Assembly: GCF_963665445.1 (NCBI RefSeq)
Contig: NZ_OY762276.1
Coordinates: 4,086,601-4,150,600 of the forward strand
Direction: 5' to 3'
DNA length: 64,000 bases
Origin: an uncultured Desulfobulbus sp.
GTDB taxonomy: Bacteria; Desulfobacterota; Desulfobulbia; Desulfobulbales; Desulfobulbaceae
The notes under the pieces were generated by a model. It was not told the DNA's origin. It searched no databases and saw only the letters and a program-made list of their open reading frames with translations. Positions 1-64,000 of the stretch are shown here, one piece after another; the first letter of the stretch is position 1; each line of letters begins with the position of its first letter. The translations under genes were made by a program, and so were the position numbers.

Positions 1-1
1 C

Positions 2-424
2 AAGGAAAACATGCGCGCCCTCAATGCCATTTACGGCGGAGAAATGTCAGCGCACCATTATTTCCGCGATTTCGGCTACTGTGACTCGGGCATGCTTCCC
101 TGGTTGCTGGTGTGCCGCCTTATAAGCGTTACCGGAAAACCCTTGTCCGAACTCTGCGGTGAACGCATGCAGGCCTTCCCGGTCAGTGGAGAGATCAATT
201 CAAAGGTGGTTGATCCCGATGCGGTCATCGCCTCTATCGAGGCGCAGTATGCCGACGGAAAGAAGACGTATATTGACGGTCTCTCGGTTGAATATCCCCA
301 ATTCCGCTTCAATCTGCGCAAATCGAACACTGAACCGGTGTTGCGCCTCAATGTTGAAACCCGGGCCGATCAAGCTCTGCTTGAGCAAACTACCCAGCAA
401 CTGCTGCAGTTGATACGTGGCTAA
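2..424 (+). CDS. manB: Phosphomannomutase/phosphoglucomutase, C-terminal part (5' end outside window)
   Basis: The reading frame is open from base 2, so the gene begins upstream and only about 140 C-terminal residues are visible. Phosphomannomutase interconverts mannose-6-phosphate and mannose-1-phosphate in the cytoplasm. The stretch GGEMSAHHYFRDFGYCDSGM is the sugar-specificity loop of domain 3 in the ManB/CpsG/AlgC family. The phosphate-binding domain 4 signature RKSNTEPVLRLNVE follows near the end. An internal ATG at 11 exists but falls inside conserved sequence and is not the start. The next gene, 33 bases downstream, uses the product, so the two are very probably one operon. The family is certain; mannose rather than glucose preference is inferred from the neighbour. 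Confidence 0.93.
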   Translation, partial: KENMRALNAIYGGEMSAHHYFRDFGYCDSGMLPWLLVCRLISVTGKPLSELCGERMQAFPVSGEINSKVVDPDAVIASIEAQYADGKKTYIDGLSVEYPQFRFNLRKSNTEPVLRLNVETRADQALLEQTTQQLLQLIRG

Positions 425-457
425 TCTCGCAATAACCAATCCATAAGAGGTGTGTAG

Positions 458-1864
458 GTGGCAATTCAACCCATTATTCTTGCCGGCGGTACCGGATCTC
501 GGCTCTGGCCCCTTTCCCGTGAACTCTACCCCAAGCAAGTCATTAATCTCATAGGAGATTTATCCCTGCTGCAAAACACCGTATTGCGCATGACCGCGCT
601 CAAGGATGTGCTTGATCCGATCATTGTGGTGGGGGAGGAACATCGATTTCTCACCAAAAGCCAGATCGAAGCCCTAAACTGTTGCCCCAACTTCCAGATT
701 CTACTCGAGCCCTGCGGTAAAAATACCGCGCCCGCGATCTGCGGGGCCGCAGCCTATGTCTCCCAGGGAGGAAGAGTTCAGGACGTTCTTCTCGTTTTAC
801 CGGCTGACCACCTCATTCAGAAGATCGCCCCCTTTGCTCAGGCGGTGGAACGGGCCTCAGTCCTGGCCCAGGAGGGAGACATCGTCACCTTTGGCATTGT
901 TCCCGACCATCCGGAAACCGGATACGGCTACATTGCCCGCGGTGAGGGCAACAAGGTGGAGAGTTTCGTCGAAAAACCCGACCTGGCTACGGCCGAGCAG
1001 TATCTCGCCAGTGGCCGCTATTTCTGGAACAGCGGAATGTTCGCCTTTACTGCGGAAACGCTCTTAGCGGAAATGGAGGTTCATGCGCCTGCTATTTTCG
1101 AACATATGAAAAACGCAGTTGACCAGGGAACCACCGATGGGGTGTTTTTCCGTTTCAATGCTCAGGAAATGGGTCTTTGCCCCTCGGATTCCATCGATTA
1201 TGCCGTCATGGAAAAGACACTGAAGGCATCTGTGGTTGAGGCGGATATCGGTTGGAGCGATATTGGTTCGTGGAGGGCGCTGTGGGAGGTAGCCGACAAG
1301 GATGAACAGGGCAATGCCACCTTCGGCGATGTCGTGCTTGAGGATGTGCATAACTCCCTTGTCCGTTCCGAGCATACCCTGGTGGCCTCGGTGGGCCTGC
1401 AGGACACCCTGGTGGTGGAAACCGCCGATGCGGTACTGGTTGCACCGATGGATCGCTCCCAGGATGTGAAACGGATTGTTGATCGGCTCAAAAAAGAAAA
1501 ACGATCCGAGTATCATGCGCATAGAACCGTGTACCGCCCCTGGGGCAGCTATACCACCCTGGAACTGCAGGATCGCTTTCAAATCAAACGCATCACCGTC
1601 AATCCCGGAGCGCGTCTTTCCCTGCAGATGCACCATCATCGCCATGAACACTGGGTGGTGGTTTCCGGGACCGCTCAAATCCAGAACGGCGAAAATACTA
1701 TCCTGCTCAAGGAAAACGAGTCGACCTATATTCCGAGTTGTACCGTCCACCGGCTGGAAAATCCGGGAGTGATCCCCCTGGAACTCATCGAGGTGCAAAT
1801 AGGAAGCTACTTGGGAGAAGATGACATCGTCCGCTTCGACGACGAATATGGGCGAGCGCAGTAA
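458..1864 (+). CDS. manC: Mannose-1-phosphate guanylyltransferase / mannose-6-phosphate isomerase
   Basis: This cytoplasmic enzyme makes GDP-mannose from GTP and mannose-1-phosphate; the bifunctional form also isomerises fructose-6-phosphate. The 468 residues match the usual length of type II enzymes. The nucleotidyltransferase signature GGTGSRLWPLSRELYPKQ lies at residues 10-27 and FVEKP at 170-174. A C-terminal cupin domain carries the metal-binding QMHHHRHEHW motif near residue 388. The start is GTG at 458 with AAGAGG eight bases upstream; no in-frame ATG precedes the conserved N-terminus. It follows the phosphomannomutase by 33 bases and ends at a strong hairpin. Together they supply GDP-mannose for surface polysaccharide. 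Confidence 0.96.
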   Translation: MAIQPIILAGGTGSRLWPLSRELYPKQVINLIGDLSLLQNTVLRMTALKDVLDPIIVVGEEHRFLTKSQIEALNCCPNFQILLEPCGKNTAPAICGAAAYVSQGGRVQDVLLVLPADHLIQKIAPFAQAVERASVLAQEGDIVTFGIVPDHPETGYGYIARGEGNKVESFVEKPDLATAEQYLASGRYFWNSGMFAFTAETLLAEMEVHAPAIFEHMKNAVDQGTTDGVFFRFNAQEMGLCPSDSIDYAVMEKTLKASVVEADIGWSDIGSWRALWEVADKDEQGNATFGDVVLEDVHNSLVRSEHTLVASVGLQDTLVVETADAVLVAPMDRSQDVKRIVDRLKKEKRSEYHAHRTVYRPWGSYTTLELQDRFQIKRITVNPGARLSLQMHHHRHEHWVVVSGTAQIQNGENTILLKENESTYIPSCTVHRLENPGVIPLELIEVQIGSYLGEDDIVRFDDEYGRAQ

Positions 1865-1876
1865 AACGAGAGTAAA

Positions 1877-1920
1877 AAGGGCGTTTCAGGTCAGAGGCAA
1901 AGACCTGAATCGCCCCTTGA
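1877..1920 (+). terminator. Hairpin downstream of manC
   Basis: A long stem, AAGGGCG then TTCAGGTC pairing with GACCTGAA then CGCCCCTT, is interrupted by one mismatch and starts 13 bases after the manC stop. There is no long T-run, so it may act as a factor-assisted terminator or 3'-end stabiliser. Confidence 0.6.
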
Positions 1921-1979
1921 TGGAGTAACAGAACCAGACCAGTCGCGAATATCGCACGGTCTCAAGGATTCGATCGTCG

Positions 1980-2072
1980 TTCTCGTAAAAAGCCTCGAAA
2001 ACGACGTTTTGCTCTTCGCAATATACTGATTTCACTCTCAGTAAATTTCAGTTTTCACTTTTGCAGGCCATC
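1980..2072. repeat. Dispersed palindromic repeat, degenerate copy
   Basis: This stretch begins TTCTCGTAAAAAGC and ends near GGCCATCA. Its interior matches the copy at 35588-35684 (GACGTTT, CTTCGC, ACTGATTTCAC and TTTCAG occur in the same order). Here the right end is degraded (CACTTTTGCAGG instead of GCTTTTTACGAGG). No gene is visible in it. It lies between convergent genes. Confidence 0.6.
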
Positions 2073-2101
2073 ACAATTACCGCACTCAACCTCCATCGGT
2101 T

Positions 2102-2476
2102 TCAGCAAACCGGCACCTCATCGTTGCTTTCTTCGGCACACAGGGCATGGAAGGCATTGACGTATTGATCAAGCACCTTTTTGTCTGCATCGCTGAGGTG
2201 AAAAAATTCGATACCGCTGTGGAACCGTCCCGCAGTGCCCACAACGTAGACAATTCGTCCCATGACATCGATGAGTCGCTCCTGAAGGCCCAAGGTAATC
2301 ATGACCTGCTGTCCTTTGGGAAGCTGGCGATGCGTTTCCATCAGGATCCCCCCCTTACTGACATTGAGAGTTCGCGCCATGGAATACTCCCCCTGGCGCC
2401 CCTGATCGTCAACCACCAGATAATCCAGCAAATTTAAGGCTTCCGGCCTGATGTAACGTCTTCGCTCCGAACTCAT
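2102..2476 (-). CDS. PilZ-domain protein, probable cyclic-di-GMP receptor
   Basis: A single-domain cytoplasmic PilZ protein of 124 residues. The c-di-GMP binding signature is present: an arginine-rich RRRYIRPEA near the N-terminus (RxxxR type) and NVSKGGIL about 35 residues later (the N/DxSxxG motif), followed by beta strands ending in SGIEFFHLS. The start at 2476 is preferred because AAAAGGA lies nine bases upstream; in-frame ATGs at 2485 and 2593 lack suitable spacing or conservation. It stands alone, and its target cannot be told from the context. The window also carries a GGDEF cyclase (38272-39648) that could supply the ligand. Confidence 0.85.
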   Translation of the reverse strand: MSSERRRYIRPEALNLLDYLVVDDQGRQGEYSMARTLNVSKGGILMETHRQLPKGQQVMITLGLQERLIDVMGRIVYVVGTAGRFHSGIEFFHLSDADKKVLDQYVNAFHALCAEESNDEVPVC

Positions 2477-3255
2477 GGTGTCCATTCCTTTTCTGTGTTC
2501 AGGGAAAAAGGGGCCAGAACTTCCCAACCATTTCTGGTTATGGGTGCTGGTCGTGTATGCGTGCACGCAGGATTTTACCTCTGGGCGATGCAACGTGTGC
2601 TCCTGATACCTTCAAAGAAAAATCCTAGCGACTCAGCAGTCCTTTGTCAAATCAAGCCCTGGCAAAAGCGTTGGCTGTGACTCCCCAAAAACCATCGAGA
2701 CCTCATTCACCATCTCTTGCATGCCGACCAAGGAAGAACCTCCGTATTGTCCTTTTGACGACTCCTTCAAAGTTGATGCGCTCGCCTCACACAGAAACAT
2801 TTTTGTGTATTTTCAACCAAGTATTGACATAAACGTAGAAATCACAGTCTGGCAGGAAAAAACGAATATTTATTTTAGTAAATAATTTCAATTCATTAAA
2901 TGCAAATCCTAATCTTGGCACTTTTTTTGTAGATCCTCCCAAAACGTAGCACAATCATTCTCGCAAAATCTTTTGCGAAGATTGTTTGAAGCGACGCTGG
3001 ACGGATTCGGCCCGAGCCCCCTCATAGGCCCCATCGACATGCTCTGCCTTGCTTCCAATTGGAGATTATGCCCACGCCGCCGGTTTTTCGCTTGACACTC
3101 AAGGGGAGAGACTGTGGCCCAATTCGGTTCTGCCGTTCATTGACTGTTCTTTGACAAAAGATAGAGATTGAATCTTGATTATTCCGCTCCTTCTTGTTAC
3201 AATCGCGTAAATTTTTTTTACAAGATTGTAATTTTTCTTGAGGGGGAGAGAAAAG
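2477..3255. other. Intergenic region upstream of amtB: AT-rich, no gene seen
   Basis: Short reading frames here lack coding character and recognisable sequence. The part at 2800-2960 is strikingly AT-rich and carries a sigma-54-type promoter, annotated separately. A leader of about 300 bases separates that promoter from amtB. An AU-rich inverted repeat (TTACAATC at 3197-3204, GATTGTAA at 3225-3232) followed by TTTTTC sits just before the ribosome binding site. Confidence 0.6.
2916..2930 (+). promoter_or_regulatory. Sigma-54-type promoter for the amtB operon
   Basis: TGGCAC (2916-2921), five T residues, then TTGT (2927-2930) match the -24/-12 consensus TGGCAC-N5-TTGC with exact spacing and one mismatch (GC to GT). 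Transcription would start near 2942. Nitrogen-regulated sigma-54 promoters commonly precede amtB and glnK genes, and a NifA-type sigma-54 activator lies at 27721-29292. Confidence 0.65.
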
Positions 3256-4476
3256 ATGATCAACGGTGCGGATACAGCCTTTATCCTGGCCGCAGCAGGA
3301 CTGGTCCTGCTGATGACGCCGGGATTAGCCTTGTTTTACGCGGGAATGGTTCGCAGTAAAAATGTGCTGGGCACAATCATGCAAAGCCTTGTGCTCATTT
3401 CCTTAATTTCGCTGGAATGGGTCTACATAGGTTATTCCATGTCATTCGGGCCAGATATCGCTGGTTTTATAGGAGATTTCTCCTGGCTGGCCCTCAGGGG
3501 AGTGACCAACGCCCCCAGTGAAACCTATGCCACAACCATTCCGCAGTCGGTTTTCATGATTTATCAGTGCATGTTTGCGGTGATCACCCCCGCGCTCATT
3601 GCCGGTGCCTTTGCCGAACGGGTCCGCTTTCCCGCCTTCGTTGTCTTCAGTCTGTTTTGGGCAATCCTGGTGTACAATCCCGTCTGTCATTGGATTTGGG
3701 GCAGTGGCGGCTGGCTGGCAAAACTGGGTGTGCTCGACTTTGCCGGCGGCCTGGTGGTGCATGCGACCTGCGGTATGGCAGCGCTTGCGTCGGTGATGAT
3801 CATCGGCCCGCGTAAAGGGTATGGCCAAACCAACTTCATGCCGCACAACCTGCCCATGACCATGCTCGGTACCGGTCTGCTCTGGTTCGGCTGGTTCGGC
3901 TTTAATGGAGGGAGCGCATTGGCTGCCAATGAAGTGGCTGCAACCGCCTTTGTCGCAACCCACCTCGGCGGCATGGCAGGTATGGCGATGTGGACAGCGC
4001 TGGAGTGGGTAAAACTTGGGAAACCCACAACACTGGGTGCCGCCTCGGGAGCGATTGCCGGTCTGGCCACCATTACTCCAGCAGCAGGTTTTGTTGGACC
4101 GAACGCCGCCATTATTATAGGATTGATCGCAGGCGTTGTCTGCTACATCGCAGTCAACATGAAAAGTCGATTCAAATTTGACGACTCTCTGGATGTGGTC
4201 GGCATCCATGGTGTCGGCGGTATTACCGGTACCCTTTTGTTGGGCATTTTTGCGTCCAAATCCATCAATCCCGCCGGGGCGGATGGATTGCTCGCAGGGA
4301 GCAGCGCGCAGCTTTACTCCCAATTGATCGGTGTTGCAGTTGTCTGTGCCTATGCCTTCATTGTCAGTTGGGTCCTTTTGAAGCTGATCCACACAGTGAT
4401 GGGACTTCGTATCACCGATGAAGCCGAACACCAGGGCCTGGATCACACCGAGCATTCGGAAACCGCCTACAACTAA
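3256..4476 (+). CDS. amtB: Ammonium transporter
   Basis: An inner-membrane ammonium channel of the Amt/Mep/Rh family, 406 residues with about eleven hydrophobic helices. Family landmarks include LFYAGMVRSKN near the N-terminus, the region around FNGGSALAANE, and the GVHGVGG-type sequence DVVGIHGVGGITGTLLLGIF that contains one of the conserved pore histidines. There is no cleavable signal peptide. The ATG at 3256 is preceded by AGGGGGAGAG at correct spacing; an in-frame ATG at 3238 overlaps that site and is unlikely. It is followed 56 bases later by a PII gene, its usual partner: de-uridylylated PII is known to dock on AmtB and block it. A sigma-54 promoter lies about 315 bases upstream. Confidence 0.97.
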   Translation: MINGADTAFILAAAGLVLLMTPGLALFYAGMVRSKNVLGTIMQSLVLISLISLEWVYIGYSMSFGPDIAGFIGDFSWLALRGVTNAPSETYATTIPQSVFMIYQCMFAVITPALIAGAFAERVRFPAFVVFSLFWAILVYNPVCHWIWGSGGWLAKLGVLDFAGGLVVHATCGMAALASVMIIGPRKGYGQTNFMPHNLPMTMLGTGLLWFGWFGFNGGSALAANEVAATAFVATHLGGMAGMAMWTALEWVKLGKPTTLGAASGAIAGLATITPAAGFVGPNAAIIIGLIAGVVCYIAVNMKSRFKFDDSLDVVGIHGVGGITGTLLLGIFASKSINPAGADGLLAGSSAQLYSQLIGVAVVCAYAFIVSWVLLKLIHTVMGLRITDEAEHQGLDHTEHSETAYN

Positions 4477-4523
4477 TGAGATTGCTGCAAATTTCGAATC
4501 TGCCAAGCGCGAGCTCTCTCTGA

Positions 4524-4870
<347 letters not shown>

Positions 4871-4871
<1 letters not shown>

Positions 4872-7468
4872 TGGCGACATCCTTACGCACGCAGCAGGAA
4901 GCCCTGGCCAACTCTTGGCGCCAGGGCCTGAGCGGACAGGAGATTCTGCACCGCTGTGCAACGCTTGTCGATGATTTCATCATCGAGAAATACAATGCTT
5001 CCCCGGCAGTGCAGAAGACTCGGGGAAATATTGCCATCATAGCCCTTGGTGGATATGGAAGGAGCGAGTTCTATCCCTACTCGGATATCGACTTGCTTCT
5101 TCTGCATGACTGGTGGTCCCAAAAATCCATGCAGGAAATCGTTGAATCCCTGCTCTACCCCCTGTGGGATGAGGGATTTGAGGTTGGCCACAGCGTGCGC
5201 GGTATCAAGGACGCCATCCAGTTTGCCCTGGAGGATTTTCATTTCCAGGTAGCGTTGCTTGATGCACGCCTGATTGTTGGATCGGAGAAGCTCTTCCAGG
5301 AGTTGAAAACTCGCTATAACAAAAAAATTCTTGATGGACGTCGTCACCAGTTCGTGCAGACCATGGAGGTCCACGTCCAGGAACGATGGGAAAAATACGG
5401 AAGCCACACCTACCTCCTTGAGCCGCACGTCAAAGAGGGAAAGGGTGGTCTTCGGGATATACAGGCCATGATGTGGGTGGCCAAAGCGGTTTTTGGGCTC
5501 AGCGATTTAGCGGCCATTGCATCTTCGGGTATGCTTGAATCCGGCAACCGTCAGGCCCTGGAAAAGGCATGGTCGATGTTGGCCCAAATTCGCAACCAGG
5601 TGCATCTGTTGGGGCGCCGGAAAAGCGATCATTTGATCTTTGAATTTCAGGAAGAGACTGCAGCCGCCCTCGACTATAAAGATGGGGGGGGCCTGCTTGC
5701 GGTTGAGCACTTCATGGGTGAGGTGTACAGCTCTCTGCAGACGGTCTCCGTCATCACCGATCTTTTTTTCGAGCATGTGCATGAAGTCCTCGGCCTGACC
5801 TGTGGTGGCAACGTCGAGCAGCAACTCGAACGTTCCATCGTGGTTCGGGGCAACACCATCCGCCTCACGGCAGCCGAAGACTTGAACGAGCGGCCCCATC
5901 TGCTGATGCGACTTTTCCTCCAATCCGGTCGGACAGGGTTTCCTCTACATCATCGGACTCGGCAATTGGTCACGGCCAATCTCAACAGGGTGGACGACCA
6001 CTTCCGCAGCTCCAAACGGGTCAATCGAGTCTTTTTGGAACTGCTCACCCAATCAGAAAAAATTTTTCCCGTTTTGGAGGCGATGCTGTCAACCGGGTTG
6101 CTGACCAGCTATATTCCCGAGTTTTCAGATGTCGAATCGCTTGCACAACATGATCTCTATCATCTGTATACCGTGGATCGGCATTCGCTGCAGGCGGTTG
6201 CGGAGATCAATGCCCTGAAAAGGAGTAAGGGTGAGCTCTTTACCGAAATTCAAAACAGTGAGGTGCTCTACCTTGCGGCGCTTCTGCACGACATCGGCAA
6301 GGGCAAGCAAAGTGATCATTCCGTGCTCGGTGCGGAGATGGTGCGCACCATCGGACAGCGGCTCAAGCTGACGGCGGAGGAGTGCGATACCCTGGCCTTT
6401 CTCATCCGCTACCACCTCTACCTGCCGGAAAATGCGATGCGGCGCGATTTTACCGATCGCGAATTCATTTTGCAGGCCTCCGAGTTGATCGGTGATATCG
6501 ATCGTCTGACAATGTTGTATCTGCTGACCATCGCCGATTCCAAGGCCACCGGCCCCTCGGCCTGGTCGGACTGGAAATCAAGCCTCCTCTCGGAGCTGTA
6601 CCTGAGCATCAAATCTTGCCTGGGGGCGAATTGTCACGTCGAGCAGATCAGCCGGGACGAGGAGGATCAAGGTGTGCGGTGGCTGCAGGAGCAGATCCTC
6701 GCCCGGCTCAACGGCCATCCTGCGCGCATTGACATCAACACGCTGCCTTCGGATTACCTATTGAGCTACAGTCTGGATGCGGTGCAGCGTCATCTGGCAA
6801 TTCACTCCGAGATGGCGGTGCAACTCAAGCAACAGGTGAAACTTTTTGCCGAACCGAGAACCCGCTCCTGGTCTCTGCTGATCATGGGGCCTGACAAGGT
6901 GGGTATTCTCGCAAAATTTTGCGGTGTACTGGCCCTGCACAACCTCAGTGTGCTCTCAGCGCAAATTTTTACCTGGCCGGACGGCACGGTCGTCGACACC
7001 CTTGATGTCGAGCCTTCGGCTATCCGCAGCTTCGAGGAGATGGAGTGGGAAAAAGTCGAACAGGACCTGAATCTGGCCATTAATTACCGGCTGGATGTCG
7101 GCTATCAACTGCACGAACGGACCCAGCCACAAAATTATCGCAGCCAGCGACAAATCCAGCAGTTGGAGAGCAAAGTCGTTATCGATAACGAGGCCTCGCA
7201 ACAGTACACCATCATCGAGGTCTATGGCGGCGATAATCGCAGCGCCCTCTATCAGCTGACCCAGACGCTGGCGGATTTCGGTCTGGCAATCCACCGGGCT
7301 CGGATTGCCACCGAGGTTGAACAGCTGATTGACATCTTTTATGTCACGACCCAACACGGTGACAAACTCACCGACAAGGCGACCAAGGAAAAAGTCAGTA
7401 TGACGCTGATGCGCATTATCGGCGCCGACGAGGCGGAACTTGCGGCCGCCGGATTGTTGCATCAATAA
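4871..7468 (+). CDS. glnD: Bifunctional PII uridylyltransferase / uridylyl-removing enzyme
   Basis: This 865-residue enzyme adds UMP to PII when glutamine is low and removes it when glutamine is high. The nucleotidyltransferase motif GGYGRSEFYPYSDIDLLL is at residues 60-77 (Asp72 and Asp74 are the metal ligands). The HD hydrolase motif HDIGKG is near residue 473. Two ACT domains that sense glutamine occupy roughly residues 685-760 and 785-855. The length is typical. The ATG at 4871 overlaps the PII stop by one base. A full GlnD next to a PII with Tyr51 indicates that an intact uridylylation circuit operates here. Confidence 0.97.
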
Positions 7469-7580
7469 AAAAAACCGCTATAAACAATTTCCGGCATGAA
7501 CCGGATTTTTCATCAAAAAAAAAACCGATACATTACGGCTGTAGTAGTCATTATTTTCAACCCATTATGGAGCGTGCACT

Positions 7581-9761
7581 ATGAGCGGAATCCAGGCCCG
7601 TCTGAACGCCATCTCGGCGATCATCAACTACAAACCTTCTCATGCCCCCCTAAATTTCAGTGAAACAAAACCCACTGACGTGTTTGGTTCCAACGTTTTC
7701 AGCAACAAGGTGATGAAGGAACGTCTGCCCAAGCATATTTACAAATCACTGAAAAACACCATCGACTTCGGCGAAAAACTGGATGACTCCATTGCCGATG
7801 TCGTTGCCAGCGCCATGAAAGATTGGGCCATCGAAAAAGGTGCCACCCACTTCACCCACGTTTTCTATCCGCTGACCGGCCTGACCGCTGAGAAACATGA
7901 TGCCTTCCTCGTTCCCGACGGTGAAGGTGGAGCCATTGCCGAATTCTCCGGCAAATTGCTCATCCAGGGTGAGCCGGATGCCTCTTCCTTCCCCTCCGGA
8001 GGCCTGCGCGCAACCTTTGAAGCCCGTGGTTATACCGCCTGGGATGTCACCAGCCCTGCCTTTATTCTCGAGAACCCCAACGGCACCTTCCTCTGCATCC
8101 CAACCGCGTTTGTTTCCTGGACCGGTGAGGCTCTTGACAAGAAGACCCCGCTTCTGCGTTCCCTGCAGGCCCTCAACAAACAGTCCAAGCGTGTTCTCAG
8201 CCTGTTCGGCGTCAACACCAAGCTGCCGATCACCTCTTTTGCCGGCCCGGAGCAGGAATACTTCCTCGTCGACCGCAACTTCATCTTCTCCCGTCCTGAC
8301 CTGCTCATTGCCGGCCGTTCGCTGTTTGGTGCGCCTTCTGCCAAAGGTCAGGAATTCGAGGACCAATACTTCGGCGTCATCAACCGCCGCGTTCTCGCAT
8401 TCATGATGGACGTGGAGCGTGAGCTCTTCAAGTTGGGTGTTCCGGTCAAGACCCGTCACAACGAGGTCGCCCCCGGCCAGTTCGAGATCGCGCCGCTGTT
8501 CGAGCAGGGCAACCTGGCCACCGATCACAACCAGCTGATCATGACCACCCTGCGTACCGTGGCCAAACGCTACGGCATGGTCTGCCTGCTGCACGAGAAA
8601 CCCTTTGCCGGCATCAACGGTTCCGGTAAGCATCTCAACTACTCCATCGGTAATGCCGAGTTGGGCAGCCTTTTTGATCCGGGCGACACCCCCCATGCCA
8701 ATGCCCAGTTCCTCGTGTTCTGCGCCGCCGCCATCCGTGCACTGCACAAGTACGGCCAACTCCTGCGCGCAACTGTCGCCTCCGCCTCCAACGACCACCG
8801 CCTGGGCGCAAACGAGGCTCCGCCGGCTATCATCAGCGCCTACTTGGGCGAGCAGCTCGCCGACGTCTTCGAGCAGATCAAAAAGGGCGAGGTCAAAGGC
8901 TCCAAGACCAAAGGTATCATGAACATCGGTGTCGACACCCTGCCTCCGCTGCCCATGGATCCGGGCGATCGTAACCGCACCAGCCCCTTTGCCTTCACCG
9001 GCAATCGTTTTGAGTTCCGCGCCGTTGGTTCTTCTCACTCCATCGCCGGTGCCCAGGTTGCCCTCAACACCATGATGGCCGAGTCCCTGGACTTCATCGC
9101 CACCGAGCTGGAAAAACTGGGTAAGGTCAACAAGACCCAGTTCAACAAGGGCGTCCAGGATCTGCTGCAGAAAATCATGAAGGATCACGATGCGGTTGTC
9201 TTCAACGGCGACGGCTACTCCGATGCATGGCATCAGGAAGCCGCCAAACGCGGACTGCCCAACCTCAAGACCACTCCCGAGGCACTGCCGGTTCTCACCA
9301 GCCCGGAGATCGTCGAACTGTTCACCAAATACAATGTCCTTTCCGAAGCCGAGCTCAAGAGCCGTCAGGAGATTTACCTTGAGCAGTACGCCAAGGTGAT
9401 CACCACCGAGGCCAACCTGGTTATCCGCATGGCCCGCACCGTCATCTTCCCCGCAGCCATGCGCTATCAGGGTGAGCTGGCAGCGACCTGCGAAAGCCTC
9501 AAAGCCATCGGCCATGACTTCAAAATGGCTACGCTCGAGGATGTTACCGCCAAACTGCGCTCCATGCAGGAAGAGGTTGACACCCTGGAAAAACTGCTGG
9601 CACACGAGGCTGGCGACACCCAGGCCCATGCAACCTACATGTGCGAGAAGATCCTTCCCGCCATGTTGGCCGTTCGTGGCTACGCCGACGCCCTTGAATC
9701 GGTGGTCGCCGACGATCGCTGGCCGCTTCCCTCCTACCAGGAGATGCTGTTCATCCGCTAA
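7581..9761 (+). CDS. glnN: Glutamine synthetase type III
   Basis: An ATP-dependent glutamine synthetase of the large GS-III class, 726 residues, close to the usual 700-730. It ligates ammonium to glutamate. Conserved catalytic motifs include [10 protein letters not shown], a metal-binding glutamate region, and [10 protein letters not shown] (the nucleotide/phosphate segment shared by all GS types). The long C-terminal extension typical of GS-III is present. The start ATG at 7581 follows TATGGAGCG. It lies 112 bases after glnD on the same strand and ends at a strong terminator, so it may be read with the amtB operon or from its own promoter. Codon use is strongly biased toward C-ending codons, suggesting high expression. 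GS-III is not known to be adenylylated. Confidence 0.95.
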
Positions 9762-9788
9762 TCGCGGCACGGTCTTCCATCAGGTACA

Positions 9789-9820
9789 GGCCACCTCCAT
9801 CCGGGGGTGGCCTTTTTTTA
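9789..9820 (+). terminator. Rho-independent terminator after glnN
   Basis: GGCCACC (9789-9795) pairs with GGTGGCC (9806-9812) around a ten-base loop, followed directly by seven T residues. Confidence 0.92.
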
Positions 9821-10422
9821 TCCCCGGGTTCGTTTTGCATGGATTCCCATGCCAATCCCGCAAACGCACAGACCAGTCATTGCATTTCCAGCAAGAACGG
9901 TGCAAAGTGCAGCTATCAGAATCTTGATTGGAGGTTGACCAGCCCAGGCAACTTGCGTACATACAGGGTGTGACCTCGGGAACCGATGCCATATCCCGCT
10001 GTCGACAGGCAGTTTTGTCGAACCAGCGTGCGAATTGGCCCGAGGATGACGCTTTCGACACCCTACTCAGCTGTAATTGGACAGCATCCTTGCTTCACAA
10101 CTTTTTTTGACAAAACCATCACGCTCAAAGGGTTCCTTTTCCGAAGTTGGATATTTGTGGTCTTTTGCCCTGGCCACAACACTCTGCCGTTTATGGTTTT
10201 GGCACAACGACCTCACCCATTTGATGCACTTTGATCACATGGGCATTTTTCCAAAGCCCAACATCCTTTCCATGCGTATTCAGTTTGACAATTGTCGGTT
10301 GCCGCAGGAATTATGTGCCGTGCTCGACCGATGGCCCCTACAGGGGTACCTCCAGATGCCATTGTCTCTTGTTTGGGGCAATGGGTCGAAAACCAGAACC
10401 TTCAAGGACAAGGAGATGCGTT
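9821..10422. other. Intergenic region between glnN and glnA, no gene recognised
   Basis: About 600 bases without a supported gene. Small frames are present but lack plausible ribosome sites or familiar sequence. A sigma-54-like stretch (TGGACA...CTTGC at about 10079-10094) has the wrong spacing by one base. A -35-like TTGACA occurs at 10107-10112 without a clear -10 box. This region presumably holds the glnA promoter. Confidence 0.5.
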
Positions 10423-11751
10423 ATGACACGTGACGAAATCATGAAAATCATCAAGGAAAAAAACGTCAATTTCTTCCGCATGCAGTTTGTCGATATTTTC
10501 GGCATGATGAAGAACATTGCCATTCCCCGCAGCCAGATTGAAAAAGCGCTCGATGGCCAAATCATGTTTGACGGGTCTTCCATTGAAGGCTTTGTGCGGA
10601 TCAACGAATCCGATATGTACCTCAAACCGGATTACAACACCTTCGTGGTTCTTCCCTGGCGCGAAAAAGACGGCTGCAACGCCGCCCGAATTATCTGCGA
10701 TGTGTACAAACCGGACGGAACGCCCTTTGAAGGCTGCCCGCGCGGTAACCTGAAACGAATCATGGAGGGTGCGAAAAATCTCGGATACACCATGAACGTC
10801 GGCACCGAATGCGAATTTTTCCTCTTTCGCCGCGACGATGAAGGCCGCCCCACAACCATCACCGACGATGTCACCGGCTACTTCGATGTCGAACCCGACG
10901 ATGGCGGCATTGAATGCCGTCGGGCCATTATCGAAACCCTTGAAGAAATGGGCTTTGAAATTGAGGCCTCCCATCACGAGGTCGCCGAGGGCCAGCATGA
11001 AATCAACTTTAAGTACGCCGACGCGGTCACCGCTGCCGACAACACCATAACCTACAAATGGGTCGTTCGTTCCATCGCCGCAGAGTTCGGCCTTGCCGCC
11101 ACCTTCATGCCGAAACCGATCTTCGGCATCAACGGTTCGGGGATGCACACCAACCAGTCCCTGTTCAACCTGGACGGCACCAACGCCTTCTTTGACGAGA
11201 AGGGTCCCCTGCAGCTGAGCGAAGTCGCCTATAAATACATCGCCGGCATCATGAAAAACGCCCGTGGCTTTGCCGCGGTGACCAATCCGCTGGTCAACTC
11301 CTACAAACGGCTGGTTGCCGGGTACGAGGCCCCGGTCTATATCGCCTGGTCGGCCTCCAACCGTTCGGCCCTGATCCGCATTCCGGCCTCCCGCGGCATG
11401 GGAACCCGTACCGAGGTGCGCTGCCCGGATCCCACCTGCAATCCCTATCTCGCCTTTGCCATGATGCTCTGCTCCGGCCTGGACGGCGTCAAAAACAATC
11501 TCCCCACCCCGCCGGCCACCAACGCGGATATCTTCGAAATGAGCGCCGCCGAAAAGGTCGAGGCCGGTATTGCCAGCCTGCCGGCCAACCTCCATGAGGC
11601 GCTGCAGGAACTCAAGGTCAACCCGATAGCCAAGGAAGCACTGGGGGCCCATATCCTGGAAAAATATATCGAGGGCAAAGAGAAGGAGTGGGATTCCTAC
11701 CGTACGGCCGTCACCGATTGGGAGATTGACAACTATCTGTGCAAGTATTGA
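10423..11751 (+). CDS. glnA: Glutamine synthetase type I (GlnA, alpha subgroup length)
   Basis: A cytoplasmic dodecameric glutamine synthetase of 442 residues. Signatures include FDGSSIEGF, the metal/substrate motif [10 protein letters not shown], and the arginine-rich [13 protein letters not shown] near the C-terminus. The ATG at 10423 has AAGGAG eight bases upstream; upstream in-frame starts (from 10231) add unrelated sequence. The length is that of the GS-I-alpha group, which lacks the 25-residue insertion of adenylylated enzymes. The usual adenylylated tyrosine (NLYDLP context) is replaced by Phe in [11 protein letters not shown], so GlnE control is not expected. It has its own terminator and forms the end of the nitrogen island. 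Confidence 0.96.
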
Positions 11752-11849
11752 TGCAGCCGACGCTGCGTGAGGAGCGGATGGCGTTTTTGTAACGTATAGT
11801 GGCGCAAAATTCCGCATGTGATCAATGCCACTCTTCTGCCGCACTGCCT

Positions 11850-11878
11850 GGGGCCTCACTTTTGGGGCCCTTTTTTTT
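11850..11878 (+). terminator. Rho-independent terminator after glnA
   Basis: GGGCC (11851-11855) pairs with GGCCC (11866-11870), followed by eight T residues. It lies about 100 bases past the glnA stop. Confidence 0.8.
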
Positions 11879-12021
11879 ACCATCCATGGGCTGCGCAAAA
11901 CGCAACTGGAATGACAATTGCTTATTGATAAGCGTAGACTACGGTGTATTCGATGCGGGAAGCGCATCGATGCAACACGAGCAGATCCTTCCTCAGCCTG
12001 AGGCGTCCCGGTACCCGGACC

Positions 12022-12969
12022 ATGAACAATAGCGGCAGTGTCGATATCAATGGCGAGAAAATCCGCCTGGTCAGAGAAGAACGAGGGTTGACCCAGCTCT
12101 ATCTGGCAACGGTCGTCGGTGTGACCACGGACACCATCTCCCGTTGGGAAAACCGTCGTTACCCCTCAATCAAGGTGGAAAATGCCAAGAAGCTGGCCGA
12201 GGCTCTGGAGATCCCCCTGGAGGAACTACTGGATGCTGCCGGGGAAAACAGTGAATCCGAGGAGTGCTCCGATTCGCTTGACAGCTCCGTTGCTTCGGAA
12301 GACGCGCAAACGCGTTTTCCAGCCAATTTTCGACGTAAAATCTTGTGGATCCTGACCGCACTGGTTCTGGTCGCGGCTGTCGGAGCAGGGGCCCTCTATC
12401 TCTGGTTCAATCAGTCGACCTTGCAGGCCAGGCGCATCATGCCCAAAAAGACGGCGCCCAACCTCCCCTTTCCGGTGCTGATCGAAGTACGCGGGCCGGT
12501 TGAATCCCGCAGCAGCCTGCTGGTCCGAGATGAAATAGAGGGCGATGTCGAGGCCTATGGCACAATGGAGGGCGGCAAGCCCAAACAGTTTGGCAAAAAT
12601 CCGCGATGGATCGGTCGCCTACGCAATGGGAAGGCTGTCTTTCTCTACATGGTGACCCCGGGAAAACGGGTGAAGCCCGAGCAGACCATTACCATTTCCG
12701 GCGATTTCATCACCCGCGAAGGGCAACTGCTCGGTGACAAGATCAACGGCAGCAGCCAAATCCTAATCAGCCTCTATCACTGGGCCGATACGGACCAGGA
12801 TTACGTGATCAGCGACGATGAGATCCTCAAAGCCTATGAAACCTACTCGCTGCCGGGTGACCCGTCGATCAACTTTACCGCGCTGGAAGAACTGTGGCTT
12901 GCCGGAAAGTATACCTGGAACAAACGGACCCAGGCCTTTGATGCCGTCCCTGGAAGCGGGAAGGAGTAG
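12022..12969 (+). CDS. XRE-family HTH protein with one membrane span and an external EF-hand loop
   Basis: An unrecognised 315-residue protein of composite design. Residues 11-66 form a Cro/C1-type helix-turn-helix (GLTQLYLATVVGVTTDTISRWENRR). An acidic linker follows, then one membrane span at about 107-128 after a positive FRRK. The remainder is predicted extracytoplasmic and contains D256-x-D-x-D-x-x-I-S-x-x-E267, a canonical 12-residue EF-hand calcium loop. This suggests a one-component, membrane-tethered regulator with a calcium-binding outer domain; that role is inference. The start at 12022 is chosen because the HTH begins shortly after, but no clear ribosome site precedes it; an in-frame ATG at 11953 is an alternative. 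The next gene begins 3 bases downstream. Confidence 0.75.
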   Translation: MNNSGSVDINGEKIRLVREERGLTQLYLATVVGVTTDTISRWENRRYPSIKVENAKKLAEALEIPLEELLDAAGENSESEECSDSLDSSVASEDAQTRFPANFRRKILWILTALVLVAAVGAGALYLWFNQSTLQARRIMPKKTAPNLPFPVLIEVRGPVESRSSLLVRDEIEGDVEAYGTMEGGKPKQFGKNPRWIGRLRNGKAVFLYMVTPGKRVKPEQTITISGDFITREGQLLGDKINGSSQILISLYHWADTDQDYVISDDEILKAYETYSLPGDPSINFTALEELWLAGKYTWNKRTQAFDAVPGSGKE

Positions 12970-12972
12970 GAC

Positions 12973-13356
12973 ATGGTTCGCCTCGCCATCATCCTGATCA
13001 CACTCAGCCTCTTTGCCAGCCCGGCCCTGGCCGATTCCCAGGTGCGCGGCCGCTATGTTGCAGGCTTGGAGAATGGGGTCTCCCTGCTCATCGAGGTGCA
13101 ACGACCTGCACCGGCGGCCTTTATCGTCATGCAGAAAATGCCCCGGGGCTTGTCCCTGGTCGCGGCGACTCCACCGCCGGTGGGGGGGAACTACGGCAAT
13201 GCCGCGGTAAAATGGCTGTTCAAGCGCCCCCGACCGGGGCAGATGGAGGTGCAGATGCAGTTTGCCGGGCCAGTAAGGCCGAGCCAGCTTGAGGGTTCGA
13301 TCAGTTACCGCCATCCTGAAAATGGATCGCTCGTCTTAACCCGGATCGAGCAATAG
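12973..13356 (+). CDS. Small secreted protein, function unknown
   Basis: A 127-residue protein with a clear signal peptide (hydrophobic IILITLSLFASPALA, cleavage predicted after ALA at about residue 20). The mature part is a single beta-rich domain. Its layout (a leading VQRPAPAAFIVMQKMPRG, a VKW strand, and a closing GSISY) resembles the small domain often found beside dockerin-like EF-hand repeats in secreted deltaproteobacterial proteins; that likeness is from memory and unproven. It starts 3 bases after the HTH/EF-hand gene and must be co-transcribed with it, so a functional partnership is plausible. Confidence 0.75.
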   Translation: MVRLAIILITLSLFASPALADSQVRGRYVAGLENGVSLLIEVQRPAPAAFIVMQKMPRGLSLVAATPPPVGGNYGNAAVKWLFKRPRPGQMEVQMQFAGPVRPSQLEGSISYRHPENGSLVLTRIEQ

Positions 13357-13466
13357 TTTTCCTGGGCAGGCACGTCACCAAAAGACGTTTCCCGGCCCGC
13401 CATCCTCAACGATGCGCAGGTATGAAAGGGCGCAGCCGGGGAGCAGCGCTCGACTCCGCTTCCCTT

Positions 13467-15302
13467 CTAAACGGTGGTCTCTACCGGCTTCTGCAAATCC
13501 TTGGTCAAATCGACCAGTTCCTTTTCCAACAAGGTTTCTTTCTCCAACAGCACTTTGGCGCAACGATCCAGGAGATCGCGGTTGGTTTCCAAGATAGCGT
13601 AGGTACGGGCAAAGGTATCATCAATGATTTTACGGACCGAGGCATCAATCTGATGGGCCGTGGAGTCGCTTATTTGACAGCCGCTGACGCCATGGCCATG
13701 TTGATCCAAAAAGTTCGGTTGATTCTCCTCATAGACCACAAAACCAATCGTTGCATCCATACCGTAGCGGGTCACCATGTTGCGTGCGATATCGGTGGCG
13801 CGGGCGATATCATCGGCAGCTCCAGTGGAGAGATGGCCGAAAAACAACTTTTCCGCCGCCCGGCCGCCTAAGAGAACCGCGATCTTATTTTCCAATTCTT
13901 CCTTGGTCATCAGAAAACGATCTTCGGTCGGCCGTTGCAGGGTATACCCCAACGCGCCGATGCCACGCGGGATGATGGAAATCTTGTAGACTGGATCACT
14001 GCCGGGAAGCGACAGGGCCGCCAGAGCATGGCCCACCTCATGATAGGCCACGATCTTCCGCTCGCGGGGATTGAGCAGACGGTTTTTCTTCTCCAGGCCG
14101 GCGATGATCCGCTCAATGGCCTGGGTGAAATCTTCCATCTCAACCTTGTTGGCCTGCCGCCGAGTGGCCAGCAACGCAGCCTCATTGACCAGGTTGGCCA
14201 AATCGGCACCGGAAAAACCGGTCGTTAAGTCAGCGACCTGCGAGGGGTTGACATCACTGCCCACCTGGACCTTTTTCATGTGGACATTGAGAATTTCGAT
14301 TCTGCCTTTTTTATCCGGACGATCCACCAGCACCTGGCGATCGAAGCGACCGGCACGCAGCAGGGCCGGATCCAGAACCTCGGGCCGGTTGGTTGCCGCC
14401 AAAAGGACCAGGCCGGTGGTGGGATCGAATCCGTCGAGTTCGACCAGCAGCTGGTTCAGGGTCTGTTCCCGCTCATCATTGCCGCCAAGGCCTGCTGCGG
14501 ATCGCGCCCGCCCAAGGGCATCCAATTCGTCGATAAAAATAATTGCCGGCGCAGATTTGCGCGCCTGCTCAAAGAGATCGCGCACTCGGGCCGCGCCAAC
14601 GCCGACAAACATCTCCACGAATTCCGAACCGCTGATGGAAAAAAAGGGAACCCCGGCCTCACCGGCAACCGCGCGCGCGAGCAAGGTCTTTCCCGTACCC
14701 GGGGGGCCGACGAGTAAAATCCCCTTGGGCATTCTCGCCCCAAGCTTGCCGTAATCATCCGGGGCTTTGAGAAATTCGACAATTTCCTCCAGCTCGGCCT
14801 TACTCTCCTCGACGCCGGCCACATCCTCAAAGTTGACCCCGGTCTGCTGTTCGACATAGATCTTGGCCTTGGATTTGCCGATACTCATGAATCCCCCGCC
14901 CATCCCCCCCTGGCGTTCGATAATTTTGCGGAAGATGAGAAACCAGATGCCAAAAAAAATCAGCGCCGGGACAATCCAGGACAGAAGTGTGGATAAAAAT
15001 TTGCTCTCGTAGACCTGGGTGAAGGGCACATCGTATTTTGAGAGCTGTTCCGCCAGTTTCGGATCCACCCGGTTGGCAACGATATAGGTTTTCCCCTTCT
15101 GATCGGCCTGCTTCAGTTCACCGACAATATACTGTTCGCGGATGGTCAGCTCCTTCACCTTGCCCTGCTGCAGCAAGGTTTCCATCTCGCTGTACGGCAC
15201 GGCCTCAACCTTCTGCTGTTCCGTCCATAGTTCATGAAAAAAAAGAATGCCGAAAACCGCGATAACGGCAAAAACCATGTTAAACTTGTGTTTGTTTTCC
15301 AT
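13467..15302 (-). CDS. ftsH: ATP-dependent zinc metalloprotease FtsH
   Basis: A membrane-anchored hexameric AAA+ protease that degrades unassembled membrane proteins and regulators. It has 611 residues, with membrane spans near residues 8-24 and 105-125 flanking a periplasmic domain. Walker A is GPPGTGKT near residue 200, Walker B is IIFIDELDA, and the second region of homology is [20 protein letters not shown]. The zinc motif is HEVGH near residue 419 (the usual form is HEAGH; the HExxH ligands are intact). No neighbours such as tilS or folP accompany it; an unknown gene lies upstream on the same strand. Confidence 0.97.
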
Positions 15303-15425
15303 AACCCCTTCCAGGTTTACGTATACGGAGACTCAACAGTTCACAGTAATTTGCATTGTATGTAGACAACGGCAACTTTGCCAGAAAAATATATTTATGT
15401 CGGCCAGATAGAATACTGTCCCTAT

Positions 15426-15450
15426 GGGACGGGCGTACCTGTCCCGTCCT
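15426..15450 (-). other. GC-rich hairpin between 15457 gene and ftsH
   Basis: GGACGGG (15427-15433) pairs with CCCGTCC (15443-15449). No T-run follows on either strand. It may attenuate or stabilise the transcript between the two minus-strand genes. Confidence 0.35.
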
Positions 15451-15456
15451 GTCCAC

Positions 15457-15963
15457 CTACTGCAGGGTTGCGTTGATATGGTGCAGGGTGGATTCCTTGA
15501 TCAGCTCGATCACCTTGGACTGTTTGGCATAGGGTTCTTCCAGAAAAACATCCTGATGTTCCGGGATGCTGTCAACTAGGAGTTGATGGAAACTTTCCGG
15601 CTCATCCATCTTCACCTCCCCCGGCTTGGTTGCAATGACCGCGGCCACCTTGACCACAATCTCACCGTCAAACCGTTTAAAGGCGGTTACCAGGGTGCAG
15701 TGGTCTTTTTTTCTCGCCTTCGAAAGGCGAAAACGATCCGACCGGCGGACAAATTCATGGATCACCGAACTTAACGCACCATCCGGACCGGGAAAATACT
15801 GTCCCTTGGCAAAAACATTGGCAATGACCATGGCCAACTCCTGGGTCTGCACCTGGCCCATGTTTTCCCGGGTAAAAGCCAAAATCTCGGTGTTCTCCGG
15901 GATCATGCCGTTTTGATGCTCGCCAACTATATAAATATACTGTTCCATCTGAGGCGCAGCCAT
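15457..15963 (-). CDS. Conserved-looking protein of unknown function
   Basis: A soluble protein of 168 residues without signal peptide or membrane span. The start at 15963 is chosen because AAGGAGG lies seven bases upstream; the in-frame ATG at 15969 is too close to it. I do not recognise the family. The first residues (YIYIVGEHQNG, then TEILAFTRE) faintly recall the N-terminus of electron-transfer flavoprotein alpha subunits, but the rest does not continue that fold and the flavin-binding motif is absent. It lies about 150 bases upstream of ftsH on the same strand and may be co-transcribed. The function is open. Confidence 0.7.
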   Translation of the reverse strand: MAAPQMEQYIYIVGEHQNGMIPENTEILAFTRENMGQVQTQELAMVIANVFAKGQYFPGPDGALSSVIHEFVRRSDRFRLSKARKKDHCTLVTAFKRFDGEIVVKVAAVIATKPGEVKMDEPESFHQLLVDSIPEHQDVFLEEPYAKQSKVIELIKESTLHHINATLQ

Positions 15964-16633
15964 CTCCATTCCTCCTTATTCTTCGCTGTCCATCCTTTCA
16001 CGGGAGGTTGCAACCGATTTGACGGCTCAACTCCTCTCCAGAGACGTTCGACTGTTGTTAGGACCATGCCGCTCGATGCCGCTCCATACCGATCAGGAGA
16101 CCCGACATTGGATGGGCTTGCCGCAGCTGTTTTCCACCTGAGACGACACAATCGACATCCTACCTGTCCAGCCCGCCAAGATCAAGCCAATAAGCTAATT
16201 TTCCACATATTTTTAAGAAGTTCTCTCAATTCGACATACACCCGACATCACCTCTTGTCGACCTTGAAACCGCCCGATGTCCGCTGACGGCCTCGGCTTA
16301 AATCGTCTATTTTTACTGCACAGGAGCAGAGCTGTTGCCCCTGCGCCCCTGGGCTGTGCCTGACCTTGTTGATTACACCGGCACTCCCTGCAAGCCACCG
16401 CACCTGCATGGTAATCTCAACCACCGAGAACACCGTGACCTTGCAGTGTGCGGGCCTGGGAGATCTGCAGCCCAATACCCAGGTTCGGTTGCAGCCAACC
16501 ACAACCAAGAACCTCGTCACCCCAAGGAAAAACAGGAAGTAACGAGGCAAACAAGGTCCTGTTGCAACCGTTTTGCAACAGGACACAATGAAAAGGCGAG
16601 GTGCTCTTGTCCATCTCGTCTGAGGAGGAATGT
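15964..16633. other. Long intergenic region, no gene recognised; two inverted repeats near its right end
   Basis: Frames in this stretch are low-complexity shadows without ribosome sites. CCTCGT (16512-16517) and ACGAGG (16542-16547) form one inverted repeat. A perfect 12-bp hairpin, GTCCTGTTGCAA / TTGCAACAGGAC, spans 16556-16584 with a five-base loop and ends 50 bases before the next start codon. The region presumably holds the promoter and control sites of the 16634 gene. Confidence 0.5.
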
Positions 16634-16963
16634 ATGAAACAGCTGCCCGTCGTCCTTGCACTCATGATCGTTGCCGCCATTGCGGCCATTACCCCAGCAA
16701 ACCAGGCGCAGGCCGACAGCCGGGTCATCGTAGGGGTAGACCTCGGCGGTGTTGTGGCCGCCTTTGAGAGCAGGCCACGCTACATCTATTCTCGCCCGGT
16801 AGTCTATGAACGCCGGCACACCTGGCGTTCGCTCCCACCACCCCCTCGGGCCTATCCGCCACCACGGTGGCATCGCCAGCCTCCCCCTCCACCGAGGCAT
16901 CATGTGCACCATGGCCGGTGGCATCATTCCGAGGAGTATCGACGGTATGACCACCGGCGCTAA
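16634..16963 (+). CDS. Small secreted proline/arginine/histidine-rich protein
   Basis: A 109-residue protein with a signal peptide (LPVVLALMIVAAIAA, cleavage after AQA about residue 27). The mature chain begins with a short hydrophobic VIVGVDLGGVVAAF and continues as a highly basic, low-complexity tail rich in Pro, Arg, His and Tyr, including PPPPRAYPPPRW and RHHVHHGRWHH. The histidine clusters could bind metal ions, but no domain is recognised. GAGGAGG sits six bases before the ATG at 16634. A strong terminator follows at 17065. It is monocistronic with a hairpin in its leader. Confidence 0.75.
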   Translation: MKQLPVVLALMIVAAIAAITPANQAQADSRVIVGVDLGGVVAAFESRPRYIYSRPVVYERRHTWRSLPPPPRAYPPPRWHRQPPPPPRHHVHHGRWHHSEEYRRYDHRR

Positions 16964-17287
16964 GACCGCTGCATTGAGCAGTGCAAGGCAACGGGGGTTG
17001 TCCCGGCCCCACGCATTCGGCACGGCATGACGTCTCTTTCCTGAGCAACAACCGCCGTGCTCACCGGCAATCACGGATATCTTGTCCGTGATTGCCGAAT
17101 TTTCCCTCCTCCTTCCTTTTCCGCGCCCTCGAAAAGAAGCACACACTGTCTTCCTTTTTTGTCATGTCGCCCTCCGCGATCCTGGAGCAGCTCGACGAGA
17201 CTGTTATTTTTCCCTTCATCCCGCCACTTTGCCGTGCTATATATCGGATAGTTTCAGTCTTTACAAATCGAGCAACAAGGAGTTGTG
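16964..17287. other. Intergenic region before the amino-acid transporter operon
   Basis: Apart from the terminator at 17065-17104 nothing coding is seen. The remainder presumably contains the promoter of the ABC operon; TATATA-like sequence occurs near 17238-17244. Confidence 0.45.
17065..17104 (+). terminator. Strong terminator after the 16634 gene
   Basis: CGGCAATCACGGA (17065-17077) pairs perfectly with TCCGTGATTGCCG (17085-17097), 13 bp with a seven-base loop, followed by AATTTTCCC. Confidence 0.85.
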
Positions 17288-18028
17288 ATGATCACATTCG
17301 AGGGTGTGCACAAATGGTATAAACACCTGCATGTACTTAACGATATCAAGCTGCATATTCCCAAGGGCGAGGTTCTGGTTATCTGCGGGCCTTCCGGTTC
17401 CGGAAAATCGACCCTGATACGGACCATCAACCAGTTGGAACCGATCAACCAAGGACGTTTGATCGTCGATGGCATGGATCTCTCCGACCCGAAAACCAAT
17501 ATCAACACCCTGCGAGCTGAGATCGGGTTCGTCTTTCAACAGTTCAACCTCTATCCGCATCTCTCGGTCCTGAAAAACATCACCCTGGCCCCAATCAAGA
17601 TCCGCAAGGCCAATCCCAAAGAGGCCCAGGAGGAGGCGGTTGCCCTCTTGGATCGGGTGGGTCTGGCCGACAAGCGTCATTCCTATCCGAGCCAGCTCTC
17701 CGGTGGTCAGCAACAGCGGGTGGCCATTGCCCGGGCCCTGGCGATGAAACCGAAAATAATGCTCTTTGACGAGCCCACCTCGGCCCTTGACCCGGAGATG
17801 ATCGGCGAGGTGCTGCTGGTGATGAAAGATCTGGCCACCACCGGCATCACCATGGCTGTGGTCACCCACGAGATGGGCTTTGCCCGCGAAGTAGCCCACC
17901 GGGTGGCCTTTATCGACGGCGGAACCATCCTTGAACTGGCGCCCCCCGAAGACTTCTTCCTCAATCCCCAGCATGAACGGGCAAAAAAATTTCTCAACCA
18001 GCTGCTGACCCCGATGCACAACGGCTGA
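17288..18028 (+). CDS. Polar amino-acid ABC transporter, ATP-binding protein
   Basis: The cytoplasmic ATPase of an amino-acid importer of the GlnQ/ArtP family, 246 residues. Walker A is GPSGSGKST (about residues 34-42), the Q-loop is [13 protein letters not shown], the signature is LSGGQQQR, Walker B is [14 protein letters not shown], and the switch His lies in VVTHEMGFA. The start at 17288 follows AAGGAG; a GTG three bases earlier is less likely. It opens a four-gene operon: ATPase, binding protein, two permeases. Substrate is not determinable; glutamine or another polar amino acid is likely given the family. Confidence 0.95.
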
Positions 18029-18101
18029 CAGGTTCCGACAAAGGTTTATGCTCCCAGCCGCGGGCTGGACATTTCCCCTCACCCCCTTAAGGAGATTGAT
18101 T

Positions 18102-18926
18102 ATGAACAAATCTATGTGTCTTCTTGCTGCACTGGCATTGATCGTCATGACCGCGGTTACCGCCACGGCTTCGGAAACCGGGGACACCCTGGCCGCGATC
18201 AAAGCCAAGGGCGTCTTGGTTGCCGGCGTGAAGGATTCCACCCCGCCCTTTGGCTATATCGATCAGGACAGCCGCAAGATCATCGGCTATGACATCGATT
18301 TCATCAACGCCCTGGCCAAGCGACTCGGCGTTGCGGTCGAGCTCAAACCGGTGACCTCCGCCAGCCGCATGCCGCAGTTGCAGGAAGGCCATATCGACAT
18401 CATCGCCGCCACCATGACCAAGAATGCCGAGCGCGCCAAGGTGATCGATTTCAGCCACGCCTATTTCATCACCGGCCAGAAATTCATCACCAAAAAGGGC
18501 GCCATCACATCCGTCAAGGACCTGGAAGGCAAACGCATCGGTACCGCCAAGGGCTCGACCTCCGAGCAGAATGTGTCCAAGGCGATCCCCACGGCCAAGG
18601 TCCTCTCCTTTGACGACTATCCCCAGGCCTTCATGGCCCTGCAGCAGGGTAAGGTGGCCGCCGTGACCACCGATGAAGCCATCCTCGCCGGCATTCTCGC
18701 CAAGTCGCCCAACAAAGCCAAATTCGAAATTCCCAAGGTGCAAATTTCCGTTGAACCCTACGGCCTGGGTATGCGCAAGGACGACACCAACTTTGTCAAC
18801 TTCGTCAACCAGACCCTGCTGGAGATGGAAAAAAGCGGTGAGGCCAAAGCCATCTTTGAAAAGTGGTTCGGCCCCGACACGTCCTACAGTTTGGAGCGGA
18901 CCTTCACCATCACCGCAGAACAGTAA
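18102..18926 (+). CDS. Amino-acid ABC transporter, periplasmic substrate-binding protein
   Basis: A 274-residue periplasmic binding protein of family 3 (SBP_bac_3). The signal peptide ends near ATASETGD (about residue 21). Family landmarks are VLVAGVKDSTPPFGYID, GYDIDFINALAKRLG, and KGSTSEQNV in the second lobe. AAGGAG precedes the ATG at 18102; upstream in-frame codons are non-coding leader. It is second in the operon and is followed by a stem-loop (18948-18970) before the permeases, a common arrangement giving more binding protein than permease. Confidence 0.95.
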   Translation: MNKSMCLLAALALIVMTAVTATASETGDTLAAIKAKGVLVAGVKDSTPPFGYIDQDSRKIIGYDIDFINALAKRLGVAVELKPVTSASRMPQLQEGHIDIIAATMTKNAERAKVIDFSHAYFITGQKFITKKGAITSVKDLEGKRIGTAKGSTSEQNVSKAIPTAKVLSFDDYPQAFMALQQGKVAAVTTDEAILAGILAKSPNKAKFEIPKVQISVEPYGLGMRKDDTNFVNFVNQTLLEMEKSGEAKAIFEKWFGPDTSYSLERTFTITAEQ

Positions 18927-18947
18927 AATAATTACGTGTATCGGATC

Positions 18948-18970
18948 CGGAGCCTCTTGACGGGGCTCCG
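18948..18970 (+). other. Intra-operon stem-loop after the binding-protein gene
   Basis: CGGAGCC (18948-18954) pairs with GGCTCCG (18964-18970), with no T-run. Its position fits an mRNA-stabilising element that raises binding-protein yield over the permeases. Confidence 0.5.
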
Positions 18971-19016
18971 CGGTTCGTTCGCTTCTGTTCGTTCTTTTCC
19001 CTAGCGAGGTTTTTGC

Positions 19017-19724
19017 GTGCTCTCCTACCACTTCGACTGGTCCGTCATCACCAGCGGCACCTATCACGACTGGCTGGTTTCCGGGGTAATTGTTACCCTC
19101 AAGCTCTCGGCCATTTCTATTGTGCTCTCCTTTGTCATCGGCCTGTTGATTGCGGTGATGCGCATGAGCCACAACCGATTTGTGCGCTGGTTTTCCCATG
19201 TCTATCTGGAATTCTTCCGCAATACCCCGCTGTTGGTGCAGATCTTTTTCTGGTACTTCGGCTCCTACCGGATCCTCCCCATGGTGGTCAACGACTGGCT
19301 CAACGAGGTCGGCTTCGAATTTGCAGCGGCGGTCATCGCCCTGTCCATCTACACCTCGGCCTTCATCGCCGAGGATATCCGCTCCGGCGTGCTCTCCATT
19401 CCCAAGGAGCAGATGGAGGCGGCCCGCAGTGCCGGCTTCTCTTACCTCCAATCCATGCGCTATGTCATCCTGCCCCAGGCGGTACGGATCACCATCCCGC
19501 CGTTGATCAACCAATTCCTCAACCTGGCCAAGAACTCTTCCCTGGCCATGACCATCGGCGTCATGGAGCTGACCTACCAGGCACGACAGGTGGAAAGCTA
19601 CACTTTTAAAGGATTTGAAGCCTTTACCGCCGCCACCGTGGTCTATGTGGTGATCTCGCTGGCCATCACCTTTGCGGTCAACCTCTATAACGACAAGGTT
19701 CTCAACATCCATCGGGCGCGCTGA
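19017..19724 (+). CDS. Amino-acid ABC transporter permease
   Basis: An inner-membrane permease of the HisM/GlnP family, 235 residues with about five spans. The EAA loop (QMEAARSAGFSYLQSMRYVILPQA) that contacts the ATPase is intact. The start is GTG at 19017 with an AGCGAGG site upstream; no ATG is available before the conserved sequence. It is third in the operon, and the next permease begins one base after its stop, so the two form the transmembrane heterodimer. Confidence 0.93.
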   Translation: MLSYHFDWSVITSGTYHDWLVSGVIVTLKLSAISIVLSFVIGLLIAVMRMSHNRFVRWFSHVYLEFFRNTPLLVQIFFWYFGSYRILPMVVNDWLNEVGFEFAAAVIALSIYTSAFIAEDIRSGVLSIPKEQMEAARSAGFSYLQSMRYVILPQAVRITIPPLINQFLNLAKNSSLAMTIGVMELTYQARQVESYTFKGFEAFTAATVVYVVISLAITFAVNLYNDKVLNIHRAR

Positions 19725-19725
19725 C

Positions 19726-20424
19726 ATGGAGCAGATCTTTAATTTCTCGGTTATCACCAACAACTTCACCTACTTCATGGTCGGTCGTTTTCCCCACGGC
19801 CCGCTCGGCGGCCTGGGGTTGACCATTTACCTGGCGATTGTCGCCTGTGTTCTCTCCTTTTTCGGGGGTCTGCCCCTCGGCCTGCTCAGCCTCTCCCGCA
19901 ACAGGGGTATCCGCTACCCGGCACTGGCCTTCATCAACCTGCTTCGAAGCATGCCGCTGCTGATGGTCATCTTTTGGATGTACTTCCTCATGCCCGCCCT
20001 GTTCGGCAAGGTGGCGGAAACCCAGACCGTGATCATGGCCCTGACCCTGTTCACCTCGGCCTACATGTCGCGGATCGTCGTTGCCGGAGTTGAGGGCATC
20101 CCCCGAGGACAGATGGAGGCGGCCCTGTCCACCGGGCTGTCCCACAACCAGGCCATGTTGTACATCATCCTCCCCCAGGGACTGCGCAACATGATCCCGT
20201 CCTTTGTCAATCAGTTCGTCTCCCTGATCAAGGACACCTCCCTGGCCTTTATTGTCGGTGTCTCCGAGCTGACCCATGTGGCCACCCAGATCAACAACCG
20301 GGAAATGGCCTATCCCATGGAAATTTTTATTTTTATCGCCCTGGTCTATTTTCTCCTCTGCTTTGCCTTCACCAGCCTGTCCCGTTGGCTGGAAAAACGG
20401 CTGTCCTGGAGAAAACCCCTCTGA
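19726..20424 (+). CDS. Amino-acid ABC transporter permease
   Basis: Second permease subunit of the same importer, 232 residues, HisM/GlnP family. The EAA loop is QMEAALSTGLSHNQAMLYIILPQG. The ATG at 19726 directly follows the upstream stop; longer in-frame starts would read through the preceding gene's end. The gene closes the four-gene operon, about 110 bases before a cobalamin riboswitch. Confidence 0.93.
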   Translation: MEQIFNFSVITNNFTYFMVGRFPHGPLGGLGLTIYLAIVACVLSFFGGLPLGLLSLSRNRGIRYPALAFINLLRSMPLLMVIFWMYFLMPALFGKVAETQTVIMALTLFTSAYMSRIVVAGVEGIPRGQMEAALSTGLSHNQAMLYIILPQGLRNMIPSFVNQFVSLIKDTSLAFIVGVSELTHVATQINNREMAYPMEIFIFIALVYFLLCFAFTSLSRWLEKRLSWRKPL

Positions 20425-20534
20425 CCACTCGAGAGCGGGAGAACATTCACTCTTTTTAGGGATTGCCAGGCGGCTCGACCAGTGGTAGTTTGCCGCACCT
20501 GCTGGATTGAGCAGGACAATAACACACAACATAA

Positions 20535-20700
20535 AGACAGTTCTATAAACGGAACACGGTGTAAATCCGTGACGGTCCCGCCGCTGTAACCGGTTTGTGG
20601 ATCGCAGCCCCCCTGCACGGGGCGGGCAGCCACTGATCACCCTGGTGATTGGGAAGGCGCGATCCAGGAGTCGCCGGAAGTCAGAAGACGTATAGACAGT
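20535..20700 (+). promoter_or_regulatory. Cobalamin (adenosylcobalamin-class) riboswitch
   Basis: The conserved core of the B12 riboswitch is recognisable in order: ACGGTGTAAATCCGTGACGG, then CCCGCCGCTGTAACCGG, GCCACTG followed by a stem loop, GGGAAGGCGCGATCCAGGAG, and GAAGTCAGAAGACG. It lies in the leader of a ThiC-paralogue / cobT / methyltransferase operon and is followed by an intrinsic terminator, so it is predicted to switch the operon off when cobamide is plentiful. The outer boundaries are approximate. Confidence 0.93.
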
Positions 20701-20722
20701 TTCTTCTTGGGAACGCGATGGC

Positions 20723-20764
20723 AAAGGGTTTCAAAAGGATCATTCCCTTTTGAAACCCTTTTTC
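20723..20764 (+). terminator. Intrinsic terminator, expression platform of the cobalamin riboswitch
   Basis: AAAGGGTTTCAAAAGG (20723-20738) pairs perfectly with CCTTTTGAAACCCTTT (20746-20761), 16 bp with a seven-base loop, running into a T-tract. It lies between the aptamer and the first start codon, so it can stop transcription before the operon. Confidence 0.9.
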
Positions 20765-20803
20765 TCTTTCCGCACTCGGACTGTCGCAACGTACGGAGGA
20801 TAC

Positions 20804-22138
20804 ATGAAAACCCAGATCGAGCTCGCCCGAGCTCTCACTCTTACCCCGCAAATGGAAGCCGTGGCTCAGGCCGAAGGCCTTCCCGCCGAATTTATCCGTG
20901 AAAAAGTCGCGCTCGGTGAAATCGTCATCGCCAACCATCCAAACCGCCCGCAGCAGAAGGTGGTCGGTATCGGCAGCGGTCTGCGCACCAAGGTCAACGC
21001 CTCGATCGGTACCTCCTCGGATATCTGTGATCTGGATGCGGAGATCCGTAAAGCACACATCGCCGAAGAGGAAGGGGCCGATACCCTGATGGAGTTGTCG
21101 GTGGGCGGCAACCTGGACAGGATCCGCCGCGAGGTCCTGGCCGCCACCTCCCTGCCGGTGGGTAATGTTCCCCTCTACCAGGCCTTCAAGGAGACAGCGC
21201 GCAGGCACAAGAATCCCACCAGGCTTGATCCGGAATTTCTCTTTGAACTCATCGAACGCCAGTTGGAGGACGGCCTGAGTTTCATGGCCATCCATTGCGG
21301 AATCAACCGGTACACCATCGAGCGGCTGCGCAAGCAGGGCTTCCGCTACGGCGGCCTGGCCTCCAAGGGCGGCACCTTCATGGTGGCCTGGATGGATGCA
21401 ACCGGACGGGAGAACCCGCTCTACGAACAGTTTGACCGGGTTTGCGGCCTGATGAAAAAATACGATGCCATCCTCAGTCTCGGCAACGGCATCCGTGCCG
21501 GAGCCATCCACGACAGTCACGACCGGGCGCAGATGGCGGAGATGATCATCAACTGCGAGCTGGCCGAACTCGGCCGGGAGATGGGCTGCCAGATGATGGT
21601 CGAAGGCCCCGGCCATGTACCTTTGGATGAAATCGCGGCCAACATCCTCCTGGAAAAACGGATGAGCGGCAATGCCCCCTATTACGTCCTCGGCCCCCTG
21701 CCCCTGGATACCGGCGCCGGTTACGACCATATCACTGCCGCCATCGGTGCGGCCACCTCGGCCCGCCACGGTGCGGATCTGATCTGCTACATCACTCCGG
21801 CCGAACACCTGGCTCTGCCCAATGAAAACGATGTCCGCGAAGGGGTGCGCGCCACCCGGCTGGCGGTGCGCATCGGGGATGTGGCCAAGTACCCCGATCG
21901 CCGCGACCGGGAAAAACAGGCGGCCATGGCCAGGCGCGATATGCGCTGGCAGGACCTGGAACAGCATCTGCTCTTCCCCGAGCAGGCCAGGGCGATTCGC
22001 GCCGAACGCACTCCCGAAGCCGACGACACCTGCACCATGTGCGGCGACTTCTGCGCCATGAAAAAGGGCATGGAGGTTTTTCAAGGGGATATCGGCGGCG
22101 ACAAGGTCTCACTCCCCGAGACGGCCCCTGCCCTGTAA
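20804..22138 (+). CDS. bzaF: ThiC paralogue, probable 5-hydroxybenzimidazole synthase (BzaF)
   Basis: A radical-SAM enzyme of the ThiC superfamily, 444 residues, the short form found in anaerobes. The [4Fe-4S] motif CX2CX4C is at the C-terminus (CTMCGDFC). ThiC makes the thiamin pyrimidine from aminoimidazole ribotide; BzaF makes 5-hydroxybenzimidazole, the base of B12's lower ligand, from the same substrate. I assign BzaF because the gene follows a cobalamin rather than a TPP riboswitch and is followed by cobT and an O-methyltransferase. The sequence also reads ELSVGGNLD where typical ThiC has DLSTGGDLD. GGAGG precedes the ATG at 20804. The ThiC family is certain; the BzaF function is a strong inference. 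Confidence 0.88.
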   Translation: MKTQIELARALTLTPQMEAVAQAEGLPAEFIREKVALGEIVIANHPNRPQQKVVGIGSGLRTKVNASIGTSSDICDLDAEIRKAHIAEEEGADTLMELSVGGNLDRIRREVLAATSLPVGNVPLYQAFKETARRHKNPTRLDPEFLFELIERQLEDGLSFMAIHCGINRYTIERLRKQGFRYGGLASKGGTFMVAWMDATGRENPLYEQFDRVCGLMKKYDAILSLGNGIRAGAIHDSHDRAQMAEMIINCELAELGREMGCQMMVEGPGHVPLDEIAANILLEKRMSGNAPYYVLGPLPLDTGAGYDHITAAIGAATSARHGADLICYITPAEHLALPNENDVREGVRATRLAVRIGDVAKYPDRRDREKQAAMARRDMRWQDLEQHLLFPEQARAIRAERTPEADDTCTMCGDFCAMKKGMEVFQGDIGGDKVSLPETAPAL

Positions 22139-22174
22139 TGCAACCTACACCCAACACAACCAAGAGAGCCCATC

Positions 22175-23239
22175 ATGCGCCTTTTAGAGACCTCCATTGC
22201 AGCCATCAAGACTCCTGACCAGAATGTCCATCAACAGGCCCTGCGACGCCTTGCCGACCAGGCCCGGCCCCAGGGGAGCCTCGGTATCCTCGAGCCCCTT
22301 TCCGCCCGGCTGGCAGCCATCACCGGCACCCTGAACGTCCAGTTCCGCAACAAGATCATCGTCACCTGTGCCGGCGATCACGGAGTGGTCGAGGAAGGGG
22401 TCAGCCTCTTTCCCCAGGAAGTCACTCCGCAGATGGTCTACAACTTTGTGCAGGGCGGGGCCTCGGTCAGTGTCCTTGCGCGCAATGCCGGCGCCTCGGT
22501 GCGGGTGGCCGACCTGGGGGTCAATCACGATTTCGCCGAAGATCTGCCCATCTTTCATAAAAAAATCGCCAAGGGCACGGCCAACTTTGCCAAGGAACCG
22601 GCCATGACCCGCTATCAGGCAATCTATTCCCTGGAGGCCGGGATTGAAATCGTCAACCAACTGGTTGACGAGGAAGGCATGGACCTGCTGGGGACCGGCG
22701 ACATGGGCATCGGCAACACCACCCCGTCTGCAGCCATCATTGCCGCCTTCTCCGGCCTGCCGGTGGAAACCGTCACCGGTCGAGGCACAGGCATCGACAA
22801 CGCCATGCTGGCCAACAAGGTGCGGGTGATCGAACAGGCGCTGGCCCTGCATCAGCCCGATCCCACCGATGCCCTTGATGTGCTCGCCAAGGTCGGCGGC
22901 TTTGAGATCGGCGGCCTTGCCGGTCTGGTGATCGGCGCGGCCAGCCGAGGCATTCCGGTCATCTGCGATGGCCTGATCTCCACCGCCGGCGCCCTCATTG
23001 CCTGCGAACTGGTCCCTGCGGCCAAGGATTATCTCTTTGCCAGCCATAACTCGGTGGAGATCGGCCATCGCTGCATGCTGGATCGCTTGGGGATCCAGCC
23101 ACTGATCAACCTGGATTTCCGCCTGGGCGAAGGTACCGGTGCGGCGGTGGCCATGCACCTGCTCGGCTCCGCAACCCGCGTACTTGCTGAAATCAAGACC
23201 TGGGCCGAAGTGGGTATCGTCGATGCCCAGCAGCAATGA
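22175..23239 (+). CDS. cobT: Nicotinate-nucleotide--dimethylbenzimidazole phosphoribosyltransferase
   Basis: CobT transfers phosphoribose from nicotinate mononucleotide to a benzimidazole, forming the alpha-ribazole phosphate used as cobamide lower ligand. The 354 residues match the family. Landmarks are CAGDHGVVEEGVSLFPQEVT, the GTGDMGIGNTTPSAA loop, and the C-terminal RLGEGTGAA that holds the catalytic glutamate. It lies 36 bases after the ThiC paralogue and overlaps the methyltransferase gene by four bases (ATGA), so the three are one operon. In this setting the substrate is probably 5-hydroxy- or 5-methoxybenzimidazole rather than dimethylbenzimidazole; CobT enzymes are known to accept several bases. 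Confidence 0.96.
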   Translation: MRLLETSIAAIKTPDQNVHQQALRRLADQARPQGSLGILEPLSARLAAITGTLNVQFRNKIIVTCAGDHGVVEEGVSLFPQEVTPQMVYNFVQGGASVSVLARNAGASVRVADLGVNHDFAEDLPIFHKKIAKGTANFAKEPAMTRYQAIYSLEAGIEIVNQLVDEEGMDLLGTGDMGIGNTTPSAAIIAAFSGLPVETVTGRGTGIDNAMLANKVRVIEQALALHQPDPTDALDVLAKVGGFEIGGLAGLVIGAASRGIPVICDGLISTAGALIACELVPAAKDYLFASHNSVEIGHRCMLDRLGIQPLINLDFRLGEGTGAAVAMHLLGSATRVLAEIKTWAEVGIVDAQQQ

Positions 23240-24282
23240 GCTCCCCCTTTGCAGACGACTCTTTTGCTGCCTTTTCCGATTGTTTGACCGGTTATCGACT
23301 CTCCTCCATCCTCCTGCTGATGGAGGAAGTCGCCCTGTTCGATGTAGTCGGCGAGCAGGGCGAAACCGGCGAGACCATCTGCAGCCGCATTGGTTGGGAC
23401 CGGGCCTACGGCAAACGCTTTCTCGACTGCCTCTGCCGCCTCGGCCTGCTCGATCTCGAAGGCGCATCCTACCTGCCAAGCCGCTTCAGCCGCACCTTTC
23501 TCTGCCGGCGTTCCGCCGCCTTTCAGGGACAAACACTCGCTTTTGAGCAGCACCTGCACCGGTCCTGGCAGCAGCTGGGCGCTACCCTGCGAGCAGGTCA
23601 GCGCGTCTTTGCCACGGAAAACAAATCAGAGACAGAACTTGCGGAGGCCTTTCGCCTCTATCTCGGCGCCATGGACGAGGCCGCAGCCCTTCGGGCCGAG
23701 GAACTGTGGCAGGCAATCGGTCCCCTGCCTCCCCGGGGTTGCATCCTTGATATCGGCGCAGGCTCGGGCGCCTTCCTTGCCGCTTTTCTTAGGCGTCATC
23801 CAACCTGGTCCGCCATGTACTGCGATCTCCCCCAGGTGGTGGACTCGTCCAATCATCCCCGGCTGGACCCCTTTGCCTCCCGTCTCTCCTGGTGCCGGTG
23901 CAATCTGCTTGATGCAGGGGATCCTGAATTTGCTGCCCTGCCCTCATCCGGGTACGATCTGGTGCTGCTCTCCAACCTGATCCACTGCCAGAGTGCTGAA
24001 GAGAACGAACGCATACTTCAGCGGGCCGTGGAAAAAACAGCAGCAGAGGGCAAGCTGCTCATCCACGATTTTTTCAGCGACTGTGGCTGGCGCGGCGCCC
24101 TCTACGACCTGCACATGATGCTCAACACCTATAACGGCCGCACCTACCCTGTGGAGGAATGTGTTGATATGGCGGCAAGGTGCGGTTTTGGTTACCATAT
24201 ATCACAGGCACTTCATTCTGGTTCCACCCTCCTAACGCTTGCCCGCAGCGAATCCGTGCTCTACGGTCCGACCTACACCTGA
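23236..24282 (+). CDS. SAM-dependent O-methyltransferase, probable BzaC-type
   Basis: A 348-residue class I methyltransferase of the plant-type O-methyltransferase fold. An N-terminal dimerisation/winged-helix region spans roughly residues 10-90; the SAM-binding domain follows with motif I ILDIGAGSGAFLAAF near residue 170 and a YDLVLLSNLIH segment. It overlaps cobT by ATGA and ends the riboswitch-controlled operon. Given 5-hydroxybenzimidazole synthase upstream, the likely reaction is O-methylation to 5-methoxybenzimidazole, the role described for BzaC. Its family resemblance is to hydroxyneurosporene-type O-methyltransferases. The substrate assignment rests on context only. A perfect 18-bp palindrome overlaps the stop codon. 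Confidence 0.8.
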   Translation: MSSPFADDSFAAFSDCLTGYRLSSILLLMEEVALFDVVGEQGETGETICSRIGWDRAYGKRFLDCLCRLGLLDLEGASYLPSRFSRTFLCRRSAAFQGQTLAFEQHLHRSWQQLGATLRAGQRVFATENKSETELAEAFRLYLGAMDEAAALRAEELWQAIGPLPPRGCILDIGAGSGAFLAAFLRRHPTWSAMYCDLPQVVDSSNHPRLDPFASRLSWCRCNLLDAGDPEFAALPSSGYDLVLLSNLIHCQSAEENERILQRAVEKTAAEGKLLIHDFFSDCGWRGALYDLHMMLNTYNGRTYPVEECVDMAARCGFGYHISQALHSGSTLLTLARSESVLYGPTYT

Positions 24283-24297
24283 GGTAATATTACCTCA
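24280..24297. repeat. Perfect 18-bp palindrome at the end of the cobamide operon
   Basis: TGAGGTAATATTACCTCA reads the same on both strands and includes the TGA stop of the methyltransferase. It is not followed by a T-run. It could be a protein-binding site or a weak transcript end. Confidence 0.6.
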
Positions 24298-24351
24298 TCT
24301 CCTTTGCCTCATATTGAAGAATGAGAATCAACCCAACGATCCCATACCTGG

Positions 24352-26288
24352 GTTTACGGGTTGTGGAACACGCCTAGCCGCAAAGCCTTGCCTGGTGGGC
24401 GTTGGCGGGTGGTGCCGATTTTGGCGTGTGCCCACAGGTATTGCACTTATTTTTCAAGGGGCTTAATGCCAAAAATTTTGGTCGGTAGCGGAGTTACAAG
24501 TTTTTTCATCAGTTCACGACAGGCTTCCGGCGCTGAATTAATCTGAAAAAAACTGTGCTGGTCGTTTTGAAACTCAGTGGCTTGAAGTTTGGCTAAGTTG
24601 CGCCGTATCCGGGACCAGGGCTCCCCGCACTCACGTTCCGCAACGCGCTCTATGAGCAGCGCCAGAACACAGATTTTTACATGCGTTTCGATGCGCCGTG
24701 CGGCCCAATGATACATAGGCATCATTTTGATCTGGGTACGCTTGAGGGAGCGGAAACACCGCTCGATAACCAAAAGTCCTTTGTAGCCAAGGGCCGCATC
24801 TTCAAGGCTGATGGTGTCATCGTTGGTTTCCAGCACCCACTTGCCGTCGTAGCGTTTGGCCTCGGTGATGGCTGCTCGGTCCAGGCGAATTTTACCGGCC
24901 TCGGTTGTTGTCAGGTACCGCTTGTATCGTTTTGAGGCCAGCAGTTCGACTGCCCATTGGGTAGAAGCATTACGGTCCTTATGGTTGGCAAGCTCCTCTT
25001 CGAGCATGCCGACGATCTCTTCTCGATGTATTCGTTGCCGCTCTGCTTCCTTTGGGTTGAAGCAGAGGATGTATCGCCGCCGTCGCTCGCCATCGCCGAT
25101 AACAACCTCCTTGGCTTGCAGGCTGTCGGTGAAGGTGGTGAAGCGACCTGGTTGCGAGAGGACCTCTTTCTTGATTTCGGCCACCGATGCCATGCGGGTG
25201 GCGAGCAGGTATTTGCCACAGGCCCGTGCAAGTTCTTCTCGGTTAGCGGAGGAGTTCATACCCGAGTCGGCCACGAACAGCGCTCGACCGAGGTTCCAGC
25301 CTCGCAGGTCCTTTCTGATGCGTTTGATCGTGGATACATCCGCCGTGTTACCGGGAAAAATCCAGCTTTTCACCGGCAGCCCTTCCCGGGTAACCGCCAG
25401 GGCGACCACGATTTGCGGCGTCCACGTGCCCTCCTTGGAGTGGCCGTACTGACGCAGACCGTCGTTTTCATCAGCCTCGTCCTCGTAATCAATTGAGAAC
25501 GAAGCCGTCGTGGTGTCGTAAAAAATCAGATCGACCGAGAGGTTGAACAGATTAGCGGTCTGGAAAAAGACAGCCTCCTCCACCGCATCAATATGCTTGT
25601 GGAGAAAGTCCATGGCCTCATACATCTGACGCAGTTTCAGGCCTTGGCATTTGGGCAGATGGACCTGCTCCAGCCACCGGTCCCAAACCCCGAGCTTGGA
25701 TTCCGGTGCGCAGAGACGATTCGCCGTCATGGCCAGCAAGGCCTGATCGTAGGCAACGGCATACTTGCCTTTGTCCAGCAGAGACCGCAGCGCTTTGCCG
25801 ATACCCAACCGCTCCCAAAGGGTTTCGATGACCAGCACTGTGCCGAGTTCCACTGTGCGCAGGATCTCAAGATCGTCGGGCAGTCCACCACCTTGAGCCT
25901 CCTCGCTACCAGCGGGGTCAACAATGGTTACCCCGCAGACTCTGGCTATAGATCGGGCGAGCCGCACCAAGGCCTCACGGTCGAGCTGATCGGCGCGTCC
26001 GAAGCTGTGGATGATGCGGGCAACGGTGGAGTTGGTCTCCGGATTGCGCTCGTTGTGGGCGAGCTGGAGATACTCGGTAACGGTGCCGTTCTTGTTTTTT
26101 CGTTTCGTGGTTCGCAGATACATGACTGCCCACCACGTTAGCGTGTTAATTCGCGTATTTCAACTGAAATATCGCTTCGCGTGTGCCCACAGATTTTGAG
26201 ATTTTCACCACGCGTAAAATTTTATCACATTGAAATTGCGTGATATTTTCTCCGGCACTGCACTAAAATGTGCCTACAACCCGCAAAC
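24352..26288. mobile_element. Complete IS1634-family insertion sequence
   Basis: An element of about 1.94 kb carrying one transposase on the minus strand. The ends are imperfect inverted repeats: left GTTTACGGGTTGTGGAACAC from 24352, right (reverse complement) GTTTGCGGGTTGTAGGCACA ending at 26288. Size and transposase match the IS1634 family. A clear target duplication is not visible. It sits between the convergent ends of the cobamide operon and rdgB and disrupts no recognised gene. Subterminal copies of CGTGTGCCCACAG occur at 24425-24437 and 26180-26192. Confidence 0.85.
24447..26123 (-). CDS. IS1634-family transposase
   Basis: A 558-residue DDE transposase of the IS1634 family. The N-terminal MYLRTTKRKNKNGTVTEYLQ is the typical family opening. 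The catalytic core includes LIFYDTTTASFS (first Asp), the FVADSGMNS segment (second Asp), and a C-terminal part with LLVIERCFRSLKRTQIKM containing the catalytic Glu region. The reading frame is intact, so the element may be active. It nearly fills the element, leaving under 100 bases at the left end and about 165 at the right end before the inverted repeats. Confidence 0.93.
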   Translation of the reverse strand: MYLRTTKRKNKNGTVTEYLQLAHNERNPETNSTVARIIHSFGRADQLDREALVRLARSIARVCGVTIVDPAGSEEAQGGGLPDDLEILRTVELGTVLVIETLWERLGIGKALRSLLDKGKYAVAYDQALLAMTANRLCAPESKLGVWDRWLEQVHLPKCQGLKLRQMYEAMDFLHKHIDAVEEAVFFQTANLFNLSVDLIFYDTTTASFSIDYEDEADENDGLRQYGHSKEGTWTPQIVVALAVTREGLPVKSWIFPGNTADVSTIKRIRKDLRGWNLGRALFVADSGMNSSANREELARACGKYLLATRMASVAEIKKEVLSQPGRFTTFTDSLQAKEVVIGDGERRRRYILCFNPKEAERQRIHREEIVGMLEEELANHKDRNASTQWAVELLASKRYKRYLTTTEAGKIRLDRAAITEAKRYDGKWVLETNDDTISLEDAALGYKGLLVIERCFRSLKRTQIKMMPMYHWAARRIETHVKICVLALLIERVAERECGEPWSRIRRNLAKLQATEFQNDQHSFFQINSAPEACRELMKKLVTPLPTKIFGIKPLEK

Positions 26289-26321
26289 ATAAGCCATATC
26301 AGTTGAGCGAAAGACAAATAC

Positions 26322-26360
26322 AAAAAAACGGGACTGTCGCCACACGACGACAGCCCCGTT
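26322..26360 (-). terminator. Terminator after rdgB
   Basis: On the minus strand AACGGGGCTGTCG pairs with CGACAGTCCCGTT (one mismatch) and is followed by seven T residues (26328-26322). Confidence 0.88.
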
Positions 26361-26388
26361 CCTTTTACCACAAATCAGTTGTCAGATT

Positions 26389-27069
26389 TTACATCCGATC
26401 CTGCGACCAGTCGTTGTGTTCAAACTCGCTGTGATCGGGTTTGGGCGGCTTGATCTCGGCCATGCGTTGGCGGAGCCAGACCTGGACCTTGGCAAACTCG
26501 GCCGCAAACTCGGCCAATGCCTTGCCGCGGTGGCTGACCGTGCTCTTCTCCTCCATGGAGAGCTCGGCAAAGGTCTTGCCCAAGGACGGGAAGAAAAAGA
26601 GCGGATCATAACCAAAGCCGGACTCACCACGCCGTTCGTTGAGCAGTTCGCCATCGCACTGGGCCTCCCAGGTCAGGGCAGGACCGGCCGGGGTCGCCAG
26701 GGAGAGCACGCAGACAAAGTGCGCCGCACGGTTGGTCTGCCCGTCCATTTCCCCCAATAGTTTCTCGCAGTTGGACCAATCCGTGGCCTCCGGGCCGGAA
26801 TAACGGGCGGAATACACCCCAGGGCGGCCCTCCAGGGCATCGACCACCAGGCCGGAGTCATCGGCCAGACAGGGCACACCCAAAACCTTGGCGTAATGCA
26901 GCGCCTTTTTGTAGGCATTTTCGTCAAAGGTGGCTCCGTCTTCAATTGCCTCGGGCATGGGGCCGAAATCAGCCAGCGATTTGATTTCTACGGGGAAGTC
27001 CTTGAGCAGGTCCTTCATTTCCTTGAGTTTATTCTTGTTGCTGGTGGCCAGCACAATGATGTTCTCCAT
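26389..27069 (-). CDS. rdgB: XTP/dITP pyrophosphatase
   Basis: A house-cleaning enzyme of the Ham1/RdgB family that hydrolyses non-canonical purine triphosphates (XTP, dITP, ITP) to monophosphates. It has 226 residues. The N-terminal substrate loop VLATSNKNKLKEM, the central LADDSGLVVDALEGRPGVYS, and SGFGYDPLFFFP are all conserved. The ATG at 27069 follows GGGAGGAAG; longer in-frame extensions would read across the queH intergenic region and are not supported. A 20-residue charged C-terminal tail beyond the core is slightly longer than usual. It is the last gene of a likely nifA-type/queH/rdgB operon. Confidence 0.95.
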   Translation of the reverse strand: MENIIVLATSNKNKLKEMKDLLKDFPVEIKSLADFGPMPEAIEDGATFDENAYKKALHYAKVLGVPCLADDSGLVVDALEGRPGVYSARYSGPEATDWSNCEKLLGEMDGQTNRAAHFVCVLSLATPAGPALTWEAQCDGELLNERRGESGFGYDPLFFFPSLGKTFAELSMEEKSTVSHRGKALAEFAAEFAKVQVWLRQRMAEIKPPKPDHSEFEHNDWSQDRM

Positions 27070-27154
27070 ATCTTCCTCCCTTTGCGCCCCGTTTCGGGGA
27101 CGTCGTGCTCTCAAATAGAATCTTTCTGAATGGGCGGTGCGGCACAATGCGCCC

Positions 27155-27721
27155 TTAAACGGTTTGCCTAGCCGCTTGCATGCGTTTTTGCAGCCGCTTG
27201 TCGTAGCGTTCCTGTTCGCTGTAGATACAACCGCAGTAGGGTTGACGGTAGAGCCCCAAACGAATGGACTCATCGATGCCTTCCTGCCAGCCCAGGCGAA
27301 AATCCTCGTAAACAAATTGCAGTCCATGTTCAGCCGCCAGATGCTCACAGCGATCGATCAACAGCCGGTGGTTCTGGTATTTGGAGTACAAAAGCGTGGT
27401 GGTGAATCCCTCAAAACCGCCGGCTACCGCCTCCTCCACCGTTCGCTGCAAACGCATCTCGTAACAGATCGGGCAGCGTTCCTTTTCATGAAAGACCACC
27501 TGCCGGAGATAGTCGGTCAGACCGTACTCTCCATCGATCTCAACCGGGAAATCGAGGGCTTCGGCCAACTGCTTGACCGCATCGATCCGGCGACGGAACT
27601 CCTTGTAGGGATGGATATTGGGATTGAAAAAGAATCCCGATACCTCATGCCCCGATTCCCGTAGCCGCGCCAACGGATAGACCGTGCACGGTCCGCAGCA
27701 GAGGTGCAACAAGACCCGCAT
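27155..27721 (-). CDS. queH: Epoxyqueuosine reductase QueH
   Basis: QueH performs the last step of queuosine synthesis in tRNA, reducing epoxyqueuosine, and replaces QueG in many anaerobes. It has 188 residues. The paired cysteines at the N-terminus (LHLCCGPCTVYP), the central RCPICYEMR, and the C-terminal YRQPYCGCIYS are the family's iron-sulfur and active-site motifs. Its ATG overlaps the stop of the upstream sigma-54 activator by one base. A tRNA-guanine transglycosylase gene (tgt) lies at 53944-55056 in the same window, so the pathway's final steps are present. Confidence 0.94.
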   Translation of the reverse strand: MRVLLHLCCGPCTVYPLARLRESGHEVSGFFFNPNIHPYKEFRRRIDAVKQLAEALDFPVEIDGEYGLTDYLRQVVFHEKERCPICYEMRLQRTVEEAVAGGFEGFTTTLLYSKYQNHRLLIDRCEHLAAEHGLQFVYEDFRLGWQEGIDESIRLGLYRQPYCGCIYSEQERYDKRLQKRMQAARQTV

Positions 27722-29292
27722 TACTTGACCTTGAAGTGTTTGGGTTCGATACCGTAGCTGTGAATCTTGTAGTTGATGATCCGCAGACTGGTTTCCAGGC
27801 TTTTCGCCGCCTTGGTCTGGTTGCCGTTGTTTTTCTTCAGCGCTTCAATGATAAGTTCCCGCTCGAAATTTTCAACCGCTGTGGCCAGAGAAAGAGGCTT
27901 GCTGGAGTGGATGGACTCCGCGCTCTGCAGCGAGGGCGGCAGGTGAATGGACTTGATCGCATTGCCGTCGCAGATCAACACCGCCCGCTCCATGCAGTTC
28001 TGCAGTTCGCGGACGTTGCCCGGCCAGTGGTACTGCACCAGGAGATCGATCGCCGGAGTGGTGATCCGTTTGATATCCTTGTTATTTTCCTTGGAATATT
28101 TTTCAAGGAAATATTCGGCCAAAAGCAGGATGTCTGTACGCCGCTCGCGCAACGGGGGCAGGTAGACCGGAAAGACGTTGAGCCGGTAATAGAGATCCTC
28201 GCGGAAGACCATCTCCTTGACCGCCTTTTCCAGATCCCGATTGGTGGCAGCCACCAGACGAATATCCGTCTTGATGGTCTTGGTCGAGCCCAACCGCTGG
28301 AAGGTGCGTTCCTGAATGACGTTGAGCAGCTTGACCTGCACCGCAGGACTGATTTCGCCAATTTCATCGAGGAACAGGGTGCCGCCCTCGGCCATCTCGA
28401 AACGGCCCTTTTTGGCTTCGGTGGCCCCGGTGAAGGCCCCCTTCTCATGGCCGAAGAGTTCGCTCTCCAGAAGCGTTTCCGGAAGGGCAGAACAGTTGAC
28501 CACCACAAACGGGCCATCGGCACGGCTGGAGTTGTGATGCAGGGCCTTGGCCACCAGGGTCTTGCCGGTGCCGGACTCGCCGCGCAACAGCACCGTGGCA
28601 TTGGAATCCGCCACCCGGTGGACCATGTCGAAGACTTCCTGCATCCGCGAGGAGTTGCCGATGATCTCCTCGATGCGGTTTTTCGCGGAGAGCTCCCGCC
28701 GCAGCTTGGAGTTTTCCTGGCGCAAAGCCTCCTTTTCCTCATTGACCCGCTGAATGCGCTGCACCGTCTCGGATATCAAGCCACTGACAACGGTGAGGAA
28801 CCGAAGATCGTTTTCCGACTGTACCCCAAACCCCTCATTATACTCCCGGTCAATGGACAGGGCGCCGACGGATTGCTGCGAGGCGAGGATGGGAACGCAA
28901 AGAAACGAACTTTTCTTTTTCCGCTCATCGCCGCGGGTACGGGTCCGGTTGAGAAAAAGCGGTTCTTCGCCGATCTGGGGCACGATAATCGGTTCCCCGG
29001 TGGCGACGACCTTGCCGGTGATCCCCTCGCCCAGTTTGTACCGGCCGCGGCGTTTCGCCTCGGCGGTGATACCGTGGGCAACCTCGATCTCGAGTTCGCC
29101 CGTTGCCGGGTTGATGATCGTCACCGTTCCGTTATCCATATCTTTATGGTCTGCCAGGGTGTTGACAATTTTTTCCAGGCAGTCCTGCAGGCTGATCGCC
29201 GATGCCAGATGACGGGTAATTTCGTACAGACAGGTCAGATTAATGAACTCCTGATCCTGTGGGGTGATGGATGAGGCCTTGTTTGCTTTCAT
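27721..29292 (-). CDS. NifA-type sigma-54-dependent transcriptional activator
   Basis: A 523-residue enhancer-binding protein. A GAF sensor domain covers about residues 25-185, the AAA+ domain about 210-440, and a Fis-type helix-turn-helix the C-terminus ([21 protein letters not shown]). Walker A is [13 protein letters not shown], the sigma-54 contact loop GAFTGA is intact near residue 284, and Walker B is [14 protein letters not shown] plus this core resembles NifA. No nif genes are in the window, so its target is unknown; nitrogen genes at 3-12 kb with a sigma-54 promoter are candidates. It is first in an operon with queH. Confidence 0.9.
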
Positions 29293-29308
29293 GAAATAGA
29301 GTACTTTA

Positions 29309-29337
29309 TTGACAGTGTCCCTTCGAAATGGTATTTA
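29309..29337 (+). promoter_or_regulatory. Sigma-70-type promoter for the tRNA-Ser genes
   Basis: TTGACA at 29309-29314 and TATTTA at 29332-29337 are separated by 17 bases. The first tRNA begins 12 bases after the -10 element. Confidence 0.7.
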
Positions 29338-29348
29338 TGTGCCGTTAT

Positions 29349-29434
29349 GGAGGGATGGCCGAGTGGTTTAAGGCGGCGGTCTTGAAAACCGTTGTGCGAA
29401 AGTACCGTGGGTTCGAATCCTACTCCCTCCGCCA
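29349..29434 (+). tRNA. tRNA-Ser (anticodon UGA)
   Basis: Acceptor stem GGAGGGA (29349-29355) pairs with TCCCTCC (29424-29430). The D-arm contains GGCCGAGTGGTTTAAGG, the anticodon loop CTTGAAA gives UGA, a long class II variable arm follows, and the T-loop is GGGTTCGAATCC. The 3' CCA is encoded. The length of 86 with a long variable arm is typical for serine. Confidence 0.96.
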
Positions 29435-29456
29435 AAACAACTGATTGACACACTTC

Positions 29457-29548
29457 GGAGAGATGACCGAGAGGCCGATGGTGCTCGCCTGCTAAGCGAG
29501 TGTGGGGGTTATACTCCACCGAGGGTTCGAATCCCTCTCTCTCCGCCA
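29457..29548 (+). tRNA. tRNA-Ser (anticodon GCU)
   Basis: Acceptor stem GGAGAGA (29457-29463) pairs with TCTCTCC (29538-29544). The anticodon loop CTGCTAA gives GCU, the long variable arm is TGTGGGGGTTATACTCCACC, and CCA is encoded. It lies 22 bases after the other serine tRNA and shares its transcript. Confidence 0.96.
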
Positions 29549-29556
29549 CAGCATAA

Positions 29557-29590
29557 AAGGCTGGTTGGAATTGCCAACCAGCCTTTTTTT
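29557..29590 (+). terminator. Terminator of the tRNA-Ser transcript
   Basis: AAGGCTGGTTGG pairs with CCAACCAGCC(TT) around a five-base loop, followed by a run of seven T residues. Confidence 0.93.
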
Positions 29591-29846
29591 ATTCCTTTGC
29601 CAAGAATCGGAAGCACGCATCTGCTGTGTTCCCGATTCCCTTGGATGACAATGGTTTCAGCTCGGCAAGAACGGTTTTCCCGTTCACGAACAGACCTCCT
29701 CCAGGCCGTTCGATTTGACAAGTTTGTACCATAGTCCTTTCAATTTTGCCATGCCTATATACGCAAAATGTAAGAGCGATTCAGTCGATTTTGCATTTCC
29801 GTATAAAACCCACCCTGCTCTGCGAAGATGGAGAGCTAAAGAGAGA
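29591..29846. other. Intergenic region between tRNA terminator and bioG, nothing recognised
   Basis: Neither coding sequence nor structured RNA is evident. Short frames on both strands have no ribosome site and no familiar sequence. Confidence 0.45.
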
Positions 29847-30503
29847 TCACCCGGGAAGGATATCCTGCCACCCGTCAAGACCATAAAAAGGGAAATGCGG
29901 CCACTGACGGACAACGCCGTTGCCCTTGCCCCAGGCACGCATCTGATTGCGACCGGAGAAGATGCGGTCCCGGCTGGTAATTATTTTCCGGGTGTAGATA
30001 TCCGCCCCTGGACCGAACCGTTCATACGCCTCCTGAAAGGCCTCCATTTCCTCGGCAAGTTGTTCCAGGCTCCGTTGCGGCCGGTGTGCAAGAAATCGCT
30101 CGAGCTGCGGCTTCTCGTCAAACATGTTCTCATAGAATCCCTGCAAGATATCCTCCCCAAAATCCGCCAGCATAGCCTGATAATTTTCCGGGGGGATCCC
30201 CTGTTTACCGTCAATGGGTCTGAGGGTGCCGCCAATCGCGGTCAGTGAAGCAAAACAGTGGCGCTGCTCCGTCAACAGATGCGCCGCAACCCAAACCCCC
30301 ATGGACCAGCCAATCAGGTGCAACCGTTCGTAGCCGGCAAAGGGCTTGAGGTCCACCACTGCCAGCTGCCGATAATCGTCGACCATGCACAGATCCGACT
30401 CGATGAGTGGAATATCGAGAAAGGGGGCGGGGTCCATGCCCCAGCCCGCGAAGAAGAGGAGGCACTCCCTCTTGCCGCCTTTTTTCAGCCAGGTAAACTC
30501 CAT
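29847..30503 (-). CDS. bioG: Pimeloyl-ACP methyl ester esterase BioG
   Basis: BioG hydrolyses pimeloyl-ACP methyl ester, releasing pimeloyl-ACP for biotin ring synthesis; it replaces BioH in some bacteria. The 218-residue protein has the alpha/beta-hydrolase nucleophile elbow GWSMG (Ser67) and ends in a region with conserved HFPFYGLDGW that supplies the catalytic His. The GWGMDP near residues 20-25 is typical of BioG (formerly DUF452). It lies three bases after bioF on the same strand, which fixes the role in biotin synthesis. Confidence 0.92.
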   Translation of the reverse strand: MEFTWLKKGGKRECLLFFAGWGMDPAPFLDIPLIESDLCMVDDYRQLAVVDLKPFAGYERLHLIGWSMGVWVAAHLLTEQRHCFASLTAIGGTLRPIDGKQGIPPENYQAMLADFGEDILQGFYENMFDEKPQLERFLAHRPQRSLEQLAEEMEAFQEAYERFGPGADIYTRKIITSRDRIFSGRNQMRAWGKGNGVVRQWPHFPFYGLDGWQDILPG

Positions 30504-30506
30504 GGC

Positions 30507-31688
30507 CTAGCCGAGCGCCTCCTTGATAATGGCCGGAAGCGGAGCCAGTTGCTCCCAGCTCATGGCGGCATTGAGCGAAAGCCGCAGTCGTGAAGTGCCT
30601 GCGGGCACGGTCGGCGGGCGGACTGCCTTGACCCAGTAGCCGGCCTCGCAGATACGTTCGGCAGCAGCCACGGTTCGGGCCGCGTCCCCCACCATCACCG
30701 GCACAATGTTGCTGCTGCCATCGGTGCGCAGCCCCATGTCGCGCAGGGCGGCGCGGAAACGGGAGGACAGTTGATCGACCTTGATCCGCTGCTCGCGCAT
30801 CAAAGGAATCTGTCTGAGGACGAAACAGAGCCAATGTACCGATACCGGCGGCAATCCGGTGGAGAAAATCTGTGAGCGGGCGGTGTTGAGCAGGAAATCG
30901 ATCAGCTGCCCCGAGCCGACCACAAACGATCCCTGGCCGCCAAAGGCTTTGCCAAAGGTTCCGGTGAGGATTTCGATCCGGTGGTGTACTCCCTGCTCCT
31001 CGGCCAGGCCGCAGCCGTTGTCGCCGCGAATTCCCACGCCATGGGCCTCATCCACATAGAGTGCGGCCTGATACCGGTCCTTTATCCGCACCAGTTCGGC
31101 CAGGTCGGCGATGTCGCCGTCCATGGAAAAGATGGACTCGGTGACAATGATCACCTGACGGTATTTTTCCCGATCCTTTGCAAGAATCTGTTCGATGGCC
31201 TGATACTCCAGATGCGGGTAACGCACCACCTTGGCCCGCGACAAACGCATGCCGTCGATCAGGCTGGCATGACAGAGTTTATCGGCCAAAATGAGATCAC
31301 CCTTGCCGGTAAGGGCGGGCAGGATGCCGATATTGATATGATAGCCCGAGTTGAAGACCAGCACCGCCTCGGCCTGATAGAGCCCGCGCAGTTGCCGTTC
31401 AAGCCGGGCATAGGGCAAGGTATTGCCGGTCATCAGGCGAGAGGCCGTACTGCCCAACCCGTAGCTTTCCAAGATATTTTCATCGTTCTGCTCGCGAAAA
31501 AAATCGGTCAGCAAATCACGGTTGGTGGCCAAACCCAAATAGTCGTTACCGGCCAGGTTGAGGTATTTTCGACCGCTGATGTCGATCATCCCTTGATCGA
31601 GATGACTGACCGGCACCAGGGAACGGTGCATTCCCTGGGCTTTGATTTCCTTGAGTTGTTCCTGCAGATGAGAATCGAGTACCGACAT
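30507..31688 (-). CDS. bioF: 8-amino-7-oxononanoate synthase
   Basis: A PLP enzyme that condenses pimeloyl-ACP with alanine, the first ring-forming step of biotin synthesis. It has 393 residues. Landmarks are NDYLGLA, the stacking-His region DKLCHASLIDG, DEAHGVGIRG, and the PLP lysine in TGTFGKAFGGQG. The ATG at 31688 is favoured because AGGA lies eight bases upstream; the ATG at 31694 overlaps the stop of the preceding selenoprotein gene. The order selenoprotein-bioF-bioG is tightly packed; bioA, bioB and bioD are not in the window. Confidence 0.95.
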   Translation of the reverse strand: MSVLDSHLQEQLKEIKAQGMHRSLVPVSHLDQGMIDISGRKYLNLAGNDYLGLATNRDLLTDFFREQNDENILESYGLGSTASRLMTGNTLPYARLERQLRGLYQAEAVLVFNSGYHINIGILPALTGKGDLILADKLCHASLIDGMRLSRAKVVRYPHLEYQAIEQILAKDREKYRQVIIVTESIFSMDGDIADLAELVRIKDRYQAALYVDEAHGVGIRGDNGCGLAEEQGVHHRIEILTGTFGKAFGGQGSFVVGSGQLIDFLLNTARSQIFSTGLPPVSVHWLCFVLRQIPLMREQRIKVDQLSSRFRAALRDMGLRTDGSSNIVPVMVGDAARTVAAAERICEAGYWVKAVRPPTVPAGTSRLRLSLNAAMSWEQLAPLPAIIKEALG

Positions 31689-31693
31689 GGTCA

Positions 31694-32032
31694 TTATCCT
31701 GTAAACGTGCTGTACAGTGTTTCACCAAAGCCGACCAGCAACCGGTCGCCGATCCGAAGGGTCGGAGCCCGCAGATTGCCGGTTCTGCCAAGTGCCGCCG
31801 CGAGAATGGCGTCTTTGGCATCTGTTTTGGGATTGAAGGTGACGACTTTTTTGCCCTTGGCCACCAGGATTTCGCTGGCCGTTGCAAGCAGTTGCCAGGC
31901 ATCCTCTCCGGCGAGCACTTCCTTGCGGGCATCGACGATCTGTTCCATGGGAATCTGTTGTTGCTCAAGCACAGCCTGTGCCTTGATGCACGAGGCTCAG
32001 CCTTTTCGTAAATAGGCCCAATCGATTTTCAT
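31694..32032 (-). CDS. ArsC-family selenoprotein with in-frame UGA (Sec12)
   Basis: A 112-residue thioredoxin-fold protein of the ArsC/Spx-like family. A conventional reading would begin only at 31972 and lack the active site. Reading through the TGA at 31999-31997 extends it to an ATG at 32032 that has a GGAGG site just upstream, giving MKIDWAYLRKGU-ASCIKAQ. The UxxC pair sits exactly where ArsC-type proteins carry the redox cysteine. The C-terminal RTGNLRAPTLRIGDRLLVGF is the family's conserved end. A bacterial SECIS-like hairpin begins 11 bases after the UGA. Its TAA overlaps a bioF start codon. The physiological substrate is unknown; arsenate reduction is not implied. Confidence 0.9.
31966..31985 (-). 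promoter_or_regulatory. SECIS-like hairpin for selenocysteine insertion
   Basis: On the minus strand CAAGGCACA pairs with TGTGCTTG (one bulged G), leaving a small apical loop containing GGC. It starts 11 bases after the UGA at 31999-31997, within the range used by bacterial SelB. Loop guanines are a known requirement. Confidence 0.7.
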
Positions 32033-32285
32033 ACATCCTCCAAAGGCGAGAGTCATGGGAATTGTGCAGCGCAATGGGCGCCATTATAGTCCCCTCGGCC
32101 TGCAACCACCACCCAAATCAGGGAAATCCATCCTTTCCCCTGAATTTCTCATGGGAAAGCCGAAAAAATTAGCGCGTTCATCTGCCCAAAGAGGCGAAGG
32201 CGCGAGTTTCCCGGTTTTCGAACCAGGATAAATCCATTATATTTGGTGCGTTACCTTATGGAGTACATTTCAGGAGGAGAGCACG

Positions 32286-32711
32286 ATGGCGAACGAAAAC
32301 GACACACCACAGGGAGAGTTGCTGCTGCGAACCATGCCCATGCCTGCGGACACCAGCTTTAACGGCGATATCTTCGGCGGGTGGATCATGTCGCAGATGG
32401 ATCTGGCCGGCTCCATGCTGGCCAAGGAGGTGACGCGAACCCGCACAGCCACCGTTGCGGTGGAATCGATGAAGTTCATCAAACCGGTGCGGGTCGGCGA
32501 TGTGGTCTGCTGTTACGGCCGGATACTGCGGGTGGGCACGACCTCGGTCAGCATCATGCTCGAGGTGTGGGTCCGCCCGATCCTCCATGCCGGCAAGGAT
32601 CAGTTCACCACCTTCAAGGTCACCGAGGCCGCCATTACCTATGTGGCGCTGGGCGAGGATGGCAAGAAGCAGGCAATCGACAAAGAACGGTTGCAGGGCC
32701 GATATCTCTAG
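32286..32711 (+). CDS. Acyl-CoA thioesterase (hotdog fold, YciA-like)
   Basis: A cytoplasmic hotdog-fold thioesterase of 141 residues that hydrolyses acyl-CoAs. The motif TSFNGDIFGGWIMSQMDLAGSM contains the catalytic Asp of this subfamily, and VESMKFIKPVRVGDVV follows. GGAGGAG precedes the ATG at 32286. It is monocistronic, facing away from the biotin genes and convergent with the HDOD gene 16 bases downstream. The exact acyl specificity is not readable from sequence. Confidence 0.92.
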   Translation: MANENDTPQGELLLRTMPMPADTSFNGDIFGGWIMSQMDLAGSMLAKEVTRTRTATVAVESMKFIKPVRVGDVVCCYGRILRVGTTSVSIMLEVWVRPILHAGKDQFTTFKVTEAAITYVALGEDGKKQAIDKERLQGRYL

Positions 32712-32727
32712 CCATCAACCCGCCGCC

Positions 32728-33567
32728 CTAGTTCGACAGGATGGCGGTATCTTCCAGGGCGATTTCCAGCTCGGCCAGATCGATTTCGGAGAGATTGAGC
32801 AGATCCGCCTCAAGGGTGGCTGGCAGGACCAAGGATGGCTCATTGGTCAGCCCGATGCCGAGCTTGTGACAAACCAGATTCGACATCCGTACCAGGAGCA
32901 TGAGAATATTTTTGTCATCCAACTCCACGGAATGGTGTTCACGGGCGATAAGAGTAAAATATTCTGGGACGTTCCACTGCTCGAGCAGCTTCCCCCCCTC
33001 TCGTGGATGCAGCCTGTCCATGGCCTCGAGCAGGAGGGCATCGGTGATTTTCAAATTTTTATTGCGCCGTTTGATCTGCTCGACAATCTCCAACACCAGG
33101 AGCTTGCCCACATCGTGAAACAGTCCCGCAAAAAAGGCCTGACTCTGTTCAACCCCATAGGTATGGCGCTTTGAGAGCCAAACCGCGCCGTAGGCACAGC
33201 CCACCGCATGTTGCCACAGCTTCTTCATCACCAGGTTGATCATCTTGTCTTTGCTTGCAAAATGCTGCTTTGAGGTGGCCAGCAGGACCACCTTCTCGAT
33301 TTCCTTCACCCCCAACCGCATGATTGCCGCCCGGACCGTACCAACCTCTTTCAGCCCCCGATAAAAAGCCGAATTGGCGATCTTCAGCACCTGGGTGGAA
33401 AGCGCCTGATCCGAGGTGATAATCTTCTCGATCACCTGAATGTTGGGCTCGTTTTTCGCAATCTCCTGCTGGATTCTTGCGGCTGCCGAACTAAACACCG
33501 GCAGAACCACCGAATCCGATTCAATAAAACGGTTAATGACATCGATAAGGGAAAGGGGAGCACTCAT
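32728..33567 (-). CDS. HDOD-domain signalling protein
   Basis: A 279-residue soluble HDOD protein. The domain fills most of the chain: VISSDQALSTQVLKIANS-type opening (here IITSDQALSTQVLKIANSAF), then the helix with FFAGLFHDVGKLLVLEI, which retains an HD pair. Such proteins act in signal pathways linked to motility, pili and c-di-GMP. Its ATG follows the stop of a PilB/GspE-type ATPase without a gap, so the two are co-transcribed and probably act on the same pilus or secretion machine. Confidence 0.88.
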   Translation of the reverse strand: MSAPLSLIDVINRFIESDSVVLPVFSSAAARIQQEIAKNEPNIQVIEKIITSDQALSTQVLKIANSAFYRGLKEVGTVRAAIMRLGVKEIEKVVLLATSKQHFASKDKMINLVMKKLWQHAVGCAYGAVWLSKRHTYGVEQSQAFFAGLFHDVGKLLVLEIVEQIKRRNKNLKITDALLLEAMDRLHPREGGKLLEQWNVPEYFTLIAREHHSVELDDKNILMLLVRMSNLVCHKLGIGLTNEPSLVLPATLEADLLNLSEIDLAELEIALEDTAILSN

Positions 33568-35433
33568 TTAATCACCCGAGAGACGGCGTAGTTCGACAAG
33601 AGTCCGGGGTGGACTGAAAATAGGCAGACAGCGCAGGATCTCATCGATAGTGGTCAACCCAGCCCCTGCCTTGACCAGGCCGTCTTCCAAAAGGGTGATC
33701 AGGCCGGAATAGTTGATACTGATATTACGAATTTCAAAACTGGTTTTCTGTTCAAGGATGGCCGTGCGCACCCGCTCATCGAGCACCAGCAGTTCAAAAA
33801 CACCGATACGGCCCTTGTACCCACTCTGTTTACACATCTTGCAGCCGCGGCCTTTCTTGAAGTTGGCCCCGGCCAGATCAGCCTGGCTGCACCGCAGCCG
33901 CTGCAACTGCATCGGCGTCGGCTTGGCGTCGACTGCACAGTGCGGGCAGACCCGACGGAGCAGTCGCTGCGCCAAAACGCTGACCACGGTCGAGGAGACG
34001 AGAAAGGGGGCGATATCCATGTTCAACAGGCGAATCAGACCGCCGATACTGTCCTCGGTGTGAAAGGTGGAGAGCACCTTGTGGCCGGTCAGCGCGGCCT
34101 GCACCGCCACCTCGGCCGAGTAGGTGTCGCGGATCTCGCCGATGACGATCACGTCCGGATCCTGACGGACGATATGGCGCAGGGTCTCCTCAAAGGTGAG
34201 ATCGATTTTGGGATCGATCGAGCACTGGGCGATCCCTTCGATCACATACTCCACCGGCTCCTCGGCAGTGACAATACTGACATTGGGTCCCTTGAGCGAG
34301 TGGATGCAGCTGTAGATGGTCGAGGTCTTGCCTGAACCGGTCGGCCCGGTGACCAGGACTACCCCGCTGGGCTGGTAGACCGCATCCTCGAGAAAACGGG
34401 TCAGCATGCGGGGGGAGAGCCCGATGGACTGGAGGTCAAACAGTTCCTGCTTGCGGTTCAAGAGACGAAAAACGATCTTTTCGCCGTGAATGGTGACGAA
34501 AAAAGAGACACGCAGGTCAAGCTGCCCCTCATCGTAATCGAACATGATGCGGCCGCCCTGATGGCGCCGCTTCTCGGTGATGTCCGCCTTACAGAGAATC
34601 TTGATACGGCTGGTGAGCGCGGGAATGATCTCCCGGGGATAATCCTGGAAATGGTTGAGCACCCCGTCCTCGCGAAAGCGCACCTGGAGCCGGTCCTCCA
34701 TGGGCTCGATATGGATGTCGCTGGCGTTGTTTTTGATCGCGCCGAGAATGATCGAGTTGACCGTGCCGACCACGGTGGTGTTGTCCACGGCCAGGGCCTT
34801 GCCGCTCTTCTTTTCGGAGAGGAGGTCCAGGGTCTTGCGGATACTGCGGCTCTGGGCAATGACCGGAACGATGTTTTCCCCGAAAAAGCGCCTCGCGGTC
34901 TGCTGCGCCTCCTGGTCAAGGGGATCGGCAAAGGCCACCCGCACAGTGCCGTCATCGGTCTTGATCGGGACAAAGGCATGGGTGGTCATCAGGGTTTTGG
35001 AGAGCTTGTCGCACCTGACCCGATCGATGTTGTTGAGCGCAGGTTCGATAAAGGGATAGCCCATCTGAATCGAGAGCACCTCGATAAAGGCCTGCTCATC
35101 GATAAAGTTGTGCCGCACCAGGACCTGCCCCAATTTTTCCTGGGTATCGCTCTCTTTCTGCAACCGAATGGCGGAATCCAGATCTTCGGGGGAAATATGG
35201 CCCAACTCGACCAGCAGATCGCCGATGCGGATCGAGGACGAGGTGGTGCGCAGGACCTCCTTCACGTCCTGGTCGGTGATGAATTTGAGATCGCGCAGGA
35301 TCTTGAGCAACGGCTGATACGTGGTCAGCTTGGAACGGACACGCTCGGCATGCTGCACTTGGGCGGCAGTGACCAGCTTGGCCTGCAGCAGCAGGCGAAT
35401 GACAGTACTGTAACTCTCTTCCGGTGGGGGCAT
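33568..35433 (-). CDS. Type IV pilus assembly / type II secretion ATPase (PilB/GspE family)
   Basis: A 621-residue hexameric traffic ATPase. Two N-terminal MshEN-like segments (about residues 1-150) may bind c-di-GMP. Walker A is GPTGSGKTSTIYS near residue 365, the Asp box is TAEEPVEYVIEG, Walker B is DVIVIGEIRD, and the His box is STFHTEDS. A tetracysteine zinc site is formed by CPHC near residue 493 and CKMC near 530, as in GspE/PilB. No pilins or other pilus genes are adjacent, so pilus versus secretion cannot be settled. Co-transcribed with the HDOD gene. Confidence 0.9.
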   Translation of the reverse strand: MPPPEESYSTVIRLLLQAKLVTAAQVQHAERVRSKLTTYQPLLKILRDLKFITDQDVKEVLRTTSSSIRIGDLLVELGHISPEDLDSAIRLQKESDTQEKLGQVLVRHNFIDEQAFIEVLSIQMGYPFIEPALNNIDRVRCDKLSKTLMTTHAFVPIKTDDGTVRVAFADPLDQEAQQTARRFFGENIVPVIAQSRSIRKTLDLLSEKKSGKALAVDNTTVVGTVNSIILGAIKNNASDIHIEPMEDRLQVRFREDGVLNHFQDYPREIIPALTSRIKILCKADITEKRRHQGGRIMFDYDEGQLDLRVSFFVTIHGEKIVFRLLNRKQELFDLQSIGLSPRMLTRFLEDAVYQPSGVVLVTGPTGSGKTSTIYSCIHSLKGPNVSIVTAEEPVEYVIEGIAQCSIDPKIDLTFEETLRHIVRQDPDVIVIGEIRDTYSAEVAVQAALTGHKVLSTFHTEDSIGGLIRLLNMDIAPFLVSSTVVSVLAQRLLRRVCPHCAVDAKPTPMQLQRLRCSQADLAGANFKKGRGCKMCKQSGYKGRIGVFELLVLDERVRTAILEQKTSFEIRNISINYSGLITLLEDGLVKAGAGLTTIDEILRCLPIFSPPRTLVELRRLSGD

Positions 35434-35803
35434 GGCAGAATATCCGGGGCGCCTTATCCTTGATATCGATCCGGCATATCGAAATGATATACCTTTTTTC
35501 GGCTTGATCTTTTCAGTATACGGGGGAAGGTTCTCAGGTTCAAGCGATTCATGCTTCTGAATTTTTTAAATAATTACAGATTTGTGATTCTCGTAAAAAG
35601 CGCCGAGCATGACGTTTCGAGCTTCGCCATCCACTGATTTCACAAGATGTGATTTTCAGTATTTGGCTTTTTACGAGGCCATCAGATTGAACGCCGCCAC
35701 GGAAAGACGGACAAGGATTTTTTCCCGCCGGATTTCGCCAATCCGGCAAAAATACACGTTTTCCCCTGGATCTCCTTCTGCAAACCGGCTGTTTTGTTCC
35801 CGC
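35434..35803. other. Intergenic region between PilB/GspE gene and fumC
   Basis: No gene is seen. It contains the well-preserved copy of a dispersed palindromic repeat (35588-35684). A further hairpin GCCGGAT / ATCCGGC lies at about 35730-35755; it lacks a T-run on the minus strand in the right direction for fumC. Confidence 0.5.
35588..35684. repeat. Dispersed palindromic repeat, well-preserved copy
   Basis: Perfect 12-bp terminal inverted repeats, CTCGTAAAAAGC (35590-35601) and GCTTTTTACGAG (35666-35677), enclose an inner inverted repeat ACTGATTTCACA / TGTGATTTTCAGT. It closely resembles 1980-2072 and runs into the same GGCCATCA. Size and structure suggest a non-coding MITE- or REP-like element. 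Confidence 0.75.
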
Positions 35804-37204
35804 TCAGCCGTCAACCCCCTGAGAACCGACCATGAGCTCCGGCCGAACCATCTGATCGAACGCCTCTTCGCTCAGCAGCCCAAGGGCCAGGGCCGCCTCC
35901 TTGAGGGACAGATGCTCTGCATGGGCCTTCTTGGCAATGGCCGCGGCCTTCTCATACCCGATATGGGGGTTGAGGGCCGTGACCAGCATCAGCGAGTTGT
36001 GCAGATTCTCAGCAATGCGTTGTGGGATCGGCTCCAGGCCATCGATGCAATGGTGATGAAAGGAATCGATCACATCCGCCAGCAGGGAAACCGACTGGAG
36101 GAAGTTGTAGATGATCACCGGCTTGAACACATTAAGCTCGAAATTGCCCTGGCTGGCGGCAAAGCCGATGGTGCTGTCGTTGCCGAAGACCTGGCAGGCG
36201 ACCATGGTGAGAGCCTCTGCCTGGGTCGGGTTGACCTTGCCCGGCATGATCGAGCTGCCCGGCTCGTTGGCCGGAATGGAGAGTTCGCCGAGACCGCAGC
36301 GGGGGCCACTGGCGAGCCAACGCACGTCGTTGGCGATTTTCATCAGGTTGGCTGCCAGCCCCTTGATCGCGCCATGGGCAAAGACCAGCTGATCGTGTCC
36401 GGTGAGCCCGTGAAACTTGTTGGCCAGCGAGTAGAACACCTTGCCGGTTGCACCGCTCAACTCCGCAGCCACCACCTCGCCAAAACCGGCAGGGGCGTTG
36501 AGTCCGGTCCCCACCGCGGTGCCGCCCACGGCTAAAAAACGCAACTGCTCCAGGCCGTGACGCAGTTGTTCGATACTACTGGCAAGCATCGCAGCCCAAC
36601 CGCTTATCTCCTGCCCCAGGGTGAGAGGCGTTGCATCCTGGAGATGGGTGCGGCCGATCTTGACCAGCGCTCTCTGCTCCGCTGCCTTGCGGCACAGGGT
36701 TCGCTGCAGGGCCTGGACAGCGGGCAACAGCCGGTCCTCCAGGGCAAAGACCGCGGCCACGTGCATGGCCGAGGGAAAGATGTCGTTTGAGCTCTGCGAC
36801 ATGTTGACATGATCGTTGGGGTGCACCGGCCGGGGCGCATCGAGATGGCCGCCTGCGCGGAGGGCCGCCCGGCCTGCGATCACCTCGTTGACGTTCATAT
36901 TGGACTGGGTGCCGCTGCCGGTCTGCCACACGGAGAGGGGAAATTCTCCCTCATACCCGCCGCCGAGAATATCGTCGCAGGCTCCGACAATGAGATCCGA
37001 TAACTCTCCAGAGAGCTTGCCCAGCCGGTGATTGACCCGGGCACAGGCCCGCTTCAAACGTACCAGACCATAGACCAGCGCAAGCGGCATCCGCTCTTCG
37101 CCAATGGAAAAGTTACGACGGCTCCGTTCGGTTTGCGCCCCCCATAGGCGTTCCGAGGCCACTTCGATGTGACCCATGGTATCGTGTTCAAGACGGTGAC
37201 TCAT
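35804..37204 (-). CDS. fumC: Fumarate hydratase class II
   Basis: Oxygen-stable, iron-free fumarase of the citric acid cycle, 466 residues, converting fumarate and malate. The family signature [13 protein letters not shown] is near residue 318. Other landmarks are [30 protein letters not shown] and [16 protein letters not shown]. The ATG at 37204 has GGGGGGAA upstream and begins the conserved N-terminus (HRLEHDTMG); the longer open frame toward 37507 reads into the opposite-strand neighbour's 5' end and is not used. It is divergent from the CDF transporter. Confidence 0.96.
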
Positions 37205-37343
37205 ATGCGTTCCCCCCGCTGTTCGGTCAACACTCAGGGGCTTGCGGCCCAGTTGTTGCCGAAATGGCATTGCTTCTCTAGCCAATTGGATATATGACGG
37301 ATGTATATTTCTTTGTAACCACCGCCCACCAAGCCGACTAGAG

Positions 37344-38270
37344 ATGGAAGAACTGGACCAAAAGAAAATAGCCGAACAGCGGCGCCGCCAAAGCATGCTC
37401 GCCGTGCAGATCGGACTTGCGGCCAACATCGTTCTCGCCGCCCTCAAGGCAACCGTCGGGGTGATCGGCAACAGCCCGGCCCTGCTCGCCGACGGCATCA
37501 ACTCCACCTCGGATGTGGCCTACGGCATTGTGGTCAGCATCTTTGTCCGCCTCTCGGGCAAACCTGCAGACCGCGAGCATCCCTATGGCCATGATCAGCT
37601 GGAAAGCGTGGCCGCGGTCGTGGTCGGCGCCTTTGTCATCACCACCGCCATAGCCATCTTCTGGAACTCGGTCGACAGTGTCTGGCAGTTGCTCTCCAGC
37701 GAGACAGAGTCCGAGGGCGCCAGTCTCACCGCCCTGGGGATCGCCGTCTTCGCCATTGTCCTCAAAAGCGGGCTCAGCCTGTGGACCTATGCGCAGAGCC
37801 GCAAAACCCAGAATTCGGCGGTACTCGCCCTGGCCCAAGATCACCGCAACGATATCTTTGCCTCGGCCGCCGCCGCGGTGGGCATTCTCTTTGGCCGCTG
37901 GGGCTCTCCCTGGGTAGACCCCCTCGCCGGAGCGGTGGTCTCGATGATCATCCTCCATACCGGGGTGGAGATTCTGCGCTCGGCCACGGACGATCTCATG
38001 GACACCCTGCCCGGGCGGGAATTGGGGCAGGAAATACGCATCGCCTTACGGGATGTCTACGGGGTGGAAGCCATAGAAGAGGTGCATGCCCACCGGTTCG
38101 GCCCCTACCTGATGATCAATCTCACCATCGGAGTGGATGGAGCGATCAGCGTGGCGGCCGGTGATCACATTGCCACCGAGGTGGAGAAGACCTTGCTGAA
38201 AAAAATAGAATTCCTCCGTCGGGTCTATGTCCATTACCACCCGGTCGGCTGCGACCAGAGCGGGCAATAG
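37344..38270 (+). CDS. Cation diffusion facilitator family transporter
   Basis: An inner-membrane metal/proton antiporter of the CDF family, 308 residues with about six spans. Metal-binding motifs occur in helix 2 ([15 protein letters not shown]), in [12 protein letters not shown] at the loop after helix 2, and in helix 5 ([13 protein letters not shown]). A cytoplasmic C-terminal domain with [13 protein letters not shown] and YVHYHPVG follows. The start ATG at 37344 precedes MEELDQKK. Metal specificity (Fe, Zn, Mn or Co) is not predictable here. It ends two bases before the convergent GGDEF gene. Confidence 0.92.
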
Positions 38271-38271
38271 C

Positions 38272-39648
38272 CTACAGAGTATGGCATTCGACCCGGTTTC
38301 GGCCACCGCCCTTGGCGAGATAGAGGGCCTGATCGGCCAGTTGCAGCAGGCTGTCCGCGGAGGGGGGGTGATCTGCCACCAGTGAGGAAACGCCGATACT
38401 GACCGTGACCGGCCAGTGGCGCCCCTGGTCGCTGAAATGATAGGCCTCCACCGTGGAGCGAATCTTCTCCGCGGCAGCCAGCGCCTGTTCGCGCCCGGTG
38501 TAGGGCAGCACCACCACAAACTCCTCGCCGCCGAAGCGGGCCGCCAGATCACCGACACGGATATTGGCCTTGACCAGCTGTCCTATCGCTTGCAACACAT
38601 AATCGCCAAAGGCATGGCCACAGGTGTCGTTGACCTTTTTGAAATAGTCCAAGTCAAAAAAGAGGCAGCTGATATCGCTTTTGCTGCGAAGAGTCCGGGC
38701 AAACATCTCTTCAAAGGCCTCCTGGAAAAACCGTTTGTTGCGCAGACCGGTCAGGGAATCGTTCACCGCCTTGTCATAGAGATTGCGGTTCATCTCTTCC
38801 AGATGCTTCATATGCCGCCGCAGCTGCAGATGCACCTGGACCCGGGCAAGCAGTTCCTCGGCAATGAAAGGCTTGACCAGATAATCGCTAGCACCGGCAC
38901 GGAACATACGCAACACCGCCTGGGTTTCTCCGGCACTGCTTAACGAGAGCATGGGCAGGTGTTCGGCCGCAGGGAACTGACGGGTCAGGTGAATAAACTC
39001 GTCACCGCGCATGACCGGCATGTCGTAATCGACAATGCAGATATCGGTCTGCACCAGGTTTTCCTTGATCAGCTCATAGGCCTGGAGACCGTTTTCCGCT
39101 TCGATGATACGAATGCCGACCCTCTCCAGGCAGGCGCCGACCATCCGCCGCAAGCCGATATTATCGTCAACCACCAGGGCGGTCATGCCGGAATAGGTGG
39201 ATTGTGGGCAGAGGACCTTGTTGACCGCGGCGGTGATATCACCCGGAGAAAAGGGTTTTGAAATAAATTCGAGGCTCCCGAGGTGAAACCCGCGGCTACG
39301 ATTTTCAAAGGTGTCGTTGGCACTGACAAAAAGGACGGGAAGAGGGGCTCCGGCCCTGCCGATAATCCCATCCTCCTCCCAGGCACGCAGCTGCTCGCAA
39401 CAGGCAAAGCCGTTCATCCGCGGCATATCGATATCCAGGGTGATCAGATCGGGAGGTTCCTCAAGCCACCTCAGGACGGCCAATGCTTCCATGCCATCAC
39501 TTGAGGTGAGCACCGCATAACCGGACGCCTCCAACTCTCTTTGAATGATGGCCCGCATGGTGAAACTGTCATCCACCACCATGACGGTTTGCGGTTTTGC
39601 TTTCGGCCGTTGGTCGAGATGGACTTGGGGGTTGGATTTTACTTTCAT
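38272..39648 (-). CDS. Double-receiver diguanylate cyclase (REC-REC-GGDEF)
   Basis: A cytoplasmic response regulator that makes cyclic-di-GMP. Two receiver domains come first: VMVVDDSFTMR with phosphoacceptor Asp in LITLDIDMPRMNG, then ALVVDDNIGLRR with Asp in CIVDYDMPVMRG. The output domain has an intact active site GGEEF and an inhibitory RxxD site (RVGD) five residues before it, so product inhibition is expected. The start at 39648 (MKVKSNPQ) has GACGAGG nearby; in-frame ATGs at 39714 and 39741 are alternatives. The sensor kinase is not in the window. It may feed the PilZ protein and MshEN-type ATPase here. Confidence 0.9.
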   Translation of the reverse strand: MKVKSNPQVHLDQRPKAKPQTVMVVDDSFTMRAIIQRELEASGYAVLTSSDGMEALAVLRWLEEPPDLITLDIDMPRMNGFACCEQLRAWEEDGIIGRAGAPLPVLFVSANDTFENRSRGFHLGSLEFISKPFSPGDITAAVNKVLCPQSTYSGMTALVVDDNIGLRRMVGACLERVGIRIIEAENGLQAYELIKENLVQTDICIVDYDMPVMRGDEFIHLTRQFPAAEHLPMLSLSSAGETQAVLRMFRAGASDYLVKPFIAEELLARVQVHLQLRRHMKHLEEMNRNLYDKAVNDSLTGLRNKRFFQEAFEEMFARTLRSKSDISCLFFDLDYFKKVNDTCGHAFGDYVLQAIGQLVKANIRVGDLAARFGGEEFVVVLPYTGREQALAAAEKIRSTVEAYHFSDQGRHWPVTVSIGVSSLVADHPPSADSLLQLADQALYLAKGGGRNRVECHTL

Positions 39649-39923
39649 TGCCTCGTCGTACCCTTTCACCTGAGATCGGTTGCAGCTTGCCTTTGTCTGC
39701 TTATCTTGAATCATTGTAGAGAAAAAGACAACATCGGCCAAGAAAAAGGCTCGCTCTTTACGGCAGAAATATCCTTAACACGGCCGAAACTTCTCTCAAG
39801 AATCAGTGCAGTTATCCATTTATCCATTCTTGAGTATGGACCTGAGTGAGCACTTTTAAACCGTCGCCGCATGCGCCCCCTCGCAGCGGCGTTGCACGCA
39901 TGGGGAGACCATAGGAGATCCAT

Positions 39924-40889
39924 ATGCACACTTTCACCCTCAACAGCGGCGACAAAATACCAGTTCTCGGCCTGGGGACCTGGAAATCGGCTCCTGGAGC
40001 CGTCGCAGGCGCTGTCCAAGATGCCATTGCGGCAGGCTATCGGCACATCGACTGCGCTCCGATCTATGGAAACGAAGCCGAGGTGGGCCAGGCCCTTGGA
40101 GATGTCTTCAACGCAGGCCAAGTTACCCGCGAGGATCTGTGGATCACCTCAAAGCTGTGGAACAATGCACATGCACCGGAACTGGTGGAGCCGGCCCTGC
40201 GGCAAACCCTAGCCGATTTGGGCCTGGCCTACCTTGACCTCTTTCTCATCCACTGGCCGGTGGTCTTTGCCCCGGGCGTTGTCTTTGCGCAGAAACCCGA
40301 AGAGTTCATTCCCCTGGCCGATCAGCCGATCATCGAGACCTGGCGAGCCATGGAGGCCTGCAGGGACAAGGGGCTGGTGCGCAACATCGGCGTCTGCAAC
40401 TTCACCGTGCGAAAACTCGAGTCCCTCTGCGAGCAGGCCACGGTGCAACCGGCCATGAATCAGATCGAGCTCCACCCCTATCTGCAGCAACAGGACATGC
40501 TCGCCTTCTGCCGTGAGCGGAACATCCAGCTCACCGCCTACTCGCCGCTGGGCTCCGGTGATCGTCCCAAGGCCCTGAAAAAACAGGATGAACCCACCCT
40601 GCTCGACAACCCGGTGATTACCAGGATTGCGGCGAGCAACAGCATCAGCCCGGCGCAGGTGCTGCTCGCCTGGGGCATCGGCCGCGGCACTGTGGTCATT
40701 CCGAAATCGACCAACCCCGAGCGGATTCGTCAGAACCTGGCCGCTGCGGAACTCAGCCTCAGCGATGCGGATATGGCCGAGATTAGCGGTCTTGACCTTG
40801 GCTTTCGCTTTGTCGACGGGGCCTTCTTCTGCTCCAAGGGCTCGCCCTATACCCTCAACCATCTCTGGGACATTGATTTCCGCAACTGA
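39924..40889 (+). CDS. Aldo/keto reductase
   Basis: An NADPH-dependent oxidoreductase of the aldo-keto reductase superfamily, 321 residues. The catalytic tetrad is complete: Asp43, Tyr48, Lys77 and His110. The cofactor-binding motif IPKSTNPERIRQNL is near the C-terminus and GYRHIDCAPIYGNE near the N-terminus. GGAGATCCAT precedes the ATG. The length and the extra loop around VVFAPGVVFAQKPEEF resemble aldehyde/aldose reductase subgroups. It lies three bases before a ModF-like gene on the same strand, although no functional link is evident. Confidence 0.93.
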   Translation: MHTFTLNSGDKIPVLGLGTWKSAPGAVAGAVQDAIAAGYRHIDCAPIYGNEAEVGQALGDVFNAGQVTREDLWITSKLWNNAHAPELVEPALRQTLADLGLAYLDLFLIHWPVVFAPGVVFAQKPEEFIPLADQPIIETWRAMEACRDKGLVRNIGVCNFTVRKLESLCEQATVQPAMNQIELHPYLQQQDMLAFCRERNIQLTAYSPLGSGDRPKALKKQDEPTLLDNPVITRIAASNSISPAQVLLAWGIGRGTVVIPKSTNPERIRQNLAAAELSLSDADMAEISGLDLGFRFVDGAFFCSKGSPYTLNHLWDIDFRN

Positions 40890-40892
40890 ACC

Positions 40893-42278
40893 ATGCTCAA
40901 CATCTGTCATTTCAACACCCAGGGATTGGCCATCGAGAACTTCACTGCCACAAGTGGCGAGCTCTGGTGCCTTGTGGGCGGCAATGATTCCGGTCTTGCC
41001 GCCTTTATCGATCTTGTCAGCGATGCCGCGATGCAGGCCCTCTGGTTTGACCGGCCGGAGCTTGTCGGCCTGCTTTCCTTCAAACAGCAGCAGGCGATTT
41101 TTGAGGCCGAGCTGCAAAAAGATGATACCGATTTCCTTGACCGACTCGATCCCGGTACGCCTGCCCGCGACTTTCTCACCGATATCGACCGCTACCGGGA
41201 TCAGATTGGACTCTTTCAGCTGGAGGACCTGCTCGACCGCGGCTATCGCCAGCTGAGCTCAGGCCAGGCGCGCAAACTCTGCCTCCTGCAGCAGATCACC
41301 GCTGGCGTCCGCTTTCTCGTCCTGGAAAATCCCTATGAGGGCCTTGATCAGGGCAGCTGCCGCGAACTGGACCGGGTCCTGGGCCGCCTGCGCGAGCAGG
41401 GCCTGGCCATTGTCGTGCTGGTCAGCAACTCGGTGGATATTCCCGGCACCGCGACCCACCTGGGCCTCTTTGCCGAGCACAGCCTGGTCATGCAGGGATG
41501 CGTCGAGGAGGTCCGCGAAGAGGTCCTTGCCGCCCTGGCCCGGCAAATACCGCTCTTTCAAGTATCGGTGGATGAACTGAAACGGGCACAATCGGCGGAG
41601 AGGGGGGGGAGCGGCGACAACCTGATCAGGTTGCGGGGCGGCTTTGCCCACTATGGCGAGATCGAGGTCTTCACCGGGCTTGACCTCACCATCGACCGCG
41701 GAGACCATACCCTGATCACCGGCCCCAACGGCTGCGGCAAATCGACCCTGCTGCAGATGCTCACCGGTGATCATCCGCTCTGCTACGTCAACGATCTCAC
41801 CATGTTCGGCAGAAAGCGGGGCAGCGGTGAATCGATCTGGGAGTTGAAGCGGCAGATGGGCATCGTCAGTGCCGATCTGCACCGCAACCACCGGGTTGCC
41901 GGCAGTGCCCTGGCCATCGTTCTCTCCGGCCTGTTTGACACCATCGGCCTCTACGATACCCCCAGCCCGGCAGCGCAGCAGCGGGGGCGCCATCTTCTGG
42001 ACCAGTTGGGTCTCTCGGCAAAGGCGGGGCAGCCTTTCCGCCGCCTGAGCTACGGCGAACAGCGGCTGCTGCTTCTGGCCCGGGCCCTGATCAAGGCACC
42101 GCAGCTGCTGATCCTGGACGAACCCACCCAGGGACTGGACGAGGGCAACCGGCGGGCCCTGCTTGACTTTCTGGCCCAGGTCGCTACGAAGCAACTCGCC
42201 ACCATCGTCTATGTGAGCCACCGGGAGGATGAATACCGGAGCTTTTTCAAGCAGCAGATCCGTTTCCAAAAAACTTGA
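40893..42278 (+). CDS. Tandem ABC ATPase, ModF-like, with degenerate first domain
   Basis: A 461-residue soluble protein with two ABC ATPase domains and no membrane part, like ModF/PhrA. The second domain is complete: Walker A GPNGCGKST, signature LSYGEQR, Walker B LLILDEPTQGLD and switch His in YVSHREDE. The first domain keeps a signature (LSSGQARK) and a Walker-B-like LVLENPYEGLD, but its Walker A reads GGNDSGLAA, without the catalytic Lys and Thr, so it probably does not hydrolyse ATP. ModF's cellular role is poorly known; molybdate genes are absent here. It is likely co-transcribed with the aldo/keto reductase. Confidence 0.85.
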   Translation: MLNICHFNTQGLAIENFTATSGELWCLVGGNDSGLAAFIDLVSDAAMQALWFDRPELVGLLSFKQQQAIFEAELQKDDTDFLDRLDPGTPARDFLTDIDRYRDQIGLFQLEDLLDRGYRQLSSGQARKLCLLQQITAGVRFLVLENPYEGLDQGSCRELDRVLGRLREQGLAIVVLVSNSVDIPGTATHLGLFAEHSLVMQGCVEEVREEVLAALARQIPLFQVSVDELKRAQSAERGGSGDNLIRLRGGFAHYGEIEVFTGLDLTIDRGDHTLITGPNGCGKSTLLQMLTGDHPLCYVNDLTMFGRKRGSGESIWELKRQMGIVSADLHRNHRVAGSALAIVLSGLFDTIGLYDTPSPAAQQRGRHLLDQLGLSAKAGQPFRRLSYGEQRLLLLARALIKAPQLLILDEPTQGLDEGNRRALLDFLAQVATKQLATIVYVSHREDEYRSFFKQQIRFQKT

Positions 42279-42338
42279 CCACAACAGTGCTGCCCAGAGG
42301 CTCGTTGCCCCTGGGCGGCAAGGGTTACCCGGTTTTGT

Positions 42339-42367
42339 TTGACACCCGGCGGCCTATTCCGTATAGA
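42339..42367 (+). promoter_or_regulatory. Sigma-70-type promoter of the BMP transporter operon
   Basis: A perfect TTGACA (42339-42344), 17-base spacer, and TATAGA (42362-42367). It sits 85 bases before the first gene of the operon. No purine riboswitch is recognised in the leader. Confidence 0.8.
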
Positions 42368-42451
42368 GGCAGAGGATTTCCCCCTCGTGATTATCGGCCT
42401 AACCCGGATTTCTCATCCAGGCACAAAATCGTTCACCTCCAGGAGGATCGA

Positions 42452-43513
42452 ATGCGTCTTCTCACCCTTGTTACCCTGTTCGTCACCTGTTGCAGCCTCG
42501 GACTGGCCCAGGGCGCCGACAAGGCCATCAAGGTCGGTTTTGTCTATGTTTCTCCGGTGGGCGATGCCGGCTGGTCAAAGGCCCATGACGTGGCCCGCAA
42601 AGCCCTTGATGCCCTGCCCGGGGTCACCACCGCCTTTGTCGAGGGCATTGCCGAAGGACCGGATTCGGAAAGGGCCATCCAGACCATGGCCCGAAAAAAG
42701 TACGACCTGATCTTTGCCACCAGTTTCGGCTACATGGATTCCATGCTCAAAGTCGCGGCCAAATTTCCCCAGACCACGTTCATGCACTGCGCCGGGTTCA
42801 AGACCGCTGCCAACATGGGCAACTATTTCGGCCGGATCTACCAGCCGCGCTACCTCTCGGGCATGGTTGCCGGTTCGATGACCAAGTCCAAAATACTGGG
42901 CTATGTGGCGGCCTATCCCATTCCGGAGGTCATCCGCGGCATCAACGCCTTCACCCTGGGCGCCCAGGCGGTCAACCCCGAGGTCACCGTCCGCGTCGTC
43001 TGGACCAAGACCTGGTATGACCCGGCCAAGGAAAAAGAGGCGGCCCAGTCGCTTCTGGATGTGGGGGCCGATGTCATTGCCCAGCATCAGGATTCCCCGG
43101 GTCCCCAGGAAGCAGCCCAGGAAAAGGGCGTCTATTCCATCGGCTACAACACCGACATGAGCAGCTTTGCTCCCAAATCGCACCTGACCGCACCTATCTG
43201 GAACTGGACACCCTACTACACCAGGATTGTCCACCAGGTCCAGGACGGGACCTGGAAGGCGAGTTCGGACTGGCCGGGCATGGCCGAAGAGGTGGTCGAT
43301 CTCGCGCCCTTGGGCCCCATGGTGCCGCAGGAGGTCCGTGATCGGGTCATGGCCGCCAAGGCCGCCATTATCAACGGCAGCCAAAAGGTTTTTGTCGGGC
43401 CGATCAAGGATCAGCAGGGCAAGCTGCGCTACACGGACCAGGTGGTTGTCCCGGATCAGGACCTGCTCGGCATGAACTGGTTCGTTCAGGGCGTGATCGG
43501 CACCACCGAATAA
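42452..43513 (+). CDS. BMP-family ABC transporter substrate-binding protein (purine nucleoside type)
   Basis: A 353-residue periplasmic binding protein of the BMP/PnrA family, which bind purine nucleosides or bases. A signal peptide precedes AQGADKAIKVGFVYVSPVGDAG; no convincing lipobox is seen, although CC occurs in the hydrophobic part. GDAGWSKAHD near the N-terminus and the GADVIAQHQDSPG region are typical. AGGAGG lies upstream of the ATG at 42452. It heads an operon with two permeases, gpt and an ATPase, which supports purine uptake and salvage. Confidence 0.92.
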   Translation: MRLLTLVTLFVTCCSLGLAQGADKAIKVGFVYVSPVGDAGWSKAHDVARKALDALPGVTTAFVEGIAEGPDSERAIQTMARKKYDLIFATSFGYMDSMLKVAAKFPQTTFMHCAGFKTAANMGNYFGRIYQPRYLSGMVAGSMTKSKILGYVAAYPIPEVIRGINAFTLGAQAVNPEVTVRVVWTKTWYDPAKEKEAAQSLLDVGADVIAQHQDSPGPQEAAQEKGVYSIGYNTDMSSFAPKSHLTAPIWNWTPYYTRIVHQVQDGTWKASSDWPGMAEEVVDLAPLGPMVPQEVRDRVMAAKAAIINGSQKVFVGPIKDQQGKLRYTDQVVVPDQDLLGMNWFVQGVIGTTE

Positions 43514-43518
43514 GTGCC

Positions 43519-44580
43519 ATGCTGCCACGCTTTCGCATCAGCAAACGGCCGCAGCCCTTGGGGTGGCCGTCGTTTTTTATCGTCCCGGCGGCCATTTCCC
43601 TGTCGCTGGGGCTGAGCCTTGTATTGCTCAAGCTTTCCGGGATTTCACCGCTGGCTGCTTTGACCAGCCTGGTTCAGGGAGCCTTTGGTGCGACCTGGGC
43701 CCTGGAGGACTGCCTGATCAAGGCCATCCCGCTCTTTCTCTGCAGCCTGGGGGTGGCGATCGCCTTTCGTCTGCAGATCTGGAATATCGGCGCAGAGGGA
43801 CAGTTTGCCCTGGGCGCAATCGGCGCCACCTGGGTTGCCCTGTCCCTGCCGGGGCTGCCCGCCTGGGCGCTCCTGCCGCTGATGGTGCTCATGGCCTGCC
43901 TCGCCGGGGGGGCCTGGGGACTGATCCCTGCCTTGCTCAGGCAAAAGCTCGGCACCAACGAGATCATCGTCACCCTGATGCTCAACTATGTGGCCATTCT
44001 CCTGTTGGAATTTCTCGTCTACGGTGTCTGGCGCGACAGTTCCGGTTTTCCCATGACCGCGGCCTTTGTGCCGGCGGCCATTCTCGGCAAGATCGGCGAC
44101 AGCAATGTCCATTGGGGCCTGGTCCATTGCCTGGTGCTCGGATTTTTGATCTGGGCCTTTCTCCACTATAGCCGCTGGGGCTATGAACTGCGCATCTGCG
44201 GCGAAAACGTGCGTGCCGCCCGCTATGCCGGGCTCCCCTACGACCGGCTGGTTGTCCTGGTGATGGTCCTCAGCGGAGCGCTGGCCGGATGGGCCGGGTT
44301 TCTCGAGGCCTCGGCCTCGCTCAACCGATTGCAGCCCTCGATCATGGTCGGCTACGGCTACACCGCCATCGTCGTCGCCTGGCTGGCCCGGTTGAGTCCG
44401 CTGAACATCGGCATCGCCTCCTTCCTGCTCGCAGCGCTCCGAGTTGGCTGCGAGAATCTCCAGCTCGACCTCCAGGTGCCGGCGGCCTTCGGCTCCATTG
44501 TCGAGGGGCTGATCCTGCTGACGGTCCTGGCCGGCGGTTTTTTCCAGTCCTCTCGCATCACCAAAGAGAGGGGCGCATGA
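43519..44580 (+). CDS. Nucleoside-type ABC transporter permease (first subunit)
   Basis: A 353-residue inner-membrane permease of the branched-chain/BMP permease superfamily (YufP/NupP-like), with about eight to ten spans. The conserved LWNIGAEGQFALGAIGATW-type loop (here QIWNIGAEGQFALGAIG) and GTNEIIVTLMLNYVA are visible. It starts five bases after the binding-protein stop and overlaps the second permease by four bases (ATGA), so the two permeases are translationally coupled and form the heterodimeric channel. Confidence 0.92.
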   Translation: MLPRFRISKRPQPLGWPSFFIVPAAISLSLGLSLVLLKLSGISPLAALTSLVQGAFGATWALEDCLIKAIPLFLCSLGVAIAFRLQIWNIGAEGQFALGAIGATWVALSLPGLPAWALLPLMVLMACLAGGAWGLIPALLRQKLGTNEIIVTLMLNYVAILLLEFLVYGVWRDSSGFPMTAAFVPAAILGKIGDSNVHWGLVHCLVLGFLIWAFLHYSRWGYELRICGENVRAARYAGLPYDRLVVLVMVLSGALAGWAGFLEASASLNRLQPSIMVGYGYTAIVVAWLARLSPLNIGIASFLLAALRVGCENLQLDLQVPAAFGSIVEGLILLTVLAGGFFQSSRITKERGA

Positions 44581-45497
44581 ATGCCGAGCTGATCTCCCCC
44601 CTTTTGGCTGCGGCCGTGGTGGCGGGCACACCGCTGATCTTTGCCACCCTGGGCGCGATCCTCACCGATAAATCAGGGGTGCTCAACCTCGGGGTCGAGG
44701 GGATCATGCTGCTGGGCTGTTTGGGGGCCTTTCTCGCCGCAAAGCTCAGCGGCAGTCCGTTGCTCGGCTTTGTCGCCGGCGGTCTGGTCGGGATGGTGGC
44801 CGCCTCACTGCACGGGGTGGTCTGCCTGATCTTTCGGGGGAATCAGGTAGTCTCCGGCCTGGCCCTGACCCTTTTCGGCAGCGGTTTGGCCAACTATCTG
44901 GGCAACGGATGCGTCGGCCAGGCAGCGCCCGGTTTTCATGATCTCCCACTGCCGGTCCTTGCACAGATCCCTTTTGTCGGGCCAATTTTCTTCAGCCACG
45001 ATCCCCTGGTCTACCTCAGTTACCTGCTGCCGCTGCTGCTCGGGCTGCTCTTGAGCGGAACCCGGATCGGGCTCAACCTGCGCGCCGTGGGAGAATTTCC
45101 CCAGGCCGCCATTGCCGTGGGGCTCAATGCTGCCCGCTATCGATGGCTCGGGATTCTCGGAGGCGGTTGCCTCATGGGGCTCGGCGGGGCCTATCTCTCG
45201 CTGGCCTCCACCCATCTCTGGACCAACAACCTGACCGCCGGACGCGGCTGGATTGCGGTGGCCCTGGTGATCTTTGCCTCCTGGCGTCCGGGCAGGGCAC
45301 TTCTTGGGGCCTACCTCTTCGGCGGCATCATGGCGCTGCAGCTGCGCATCCAGGCCACGGGGACCACCATCCCCTCGTCGCTGCTGCTGATGCTGCCCTA
45401 CCTGCTGACCGTGGCCGTGCTGGTCGTCTCGTCAATTGGCAGGGGCCGGCACAAGCCGCCGGCAGCCCTGGGCACCAATATCGAACCTCCGGCCTGA
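44577..45497 (+). CDS. Nucleoside-type ABC transporter permease (second subunit)
   Basis: A 306-residue permease of the same superfamily (YufQ/NupQ-like). It has the characteristic [14 protein letters not shown] loop, then [19 protein letters not shown] and the C-terminal [17 protein letters not shown]. The ATG at 44577 overlaps the stop of the first permease. Longer in-frame starts would lie inside that gene. It is followed by gpt 28 bases downstream. Confidence 0.92.
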
Positions 45498-45525
45498 GGC
45501 CGCAAGAGATGTGAAGGAGTACACT

Positions 45526-46008
45526 ATGGCCAGTCATTCCAACTACAACAAAACCTATCCGATCTCTTGGGAGCAGCTGCATCGCGACGCCAAGGCCCTG
45601 GCCTGGCGGCTGCTGGGCCTGGGCTCGTTCAAGGGCATCATCGCCATCACCCGCGGCGGCCTAGTGCCGGCCGCCATCGTCGCCCGGGAGTTGAACATCC
45701 ACCTCATTGATACGATCTGTATCTCCAGCTACGACTGGAAGGAGAAAAAGGGCGAGGCGGAAGTCCTCAAAGGATTTGCCGGAGACGGTGAGGGCTGGCT
45801 GCTGCTCGACGACCTGGTCGATACCGGCCGCACCGCCAAGATCGTCAAAGAGATGATTCCCAAGGCCCATTTTGCCACCATTTACGCAAAACCGGCCGGT
45901 CGGATGGAGGTGGACACCTTCATCACCGAGGTCAGCCAGGACACCTGGATTCTCTTTCCCTGGGATGCTGAATCCCAATTTGTCCACCCCCTGGTCAATG
46001 GACGGTAA
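45526..46008 (+). CDS. gpt: Xanthine-guanine phosphoribosyltransferase
   Basis: A purine-salvage enzyme converting xanthine or guanine plus PRPP to XMP or GMP. It has 160 residues. The flexible-loop SYDWKEKKG, the PRPP-binding motif [14 protein letters not shown] and the early [16 protein letters not shown] are all intact, as in E. coli Gpt. AAGGAG precedes the ATG at 45526. It is placed between the permease and ATPase genes of a BMP-type transporter, strongly suggesting that the imported ligand is a purine that Gpt traps as nucleotide. Confidence 0.93.
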
Positions 46009-46014
46009 TCGCCG

Positions 46015-47544
46015 GTGAACAGCAGCACCGAGGCCATCATCCGCCTGGAGGGGATCGGCAAGAGCTTCGGCGAGGTCCGGGCCAACCGCAACATTTCACT
46101 TTCCATGCAGCGCGGCTCGATTCTCGCCCTGCTCGGGGAAAACGGTGCCGGGAAATCGACCCTGATGTCGATCCTGGCCGGGCAGCTCCAACCCGACAGC
46201 GGCCGCATCTTGCTCAACGGAGAGCCGACGCTGCTTTCTTCCACTGAGGCAGCGATCAAGTGCGGCATCGGCATGGTTTACCAGCATTTCAAGCTGGTCG
46301 AGGCGATGAGTGTGGCCGAAAACGTCCTGCTCGGTCAAAGCGGCGGGTTCTGGATCAAGCCCAAACGGATGCAGCGGCAGGTCGCGGAGTTGATCAGCCA
46401 GTACGGCATGAGCATCCGCCCGGAGGCCCTGGTGGCGGAGCTCTCCATGGGGGAAAAGCAGCAGGTTGAGATTTTGCGCCTCTTGTATCGGCAGAGCGAC
46501 ATCCTTATCTTTGATGAACCGACCGCGGTGCTGACACCGCTCGAGTCGGAGCATCTCTTTACAGCGATGCGGCGGATGCGGGATAGGGGCAAGGCCCTGG
46601 TTTTCATCAGCCACAAACTCGAAGAGGTCCTGGCCGTGGCCGATCGGATCGCCATTCTCAAGCAGGGCGAGGTGATCGACCAGATGGCGGTGCACGAGAT
46701 TGCCTCAACGGCGGAGTTGGCCCAACGCATGGTCGGACGCCCGGTGCTCCTGACGGTTGAGCGGAAATGGATTGAGCCGAGGCAGACGGTGCTCCAGGTG
46801 GACAATCTCTCTGGCGACGGGCTTACCTCAGTCTACCTGGAACTGCGCCAGGGCGAAGTTTTCGGCCTGGTGGGGGTGGCGGGCAACGGCCAAAAACAGC
46901 TGGTGGAAACCATCTGCGGCCTGCGTCGGCCCGGGGAGGGGACAGTTCGCCTCCTGGGCAAAGCATGGGCGGAATTTTTCCGTGACAGGGATCCGGACCG
47001 GGTGCTCAGTTACATCCCCGAGGATCGTCAGGGGTTGGCCACCTGTCCGGAGCTTGATCTGCTGGACAACTTTCTGCTCACCACCCGGGAAGATTTTTAC
47101 CGCGGCCCCTGGCTCCGGCGCAGCAGGGCACGCACCAAGGCGCAGGAACTGATGCGCACCTTCGACATTCGTCCAGCCGATCTCCGCTCCCAGGCCCGGC
47201 AGCTTTCCGGCGGCAACCTGCAGAAGCTGGTGCTCGCCCGAGAGTTTTCCCGCAAACCGTGGCTGATCGTGGCCGAACAGCCTACCCAGGGACTGGACAT
47301 TGCCGCGGCAGAGGATGTTTGGCAGCTGCTGATGGAGGCACGGGAACAGGCCGGTATCCTGCTTGTGACCGGGGATCTTGCCGAGGCGCTGGCCCTCTCC
47401 GATAGAATCGGGGTCATGTTCGGAGGTGCCCTGCTCGGCATCATCGAACGCGACGACGAACAAGGCATAGAAAACATAGCGCAACTGATGGCCGGGCTCA
47501 CCAGCCCCGCCGTCGACAACGATCAAGCAGAGGAGGGATTATGA
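46015..47544 (+). CDS. Nucleoside-type ABC transporter, tandem ATP-binding protein
   Basis: A 509-residue double ATPase of the sugar/BMP importer class (YufO/NupO-like). Domain 1 has Walker A GENGAGKST, signature LSMGEKQQ and Walker B ILIFDEPTAVLTP. Domain 2 has a degenerate Walker A (GVAGNGQKQ, usual for this class), signature LSGGNLQK and WLIVAEQPTQGLD. It starts with GTG at 46015, six bases after gpt, and overlaps the gamma-carbonic-anhydrase-like gene by ATGA. It completes the transporter. Confidence 0.92.
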   Translation: MNSSTEAIIRLEGIGKSFGEVRANRNISLSMQRGSILALLGENGAGKSTLMSILAGQLQPDSGRILLNGEPTLLSSTEAAIKCGIGMVYQHFKLVEAMSVAENVLLGQSGGFWIKPKRMQRQVAELISQYGMSIRPEALVAELSMGEKQQVEILRLLYRQSDILIFDEPTAVLTPLESEHLFTAMRRMRDRGKALVFISHKLEEVLAVADRIAILKQGEVIDQMAVHEIASTAELAQRMVGRPVLLTVERKWIEPRQTVLQVDNLSGDGLTSVYLELRQGEVFGLVGVAGNGQKQLVETICGLRRPGEGTVRLLGKAWAEFFRDRDPDRVLSYIPEDRQGLATCPELDLLDNFLLTTREDFYRGPWLRRSRARTKAQELMRTFDIRPADLRSQARQLSGGNLQKLVLAREFSRKPWLIVAEQPTQGLDIAAAEDVWQLLMEAREQAGILLVTGDLAEALALSDRIGVMFGGALLGIIERDDEQGIENIAQLMAGLTSPAVDNDQAEEGL

Positions 47545-48095
47545 TACTGCCATACCGTGATTATCAACCGCAGGTCGGCAAAGGCGGCTGGGTTGCCCCC
47601 AATGCCACACTCATCGGCGACGCCGTTCTCGGCGAGGACGTCTCCCTCTGGTTCGGGGTCATTGTCCGCGGCGATGTGCATCGCATTCGCATCGGCGCCC
47701 GCACCAATATTCAGGATCTCTGCCTGCTGCATATCACCCAGCATGTCGGAGAGGAACGGGATGACGCCGACGGCCATCCGACAATCATCGGCAGCGAATG
47801 TACCGTGGGCCATAGGGTGATTCTCCATGGATGTACCGTGGGCGACCTGTGCCTGATCGGCATGGGCGCGATCATCCTGGACGGCGCGGAAATCGGGCGT
47901 GAATCCATTGTCGGTGCCGGATCGGTGGTCACGCCGGGGAAAAAATTCCCGCCACGCTCCCTGATCATGGGTACCCCTGCCAAGGTGGTCCGCGAGGTCA
48001 GCGAAGCCCAGGTCCAGGAGATGCAGGCCTCGTGGCGGCGTTATGTGGCCCTGAAAAACGAATACTATCAGGCAAAGCTCGGCGACTGCTTCTAA
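47541..48095 (+). CDS. Gamma-carbonic-anhydrase-like hexapeptide-repeat protein
   Basis: A 184-residue left-handed beta-helix protein of the gamma-CA/YrdA/PaaY group. Hexapeptide repeats run through WVAPNATLIGDAVLGEDVSL, and metal-ligand histidines are seen in GDVHRIRIGARTNIQDLCLLHIT and VGHRVILHGC. Trimeric metalloenzymes of this group may hydrate CO2 or act as thioesterases, but many have no known activity. GAGGAGG precedes its ATG, which overlaps the transporter ATPase stop. The operon link to purine transport has no obvious explanation. Confidence 0.88.
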   Translation: MILPYRDYQPQVGKGGWVAPNATLIGDAVLGEDVSLWFGVIVRGDVHRIRIGARTNIQDLCLLHITQHVGEERDDADGHPTIIGSECTVGHRVILHGCTVGDLCLIGMGAIILDGAEIGRESIVGAGSVVTPGKKFPPRSLIMGTPAKVVREVSEAQVQEMQASWRRYVALKNEYYQAKLGDCF

Positions 48096-48116
48096 CGCCT
48101 GCCTGGCGGGAGTCGA

Positions 48117-48413
48117 TCAAAGCGTCAGTACGGAATTGGCTTCACCGAACTCATTGGGGGCATACCCGTCTGCGTTATCGTCATTGACCCAGACGTTGCC
48201 GTCAAGGACATAACGAAATCGGTAATTTTGGCCTGTAGGCAGGGACAGGGTCACGGAAAAACTGCCGTCCTTGAGCTGCTTCATTGGCGTTTCGGTCAGT
48301 GACCAGTCGTTGAACTCCCCCGCCAAAACGGCGCTGGTTGCCTGGTCCTCGTTTTCGTATTTAAAGGTGACGCGACAAACCGTACCGGTTTTGGAATAAT
48401 TTTTCTTCAGCAT
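48117..48413 (-). CDS. Stand-alone CBM48 / isoamylase N-terminal-like domain protein
   Basis: A 98-residue soluble protein consisting of one early-set (E-set) domain like the glycogen-binding CBM48 of AMPK-beta and branching enzymes. Typical features are VLAGEFNDWS, LKDGSFSVTLSLPTG and YRFRYVLDGNVWVNDDNADGY. AAGGAGGA precedes the ATG at 48413. No glycogen enzymes are adjacent. Such short proteins may target or regulate partners at glycogen, but the role here is unknown. Confidence 0.85.
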   Translation of the reverse strand: MLKKNYSKTGTVCRVTFKYENEDQATSAVLAGEFNDWSLTETPMKQLKDGSFSVTLSLPTGQNYRFRYVLDGNVWVNDDNADGYAPNEFGEANSVLTL

Positions 48414-48613
48414 CGGGTCCTCCTTGCCTGTAAGCGGCCGTTCATGCATGGGGAAGAAAACAGCGACATTCTTAAAAAGAGTAAAACAACCGGGAAATTG
48501 GAGCAAGCACTATCTGGCCCTCCCCTGCGCAGTCCATGGCATGGCGAGGGCCGCTTTGCCTCGCCCCAGGCGATTGCAGAGTTGCTCCATCCTAAACAGC
48601 ATAGACGACACAG

Positions 48614-49873
48614 ATGGCCCATACACAATCCGCTCCCATACTCCCCGAATTGCTTGCTCCTGTGGGCAGCTTTGAAAAACTGGTGACCGCCGTTCATTAC
48701 GGTGCAGATGCCGTCTACCTGGGCGGCAAGGCCTTCAGCCTGCGTGCCCGGGCCGGAAACTTCGACCATGCCGGGCTTTGCCAGGCGATCGATTATGCCC
48801 ACGAGCACGGGGTCAAAGTCTACGTCACGGTCAATATCTTTGCCCACAACCGGGATCTGGAGGACCTGTCCCCGTACCTGTGCTCGATTGAGGAGGCCGG
48901 AGCCGACGGGATCATTGTCAGTGACCCGGGCATCCTGTCGACTGCCCGCCGGGTCATCCCGCAGATGCCCCTGCATCTCTCGACCCAGGCCAATGTCACC
49001 AATGCCGCTTCCGCCCGCTTCTGGGCGGAGCAGGGAGTGGGACGGCTCAATCTCGCCCGCGAACTCGGCCTTGAGGAAATCAGGGCGATCCGCAAGGCCA
49101 CCGAGACCGAACTCGAGGTCTTTGTCCACGGCGCCCTCTGTATTTCCTACTCGGGCCGCTGCATGCTGAGCAACTACTTCACCGGCCGCAATGCCAACCA
49201 GGGCGACTGTGCCCACCCCTGCCGCTACTCCTACGCCGTGGTCGAGGAAAAACGTCCCGGACAGTATTTTCCGGTGGAGGAGGACGAGCGGGGGACCTAT
49301 ATTTTCAACGCAAAGGATCTCTGCCTGCTGTCCCAGTTGCCGCTGTTGGTGGATGCAGGAGTGCATGCACTCAAAATAGAAGGGCGGATGAAATCAGCCG
49401 GCTATGTCGGGGCCGTGGTTCGACTCTACCGAGAGGCGCTCAACTGGATCGGCGAGCAGATTTTTTTAGGGCATCCTGCAGTTAGCCTCACCTTGCCAGA
49501 CACTTTTCACAACGAATTAAACAAGATCGGCACCCGTGGGCAGACAAAAAACTTTTTCAGCGCAAGGCCTTCATCCGAGGATATGCTTTATGATAGAATG
49601 AGGATCGAGCAGAGCTGGGTACCGGTCGGCATTGTCCGTCAGACCGCGCCCCTGCTGATTGAAACCCGGCATGTGCTCAACTGCGGCGACCAGGTGGAAT
49701 ATCTTGGCCGCGGTATCGACCCCGACCAGGTGAGGGTGACTGCGATGCGACTTGAAGACGGCTCACCCATCGAGCGAGCCAATCCCGGCAATCGAGTGCT
49801 CCTGCAGACCGAACCACCACTTGAACACGTTGAAAACCACGCTTTATTGCGAAAACGTCATTTATCACCATGA
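48614..49873 (+). CDS. U32-family protein (putative peptidase / RNA hydroxylation type)
   Basis: A 419-residue member of family U32. Motifs: LLAPVGSFEKLVTAVHYGADAVYLGG at the start (TIM-barrel strand), LSTQANVTNAASARFW, and the signature EVFVHGALCISYSGRCMLS followed by the Cys pair in GDCAHPCRY. Members include collagenase-like PrtC and RNA hydroxylases TrhP and RlhA; the iron-sulfur cysteines point to the latter type, where activity is hydroxylation rather than proteolysis. It overlaps the next gene by ATGA, so the two make a coupled pair. Confidence 0.9.
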   Translation: MAHTQSAPILPELLAPVGSFEKLVTAVHYGADAVYLGGKAFSLRARAGNFDHAGLCQAIDYAHEHGVKVYVTVNIFAHNRDLEDLSPYLCSIEEAGADGIIVSDPGILSTARRVIPQMPLHLSTQANVTNAASARFWAEQGVGRLNLARELGLEEIRAIRKATETELEVFVHGALCISYSGRCMLSNYFTGRNANQGDCAHPCRYSYAVVEEKRPGQYFPVEEDERGTYIFNAKDLCLLSQLPLLVDAGVHALKIEGRMKSAGYVGAVVRLYREALNWIGEQIFLGHPAVSLTLPDTFHNELNKIGTRGQTKNFFSARPSSEDMLYDRMRIEQSWVPVGIVRQTAPLLIETRHVLNCGDQVEYLGRGIDPDQVRVTAMRLEDGSPIERANPGNRVLLQTEPPLEHVENHALLRKRHLSP

Positions 49874-50940
49874 AGCCTTTTCTCAATGTCCCTTTTCTCC
49901 CCGAAGAAAGGTATATCGATTTCCTCTGCCAGTGCGCGGACGACCTGGACAGTGTCCATTTCAGCCTGCTGCACAGCCGCTTGGACAGTCGCATCCAGCT
50001 CGAACCGCTTCCTGCGCAGGAATCCGTCATTGCCGGTCTGGAGCGGTTGCAGGGGATAAAAAAATATGCCCTGCTCAACAGCCGCTTCTACACCCCGGAG
50101 ATGCTGACCGACCACCGGACGCTCACACCGGTCATTCGCACCCTGGAGCACTGTATCGAACGGCGGGTCATTGATGGTATCGTCTACTGCGACCACTACC
50201 TGCTCCAGGTCCTGGCGGACGAATCACCACAGATTGCGGCCCAGTTGGAGGCGGTGCCCAGTGTCAACACCATGCTCGACTCCTGCCACAAGGTCGAGGC
50301 CCAGCTGTCCTATATTCGGGAAACCGGCTTCAAGATGCCGGGCAAGATCATCCTCGATCGCTCCCTCAACCGGGAACTCGATCAGCTGGCAACCATTGCC
50401 CTCAAGCTGCACCGCCAGTTTCCGAAGATGAAAATCGAGGTCCTGGCCAACGAAGGGTGCCTGCCGTTCTGTCCGTTCAAGCTCTCGCACGACTCCTACA
50501 TAGCCCTGGCCAACATCAACGGTCGCAGCCAAACCCATGTGATCAACTGTGATATCGGCTGCATGCGCCTTTTGGACGAGCATCCCCACCGGCTCCTCCA
50601 ATCCCCCTTTATCCGCCCCGAGGACATTGATCTCTACCTCTATCATGTGGATACGATCAAACTCTGCGGTCGCACCTTGGGCCCGGCCTTTCTCATCAAC
50701 GCGATCAAGGCCTACCGTGCCCGCCGCTACGACGGCAACCTGCTCGACCTGATGGATGCCATGTCCTGGTTGGCGGATAAACTCTACGTCGACAATCGGA
50801 TGCTCTCCTTTGACTTTGCCAACATGCTCTCCCAATGCGACAACCACTGCGACAGCTGCGGCTTCTGCAAGGAGTTGTTCGATTCCATCGCCCAGCCCAA
50901 GCCGCTGGTGATCAAAGACCAAAGACCCACTGCCGATTGA
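49870..50940 (+). CDS. Cysteine-rich U32-associated protein
   Basis: A 356-residue protein, very probably a TIM barrel related to U32 proteins. The chain carries clustered cysteines: NEGCLPFCPF, a CDIGCMR motif, and a C-terminal CDNHCDSCGFC, suggesting one or more iron-sulfur clusters. Landmarks are TMLDSCHKVEAQL and KLCGRTLGPAFL. It overlaps the preceding U32 gene by four bases and so likely forms a complex, in the manner of the UbiU/UbiV or PrtC-type pairs. The reaction is unknown. Confidence 0.75.
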   Translation: MKPFLNVPFLPEERYIDFLCQCADDLDSVHFSLLHSRLDSRIQLEPLPAQESVIAGLERLQGIKKYALLNSRFYTPEMLTDHRTLTPVIRTLEHCIERRVIDGIVYCDHYLLQVLADESPQIAAQLEAVPSVNTMLDSCHKVEAQLSYIRETGFKMPGKIILDRSLNRELDQLATIALKLHRQFPKMKIEVLANEGCLPFCPFKLSHDSYIALANINGRSQTHVINCDIGCMRLLDEHPHRLLQSPFIRPEDIDLYLYHVDTIKLCGRTLGPAFLINAIKAYRARRYDGNLLDLMDAMSWLADKLYVDNRMLSFDFANMLSQCDNHCDSCGFCKELFDSIAQPKPLVIKDQRPTAD

Positions 50941-51059
50941 CAGGAACGACGCTCACAGGTATGGTTGCTTGCATCGGCCAGGCGGATGGGCCTGTACAGG
51001 ACCGGCCTGGAAAAGACGAGAAGTATCCCGTGGATACATAAACGTTGGCGGTGGAAAAG

Positions 51060-51653
51060 ATGGAATCTTTTGAGCAGTTGCTGGCGGAGTCGACTCGAAT
51101 TCACGGTCATATCTGCGCCGGACAGGTGATAGGCGTACGCATGGCCATGGCTGCGCTTGAACGGATAGGCATCAGCGATCCCAAGGGCAAGGAACGCAAA
51201 AAACTCTATGTCCTGGTGGAAATCGACCGCTGTGCCACCGACGCCATCCAGTCGGTCACCGGTTGCAGTCTGGGCAAACGCTCGCTGCGCTGGGTTGATT
51301 TCGGCATCATGGCGGCCACCTTTGTCAACCTCGAGACCGGCAGGGCCGTTCGCGCCCTTGCCCGTGAGGAGGCCCGGGCCCTGTCCGAATCCTACTGCCC
51401 GGAAATAATGGACAAGTATCAGCGCCAACTTGAGGCCTACAAGGTCATGCCCCTGGAAGAACTCTTCGTTTTTCAGGAGGTCAAGGTCAACCTCAAGGAT
51501 TGCGATATGCCCGGACGGCCGATGCGCCGGGTGCAGTGCAGTCAGTGCGGTGACTATGTCCAGGACTGCCGCGAAATCGTGCAGGAGGACAAGATCCTCT
51601 GTCGCGCCTGCGCTGGCGAGCGCTACTACCAGGTGCTGGGCACGATTGCCTGA
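51060..51653 (+). CDS. FmdE-family protein with C-terminal zinc-finger
   Basis: A 197-residue protein of the formylmethanofuran dehydrogenase subunit E (FmdE) family. The signature HGHICAGQVIGVRMA (Cys19) and EIDRCATDAIQSVTGCSLGKR are intact. A C-terminal treble-clef-like zinc finger has CSQCGDY then CRACAGERYY. The ATG at 51060 is chosen; TTG at 51045 and GTG at 51051 are upstream alternatives. FmdE proteins in non-methanogens are often linked to molybdenum/tungsten enzymes, but no such gene is adjacent. It lies between the U32-type pair and a radical SAM gene on one strand. Confidence 0.88.
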   Translation: MESFEQLLAESTRIHGHICAGQVIGVRMAMAALERIGISDPKGKERKKLYVLVEIDRCATDAIQSVTGCSLGKRSLRWVDFGIMAATFVNLETGRAVRALAREEARALSESYCPEIMDKYQRQLEAYKVMPLEELFVFQEVKVNLKDCDMPGRPMRRVQCSQCGDYVQDCREIVQEDKILCRACAGERYYQVLGTIA

Positions 51654-51706
51654 GACGGCAAGCGACCGTTGCCTCCCGCTTCCAGTCCCCCTCGTTTGCA
51701 TCGGTG

Positions 51707-52627
51707 ATGGAACGGCCCCGCATCCGAAGTTTCAGCCTCCACTGCCGGGAGCGCTACGGCCATCCGGTGGGAAAAATTCCGCTCGATCTCGGCCACCCCT
51801 GTCCCAATCGAGTCAATGGCGGCTGCATTTTCTGCCGCCCGGCCAGTTTCACCCCGCAGAGCCTACACCAGGCTGACTCCATCGAAGAGCAGATAGCACG
51901 CGGCAAAGAGCTGCTGCTCAAAGGCCGCTTTCAGCACTATCTGGCCTATTTCCAGCAGGAGACCTCCACCGCGCTCCCGACCACGCAACTCCTGCCGATT
52001 CTTGCCCAGGTACTCTCGGCCCCCGACTGTCTGGGACTGATCCTCTCCACCCGGCCGGATGCGATTGCAGAGGATTTGCCCTTTGCCCTTGCAGAGCTTA
52101 TCCGGCAAAGCGGCAAGGACTGCCTGATCGAACTCGGTCTGCAGACCTGCCACGAACCAAGCCTCAGATGGCTCAACCGCAACCATGACTACGACGATTT
52201 TCTCCAGGCTGTGGAGCGACTTTCCCGCCACGATTGCCTGGAAATAGGGGTCCACCTCATCCTCGGCATTCCCGGCGAATCAACGCAAGATATGGCCCAA
52301 TCCATCAGCCAAGTCTGCAGGTTGCCGATTCATGCCCTTAAACTCCACCATTTGCAGGTCATCCGCGATACCCCCCTGCATGCGCTCTATCTCCAGGGCA
52401 AGGTGCCAGTCTTTACCCTTGCCGAGTACACCAACATGCTGCTGCAGCTGCTGCCGATCATTCCCGCCTCGATCACCATCCACCGCCTCTGGGCCAGCGC
52501 CCATCCCCAACTGCTCATTGCCCCCAAATGGAACATCCTTGCCGGTGAGTTGAGCAAATCCCTGACGGCACAGATGAACGAGCAGGGTATTTTTCAGGGG
52601 CAGCACATATGCCCGGAGAGGCTTTAG
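51707..52627 (+). CDS. Radical SAM protein, YhcC/TIGR01212 type
   Basis: A 306-residue radical SAM protein. The cluster motif is Cys32-x7-Cys40-x2-Cys43 (HPCPNRVNGGCIFC), the spacing used by the YhcC/YtqA group in place of the usual CX3CX2C. YGHPVGKIPLDLGHPCPN, STRPDAI and ELGLQTCHEPSL are family features. Starts at ATG 51707, with GTG 51704 possible. The function of this group is not established. Its stop overlaps the convergent stop of the next gene, so no space is left for a terminator between them. Confidence 0.9.
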   Translation: MERPRIRSFSLHCRERYGHPVGKIPLDLGHPCPNRVNGGCIFCRPASFTPQSLHQADSIEEQIARGKELLLKGRFQHYLAYFQQETSTALPTTQLLPILAQVLSAPDCLGLILSTRPDAIAEDLPFALAELIRQSGKDCLIELGLQTCHEPSLRWLNRNHDYDDFLQAVERLSRHDCLEIGVHLILGIPGESTQDMAQSISQVCRLPIHALKLHHLQVIRDTPLHALYLQGKVPVFTLAEYTNMLLQLLPIIPASITIHRLWASAHPQLLIAPKWNILAGELSKSLTAQMNEQGIFQGQHICPERL

Positions 52628-53406
52628 CCCAACAGGGTCCGCAGGATCGGTGAACGGTTGGTCCGGCGCAGCTTCTTGAAAAAAAGGGGGAACTCCAGGC
52701 CATAGCGCTGTTGTGCTGCGACCGCCTGCTTCTGGGCCTTCTTGATCCGTCTGTGGGGTATTTCACCGGGAAAAACAAGGAGGATGACGTTGCTCCGTTT
52801 TTTGACCTGCATGGAGAGCATGTGGCCATTGCTGGCCTCGTCGATGGCCACCAGGGCCTGCTGATAGAGCTCGCGATCGCCGCTCCAGAGGTTAACAGCG
52901 AGCACGCCTTCAGGGTGCAACCGTCCCAACAGCAATCGGTAGAGGCGTGGTTCAAACAGGGCCGGCGCCATGGCACCTGCCCCGAAAATATCGAGAAAGG
53001 CCACGTGATAGCCGCCGCTGGGCGTAGATTCCGCAAAGGCAAGCGCATCCTGGTGGCAAATGCGCACCCGCGGACTAAGCGGCAGGCGGAAGTAGCCGTG
53101 GGCGATGTCGATCACCAACCGTTCTTTTTCGACGATGGTGAGCGAGGCCTCGGGGAAAAGGTGAAGCAGGAAATGGGGCAGAGCCGCCCCGCCCAACCCG
53201 ATCACAAGCAAATTTTGCGGCTGCGGAGGGAGGAGCAGGGCGGTGGTCATCCAACGGGTGTAGGCCAGTTGCAGCACATGGGGCGCGGCCAGGTCGAGGC
53301 AGCTTTGCCGCTCGTCCGTGCCGAAACGGAGGCTGCGCAGACTGCCCTCATCGGTGACGATCACCGGGTGATCGACGGTCTTGCCACGGAAGACGACCAA
53401 TTCCAT
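52624..53406 (-). CDS. Spermidine-synthase-like methyltransferase-fold protein
   Basis: A 260-residue protein with the Rossmann fold of spermidine synthases (motif I VIGLGGAALPHFLLHLFP, then TIVEKERLVIDIAHGYF, then DIFGAGAMAPALF). Residues of a true aminopropyltransferase polyamine site are only partly recognisable, so the substrate is uncertain. The ATG at 53406 is preferred: a longer frame would begin with TTG inside the yajC terminator. Stops of this gene and of the YhcC-type gene overlap head to head. It is transcribed alone or from a promoter just past the yajC terminator. Confidence 0.82.
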   Translation of the reverse strand: MELVVFRGKTVDHPVIVTDEGSLRSLRFGTDERQSCLDLAAPHVLQLAYTRWMTTALLLPPQPQNLLVIGLGGAALPHFLLHLFPEASLTIVEKERLVIDIAHGYFRLPLSPRVRICHQDALAFAESTPSGGYHVAFLDIFGAGAMAPALFEPRLYRLLLGRLHPEGVLAVNLWSGDRELYQQALVAIDEASNGHMLSMQVKKRSNVILLVFPGEIPHRRIKKAQKQAVAAQQRYGLEFPLFFKKLRRTNRSPILRTLLG

Positions 53407-53416
53407 CAGGTCCAGC

Positions 53417-53454
53417 AAAAAAGGCCGTAGGGCTGGATATCCAGCCCCACGGCC
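53417..53454 (-). terminator. Terminator after yajC
   Basis: On the minus strand GGCCGTGGGGCTGG pairs with CCAGCCCTACGGCC (one mismatch) around an ATAT loop, followed by a TTTTTT run. Confidence 0.9.
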
Positions 53455-53562
53455 CGCAAGGTTTCTGCCTGCCCGCAGTACTCAGGGGCAGCAGTGGGCA
53501 AAGTCGACAGATTCAACGCTTATTTTCATGCACGATGAAAATCAGTTGCAGCCGCCCAGTCC

Positions 53563-53904
53563 TCAGCCGGCCTTTTTCGCCGGAGCCTGTTTCTCCGCCT
53601 CGGAGGCGGAACCGGAAATAGCGCTGCGGCTGACCTTGATGCGTACGTTTTCCGCGATTTCCAGGGTTACCACATTATCGGCAATCCCGGCAATCTGGCC
53701 GAAAATCCCGCCGCCGGTGATGACCTTGTCGCCTTTTTTCAGGTTGGACAGATAGTTTTGATGCTCTTTGGCCTTTTTCTGCTGCGGACGAATGAGCAAA
53801 AAGTAAAAGACGATGAAGATAAGGATCAGCGGGACAAATTGGGCCAAGCTGGCCATCCCCGCGGGTGCGGCGGCTGCATCGGCGGCCCAGGCAACTCCGG
53901 TCAT
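53563..53904 (-). CDS. yajC: Preprotein translocase accessory subunit YajC
   Basis: A 113-residue single-span membrane protein that associates with SecDF. The hydrophobic span FVPLILIFIVFYFLLI (about residues 25-40) is followed by RPQQKKAKEHQ, the family signature, then LKKGDKVITGGGIFGQIAGI and an acidic/basic tail. It follows tgt on the minus strand by 39 bases, the common tgt-yajC order; secD and secF, which usually follow, are absent here, since a terminator comes next. Confidence 0.95.
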   Translation of the reverse strand: MTGVAWAADAAAAPAGMASLAQFVPLILIFIVFYFLLIRPQQKKAKEHQNYLSNLKKGDKVITGGGIFGQIAGIADNVVTLEIAENVRIKVSRSAISGSASEAEKQAPAKKAG

Positions 53905-53943
53905 GAACGATTCCTCCAGGAATTTAGTTTTACGTTTCGAACG

Positions 53944-55493
<1,550 letters not shown>

Positions 55494-55721
55494 CGTCTTT
55501 CCTCGTCTGAGATATTGCCGTTAAAAAAACAGGAGAAGGACGCACCGATTACCCGATACGCCATTTCCTGGATTGTCCCTTTTATGCACATCGGGCCGTT
55601 TGGCCAGAACCTTCGTTCCCGGGGCCGAAGCCGCAGCGTGGCCACAGCTATAAACCGCCCGGCCGACAAATGCAAGCAACACAGGTGCACAGCCCGGGGT
55701 ATGACGTGGTTGTCACTGAAT

Positions 55722-56783
55722 CTACGCCAATAACGCTCTCAAATCCTGTTTAAGCCGCTCCTCCTGCTCAAGTATCGAGCCACAGAGCTGCAACTGAATA
55801 TCCGCCCGATGAAGATTCTGGCCGGGCCATTCGACCTTGAAGTATTGATCACCGGCCAGATGATCGGTAAAAAAGCGCAAGCCCAACTCAAAACTGATAA
55901 CCGCCGCCGATTGCACCAGGAGCTCGCGGTCGCCCGGCGCAAGCAGTGCTCCGGCCTGGTCGATATAGCCCTCCATGAGGGCGGTAAAGAGTTCCGGGAC
56001 AAACGCGATCACCCCGGTGTCCCCATGGCCTTCCCCCAGCGGATTGCAGCAGGAGCGGAGACAGTCGCCGAGGTCATGCAGCAGCAGTCCCGGCTTGACC
56101 GTGTCGAGATCGACCAGACTCACCGCCTTGTTTGAGGCGTGATCAAAGAGAAAGTTGGCCACCTTGGGATCGCCGTGAATCACCCCTTGGCTCAAGCGAT
56201 CCCGCGCATTTTCAAGGACTGCTGCCAAGGGCCGCATCCGCTCGACCAATGCTGCGCAGTGCCGCTCCCGCGCATCCATCATTGGGCTTTTCTGCACCTG
56301 GGCGTCATAGCGCTCGAGATAAAGCGGGGTGATATGAAATCCGGGCAGGGGGTCGGCAAGCTGCTCCGGCACAAGTGGGGCGGTCAGACGATGAAACCGG
56401 CCAAGCAGGTGGCCAATGGATTGGGCCTGCTCCGCATTTTCCACCTGCTCCAGGGTACGGCTCCCCTCAATAAAGCTGAGAATCCGCCAGGAGCAGCCCT
56501 CGAGATCGACAAATCGATCCTCTCCACAGGGACTGGTGCCGAGCCGAAAAAAACGGATCGAGCCGCTCTGTTCCCGGTCCAGGTGGCGGGTCACCAGGCG
56601 TACATTGGCCATGATCGCCCCTGCATCGGCAAAAACACCGGGGTGAAGCCGCTGCAGGACCCAGGAAGTGCCGTCTGACAGGACAACCTGCAGGGTCTCG
56701 TTGATGTTCCCCTTGCCCAAAGGCCAGAGGGAGCGGATATCCCTGTCCGGAAAGAAGAAGTGGAGGGCGGCAGCGGTTTCCAT
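55722..56783 (-). CDS. Aminoglycoside-phosphotransferase-fold kinase
   Basis: A 353-residue protein of the APH/choline-kinase-like fold. The catalytic loop VIHGDPKVANFLFD and the Mg-binding SLVDLDTVKPG are intact, so it is likely an active small-molecule kinase. The N-terminal LWPLGKGNINETLQV matches the nucleotide-binding loop of a homoserine-kinase-like/N-acetylhexosamine-kinase subgroup. Aminoglycoside resistance is not implied. It lies nine bases after a MazG-like gene on the same strand. Confidence 0.85.
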   Translation of the reverse strand: METAAALHFFFPDRDIRSLWPLGKGNINETLQVVLSDGTSWVLQRLHPGVFADAGAIMANVRLVTRHLDREQSGSIRFFRLGTSPCGEDRFVDLEGCSWRILSFIEGSRTLEQVENAEQAQSIGHLLGRFHRLTAPLVPEQLADPLPGFHITPLYLERYDAQVQKSPMMDARERHCAALVERMRPLAAVLENARDRLSQGVIHGDPKVANFLFDHASNKAVSLVDLDTVKPGLLLHDLGDCLRSCCNPLGEGHGDTGVIAFVPELFTALMEGYIDQAGALLAPGDRELLVQSAAVISFELGLRFFTDHLAGDQYFKVEWPGQNLHRADIQLQLCGSILEQEERLKQDLRALLA

Positions 56784-56792
56784 GTCCGTCTA

Positions 56793-57146
56793 TTACGAGG
56801 CCGAAGTGGTGCGAGGCGGATATTTTTTGGCGTTTAACCGCATCTTTTCCGATGCCGCGGCCAACAGGTCGATATCCAGCCGGTCGGCCAGACGGGTGAG
56901 ATAGATGAGCACATCGGCCATCTCATGCGCCACCTCGATTTTGCTCTCCGGCGGCAGATTGCGGCTCTCTTCCTGACTGAGCCACTGAAAATGCTCCAAC
57001 AGCTCCGCAGCCTCAACGATCAGGGCCGAGGCCAAGTTTTTTGGGGTGTGGTATCGATCCCAGTCACGTTCACCGGCAAAGCGACGCAACTCCATGGCCA
57101 GTTGCTCGACGGTCGTACAATGGTACTGCTTTGTCTCTTCAGTCAT
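56793..57146 (-). CDS. MazG-like nucleotide pyrophosphohydrolase
   Basis: A 117-residue all-alpha NTP pyrophosphohydrolase of the MazG-like group. The metal-binding glutamates occur in LIVEAAELLEHFQW and VAHEMADVLIYLTRLAD. It hydrolyses (d)NTPs, often dCTP or modified nucleotides, as a house-cleaning enzyme. It starts at 57146 and is nine bases before the APH-fold kinase gene, so the two are an operon. Substrate is not determined. Confidence 0.9.
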   Translation of the reverse strand: MTEETKQYHCTTVEQLAMELRRFAGERDWDRYHTPKNLASALIVEAAELLEHFQWLSQEESRNLPPESKIEVAHEMADVLIYLTRLADRLDIDLLAAASEKMRLNAKKYPPRTTSAS

Positions 57147-57652
57147 TTTTTCACAAAATGTTGTATTTCCGGCCCGTTGTCCAGATGTCTGCCGTGGCTC
57201 TCAACGAACCGGAGAGAGAGTGTGCAGGCGAAAGAGCCCCTGCTCCTTTAATGACGAAAAATTACCAAAACTCCCGCTTTTTCACGTGGTAAATAACCGC
57301 TGGTCTTGGTAGAGTGACGCAAACGGGCAGGGATGCAGCCCAGCATGCGCCTGCCAGCAACAGCTTCGCCGACACGGCTGCAAAAACGATCTATTACGCT
57401 TCACAACCCTTTGTTTTCTTTGTGATCATGAGTTCCCGCGGTCGATGGCGTACGAGGATATCACTCCTCTCCCACTGTTCAACATTGCGTCCTCCTGCAC
57501 CGTCTCTTTCACGCCAACCTTACCCCTAACTCTCTTTGCCGGGCAAGCACCAATCGGCCCGGACATTGTTTTCCGGTTGACCGTGGCCCCTGTGAGGATG
57601 CTTCGTTCCGCCTATTGGGCCACCCCCTTTCCACTTTCACGAGGAAAAACCC
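57147..57652. other. Intergenic region before the envelope cluster, no gene recognised
   Basis: About 500 bases between divergent transcription units. Open frames overlap the following gene in other phases and have no ribosome site. It must hold the promoters of both the mazG-type and the 57653 operons, but no strong sigma-70 or sigma-54 match stands out. Confidence 0.45.
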
Positions 57653-58378
57653 ATGAGATCTCTTGCCTGCTCCTTACGAGGTGTTTTCAGTCTGTGCTCC
57701 GTCACAGCCGCTTTTCTCTGTCTGTTCCCGGCCCTGTCCCTCCAGGCCCAGGAGAGCCGCAAAATCGTGCTCAAAGAAGACCAGTTCGAGGAATCCTATC
57801 TGGAAAAGGTCAGTGTCTCCGGGGGTATTCGTGCCGGTTTCATGCAGGAGAGCACCTTGCCCCAGATCGATCTGCAGCAGCTCTACATTCAGGTACTCAG
57901 GGACATTCCCGAACCCAAGGCGAAGCTCTGCGTCAACATGGTCAGCCGCGACGGTCTCTATGCCGCCTCCTGGCATTACGATCTGGGCTCCCAGCCAGCG
58001 GGCGAACTGTTGGTGAGCATTCCCTCCAAGTATCAAAAGCAGATCGCCGACTATACCCCGGATTCCCTGGTGGTCCTGGCGGCCATCGGCCAAGATGACT
58101 GCACCTCGCGCGATTTGCGCTACGTCCCCGCCAGTTGGGGACCGGCCAACAACAACAATTACGTGCTCTATGTCAACTCGGGCAACACCGACACCAGCAT
58201 CGGCATCCCCGGCATGGCCGAGCGGGGCGCCTGCACCAAAATCAGTGCCGACTCCACCGTGGCCTATGATACCGCCTGCACGGTGAACAAGGAGCTGCTG
58301 GCCGTTCCCAAAAGTCTCTATCTGCTGCGCAACAATTTCGGCAAACGGTTACCCAATGTCGAAATTCCGGTGAGATAA
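57653..58378 (+). CDS. Secreted protein of unknown function (envelope cluster gene 1)
   Basis: A 241-residue protein with a signal peptide (hydrophobic VTAAFLCLFPALSLQAQ, cleavage near residue 32). The mature part is beta-rich with several cysteines (VCNM-like CVNMV, DDCTS, GACTK, DTACTV) that could form disulfide bonds in the periplasm. No domain is recognised. The ATG at 57653 is preceded by ACGAGG. It starts an operon; the next gene begins four bases after its stop. Confidence 0.75.
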   Translation: MRSLACSLRGVFSLCSVTAAFLCLFPALSLQAQESRKIVLKEDQFEESYLEKVSVSGGIRAGFMQESTLPQIDLQQLYIQVLRDIPEPKAKLCVNMVSRDGLYAASWHYDLGSQPAGELLVSIPSKYQKQIADYTPDSLVVLAAIGQDDCTSRDLRYVPASWGPANNNNYVLYVNSGNTDTSIGIPGMAERGACTKISADSTVAYDTACTVNKELLAVPKSLYLLRNNFGKRLPNVEIPVR

Positions 58379-58382
58379 TCCG

Positions 58383-59399
58383 GTGAGCCTGCGTACATTT
58401 TTCCGTTCCACCGGCGAGCTCATCCGCGACGTACTGCTGGCCGCGGTTGTCTCCGAACCGGAAAAGAAGGTCTTTTTCTACATCACCAGGGAATACCCGA
58501 AGACCCTGCACTGTATCGCCTTTTTTTTCAGCCTCTATGTGGTCTTCCTCGGCCTGCTGATCGCCAAAATCGCGATCAACTCCTTTGCGCCGGGCTCCTT
58601 TATCGTCACCGCCCGCAGTGAGCGCATCGAGTATCAACCGGAAAGCGTTGACCCACCGCGCATCCCCTTCCAGGACGCCACCATCTATTGGGAAGAGAAC
58701 AACACCGGCACCTTTGATCCCACGGTGCCGGCGGTCTCGCTTACCCGCTCGCACCGTCAACCGGGCCAGGGATCGTTGCAGATCCAGGGAAAGGCCTCGA
58801 TTATCTTTTCCCGTATCGGCAAGGGGCCGCTGCACGTTCTCATCAAAAGCACGGGCAAAAATGCCGTGTTCAACGAGCATGACGAGCCGGTTCTCAGCCT
58901 GCCCGGCACCATCGACCTGGTGCTCAACAACCCGCTCAACATGGTGCTGCAGGGCATTCCCTGGCGATACAACATCGACGGACCATTGATCATCGGCAAG
59001 GTGCCCACCTATGATGCCTACCTCCAGGACGGGCTCCTCCTCGACGGTGAGATCCACATGGTTGCGCGGCAGCTGCTCTCCGGCAACCATTACAAGGTCG
59101 ATCCCTACAAACTGCAGCTTGGCGATGGACTCCAATTTCTTCCGGAAAACCCCAAGACGAGCGGGGTGGTCACCTTTGATTTTGATCGCGGCCTGCAGGT
59201 GGTGGCCCTTATCGAGGCCAACTCGGCCACCATCAAGAAATTTCGCGACACCAATCTCAAAATACGCAATAATCTCTGGTCCAAACTGGGCAAGGACGAG
59301 GAGCTGGTGATCACCTGGGCGCTCATGCTGGCGGTTCCGGGCATTCTCGTCTTTTCAGTCCGACTGCTCTATTTTCACTCGCAAATAAAACTCAAGTAA
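58383..59399 (+). CDS. Bitopic membrane protein of unknown function (envelope cluster gene 2)
   Basis: A 338-residue protein with a short cytoplasmic N-terminus, one span near residues 42-66 (IAFFFSLYVVFLGLLIAKIAI), a periplasmic domain of about 240 residues, and a second span near 310-330 (WALMLAVPGILVFSVRLLYF). No enzyme motif is seen in the periplasmic domain. The start is GTG at 58383. It lies between a secreted protein gene and a secreted trypsin-like gene, with gaps of 4 and 10 bases, so the three likely form a membrane-bound periplasmic complex. Confidence 0.75.
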   Translation: MSLRTFFRSTGELIRDVLLAAVVSEPEKKVFFYITREYPKTLHCIAFFFSLYVVFLGLLIAKIAINSFAPGSFIVTARSERIEYQPESVDPPRIPFQDATIYWEENNTGTFDPTVPAVSLTRSHRQPGQGSLQIQGKASIIFSRIGKGPLHVLIKSTGKNAVFNEHDEPVLSLPGTIDLVLNNPLNMVLQGIPWRYNIDGPLIIGKVPTYDAYLQDGLLLDGEIHMVARQLLSGNHYKVDPYKLQLGDGLQFLPENPKTSGVVTFDFDRGLQVVALIEANSATIKKFRDTNLKIRNNLWSKLGKDEELVITWALMLAVPGILVFSVRLLYFHSQIKLK

Positions 59400-59409
59400 T
59401 TACAGGCTC

Positions 59410-61050
59410 GTGAAGAACAGATTATCCCATCTTATCCTCCTCTGCTTGCTTGCCGCACCGCCGGTCCTGGCCTCGGATGTCTATCTCAACGTGGATGACA
59501 ACCAAACCGGACAGGGGATCCTCCGCCCCCGGGGAACCGAGTGCCTGATCATCACCCCGGCCCATGTGGTGGAAAACGGCTTCTCCATCGAGGCAACAAC
59601 CATCGAACAGGCACAGGCACAGGCGGAGATCCTCGAACTCTTCCCCGGCGATATCAGCGTGCTGCGGGTGAAAAGCGAAACACAGATCACCTGCCGCCGG
59701 ACGCCCTGGCCCAGCCATGCCAGCCTGAACAATCTCCTGGCCACCGAAAAAGAGGGCGAGTTGCAGACCATGCTTGCCGACGGCTCGATGCGCAAGTTGC
59801 CGGTTGCCATCATCGGCTTTGACAAGTACCGCAATATCTACGTCCGCCCCCTGAGCAACGCGGATGAGCTGGTCAAAGGCGCCAGCGGCAGCCCCCTCTA
59901 CCTGGGTGGGCAATGCGCGGGGATGCTGCTCTCGGTCAATAACGGGGTGGGCAACGTCATTCGCCAGGACGCCCTGGCCAACGCCCTGGCACTGTTTTTC
60001 GAGGATACCGCCGCAACCACGGCAGGCCATCCGCAGGGGGCGGACAAGCCAGCCCCGAAAAAACCGGCAGCCGATCCGGCAGTCCAGAGCTTCAGCGGCC
60101 GCATCTTTACCAACGTCGCTCAGGAGTACAACCTCCATCTCGAGCAAAACAGTCCGGTGCGCATCACCCTTGAACCCACCGGGGACCACGTCCTATACGC
60201 ACTTGAACTGGTGGACTCTTCCCACCGCATATCCTGCCGCTATTCGGTCAAAGGAGGGGTCGACAAGGCGATCAACCTCCCCTGCACCCCACTGAGCACC
60301 GACACCTTCATCCTGCGCATCATCGGTACCGGCGGTGAGGGACGCTACAATCTCCAGCTGGCACCGCTCGCCTCGGATACGACCCTGCGCAGTGAAAACA
60401 ACATCCTCCAGATCGACGGCGAGCGTCAATCCGGGACCATTGCCAAAGGCGCGGTGGCCGAATATCGGGTCAGGCTGTATGCCAACAGCCCGGTGCGCCT
60501 CGTGCAGCAGCAGGTCGGTGAAAATGCGAGCTACCTGGTTGAATTCGTCGATTCCAGAGGAAATACGGTCTTTCGCCAGCCCAGCAGCTCGCGTCCGGAA
60601 GCCGCGGAATTGCGCATTCCCTGGACGCCTCCGACAACAGATACCTATCGCCTGCACGTGCGGGGCAAGGAAGGAATAGCGCCCTACAGCATCGGCCTGG
60701 AGTCCATAGCCTTTGACGCCCAGCTGCGGGGCCAGGCCAATACCCTGCAGGTCGGCGGGCCCTCCATGAACGGCACCATTGCCAAAGGCGCGGTGGCCGA
60801 ATACCGCTTTACCATGGATGCCTTTGCCCCGGTACGGTTCAACTTTTCCGCCAGCGGCGATAGCGGCCGTTTCACCGCCGAAGTCTGGGATGCCAGAGGA
60901 ACCCTGATCTATCAGGACCCCCACCGACTCTTCAGCGGCTTGGAAAACGGCACACTGCCGATCACCGTTTCCCAGCCCGGCACCTATGCCATCCATCTCA
61001 TCGGGGTTGAGGGCGAAAGCAGGTATAGCCTCAGCCTGTCAGCAGATTAA
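59410..61050 (+). CDS. Secreted trypsin-like protein with three repeated beta domains (envelope cluster gene 3)
   Basis: A 546-residue secreted protein beginning with GTG at 59410. The signal peptide ends near residue 21 (LAS). Residues 25-200 resemble a trypsin-like serine protease: His52 in ITPAHVV, Asp81 in GDISVLRV, and Ser159 in KGASGSPLY form a plausible catalytic triad. After a Pro/Lys linker (about 205-218) come three beta domains of about 110 residues, similar to pre-peptidase C-terminal domains, each ending in YxLxL (RYNLQLAP, PYSIGLES, RYSLSLSA). Domains 2 and 3 share an exact 29-base stretch. Substrate and export route are unknown. Confidence 0.8.
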   Translation: MKNRLSHLILLCLLAAPPVLASDVYLNVDDNQTGQGILRPRGTECLIITPAHVVENGFSIEATTIEQAQAQAEILELFPGDISVLRVKSETQITCRRTPWPSHASLNNLLATEKEGELQTMLADGSMRKLPVAIIGFDKYRNIYVRPLSNADELVKGASGSPLYLGGQCAGMLLSVNNGVGNVIRQDALANALALFFEDTAATTAGHPQGADKPAPKKPAADPAVQSFSGRIFTNVAQEYNLHLEQNSPVRITLEPTGDHVLYALELVDSSHRISCRYSVKGGVDKAINLPCTPLSTDTFILRIIGTGGEGRYNLQLAPLASDTTLRSENNILQIDGERQSGTIAKGAVAEYRVRLYANSPVRLVQQQVGENASYLVEFVDSRGNTVFRQPSSSRPEAAELRIPWTPPTTDTYRLHVRGKEGIAPYSIGLESIAFDAQLRGQANTLQVGGPSMNGTIAKGAVAEYRFTMDAFAPVRFNFSASGDSGRFTAEVWDARGTLIYQDPHRLFSGLENGTLPITVSQPGTYAIHLIGVEGESRYSLSLSAD

Positions 61051-61057
61051 CCTGCGA

Positions 61058-62485
61058 TCAGGAGAGAGGTCGCCCGTGTGAGGGTGTTGCAGTCCGGCTC
61101 TTGAGTTTCTCGGCCAGGGCCAGGACCATCACCAAAGGGGCCAACCAGACCAGGCGGCTTTGATAGCGGTCATGGGGATTGGAAAGGGCCCCGCAGATGA
61201 AGGCGTTGCCCAGCAGGGCCACAAGCACAAACAGGGCAAGACCGGCAATCGGCCTTCTGCCCGTACGCAGTCCCCACCACAGAACCGGCAGGAGCAGGGT
61301 CATGGAAGCCAGGGCGATGGGGACATGCAGCCGGTTCCATCCCGAAAGCAGCTCAGGGGTGAGGTCCTCCTGCTGCTGCCGGGCCCTGTTCAACGGCCCC
61401 GCGATACGGGGAAGAAAGGTGGTGAGGATCCCCCTGGTATCCCAATGCTGCCCATCCAACCCCTCGCCGGTGGCAACCCGGACCACCTGCTCGGCGGTCG
61501 CGTGCACAGCCTTCGCCACGATCATCCCCGGATAGGCGAGGACAATCCCCTTGACCAGCTGCCCCAATTCCCGCTGACTGCTGGACGCCTTCCAATCACC
61601 GATCTTTTTGTATGGTGAATCCTTGCTCCACAGAAATGCGTCCGCTGTTTCCGGCAAGGTCTCCTTCCAGGCACACAGTTGCACCCCAGGAGCTGGGCAA
61701 TGTTCTCTCAGCCAACGTTTCGCCAAGCCATCCTGAACCAGGCTGCCAAAGAGAAAGGCCGGTCCCCCTGGGGTAAACTGAGCGGTCCCGACGAGAAGGT
61801 AGTGGAGAGACGGCATGAGAACAAACGCCGCAGCAACTAACAAAGTGGGGAAGATGGCCTGCACCCTGAGGGGCCAGGTGCTGGCAAGCACCCCTTTGAT
61901 CAGGAGCACGCCGACCAGGCCCAAGGCCAAAGCCAGGCAGGACATATGAAAAAGCATGGCCAGCAGGGCAACACCCCCAAGCCCAATCGATTCCCAGGTG
62001 CGTAAGGCGTGACCATGGGCAACAAGCAGCCACACCGCCAGGACCATCAGGGGCACAAAGATATCCGGCATCAACTGGGCGGCATACCAGGGCAAACTGG
62101 TCAAGAGGGACAGCAGTGTTGTCACCGCCAGCAGTGGTGCTCCTCCGCCCGGCAGATGATGGCACCGCCAGAGCAGCTGGAGTATCCACAGGGTACATCC
62201 GGCCTGAACAGCGATCACTCCCCAAAAGGACCACCAATTCAAGGAAAAAATCTGGAGAAAGAGTCCATAGAAATAGGAGCGCCCCGGGACGAGATATCTT
62301 CCCATGGCGGCCTCGACATAGCCACCGGTGTCATAAAAGACAAGGGCATAGCCGTTCCACAGAGCCGGTGCCATCAGCACCAGCAGGCAGGTGCACAGGG
62401 AGGGGAAGGTGAAGAGGCGAGCGAACAAGGAGGCATTGACAGGGTCCTTCAGCTGTTTTTTGAAAGTATGCACTGATCTATTCAT
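61058..62485 (-). CDS. Polytopic membrane protein, possible glycosyltransferase-like
   Basis: A 475-residue inner-membrane protein with about ten hydrophobic spans and a soluble stretch near residues 230-330. YDTGGYVEAAMGR in the first outer loop recalls the acidic active-site loop of GT-C enzymes such as ArnT/GtrS-like transferases, but no diagnostic motif is certain. The ATG at 62485 is tentative; a GTG at 62587 would add 34 polar residues. It ends seven bases before the convergent protease-like gene. Next to GT2 and GtrA-type genes, a role in surface glycan modification is plausible. Confidence 0.65.
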   Translation of the reverse strand: MNRSVHTFKKQLKDPVNASLFARLFTFPSLCTCLLVLMAPALWNGYALVFYDTGGYVEAAMGRYLVPGRSYFYGLFLQIFSLNWWSFWGVIAVQAGCTLWILQLLWRCHHLPGGGAPLLAVTTLLSLLTSLPWYAAQLMPDIFVPLMVLAVWLLVAHGHALRTWESIGLGGVALLAMLFHMSCLALALGLVGVLLIKGVLASTWPLRVQAIFPTLLVAAAFVLMPSLHYLLVGTAQFTPGGPAFLFGSLVQDGLAKRWLREHCPAPGVQLCAWKETLPETADAFLWSKDSPYKKIGDWKASSSQRELGQLVKGIVLAYPGMIVAKAVHATAEQVVRVATGEGLDGQHWDTRGILTTFLPRIAGPLNRARQQQEDLTPELLSGWNRLHVPIALASMTLLLPVLWWGLRTGRRPIAGLALFVLVALLGNAFICGALSNPHDRYQSRLVWLAPLVMVLALAEKLKSRTATPSHGRPLS

Positions 62486-62738
62486 TTCCAGGCTGGGAGG
62501 GGGTTGTGACCATGCAGCGATGTTACCTGCAAGGGCTTCTTCTGCAGTCAAAAAAGGCATCCAGGGGCGTTGTATGGCCTCAGGCACCTCAACGCGGTTC
62601 GTCGGGCTCGTGCACTTGAAAAAAGCGCATGTTTCCTTTAAGTAAAGAGGTAGTGAATACCGTTCATCATGATCCCTTCTCTCGACTATGTTCCCGATGA
62701 TGCGAGACCATCCTCAAGATATCAGGTAAACAAGATCA

Positions 62739-63683
62739 ATGAGCCACCAACCTCTCCCGCAGTCACCGACCATTGCCGTCCTCATCCCCTGTTACAACGA
62801 AGAGCTCTCCATTGTCCAGGTGATACAGGCTTTCCGCCGTTGCCTCCCTGAGGCCTCGATCTATGTATACGACAACAACTCACAGGATAGGACCAGGGCG
62901 GTCGCCAAGGCGGCTGGCGCCATTGTCCGCAGCGAATCCCTGCAGGGAAAAGGCAATGTGGTCCGGCGCATGTTTGCCGATGTCGAGGCCGACATCTATG
63001 TGCTGATCGATGGTGACGACACCTATGAGGCGACCAAGATTCCGGAGATGATTCAATGCCTCATTGACAATCAACTCGATATGGTCAACGGTGCGAGGGT
63101 CACCACGGTTGAGGCGGCCTATCGCCGGGGGCATCGTTTCGGCAACTGGATGCTGACCGGTATCGTCCGCTGGATCTTCGGTGATCGCTTCCGGGACATG
63201 CTCTCAGGATTCCGTGTTTTTTCAAGGCGTTACGTAAAAAGCTTCCCTGCCCTGGCCGTGGGCTTCGAGATCGAAACCGAATTGACGGTCCATGCACTGC
63301 ACCTGCGCATGCCCACCGCCGAAATTGAGACCGCCTACAGGGAGCGGTCGGAAGGCTCCTTGAGCAAGCTCTCCACCTTCAAGGATGGCTGGAAAATCCT
63401 GTGGATGATCCTCGTCCTTGTTAAAGAGGAAAAACCCCTGCCGTTTTTCACGGCCATCTCGGCCAGCTTTGCCACCCTGTCCATCCTCCTCATGCTGCCG
63501 ATCCTGGCTGAATTCTTACAGACAGGACTCGTTCCACGGCTACCGACGGCAGTTTTGTCCATGTTCATGATGGTGCTGGGTTTTCTCTCTCTGACCTGTG
63601 GACTTATCCTCCAGACGGTCACCCGTGGGCGTATTGAGATGAAACGCCTGCAATATCTCAGCATCCCTCTGGTAAAGAAATGA
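62739..63683 (+). CDS. Family 2 glycosyltransferase with C-terminal membrane spans
   Basis: A 314-residue GT2 enzyme. The catalytic domain has VLIPCYNEELSIVQVI, the acidic YDNNSQDRT, and DXD-type LIDGDDTYEA. Two C-terminal spans (ATLSILLMLPILAEFL and MFMMVLGFLSLTCGLIL) anchor it, as in GtrB/dolichyl-phosphate sugar synthases, which load a sugar on undecaprenyl phosphate. It overlaps the next gene, a GtrA-type flippase, by ATGA. The ATG at 62739 has no strong ribosome site. The sugar donor is not determined. Confidence 0.88.
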   Translation: MSHQPLPQSPTIAVLIPCYNEELSIVQVIQAFRRCLPEASIYVYDNNSQDRTRAVAKAAGAIVRSESLQGKGNVVRRMFADVEADIYVLIDGDDTYEATKIPEMIQCLIDNQLDMVNGARVTTVEAAYRRGHRFGNWMLTGIVRWIFGDRFRDMLSGFRVFSRRYVKSFPALAVGFEIETELTVHALHLRMPTAEIETAYRERSEGSLSKLSTFKDGWKILWMILVLVKEEKPLPFFTAISASFATLSILLMLPILAEFLQTGLVPRLPTAVLSMFMMVLGFLSLTCGLILQTVTRGRIEMKRLQYLSIPLVKK

Positions 63684-64000
63684 ACGTGCGGGACAAAGAA
63701 AAACCGGAGTGCGGTCCACAGGGACAGCAACGACTCCTTCGCCAGATGTGGCGTTTTTTTCTCGTGGGTAGCGCGGCCTTTATGGTCAATGGTGTCCTGG
63801 TGGAGATACTGGTGCATCCCATCGGTCCGGTCAAGGCGCAACTGTTCGCCTTTCCCCTGGCGGCGACCGTGGCTTGGTGGTTGAACCGAACGTATACCTT
63901 TGGCGCCAGCAGCTCCGCACTTCACCGTGAATGGTTCACCTATATCATGGCGAATGGTATCGGCTGGCTGATCAACAACGGGGTGTACTTGCTTTTGATC
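63680..64000 (+). CDS. GtrA-family membrane protein, N-terminal part (runs off window)
   Basis: The frame opens with ATG at 63680, overlapping the GT2 stop by four bases, and stays open to the window end (about 107 residues seen). GtrA-like hydrophobic spans are FFLVGSAAFMVNGVLVEIL and AFPLAATVAWWLNRTYTF; the last motif, WxLNRxxTF, is the family hallmark. These proteins are thought to flip polyprenyl-phosphate-linked sugars to the periplasm. Together with the GT2 gene it suggests O-antigen or cell-wall glycan modification. Confidence 0.88.
   Translation, partial: MNVRDKEKPECGPQGQQRLLRQMWRFFLVGSAAFMVNGVLVEILVHPIGPVKAQLFAFPLAATVAWWLNRTYTFGASSSALHREWFTYIMANGIGWLINNGVYLLLI

Follow-up and report, generated by a model that had tools for sequence, protein, structure and literature searches.

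A selenocysteine-containing ArsC/Spx-like protein of the NF041106 family, very likely translated through an in-frame UGA and encoded before a bioF-like gene in an uncultured Desulfobulbus sp.

Introduction

ArsC-like selenoproteins of Desulfotalea psychrophila and Desulfuromonas acetoxidans were listed in 2006, in the available part of PMC1794560. The statement of the sequence-only reading that such proteins occur in deltaproteobacteria is thus in line with the published record. Among the selenoproteins listed in the accessible portions of PMC2398784 and PMC9312934, a UxxS form stands beside the UxxC arsenate reductase-like form. No functional study of the NF041106 family was found in the literature searched. 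In the bacterial SECIS model, as far as the available text of PMC13188914 gives it, the upper stem has 4-16 bp and the loop has 3-9 nt with a G in its first two positions.

Another kind of opal decoding is known from the selC* tRNA-Cys species. According to the accessible part of PMC7609411, they are built like tRNA-Sec, with U73, 8/4 arms, a 51a bulge, and a GCA or UCA anticodon. The same source describes opal selC* forms in Desulfobacterales that have an A1:U72 pair and occur together with second copies of SelB and CysRS. Bacteria with two tRNA-Sec genes are also on record, and the table in the available part of PMC5330540 holds Clostridia and one enterobacterium and no deltaproteobacteria. 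Here, we analysed a window, the whole stretch of 64,000 nucleotides from an uncultured Desulfobulbus sp. (contig NZ_OY762276.1), together with its genome and the relatives of one small gene in it.

Results

The selenoprotein gene and its start

The gene and its start signals are as follows.

31694..32032, minus strand: ArsC/Spx-like selenoprotein gene of 112 codons plus stop, with Sec at codon 12 in the motif UASC, by read-through translation and NF041106
31997..31999, minus strand: in-frame TGA, very likely read as selenocysteine, by translation and the TGA and Cys codons of the family
32037..32041, minus strand: GGAGG ribosome-binding site, 4 bases 5' of the ATG

The ATG is at 32032-32030 and the local order on the minus strand is GGAGG-ATGT-ATG. 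Translation of the TGA as Sec yields 112 residues, beginning with MKIDWAYLRKGUASC and ending at the TAA at 31696-31694. The in-frame TGA at 31999-31997 with an upstream ATG and GGAGG, from which the sequence-only reading had started, was borne out on the minus strand, and the UxxC motif was rightly placed, being UASC from codon 12 of the read-through translation. With the normal code, the conventional ORF listing gives a 92-residue ORF in the same frame from GTG 31972 to 31694, in which the active site is absent, as had been said of it. This GTG falls within the 3' arm of the SECIS-type hairpin. The gene had also been described as missed by standard gene calling; this is correct for plain ORF listing, but pipelines using NF041106 may handle the gene.

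The selenoprotein scored 129.8 bits against the NCBIfam model NF041106, 'ArsC family (seleno)protein', with a cut-off of 85. The term ArsC-family can therefore be kept as a family label but not as an activity. The family was found over the cut-off in 165 of the 257 genomes of the host's order and in 168 at E<=0.001. Its closest named relatives are assemblies of Desulfobulbaceae, at most 63% identical; further ones bear names such as Desulfuromonadales, Planctomycetota, and Eisenbacteria. For the family comparison, 94 loci were fetched in sets of 30, 44, and 20, and 91 of them gave a row, corresponding to 86 distinct proteins. The three loci without a row were L081 (a stop shortly past the active site), L091 (contig end), and L136 (missed by the motif pattern). 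The active-site codon of the 86 distinct members is TGA in 80, TGT in three, and TGC in three. The TGA in 80/86 and the Cys codons in 6/86 mark a Sec/Cys position, the classical selenoprotein signature. The alignment proposed earlier, in which Cys was to be looked for at position 12, thus came out as predicted, with Sec or Cys exactly there. At +3, 83 of the 86 members have Cys and three have Ser, so that neither the resolving Cys nor a two-residue mechanism is general in the family. The three with UxxS instead of UxxC are L065, L120, and L123, none of which is in the 32-member alignment used for the fold.

The hairpin after the UGA and the Sec machinery

31967..31983, minus strand: bacterial SECIS-type hairpin, 7-bp stem (one G-U pair) and GGC loop at +21..+23, score 6.5

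The stem pairs +14..+20 with +24..+30 after the UGA. A hairpin with GG in its loop had been placed 11 bases after the UGA. The hairpin and the GG were found, but the distance applies only with one pair past a bulge included; without interruption, the stem begins after 13 bases. Taken as a single sequence, the hairpin of this gene is not striking. The 66 nt after the UGA fold with a z of -1.13, 27 of 200 shuffles fold equally well, and the folding favours a competing stem. For the 28-nt piece, 23 of 200 synonymous variants fold equally well.

The family-wide test indicated that the hairpin is more than chance. A rule-defined hairpin was present in 70 of the 80 TGA rows, for which synonymous resampling expects 3.3 with a maximum of 8 in 200 rounds; the rule was fixed after the sequences had been seen, which counts against it, though the margin is large. 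By the same rule, 23 of 400 control windows, taken from later parts of the same genes, had a hairpin, as did one of the six Cys rows (L087), while ten of the 80 TGA rows were without it. The folding energy gave a moderate shift, with a median z of -1.73 for 64 TGA rows against 0.07 for 320 control windows, and values of z <= -2 in 25/64 and 15/320, respectively. For 31 of the 64 TGA rows, the folding energy was matched or beaten by no more than 10 of the 200 synonymous variants. Two geometries of the hairpin were seen, with the loop at +20/21 in 37 rows and at +24 in 37 rows, some of these rows being below score. A conserved Ala codon is GCA in 36/37 rows of the former and GCT in 29/37 rows of the latter. 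Therefore, the synonymous choice follows the stem.

The genome is a single contig of 5.08 Mb. It holds selA (613.2 bits), selB (369.4 bits), and selD (358.8 bits), all over their cut-offs, with a single selB over its cut-off and one in-frame TGA in selD that reads AAGUAAKLG. A normal tRNA-Sec was detected with 70.6 bits, above the gathering score. The search for selA, selB, selC, and selD that had been recommended thus found all four genes. SelB would bring Sec-tRNA-Sec to the codon 12 UGA, steered by the hairpin just 3' of it.

Predicted fold and conserved residues

An alignment of 32 members, namely the window protein and 31 members hand-picked from the loci for spread, was used for AlphaFold2 and gave a model with a pLDDT of 92.2 and a pTM of 0.84. 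Foldseek returned eight PDB chains at E<=0.001, seven Spx and 3l78 (SMU.1142C), which is also named Spx in the sequence table. The best match had an E value of 1e-4 and the TM-scores were only about 0.5-0.56; arsenate reductase structures ranked below Spx. In the profile search, Spx came first (E 8.2e-6), followed by YffB and by a putative arsenate reductase. In the predicted model, helix 1 begins with the redox pair (residue 12 and C15), and a proline (P90) precedes the third strand, as in a thioredoxin fold. The model is that of a single-domain Spx/ArsC/glutaredoxin-like thioredoxin fold with UxxC at the helix 1 start and the proline loop LRAP.

Twelve positions are invariant in 32/32 members: W5, Y7, R9, position 12, C15, A35, G82, G85, L87, A89, P90, and G101. 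Directly ahead of the conserved proline stands Ala89 in all 32 and Val in L065; the 86 rows were picked by a pattern demanding Ala or Val at this place and are no test of that residue. The Spx counterpart is an arginine, which we take to be Arg92, equivalent to what is presumably the catalytic Arg94 of R773 ArsC.

Genomic context

30507..31694, minus strand: bioF-like gene, 413.2 bits against TIGR00858 (bioF), just below the cut-off of 426.45
29847..30503, minus strand: ORF after bioF, without an NCBIfam match at E<=1e-10
29349-29434 and 29457-29548, plus strand: two adjacent tRNA-Ser genes (tga, gct) between the bioG-like and NifA-like genes

The ATG of the bioF-like gene and the TAA of the selenoprotein gene have one base in common (TAATG). 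Because of this overlap, both genes are probably co-transcribed in this lineage. The ORF at 29847..30503, which we presume to be bioG-like, has a homologue that also follows bioF in near relatives. Among the 82 loci having more than 1 kb of downstream sequence, bioF is directly downstream in 33. All but one of these belong to the host's own family; the exception, L051, is a Desulfobulbaceae assembly by name, its relationship to the host not being given. L130, of the host's own family, is without a downstream bioF. Nothing linking the NF041106 family to bioF was found in the literature searched.

In 15 loci of other lineages, inspected mostly by eye, no constant neighbour was seen. Ten of their 58 neighbour ORFs were typed by Pfam, namely ferritin (two), AhpC-type peroxiredoxin (three), rubrerythrin, a DCC1-like thiol-disulfide oxidoreductase, a methyladenine glycosylase, a pyridine-nucleotide disulfide oxidoreductase, and an AIR-synthase-like protein; they were selected for a redox look or for adjacency to such genes and give no measure of enrichment. 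Two weak tRNA-Sec matches at 29349-29548 are explained by the tRNA-Ser genes there.

A second opal tRNA

A second opal tRNA, additional to the normal tRNA-Sec, lies in this genome at C1:2290278-2290370 and is contained in the fetched loci L002 (1500-1597) and L116 (4000-4097). It has the anticodon TCA, a long variable arm, and U73, and scored 53.7 bits. Among the matches listed, which go down to about 42 bits, it occurs in 11 of the 23 genomes of the genus with a mean column identity of 92%. Its acceptor and T stems make up 12 pairs, and by eye both the 8/4 and the 7/5 division fit 9 of 11. The neighbours of the host's copy recur in three of ten other loci, one ORF in L103 and another in L105 and L106. 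In the available text of PMC5330540, G73 is essential for tRNA-Sec, which counts against a Sec-insertion role of this U73 tRNA. This tRNA is a more interesting side finding than the selenoprotein itself. In other genera of the host's family, L107 has a tRNA-Sec-like copy around 2001-2095 with an altered 5' acceptor strand, for which ARAGORN makes no call, and L110 has at 1997-2089 an opal tRNA unlike both tRNA-Sec and the second opal type.

A cysteine synthase-CysRS fusion of 775 aa, which exceeds the cut-offs of both the cysKM and the cysS model, was observed in L138 (583-2910). Nearly full-length matches to it were obtained in 17 of the 23 genomes of the genus, and a separate CysRS was also seen in 16 of these 17. 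A pairing of this CysRS with the second opal tRNA was considered and rejected because the fusion occurs in genomes with and without that tRNA. A narrow literature search found nothing relevant on the fusion.

Discussion

The overall result indicated that the selenoprotein is very likely real, with its in-frame UGA read as Sec, and that its family is already catalogued. The NCBIfam model and the published ArsC-like selenoproteins make the finding very likely true and, for the same reason, ordinary. Judged from sequence comparison, the predicted Sec insertion at codon 12 is strongly supported. We hold the reading as a whole with high confidence, that is, an NF041106 selenoprotein with Sec insertion directed by SelB and the hairpin, likely a selenol/thiol oxidoreductase and probably co-transcribed with bioF.

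Two alternatives concern the reading of the UGA. The GTG at 31972 could start an ordinary protein of 92 residues, the upstream similarity being a decayed or untranslated stretch. It is the product that plain ORF listing gives, but such a protein would have neither the active site nor the first strand of the fold, and W5, Y7, R9, position 12, and C15, all encoded upstream of this GTG, do not vary among the 32 aligned members. As its start would also sit inside the SECIS stem, this explanation is almost certainly wrong. The UGA could otherwise be read as Cys, or as Cys and Sec, by the selC*-like second opal tRNA with its U73. That tRNA is present and conserved in nearly half of the genomes of the genus; however, TGA is kept in many genomes without it among the matches listed, and a second SelB over the cut-off is missing from the genome, which makes this decoding very improbable. 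We give just as little credence to the view that the genus has two UGA readers, tRNA-Sec and a selC*-like tRNA that would insert Cys at low selenium without a second SelB. Its odds are lowered by the ambiguous arms of the second tRNA, which allow an 8/4 as well as a 7/5 reading.

With Sec as the preferred reading of codon 12, the activity of the protein has to be considered. A true arsenate reductase with Sec in place of Cys12 would fit the ArsC family label and the weak PF03960 matches in 13 of the 32 members at E<=0.05 (best 0.00018). However, the window protein is not listed for PF03960 at E<=1, in a search whose filters drop most matches above 0.1, and arsenate reductase structures come behind Spx in the structure ranking. 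The catalytic Arg is replaced by Ala in 32/32 members and by Val in L065. Since Ala stands where Spx has Arg, arsenate reduction is unlikely, and we consider a genuine arsenate reductase highly doubtful. A redox regulator of the Spx/MgsR type that binds RNA polymerase is suggested by the nearest solved relatives, which are Spx by both profile and fold. Its probability is low, as the score against TIGR01617 (Spx/MgsR family) is 19.3 bits, far below the cut-off of 75.05, and the Arg of Spx before the proline is Ala here. The protein most likely works as a selenol/thiol oxidoreductase. Sec would attack a partner at its disulfide, sulfenic acid, or peroxide, after which Cys15, as the resolving residue, would free the partner and leave a selenenyl-sulfide, which cellular thiols or thioredoxin may reduce.

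The analysis adds well-supported members to a widespread selenoprotein family and amends the start site of a small redox gene, which plain ORF calling truncates. Two features, the conserved location ahead of bioF among near relatives and an Ala where Spx and ArsC carry Arg, suggest that the ArsC label is misleading, and each provides a testable lead on the function. What is new is at most the coupling to bioF in near relatives.

Compared with known systems, the second opal tRNA resembles selC* tRNA-Cys (accessible part of PMC7609411) in U73, the UCA anticodon, and the long variable arm. However, the opal selC* of Desulfobacterales in that text has A1:U72, whereas the first pair here is G-C. 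It also comes with a second SelB, whereas only one is over the cut-off in this genome, and with a second CysRS, which here is the cysteine synthase-CysRS fusion. The bacterial SECIS model, as available from PMC13188914, accommodates the 7-bp stem and GGC loop. Spx (PDB 1z3e and others) shares the fold and the CxxC position; it has Cys and an Arg before the proline, whereas the selenoprotein has Sec and Ala. The arsenate reductase 2 and arsenate reductase-like UxxC selenoproteins, likened from the descriptions in the available parts of PMC2398784 and PMC9312934, share the ArsC-related fold and UxxC. The proteins of D. psychrophila and D. acetoxidans, by their description in the part of PMC1794560 at hand, are also ArsC-like, Sec-containing, and deltaproteobacterial, and are likely of the same family. 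The closest match is NF041106 (ArsC_rel_Se_1), in which residues 3-107 of the protein align to positions 1-107 of the 107 in the model with Sec or Cys at position 12; no essential difference from it was seen, and the gene here precedes bioF.
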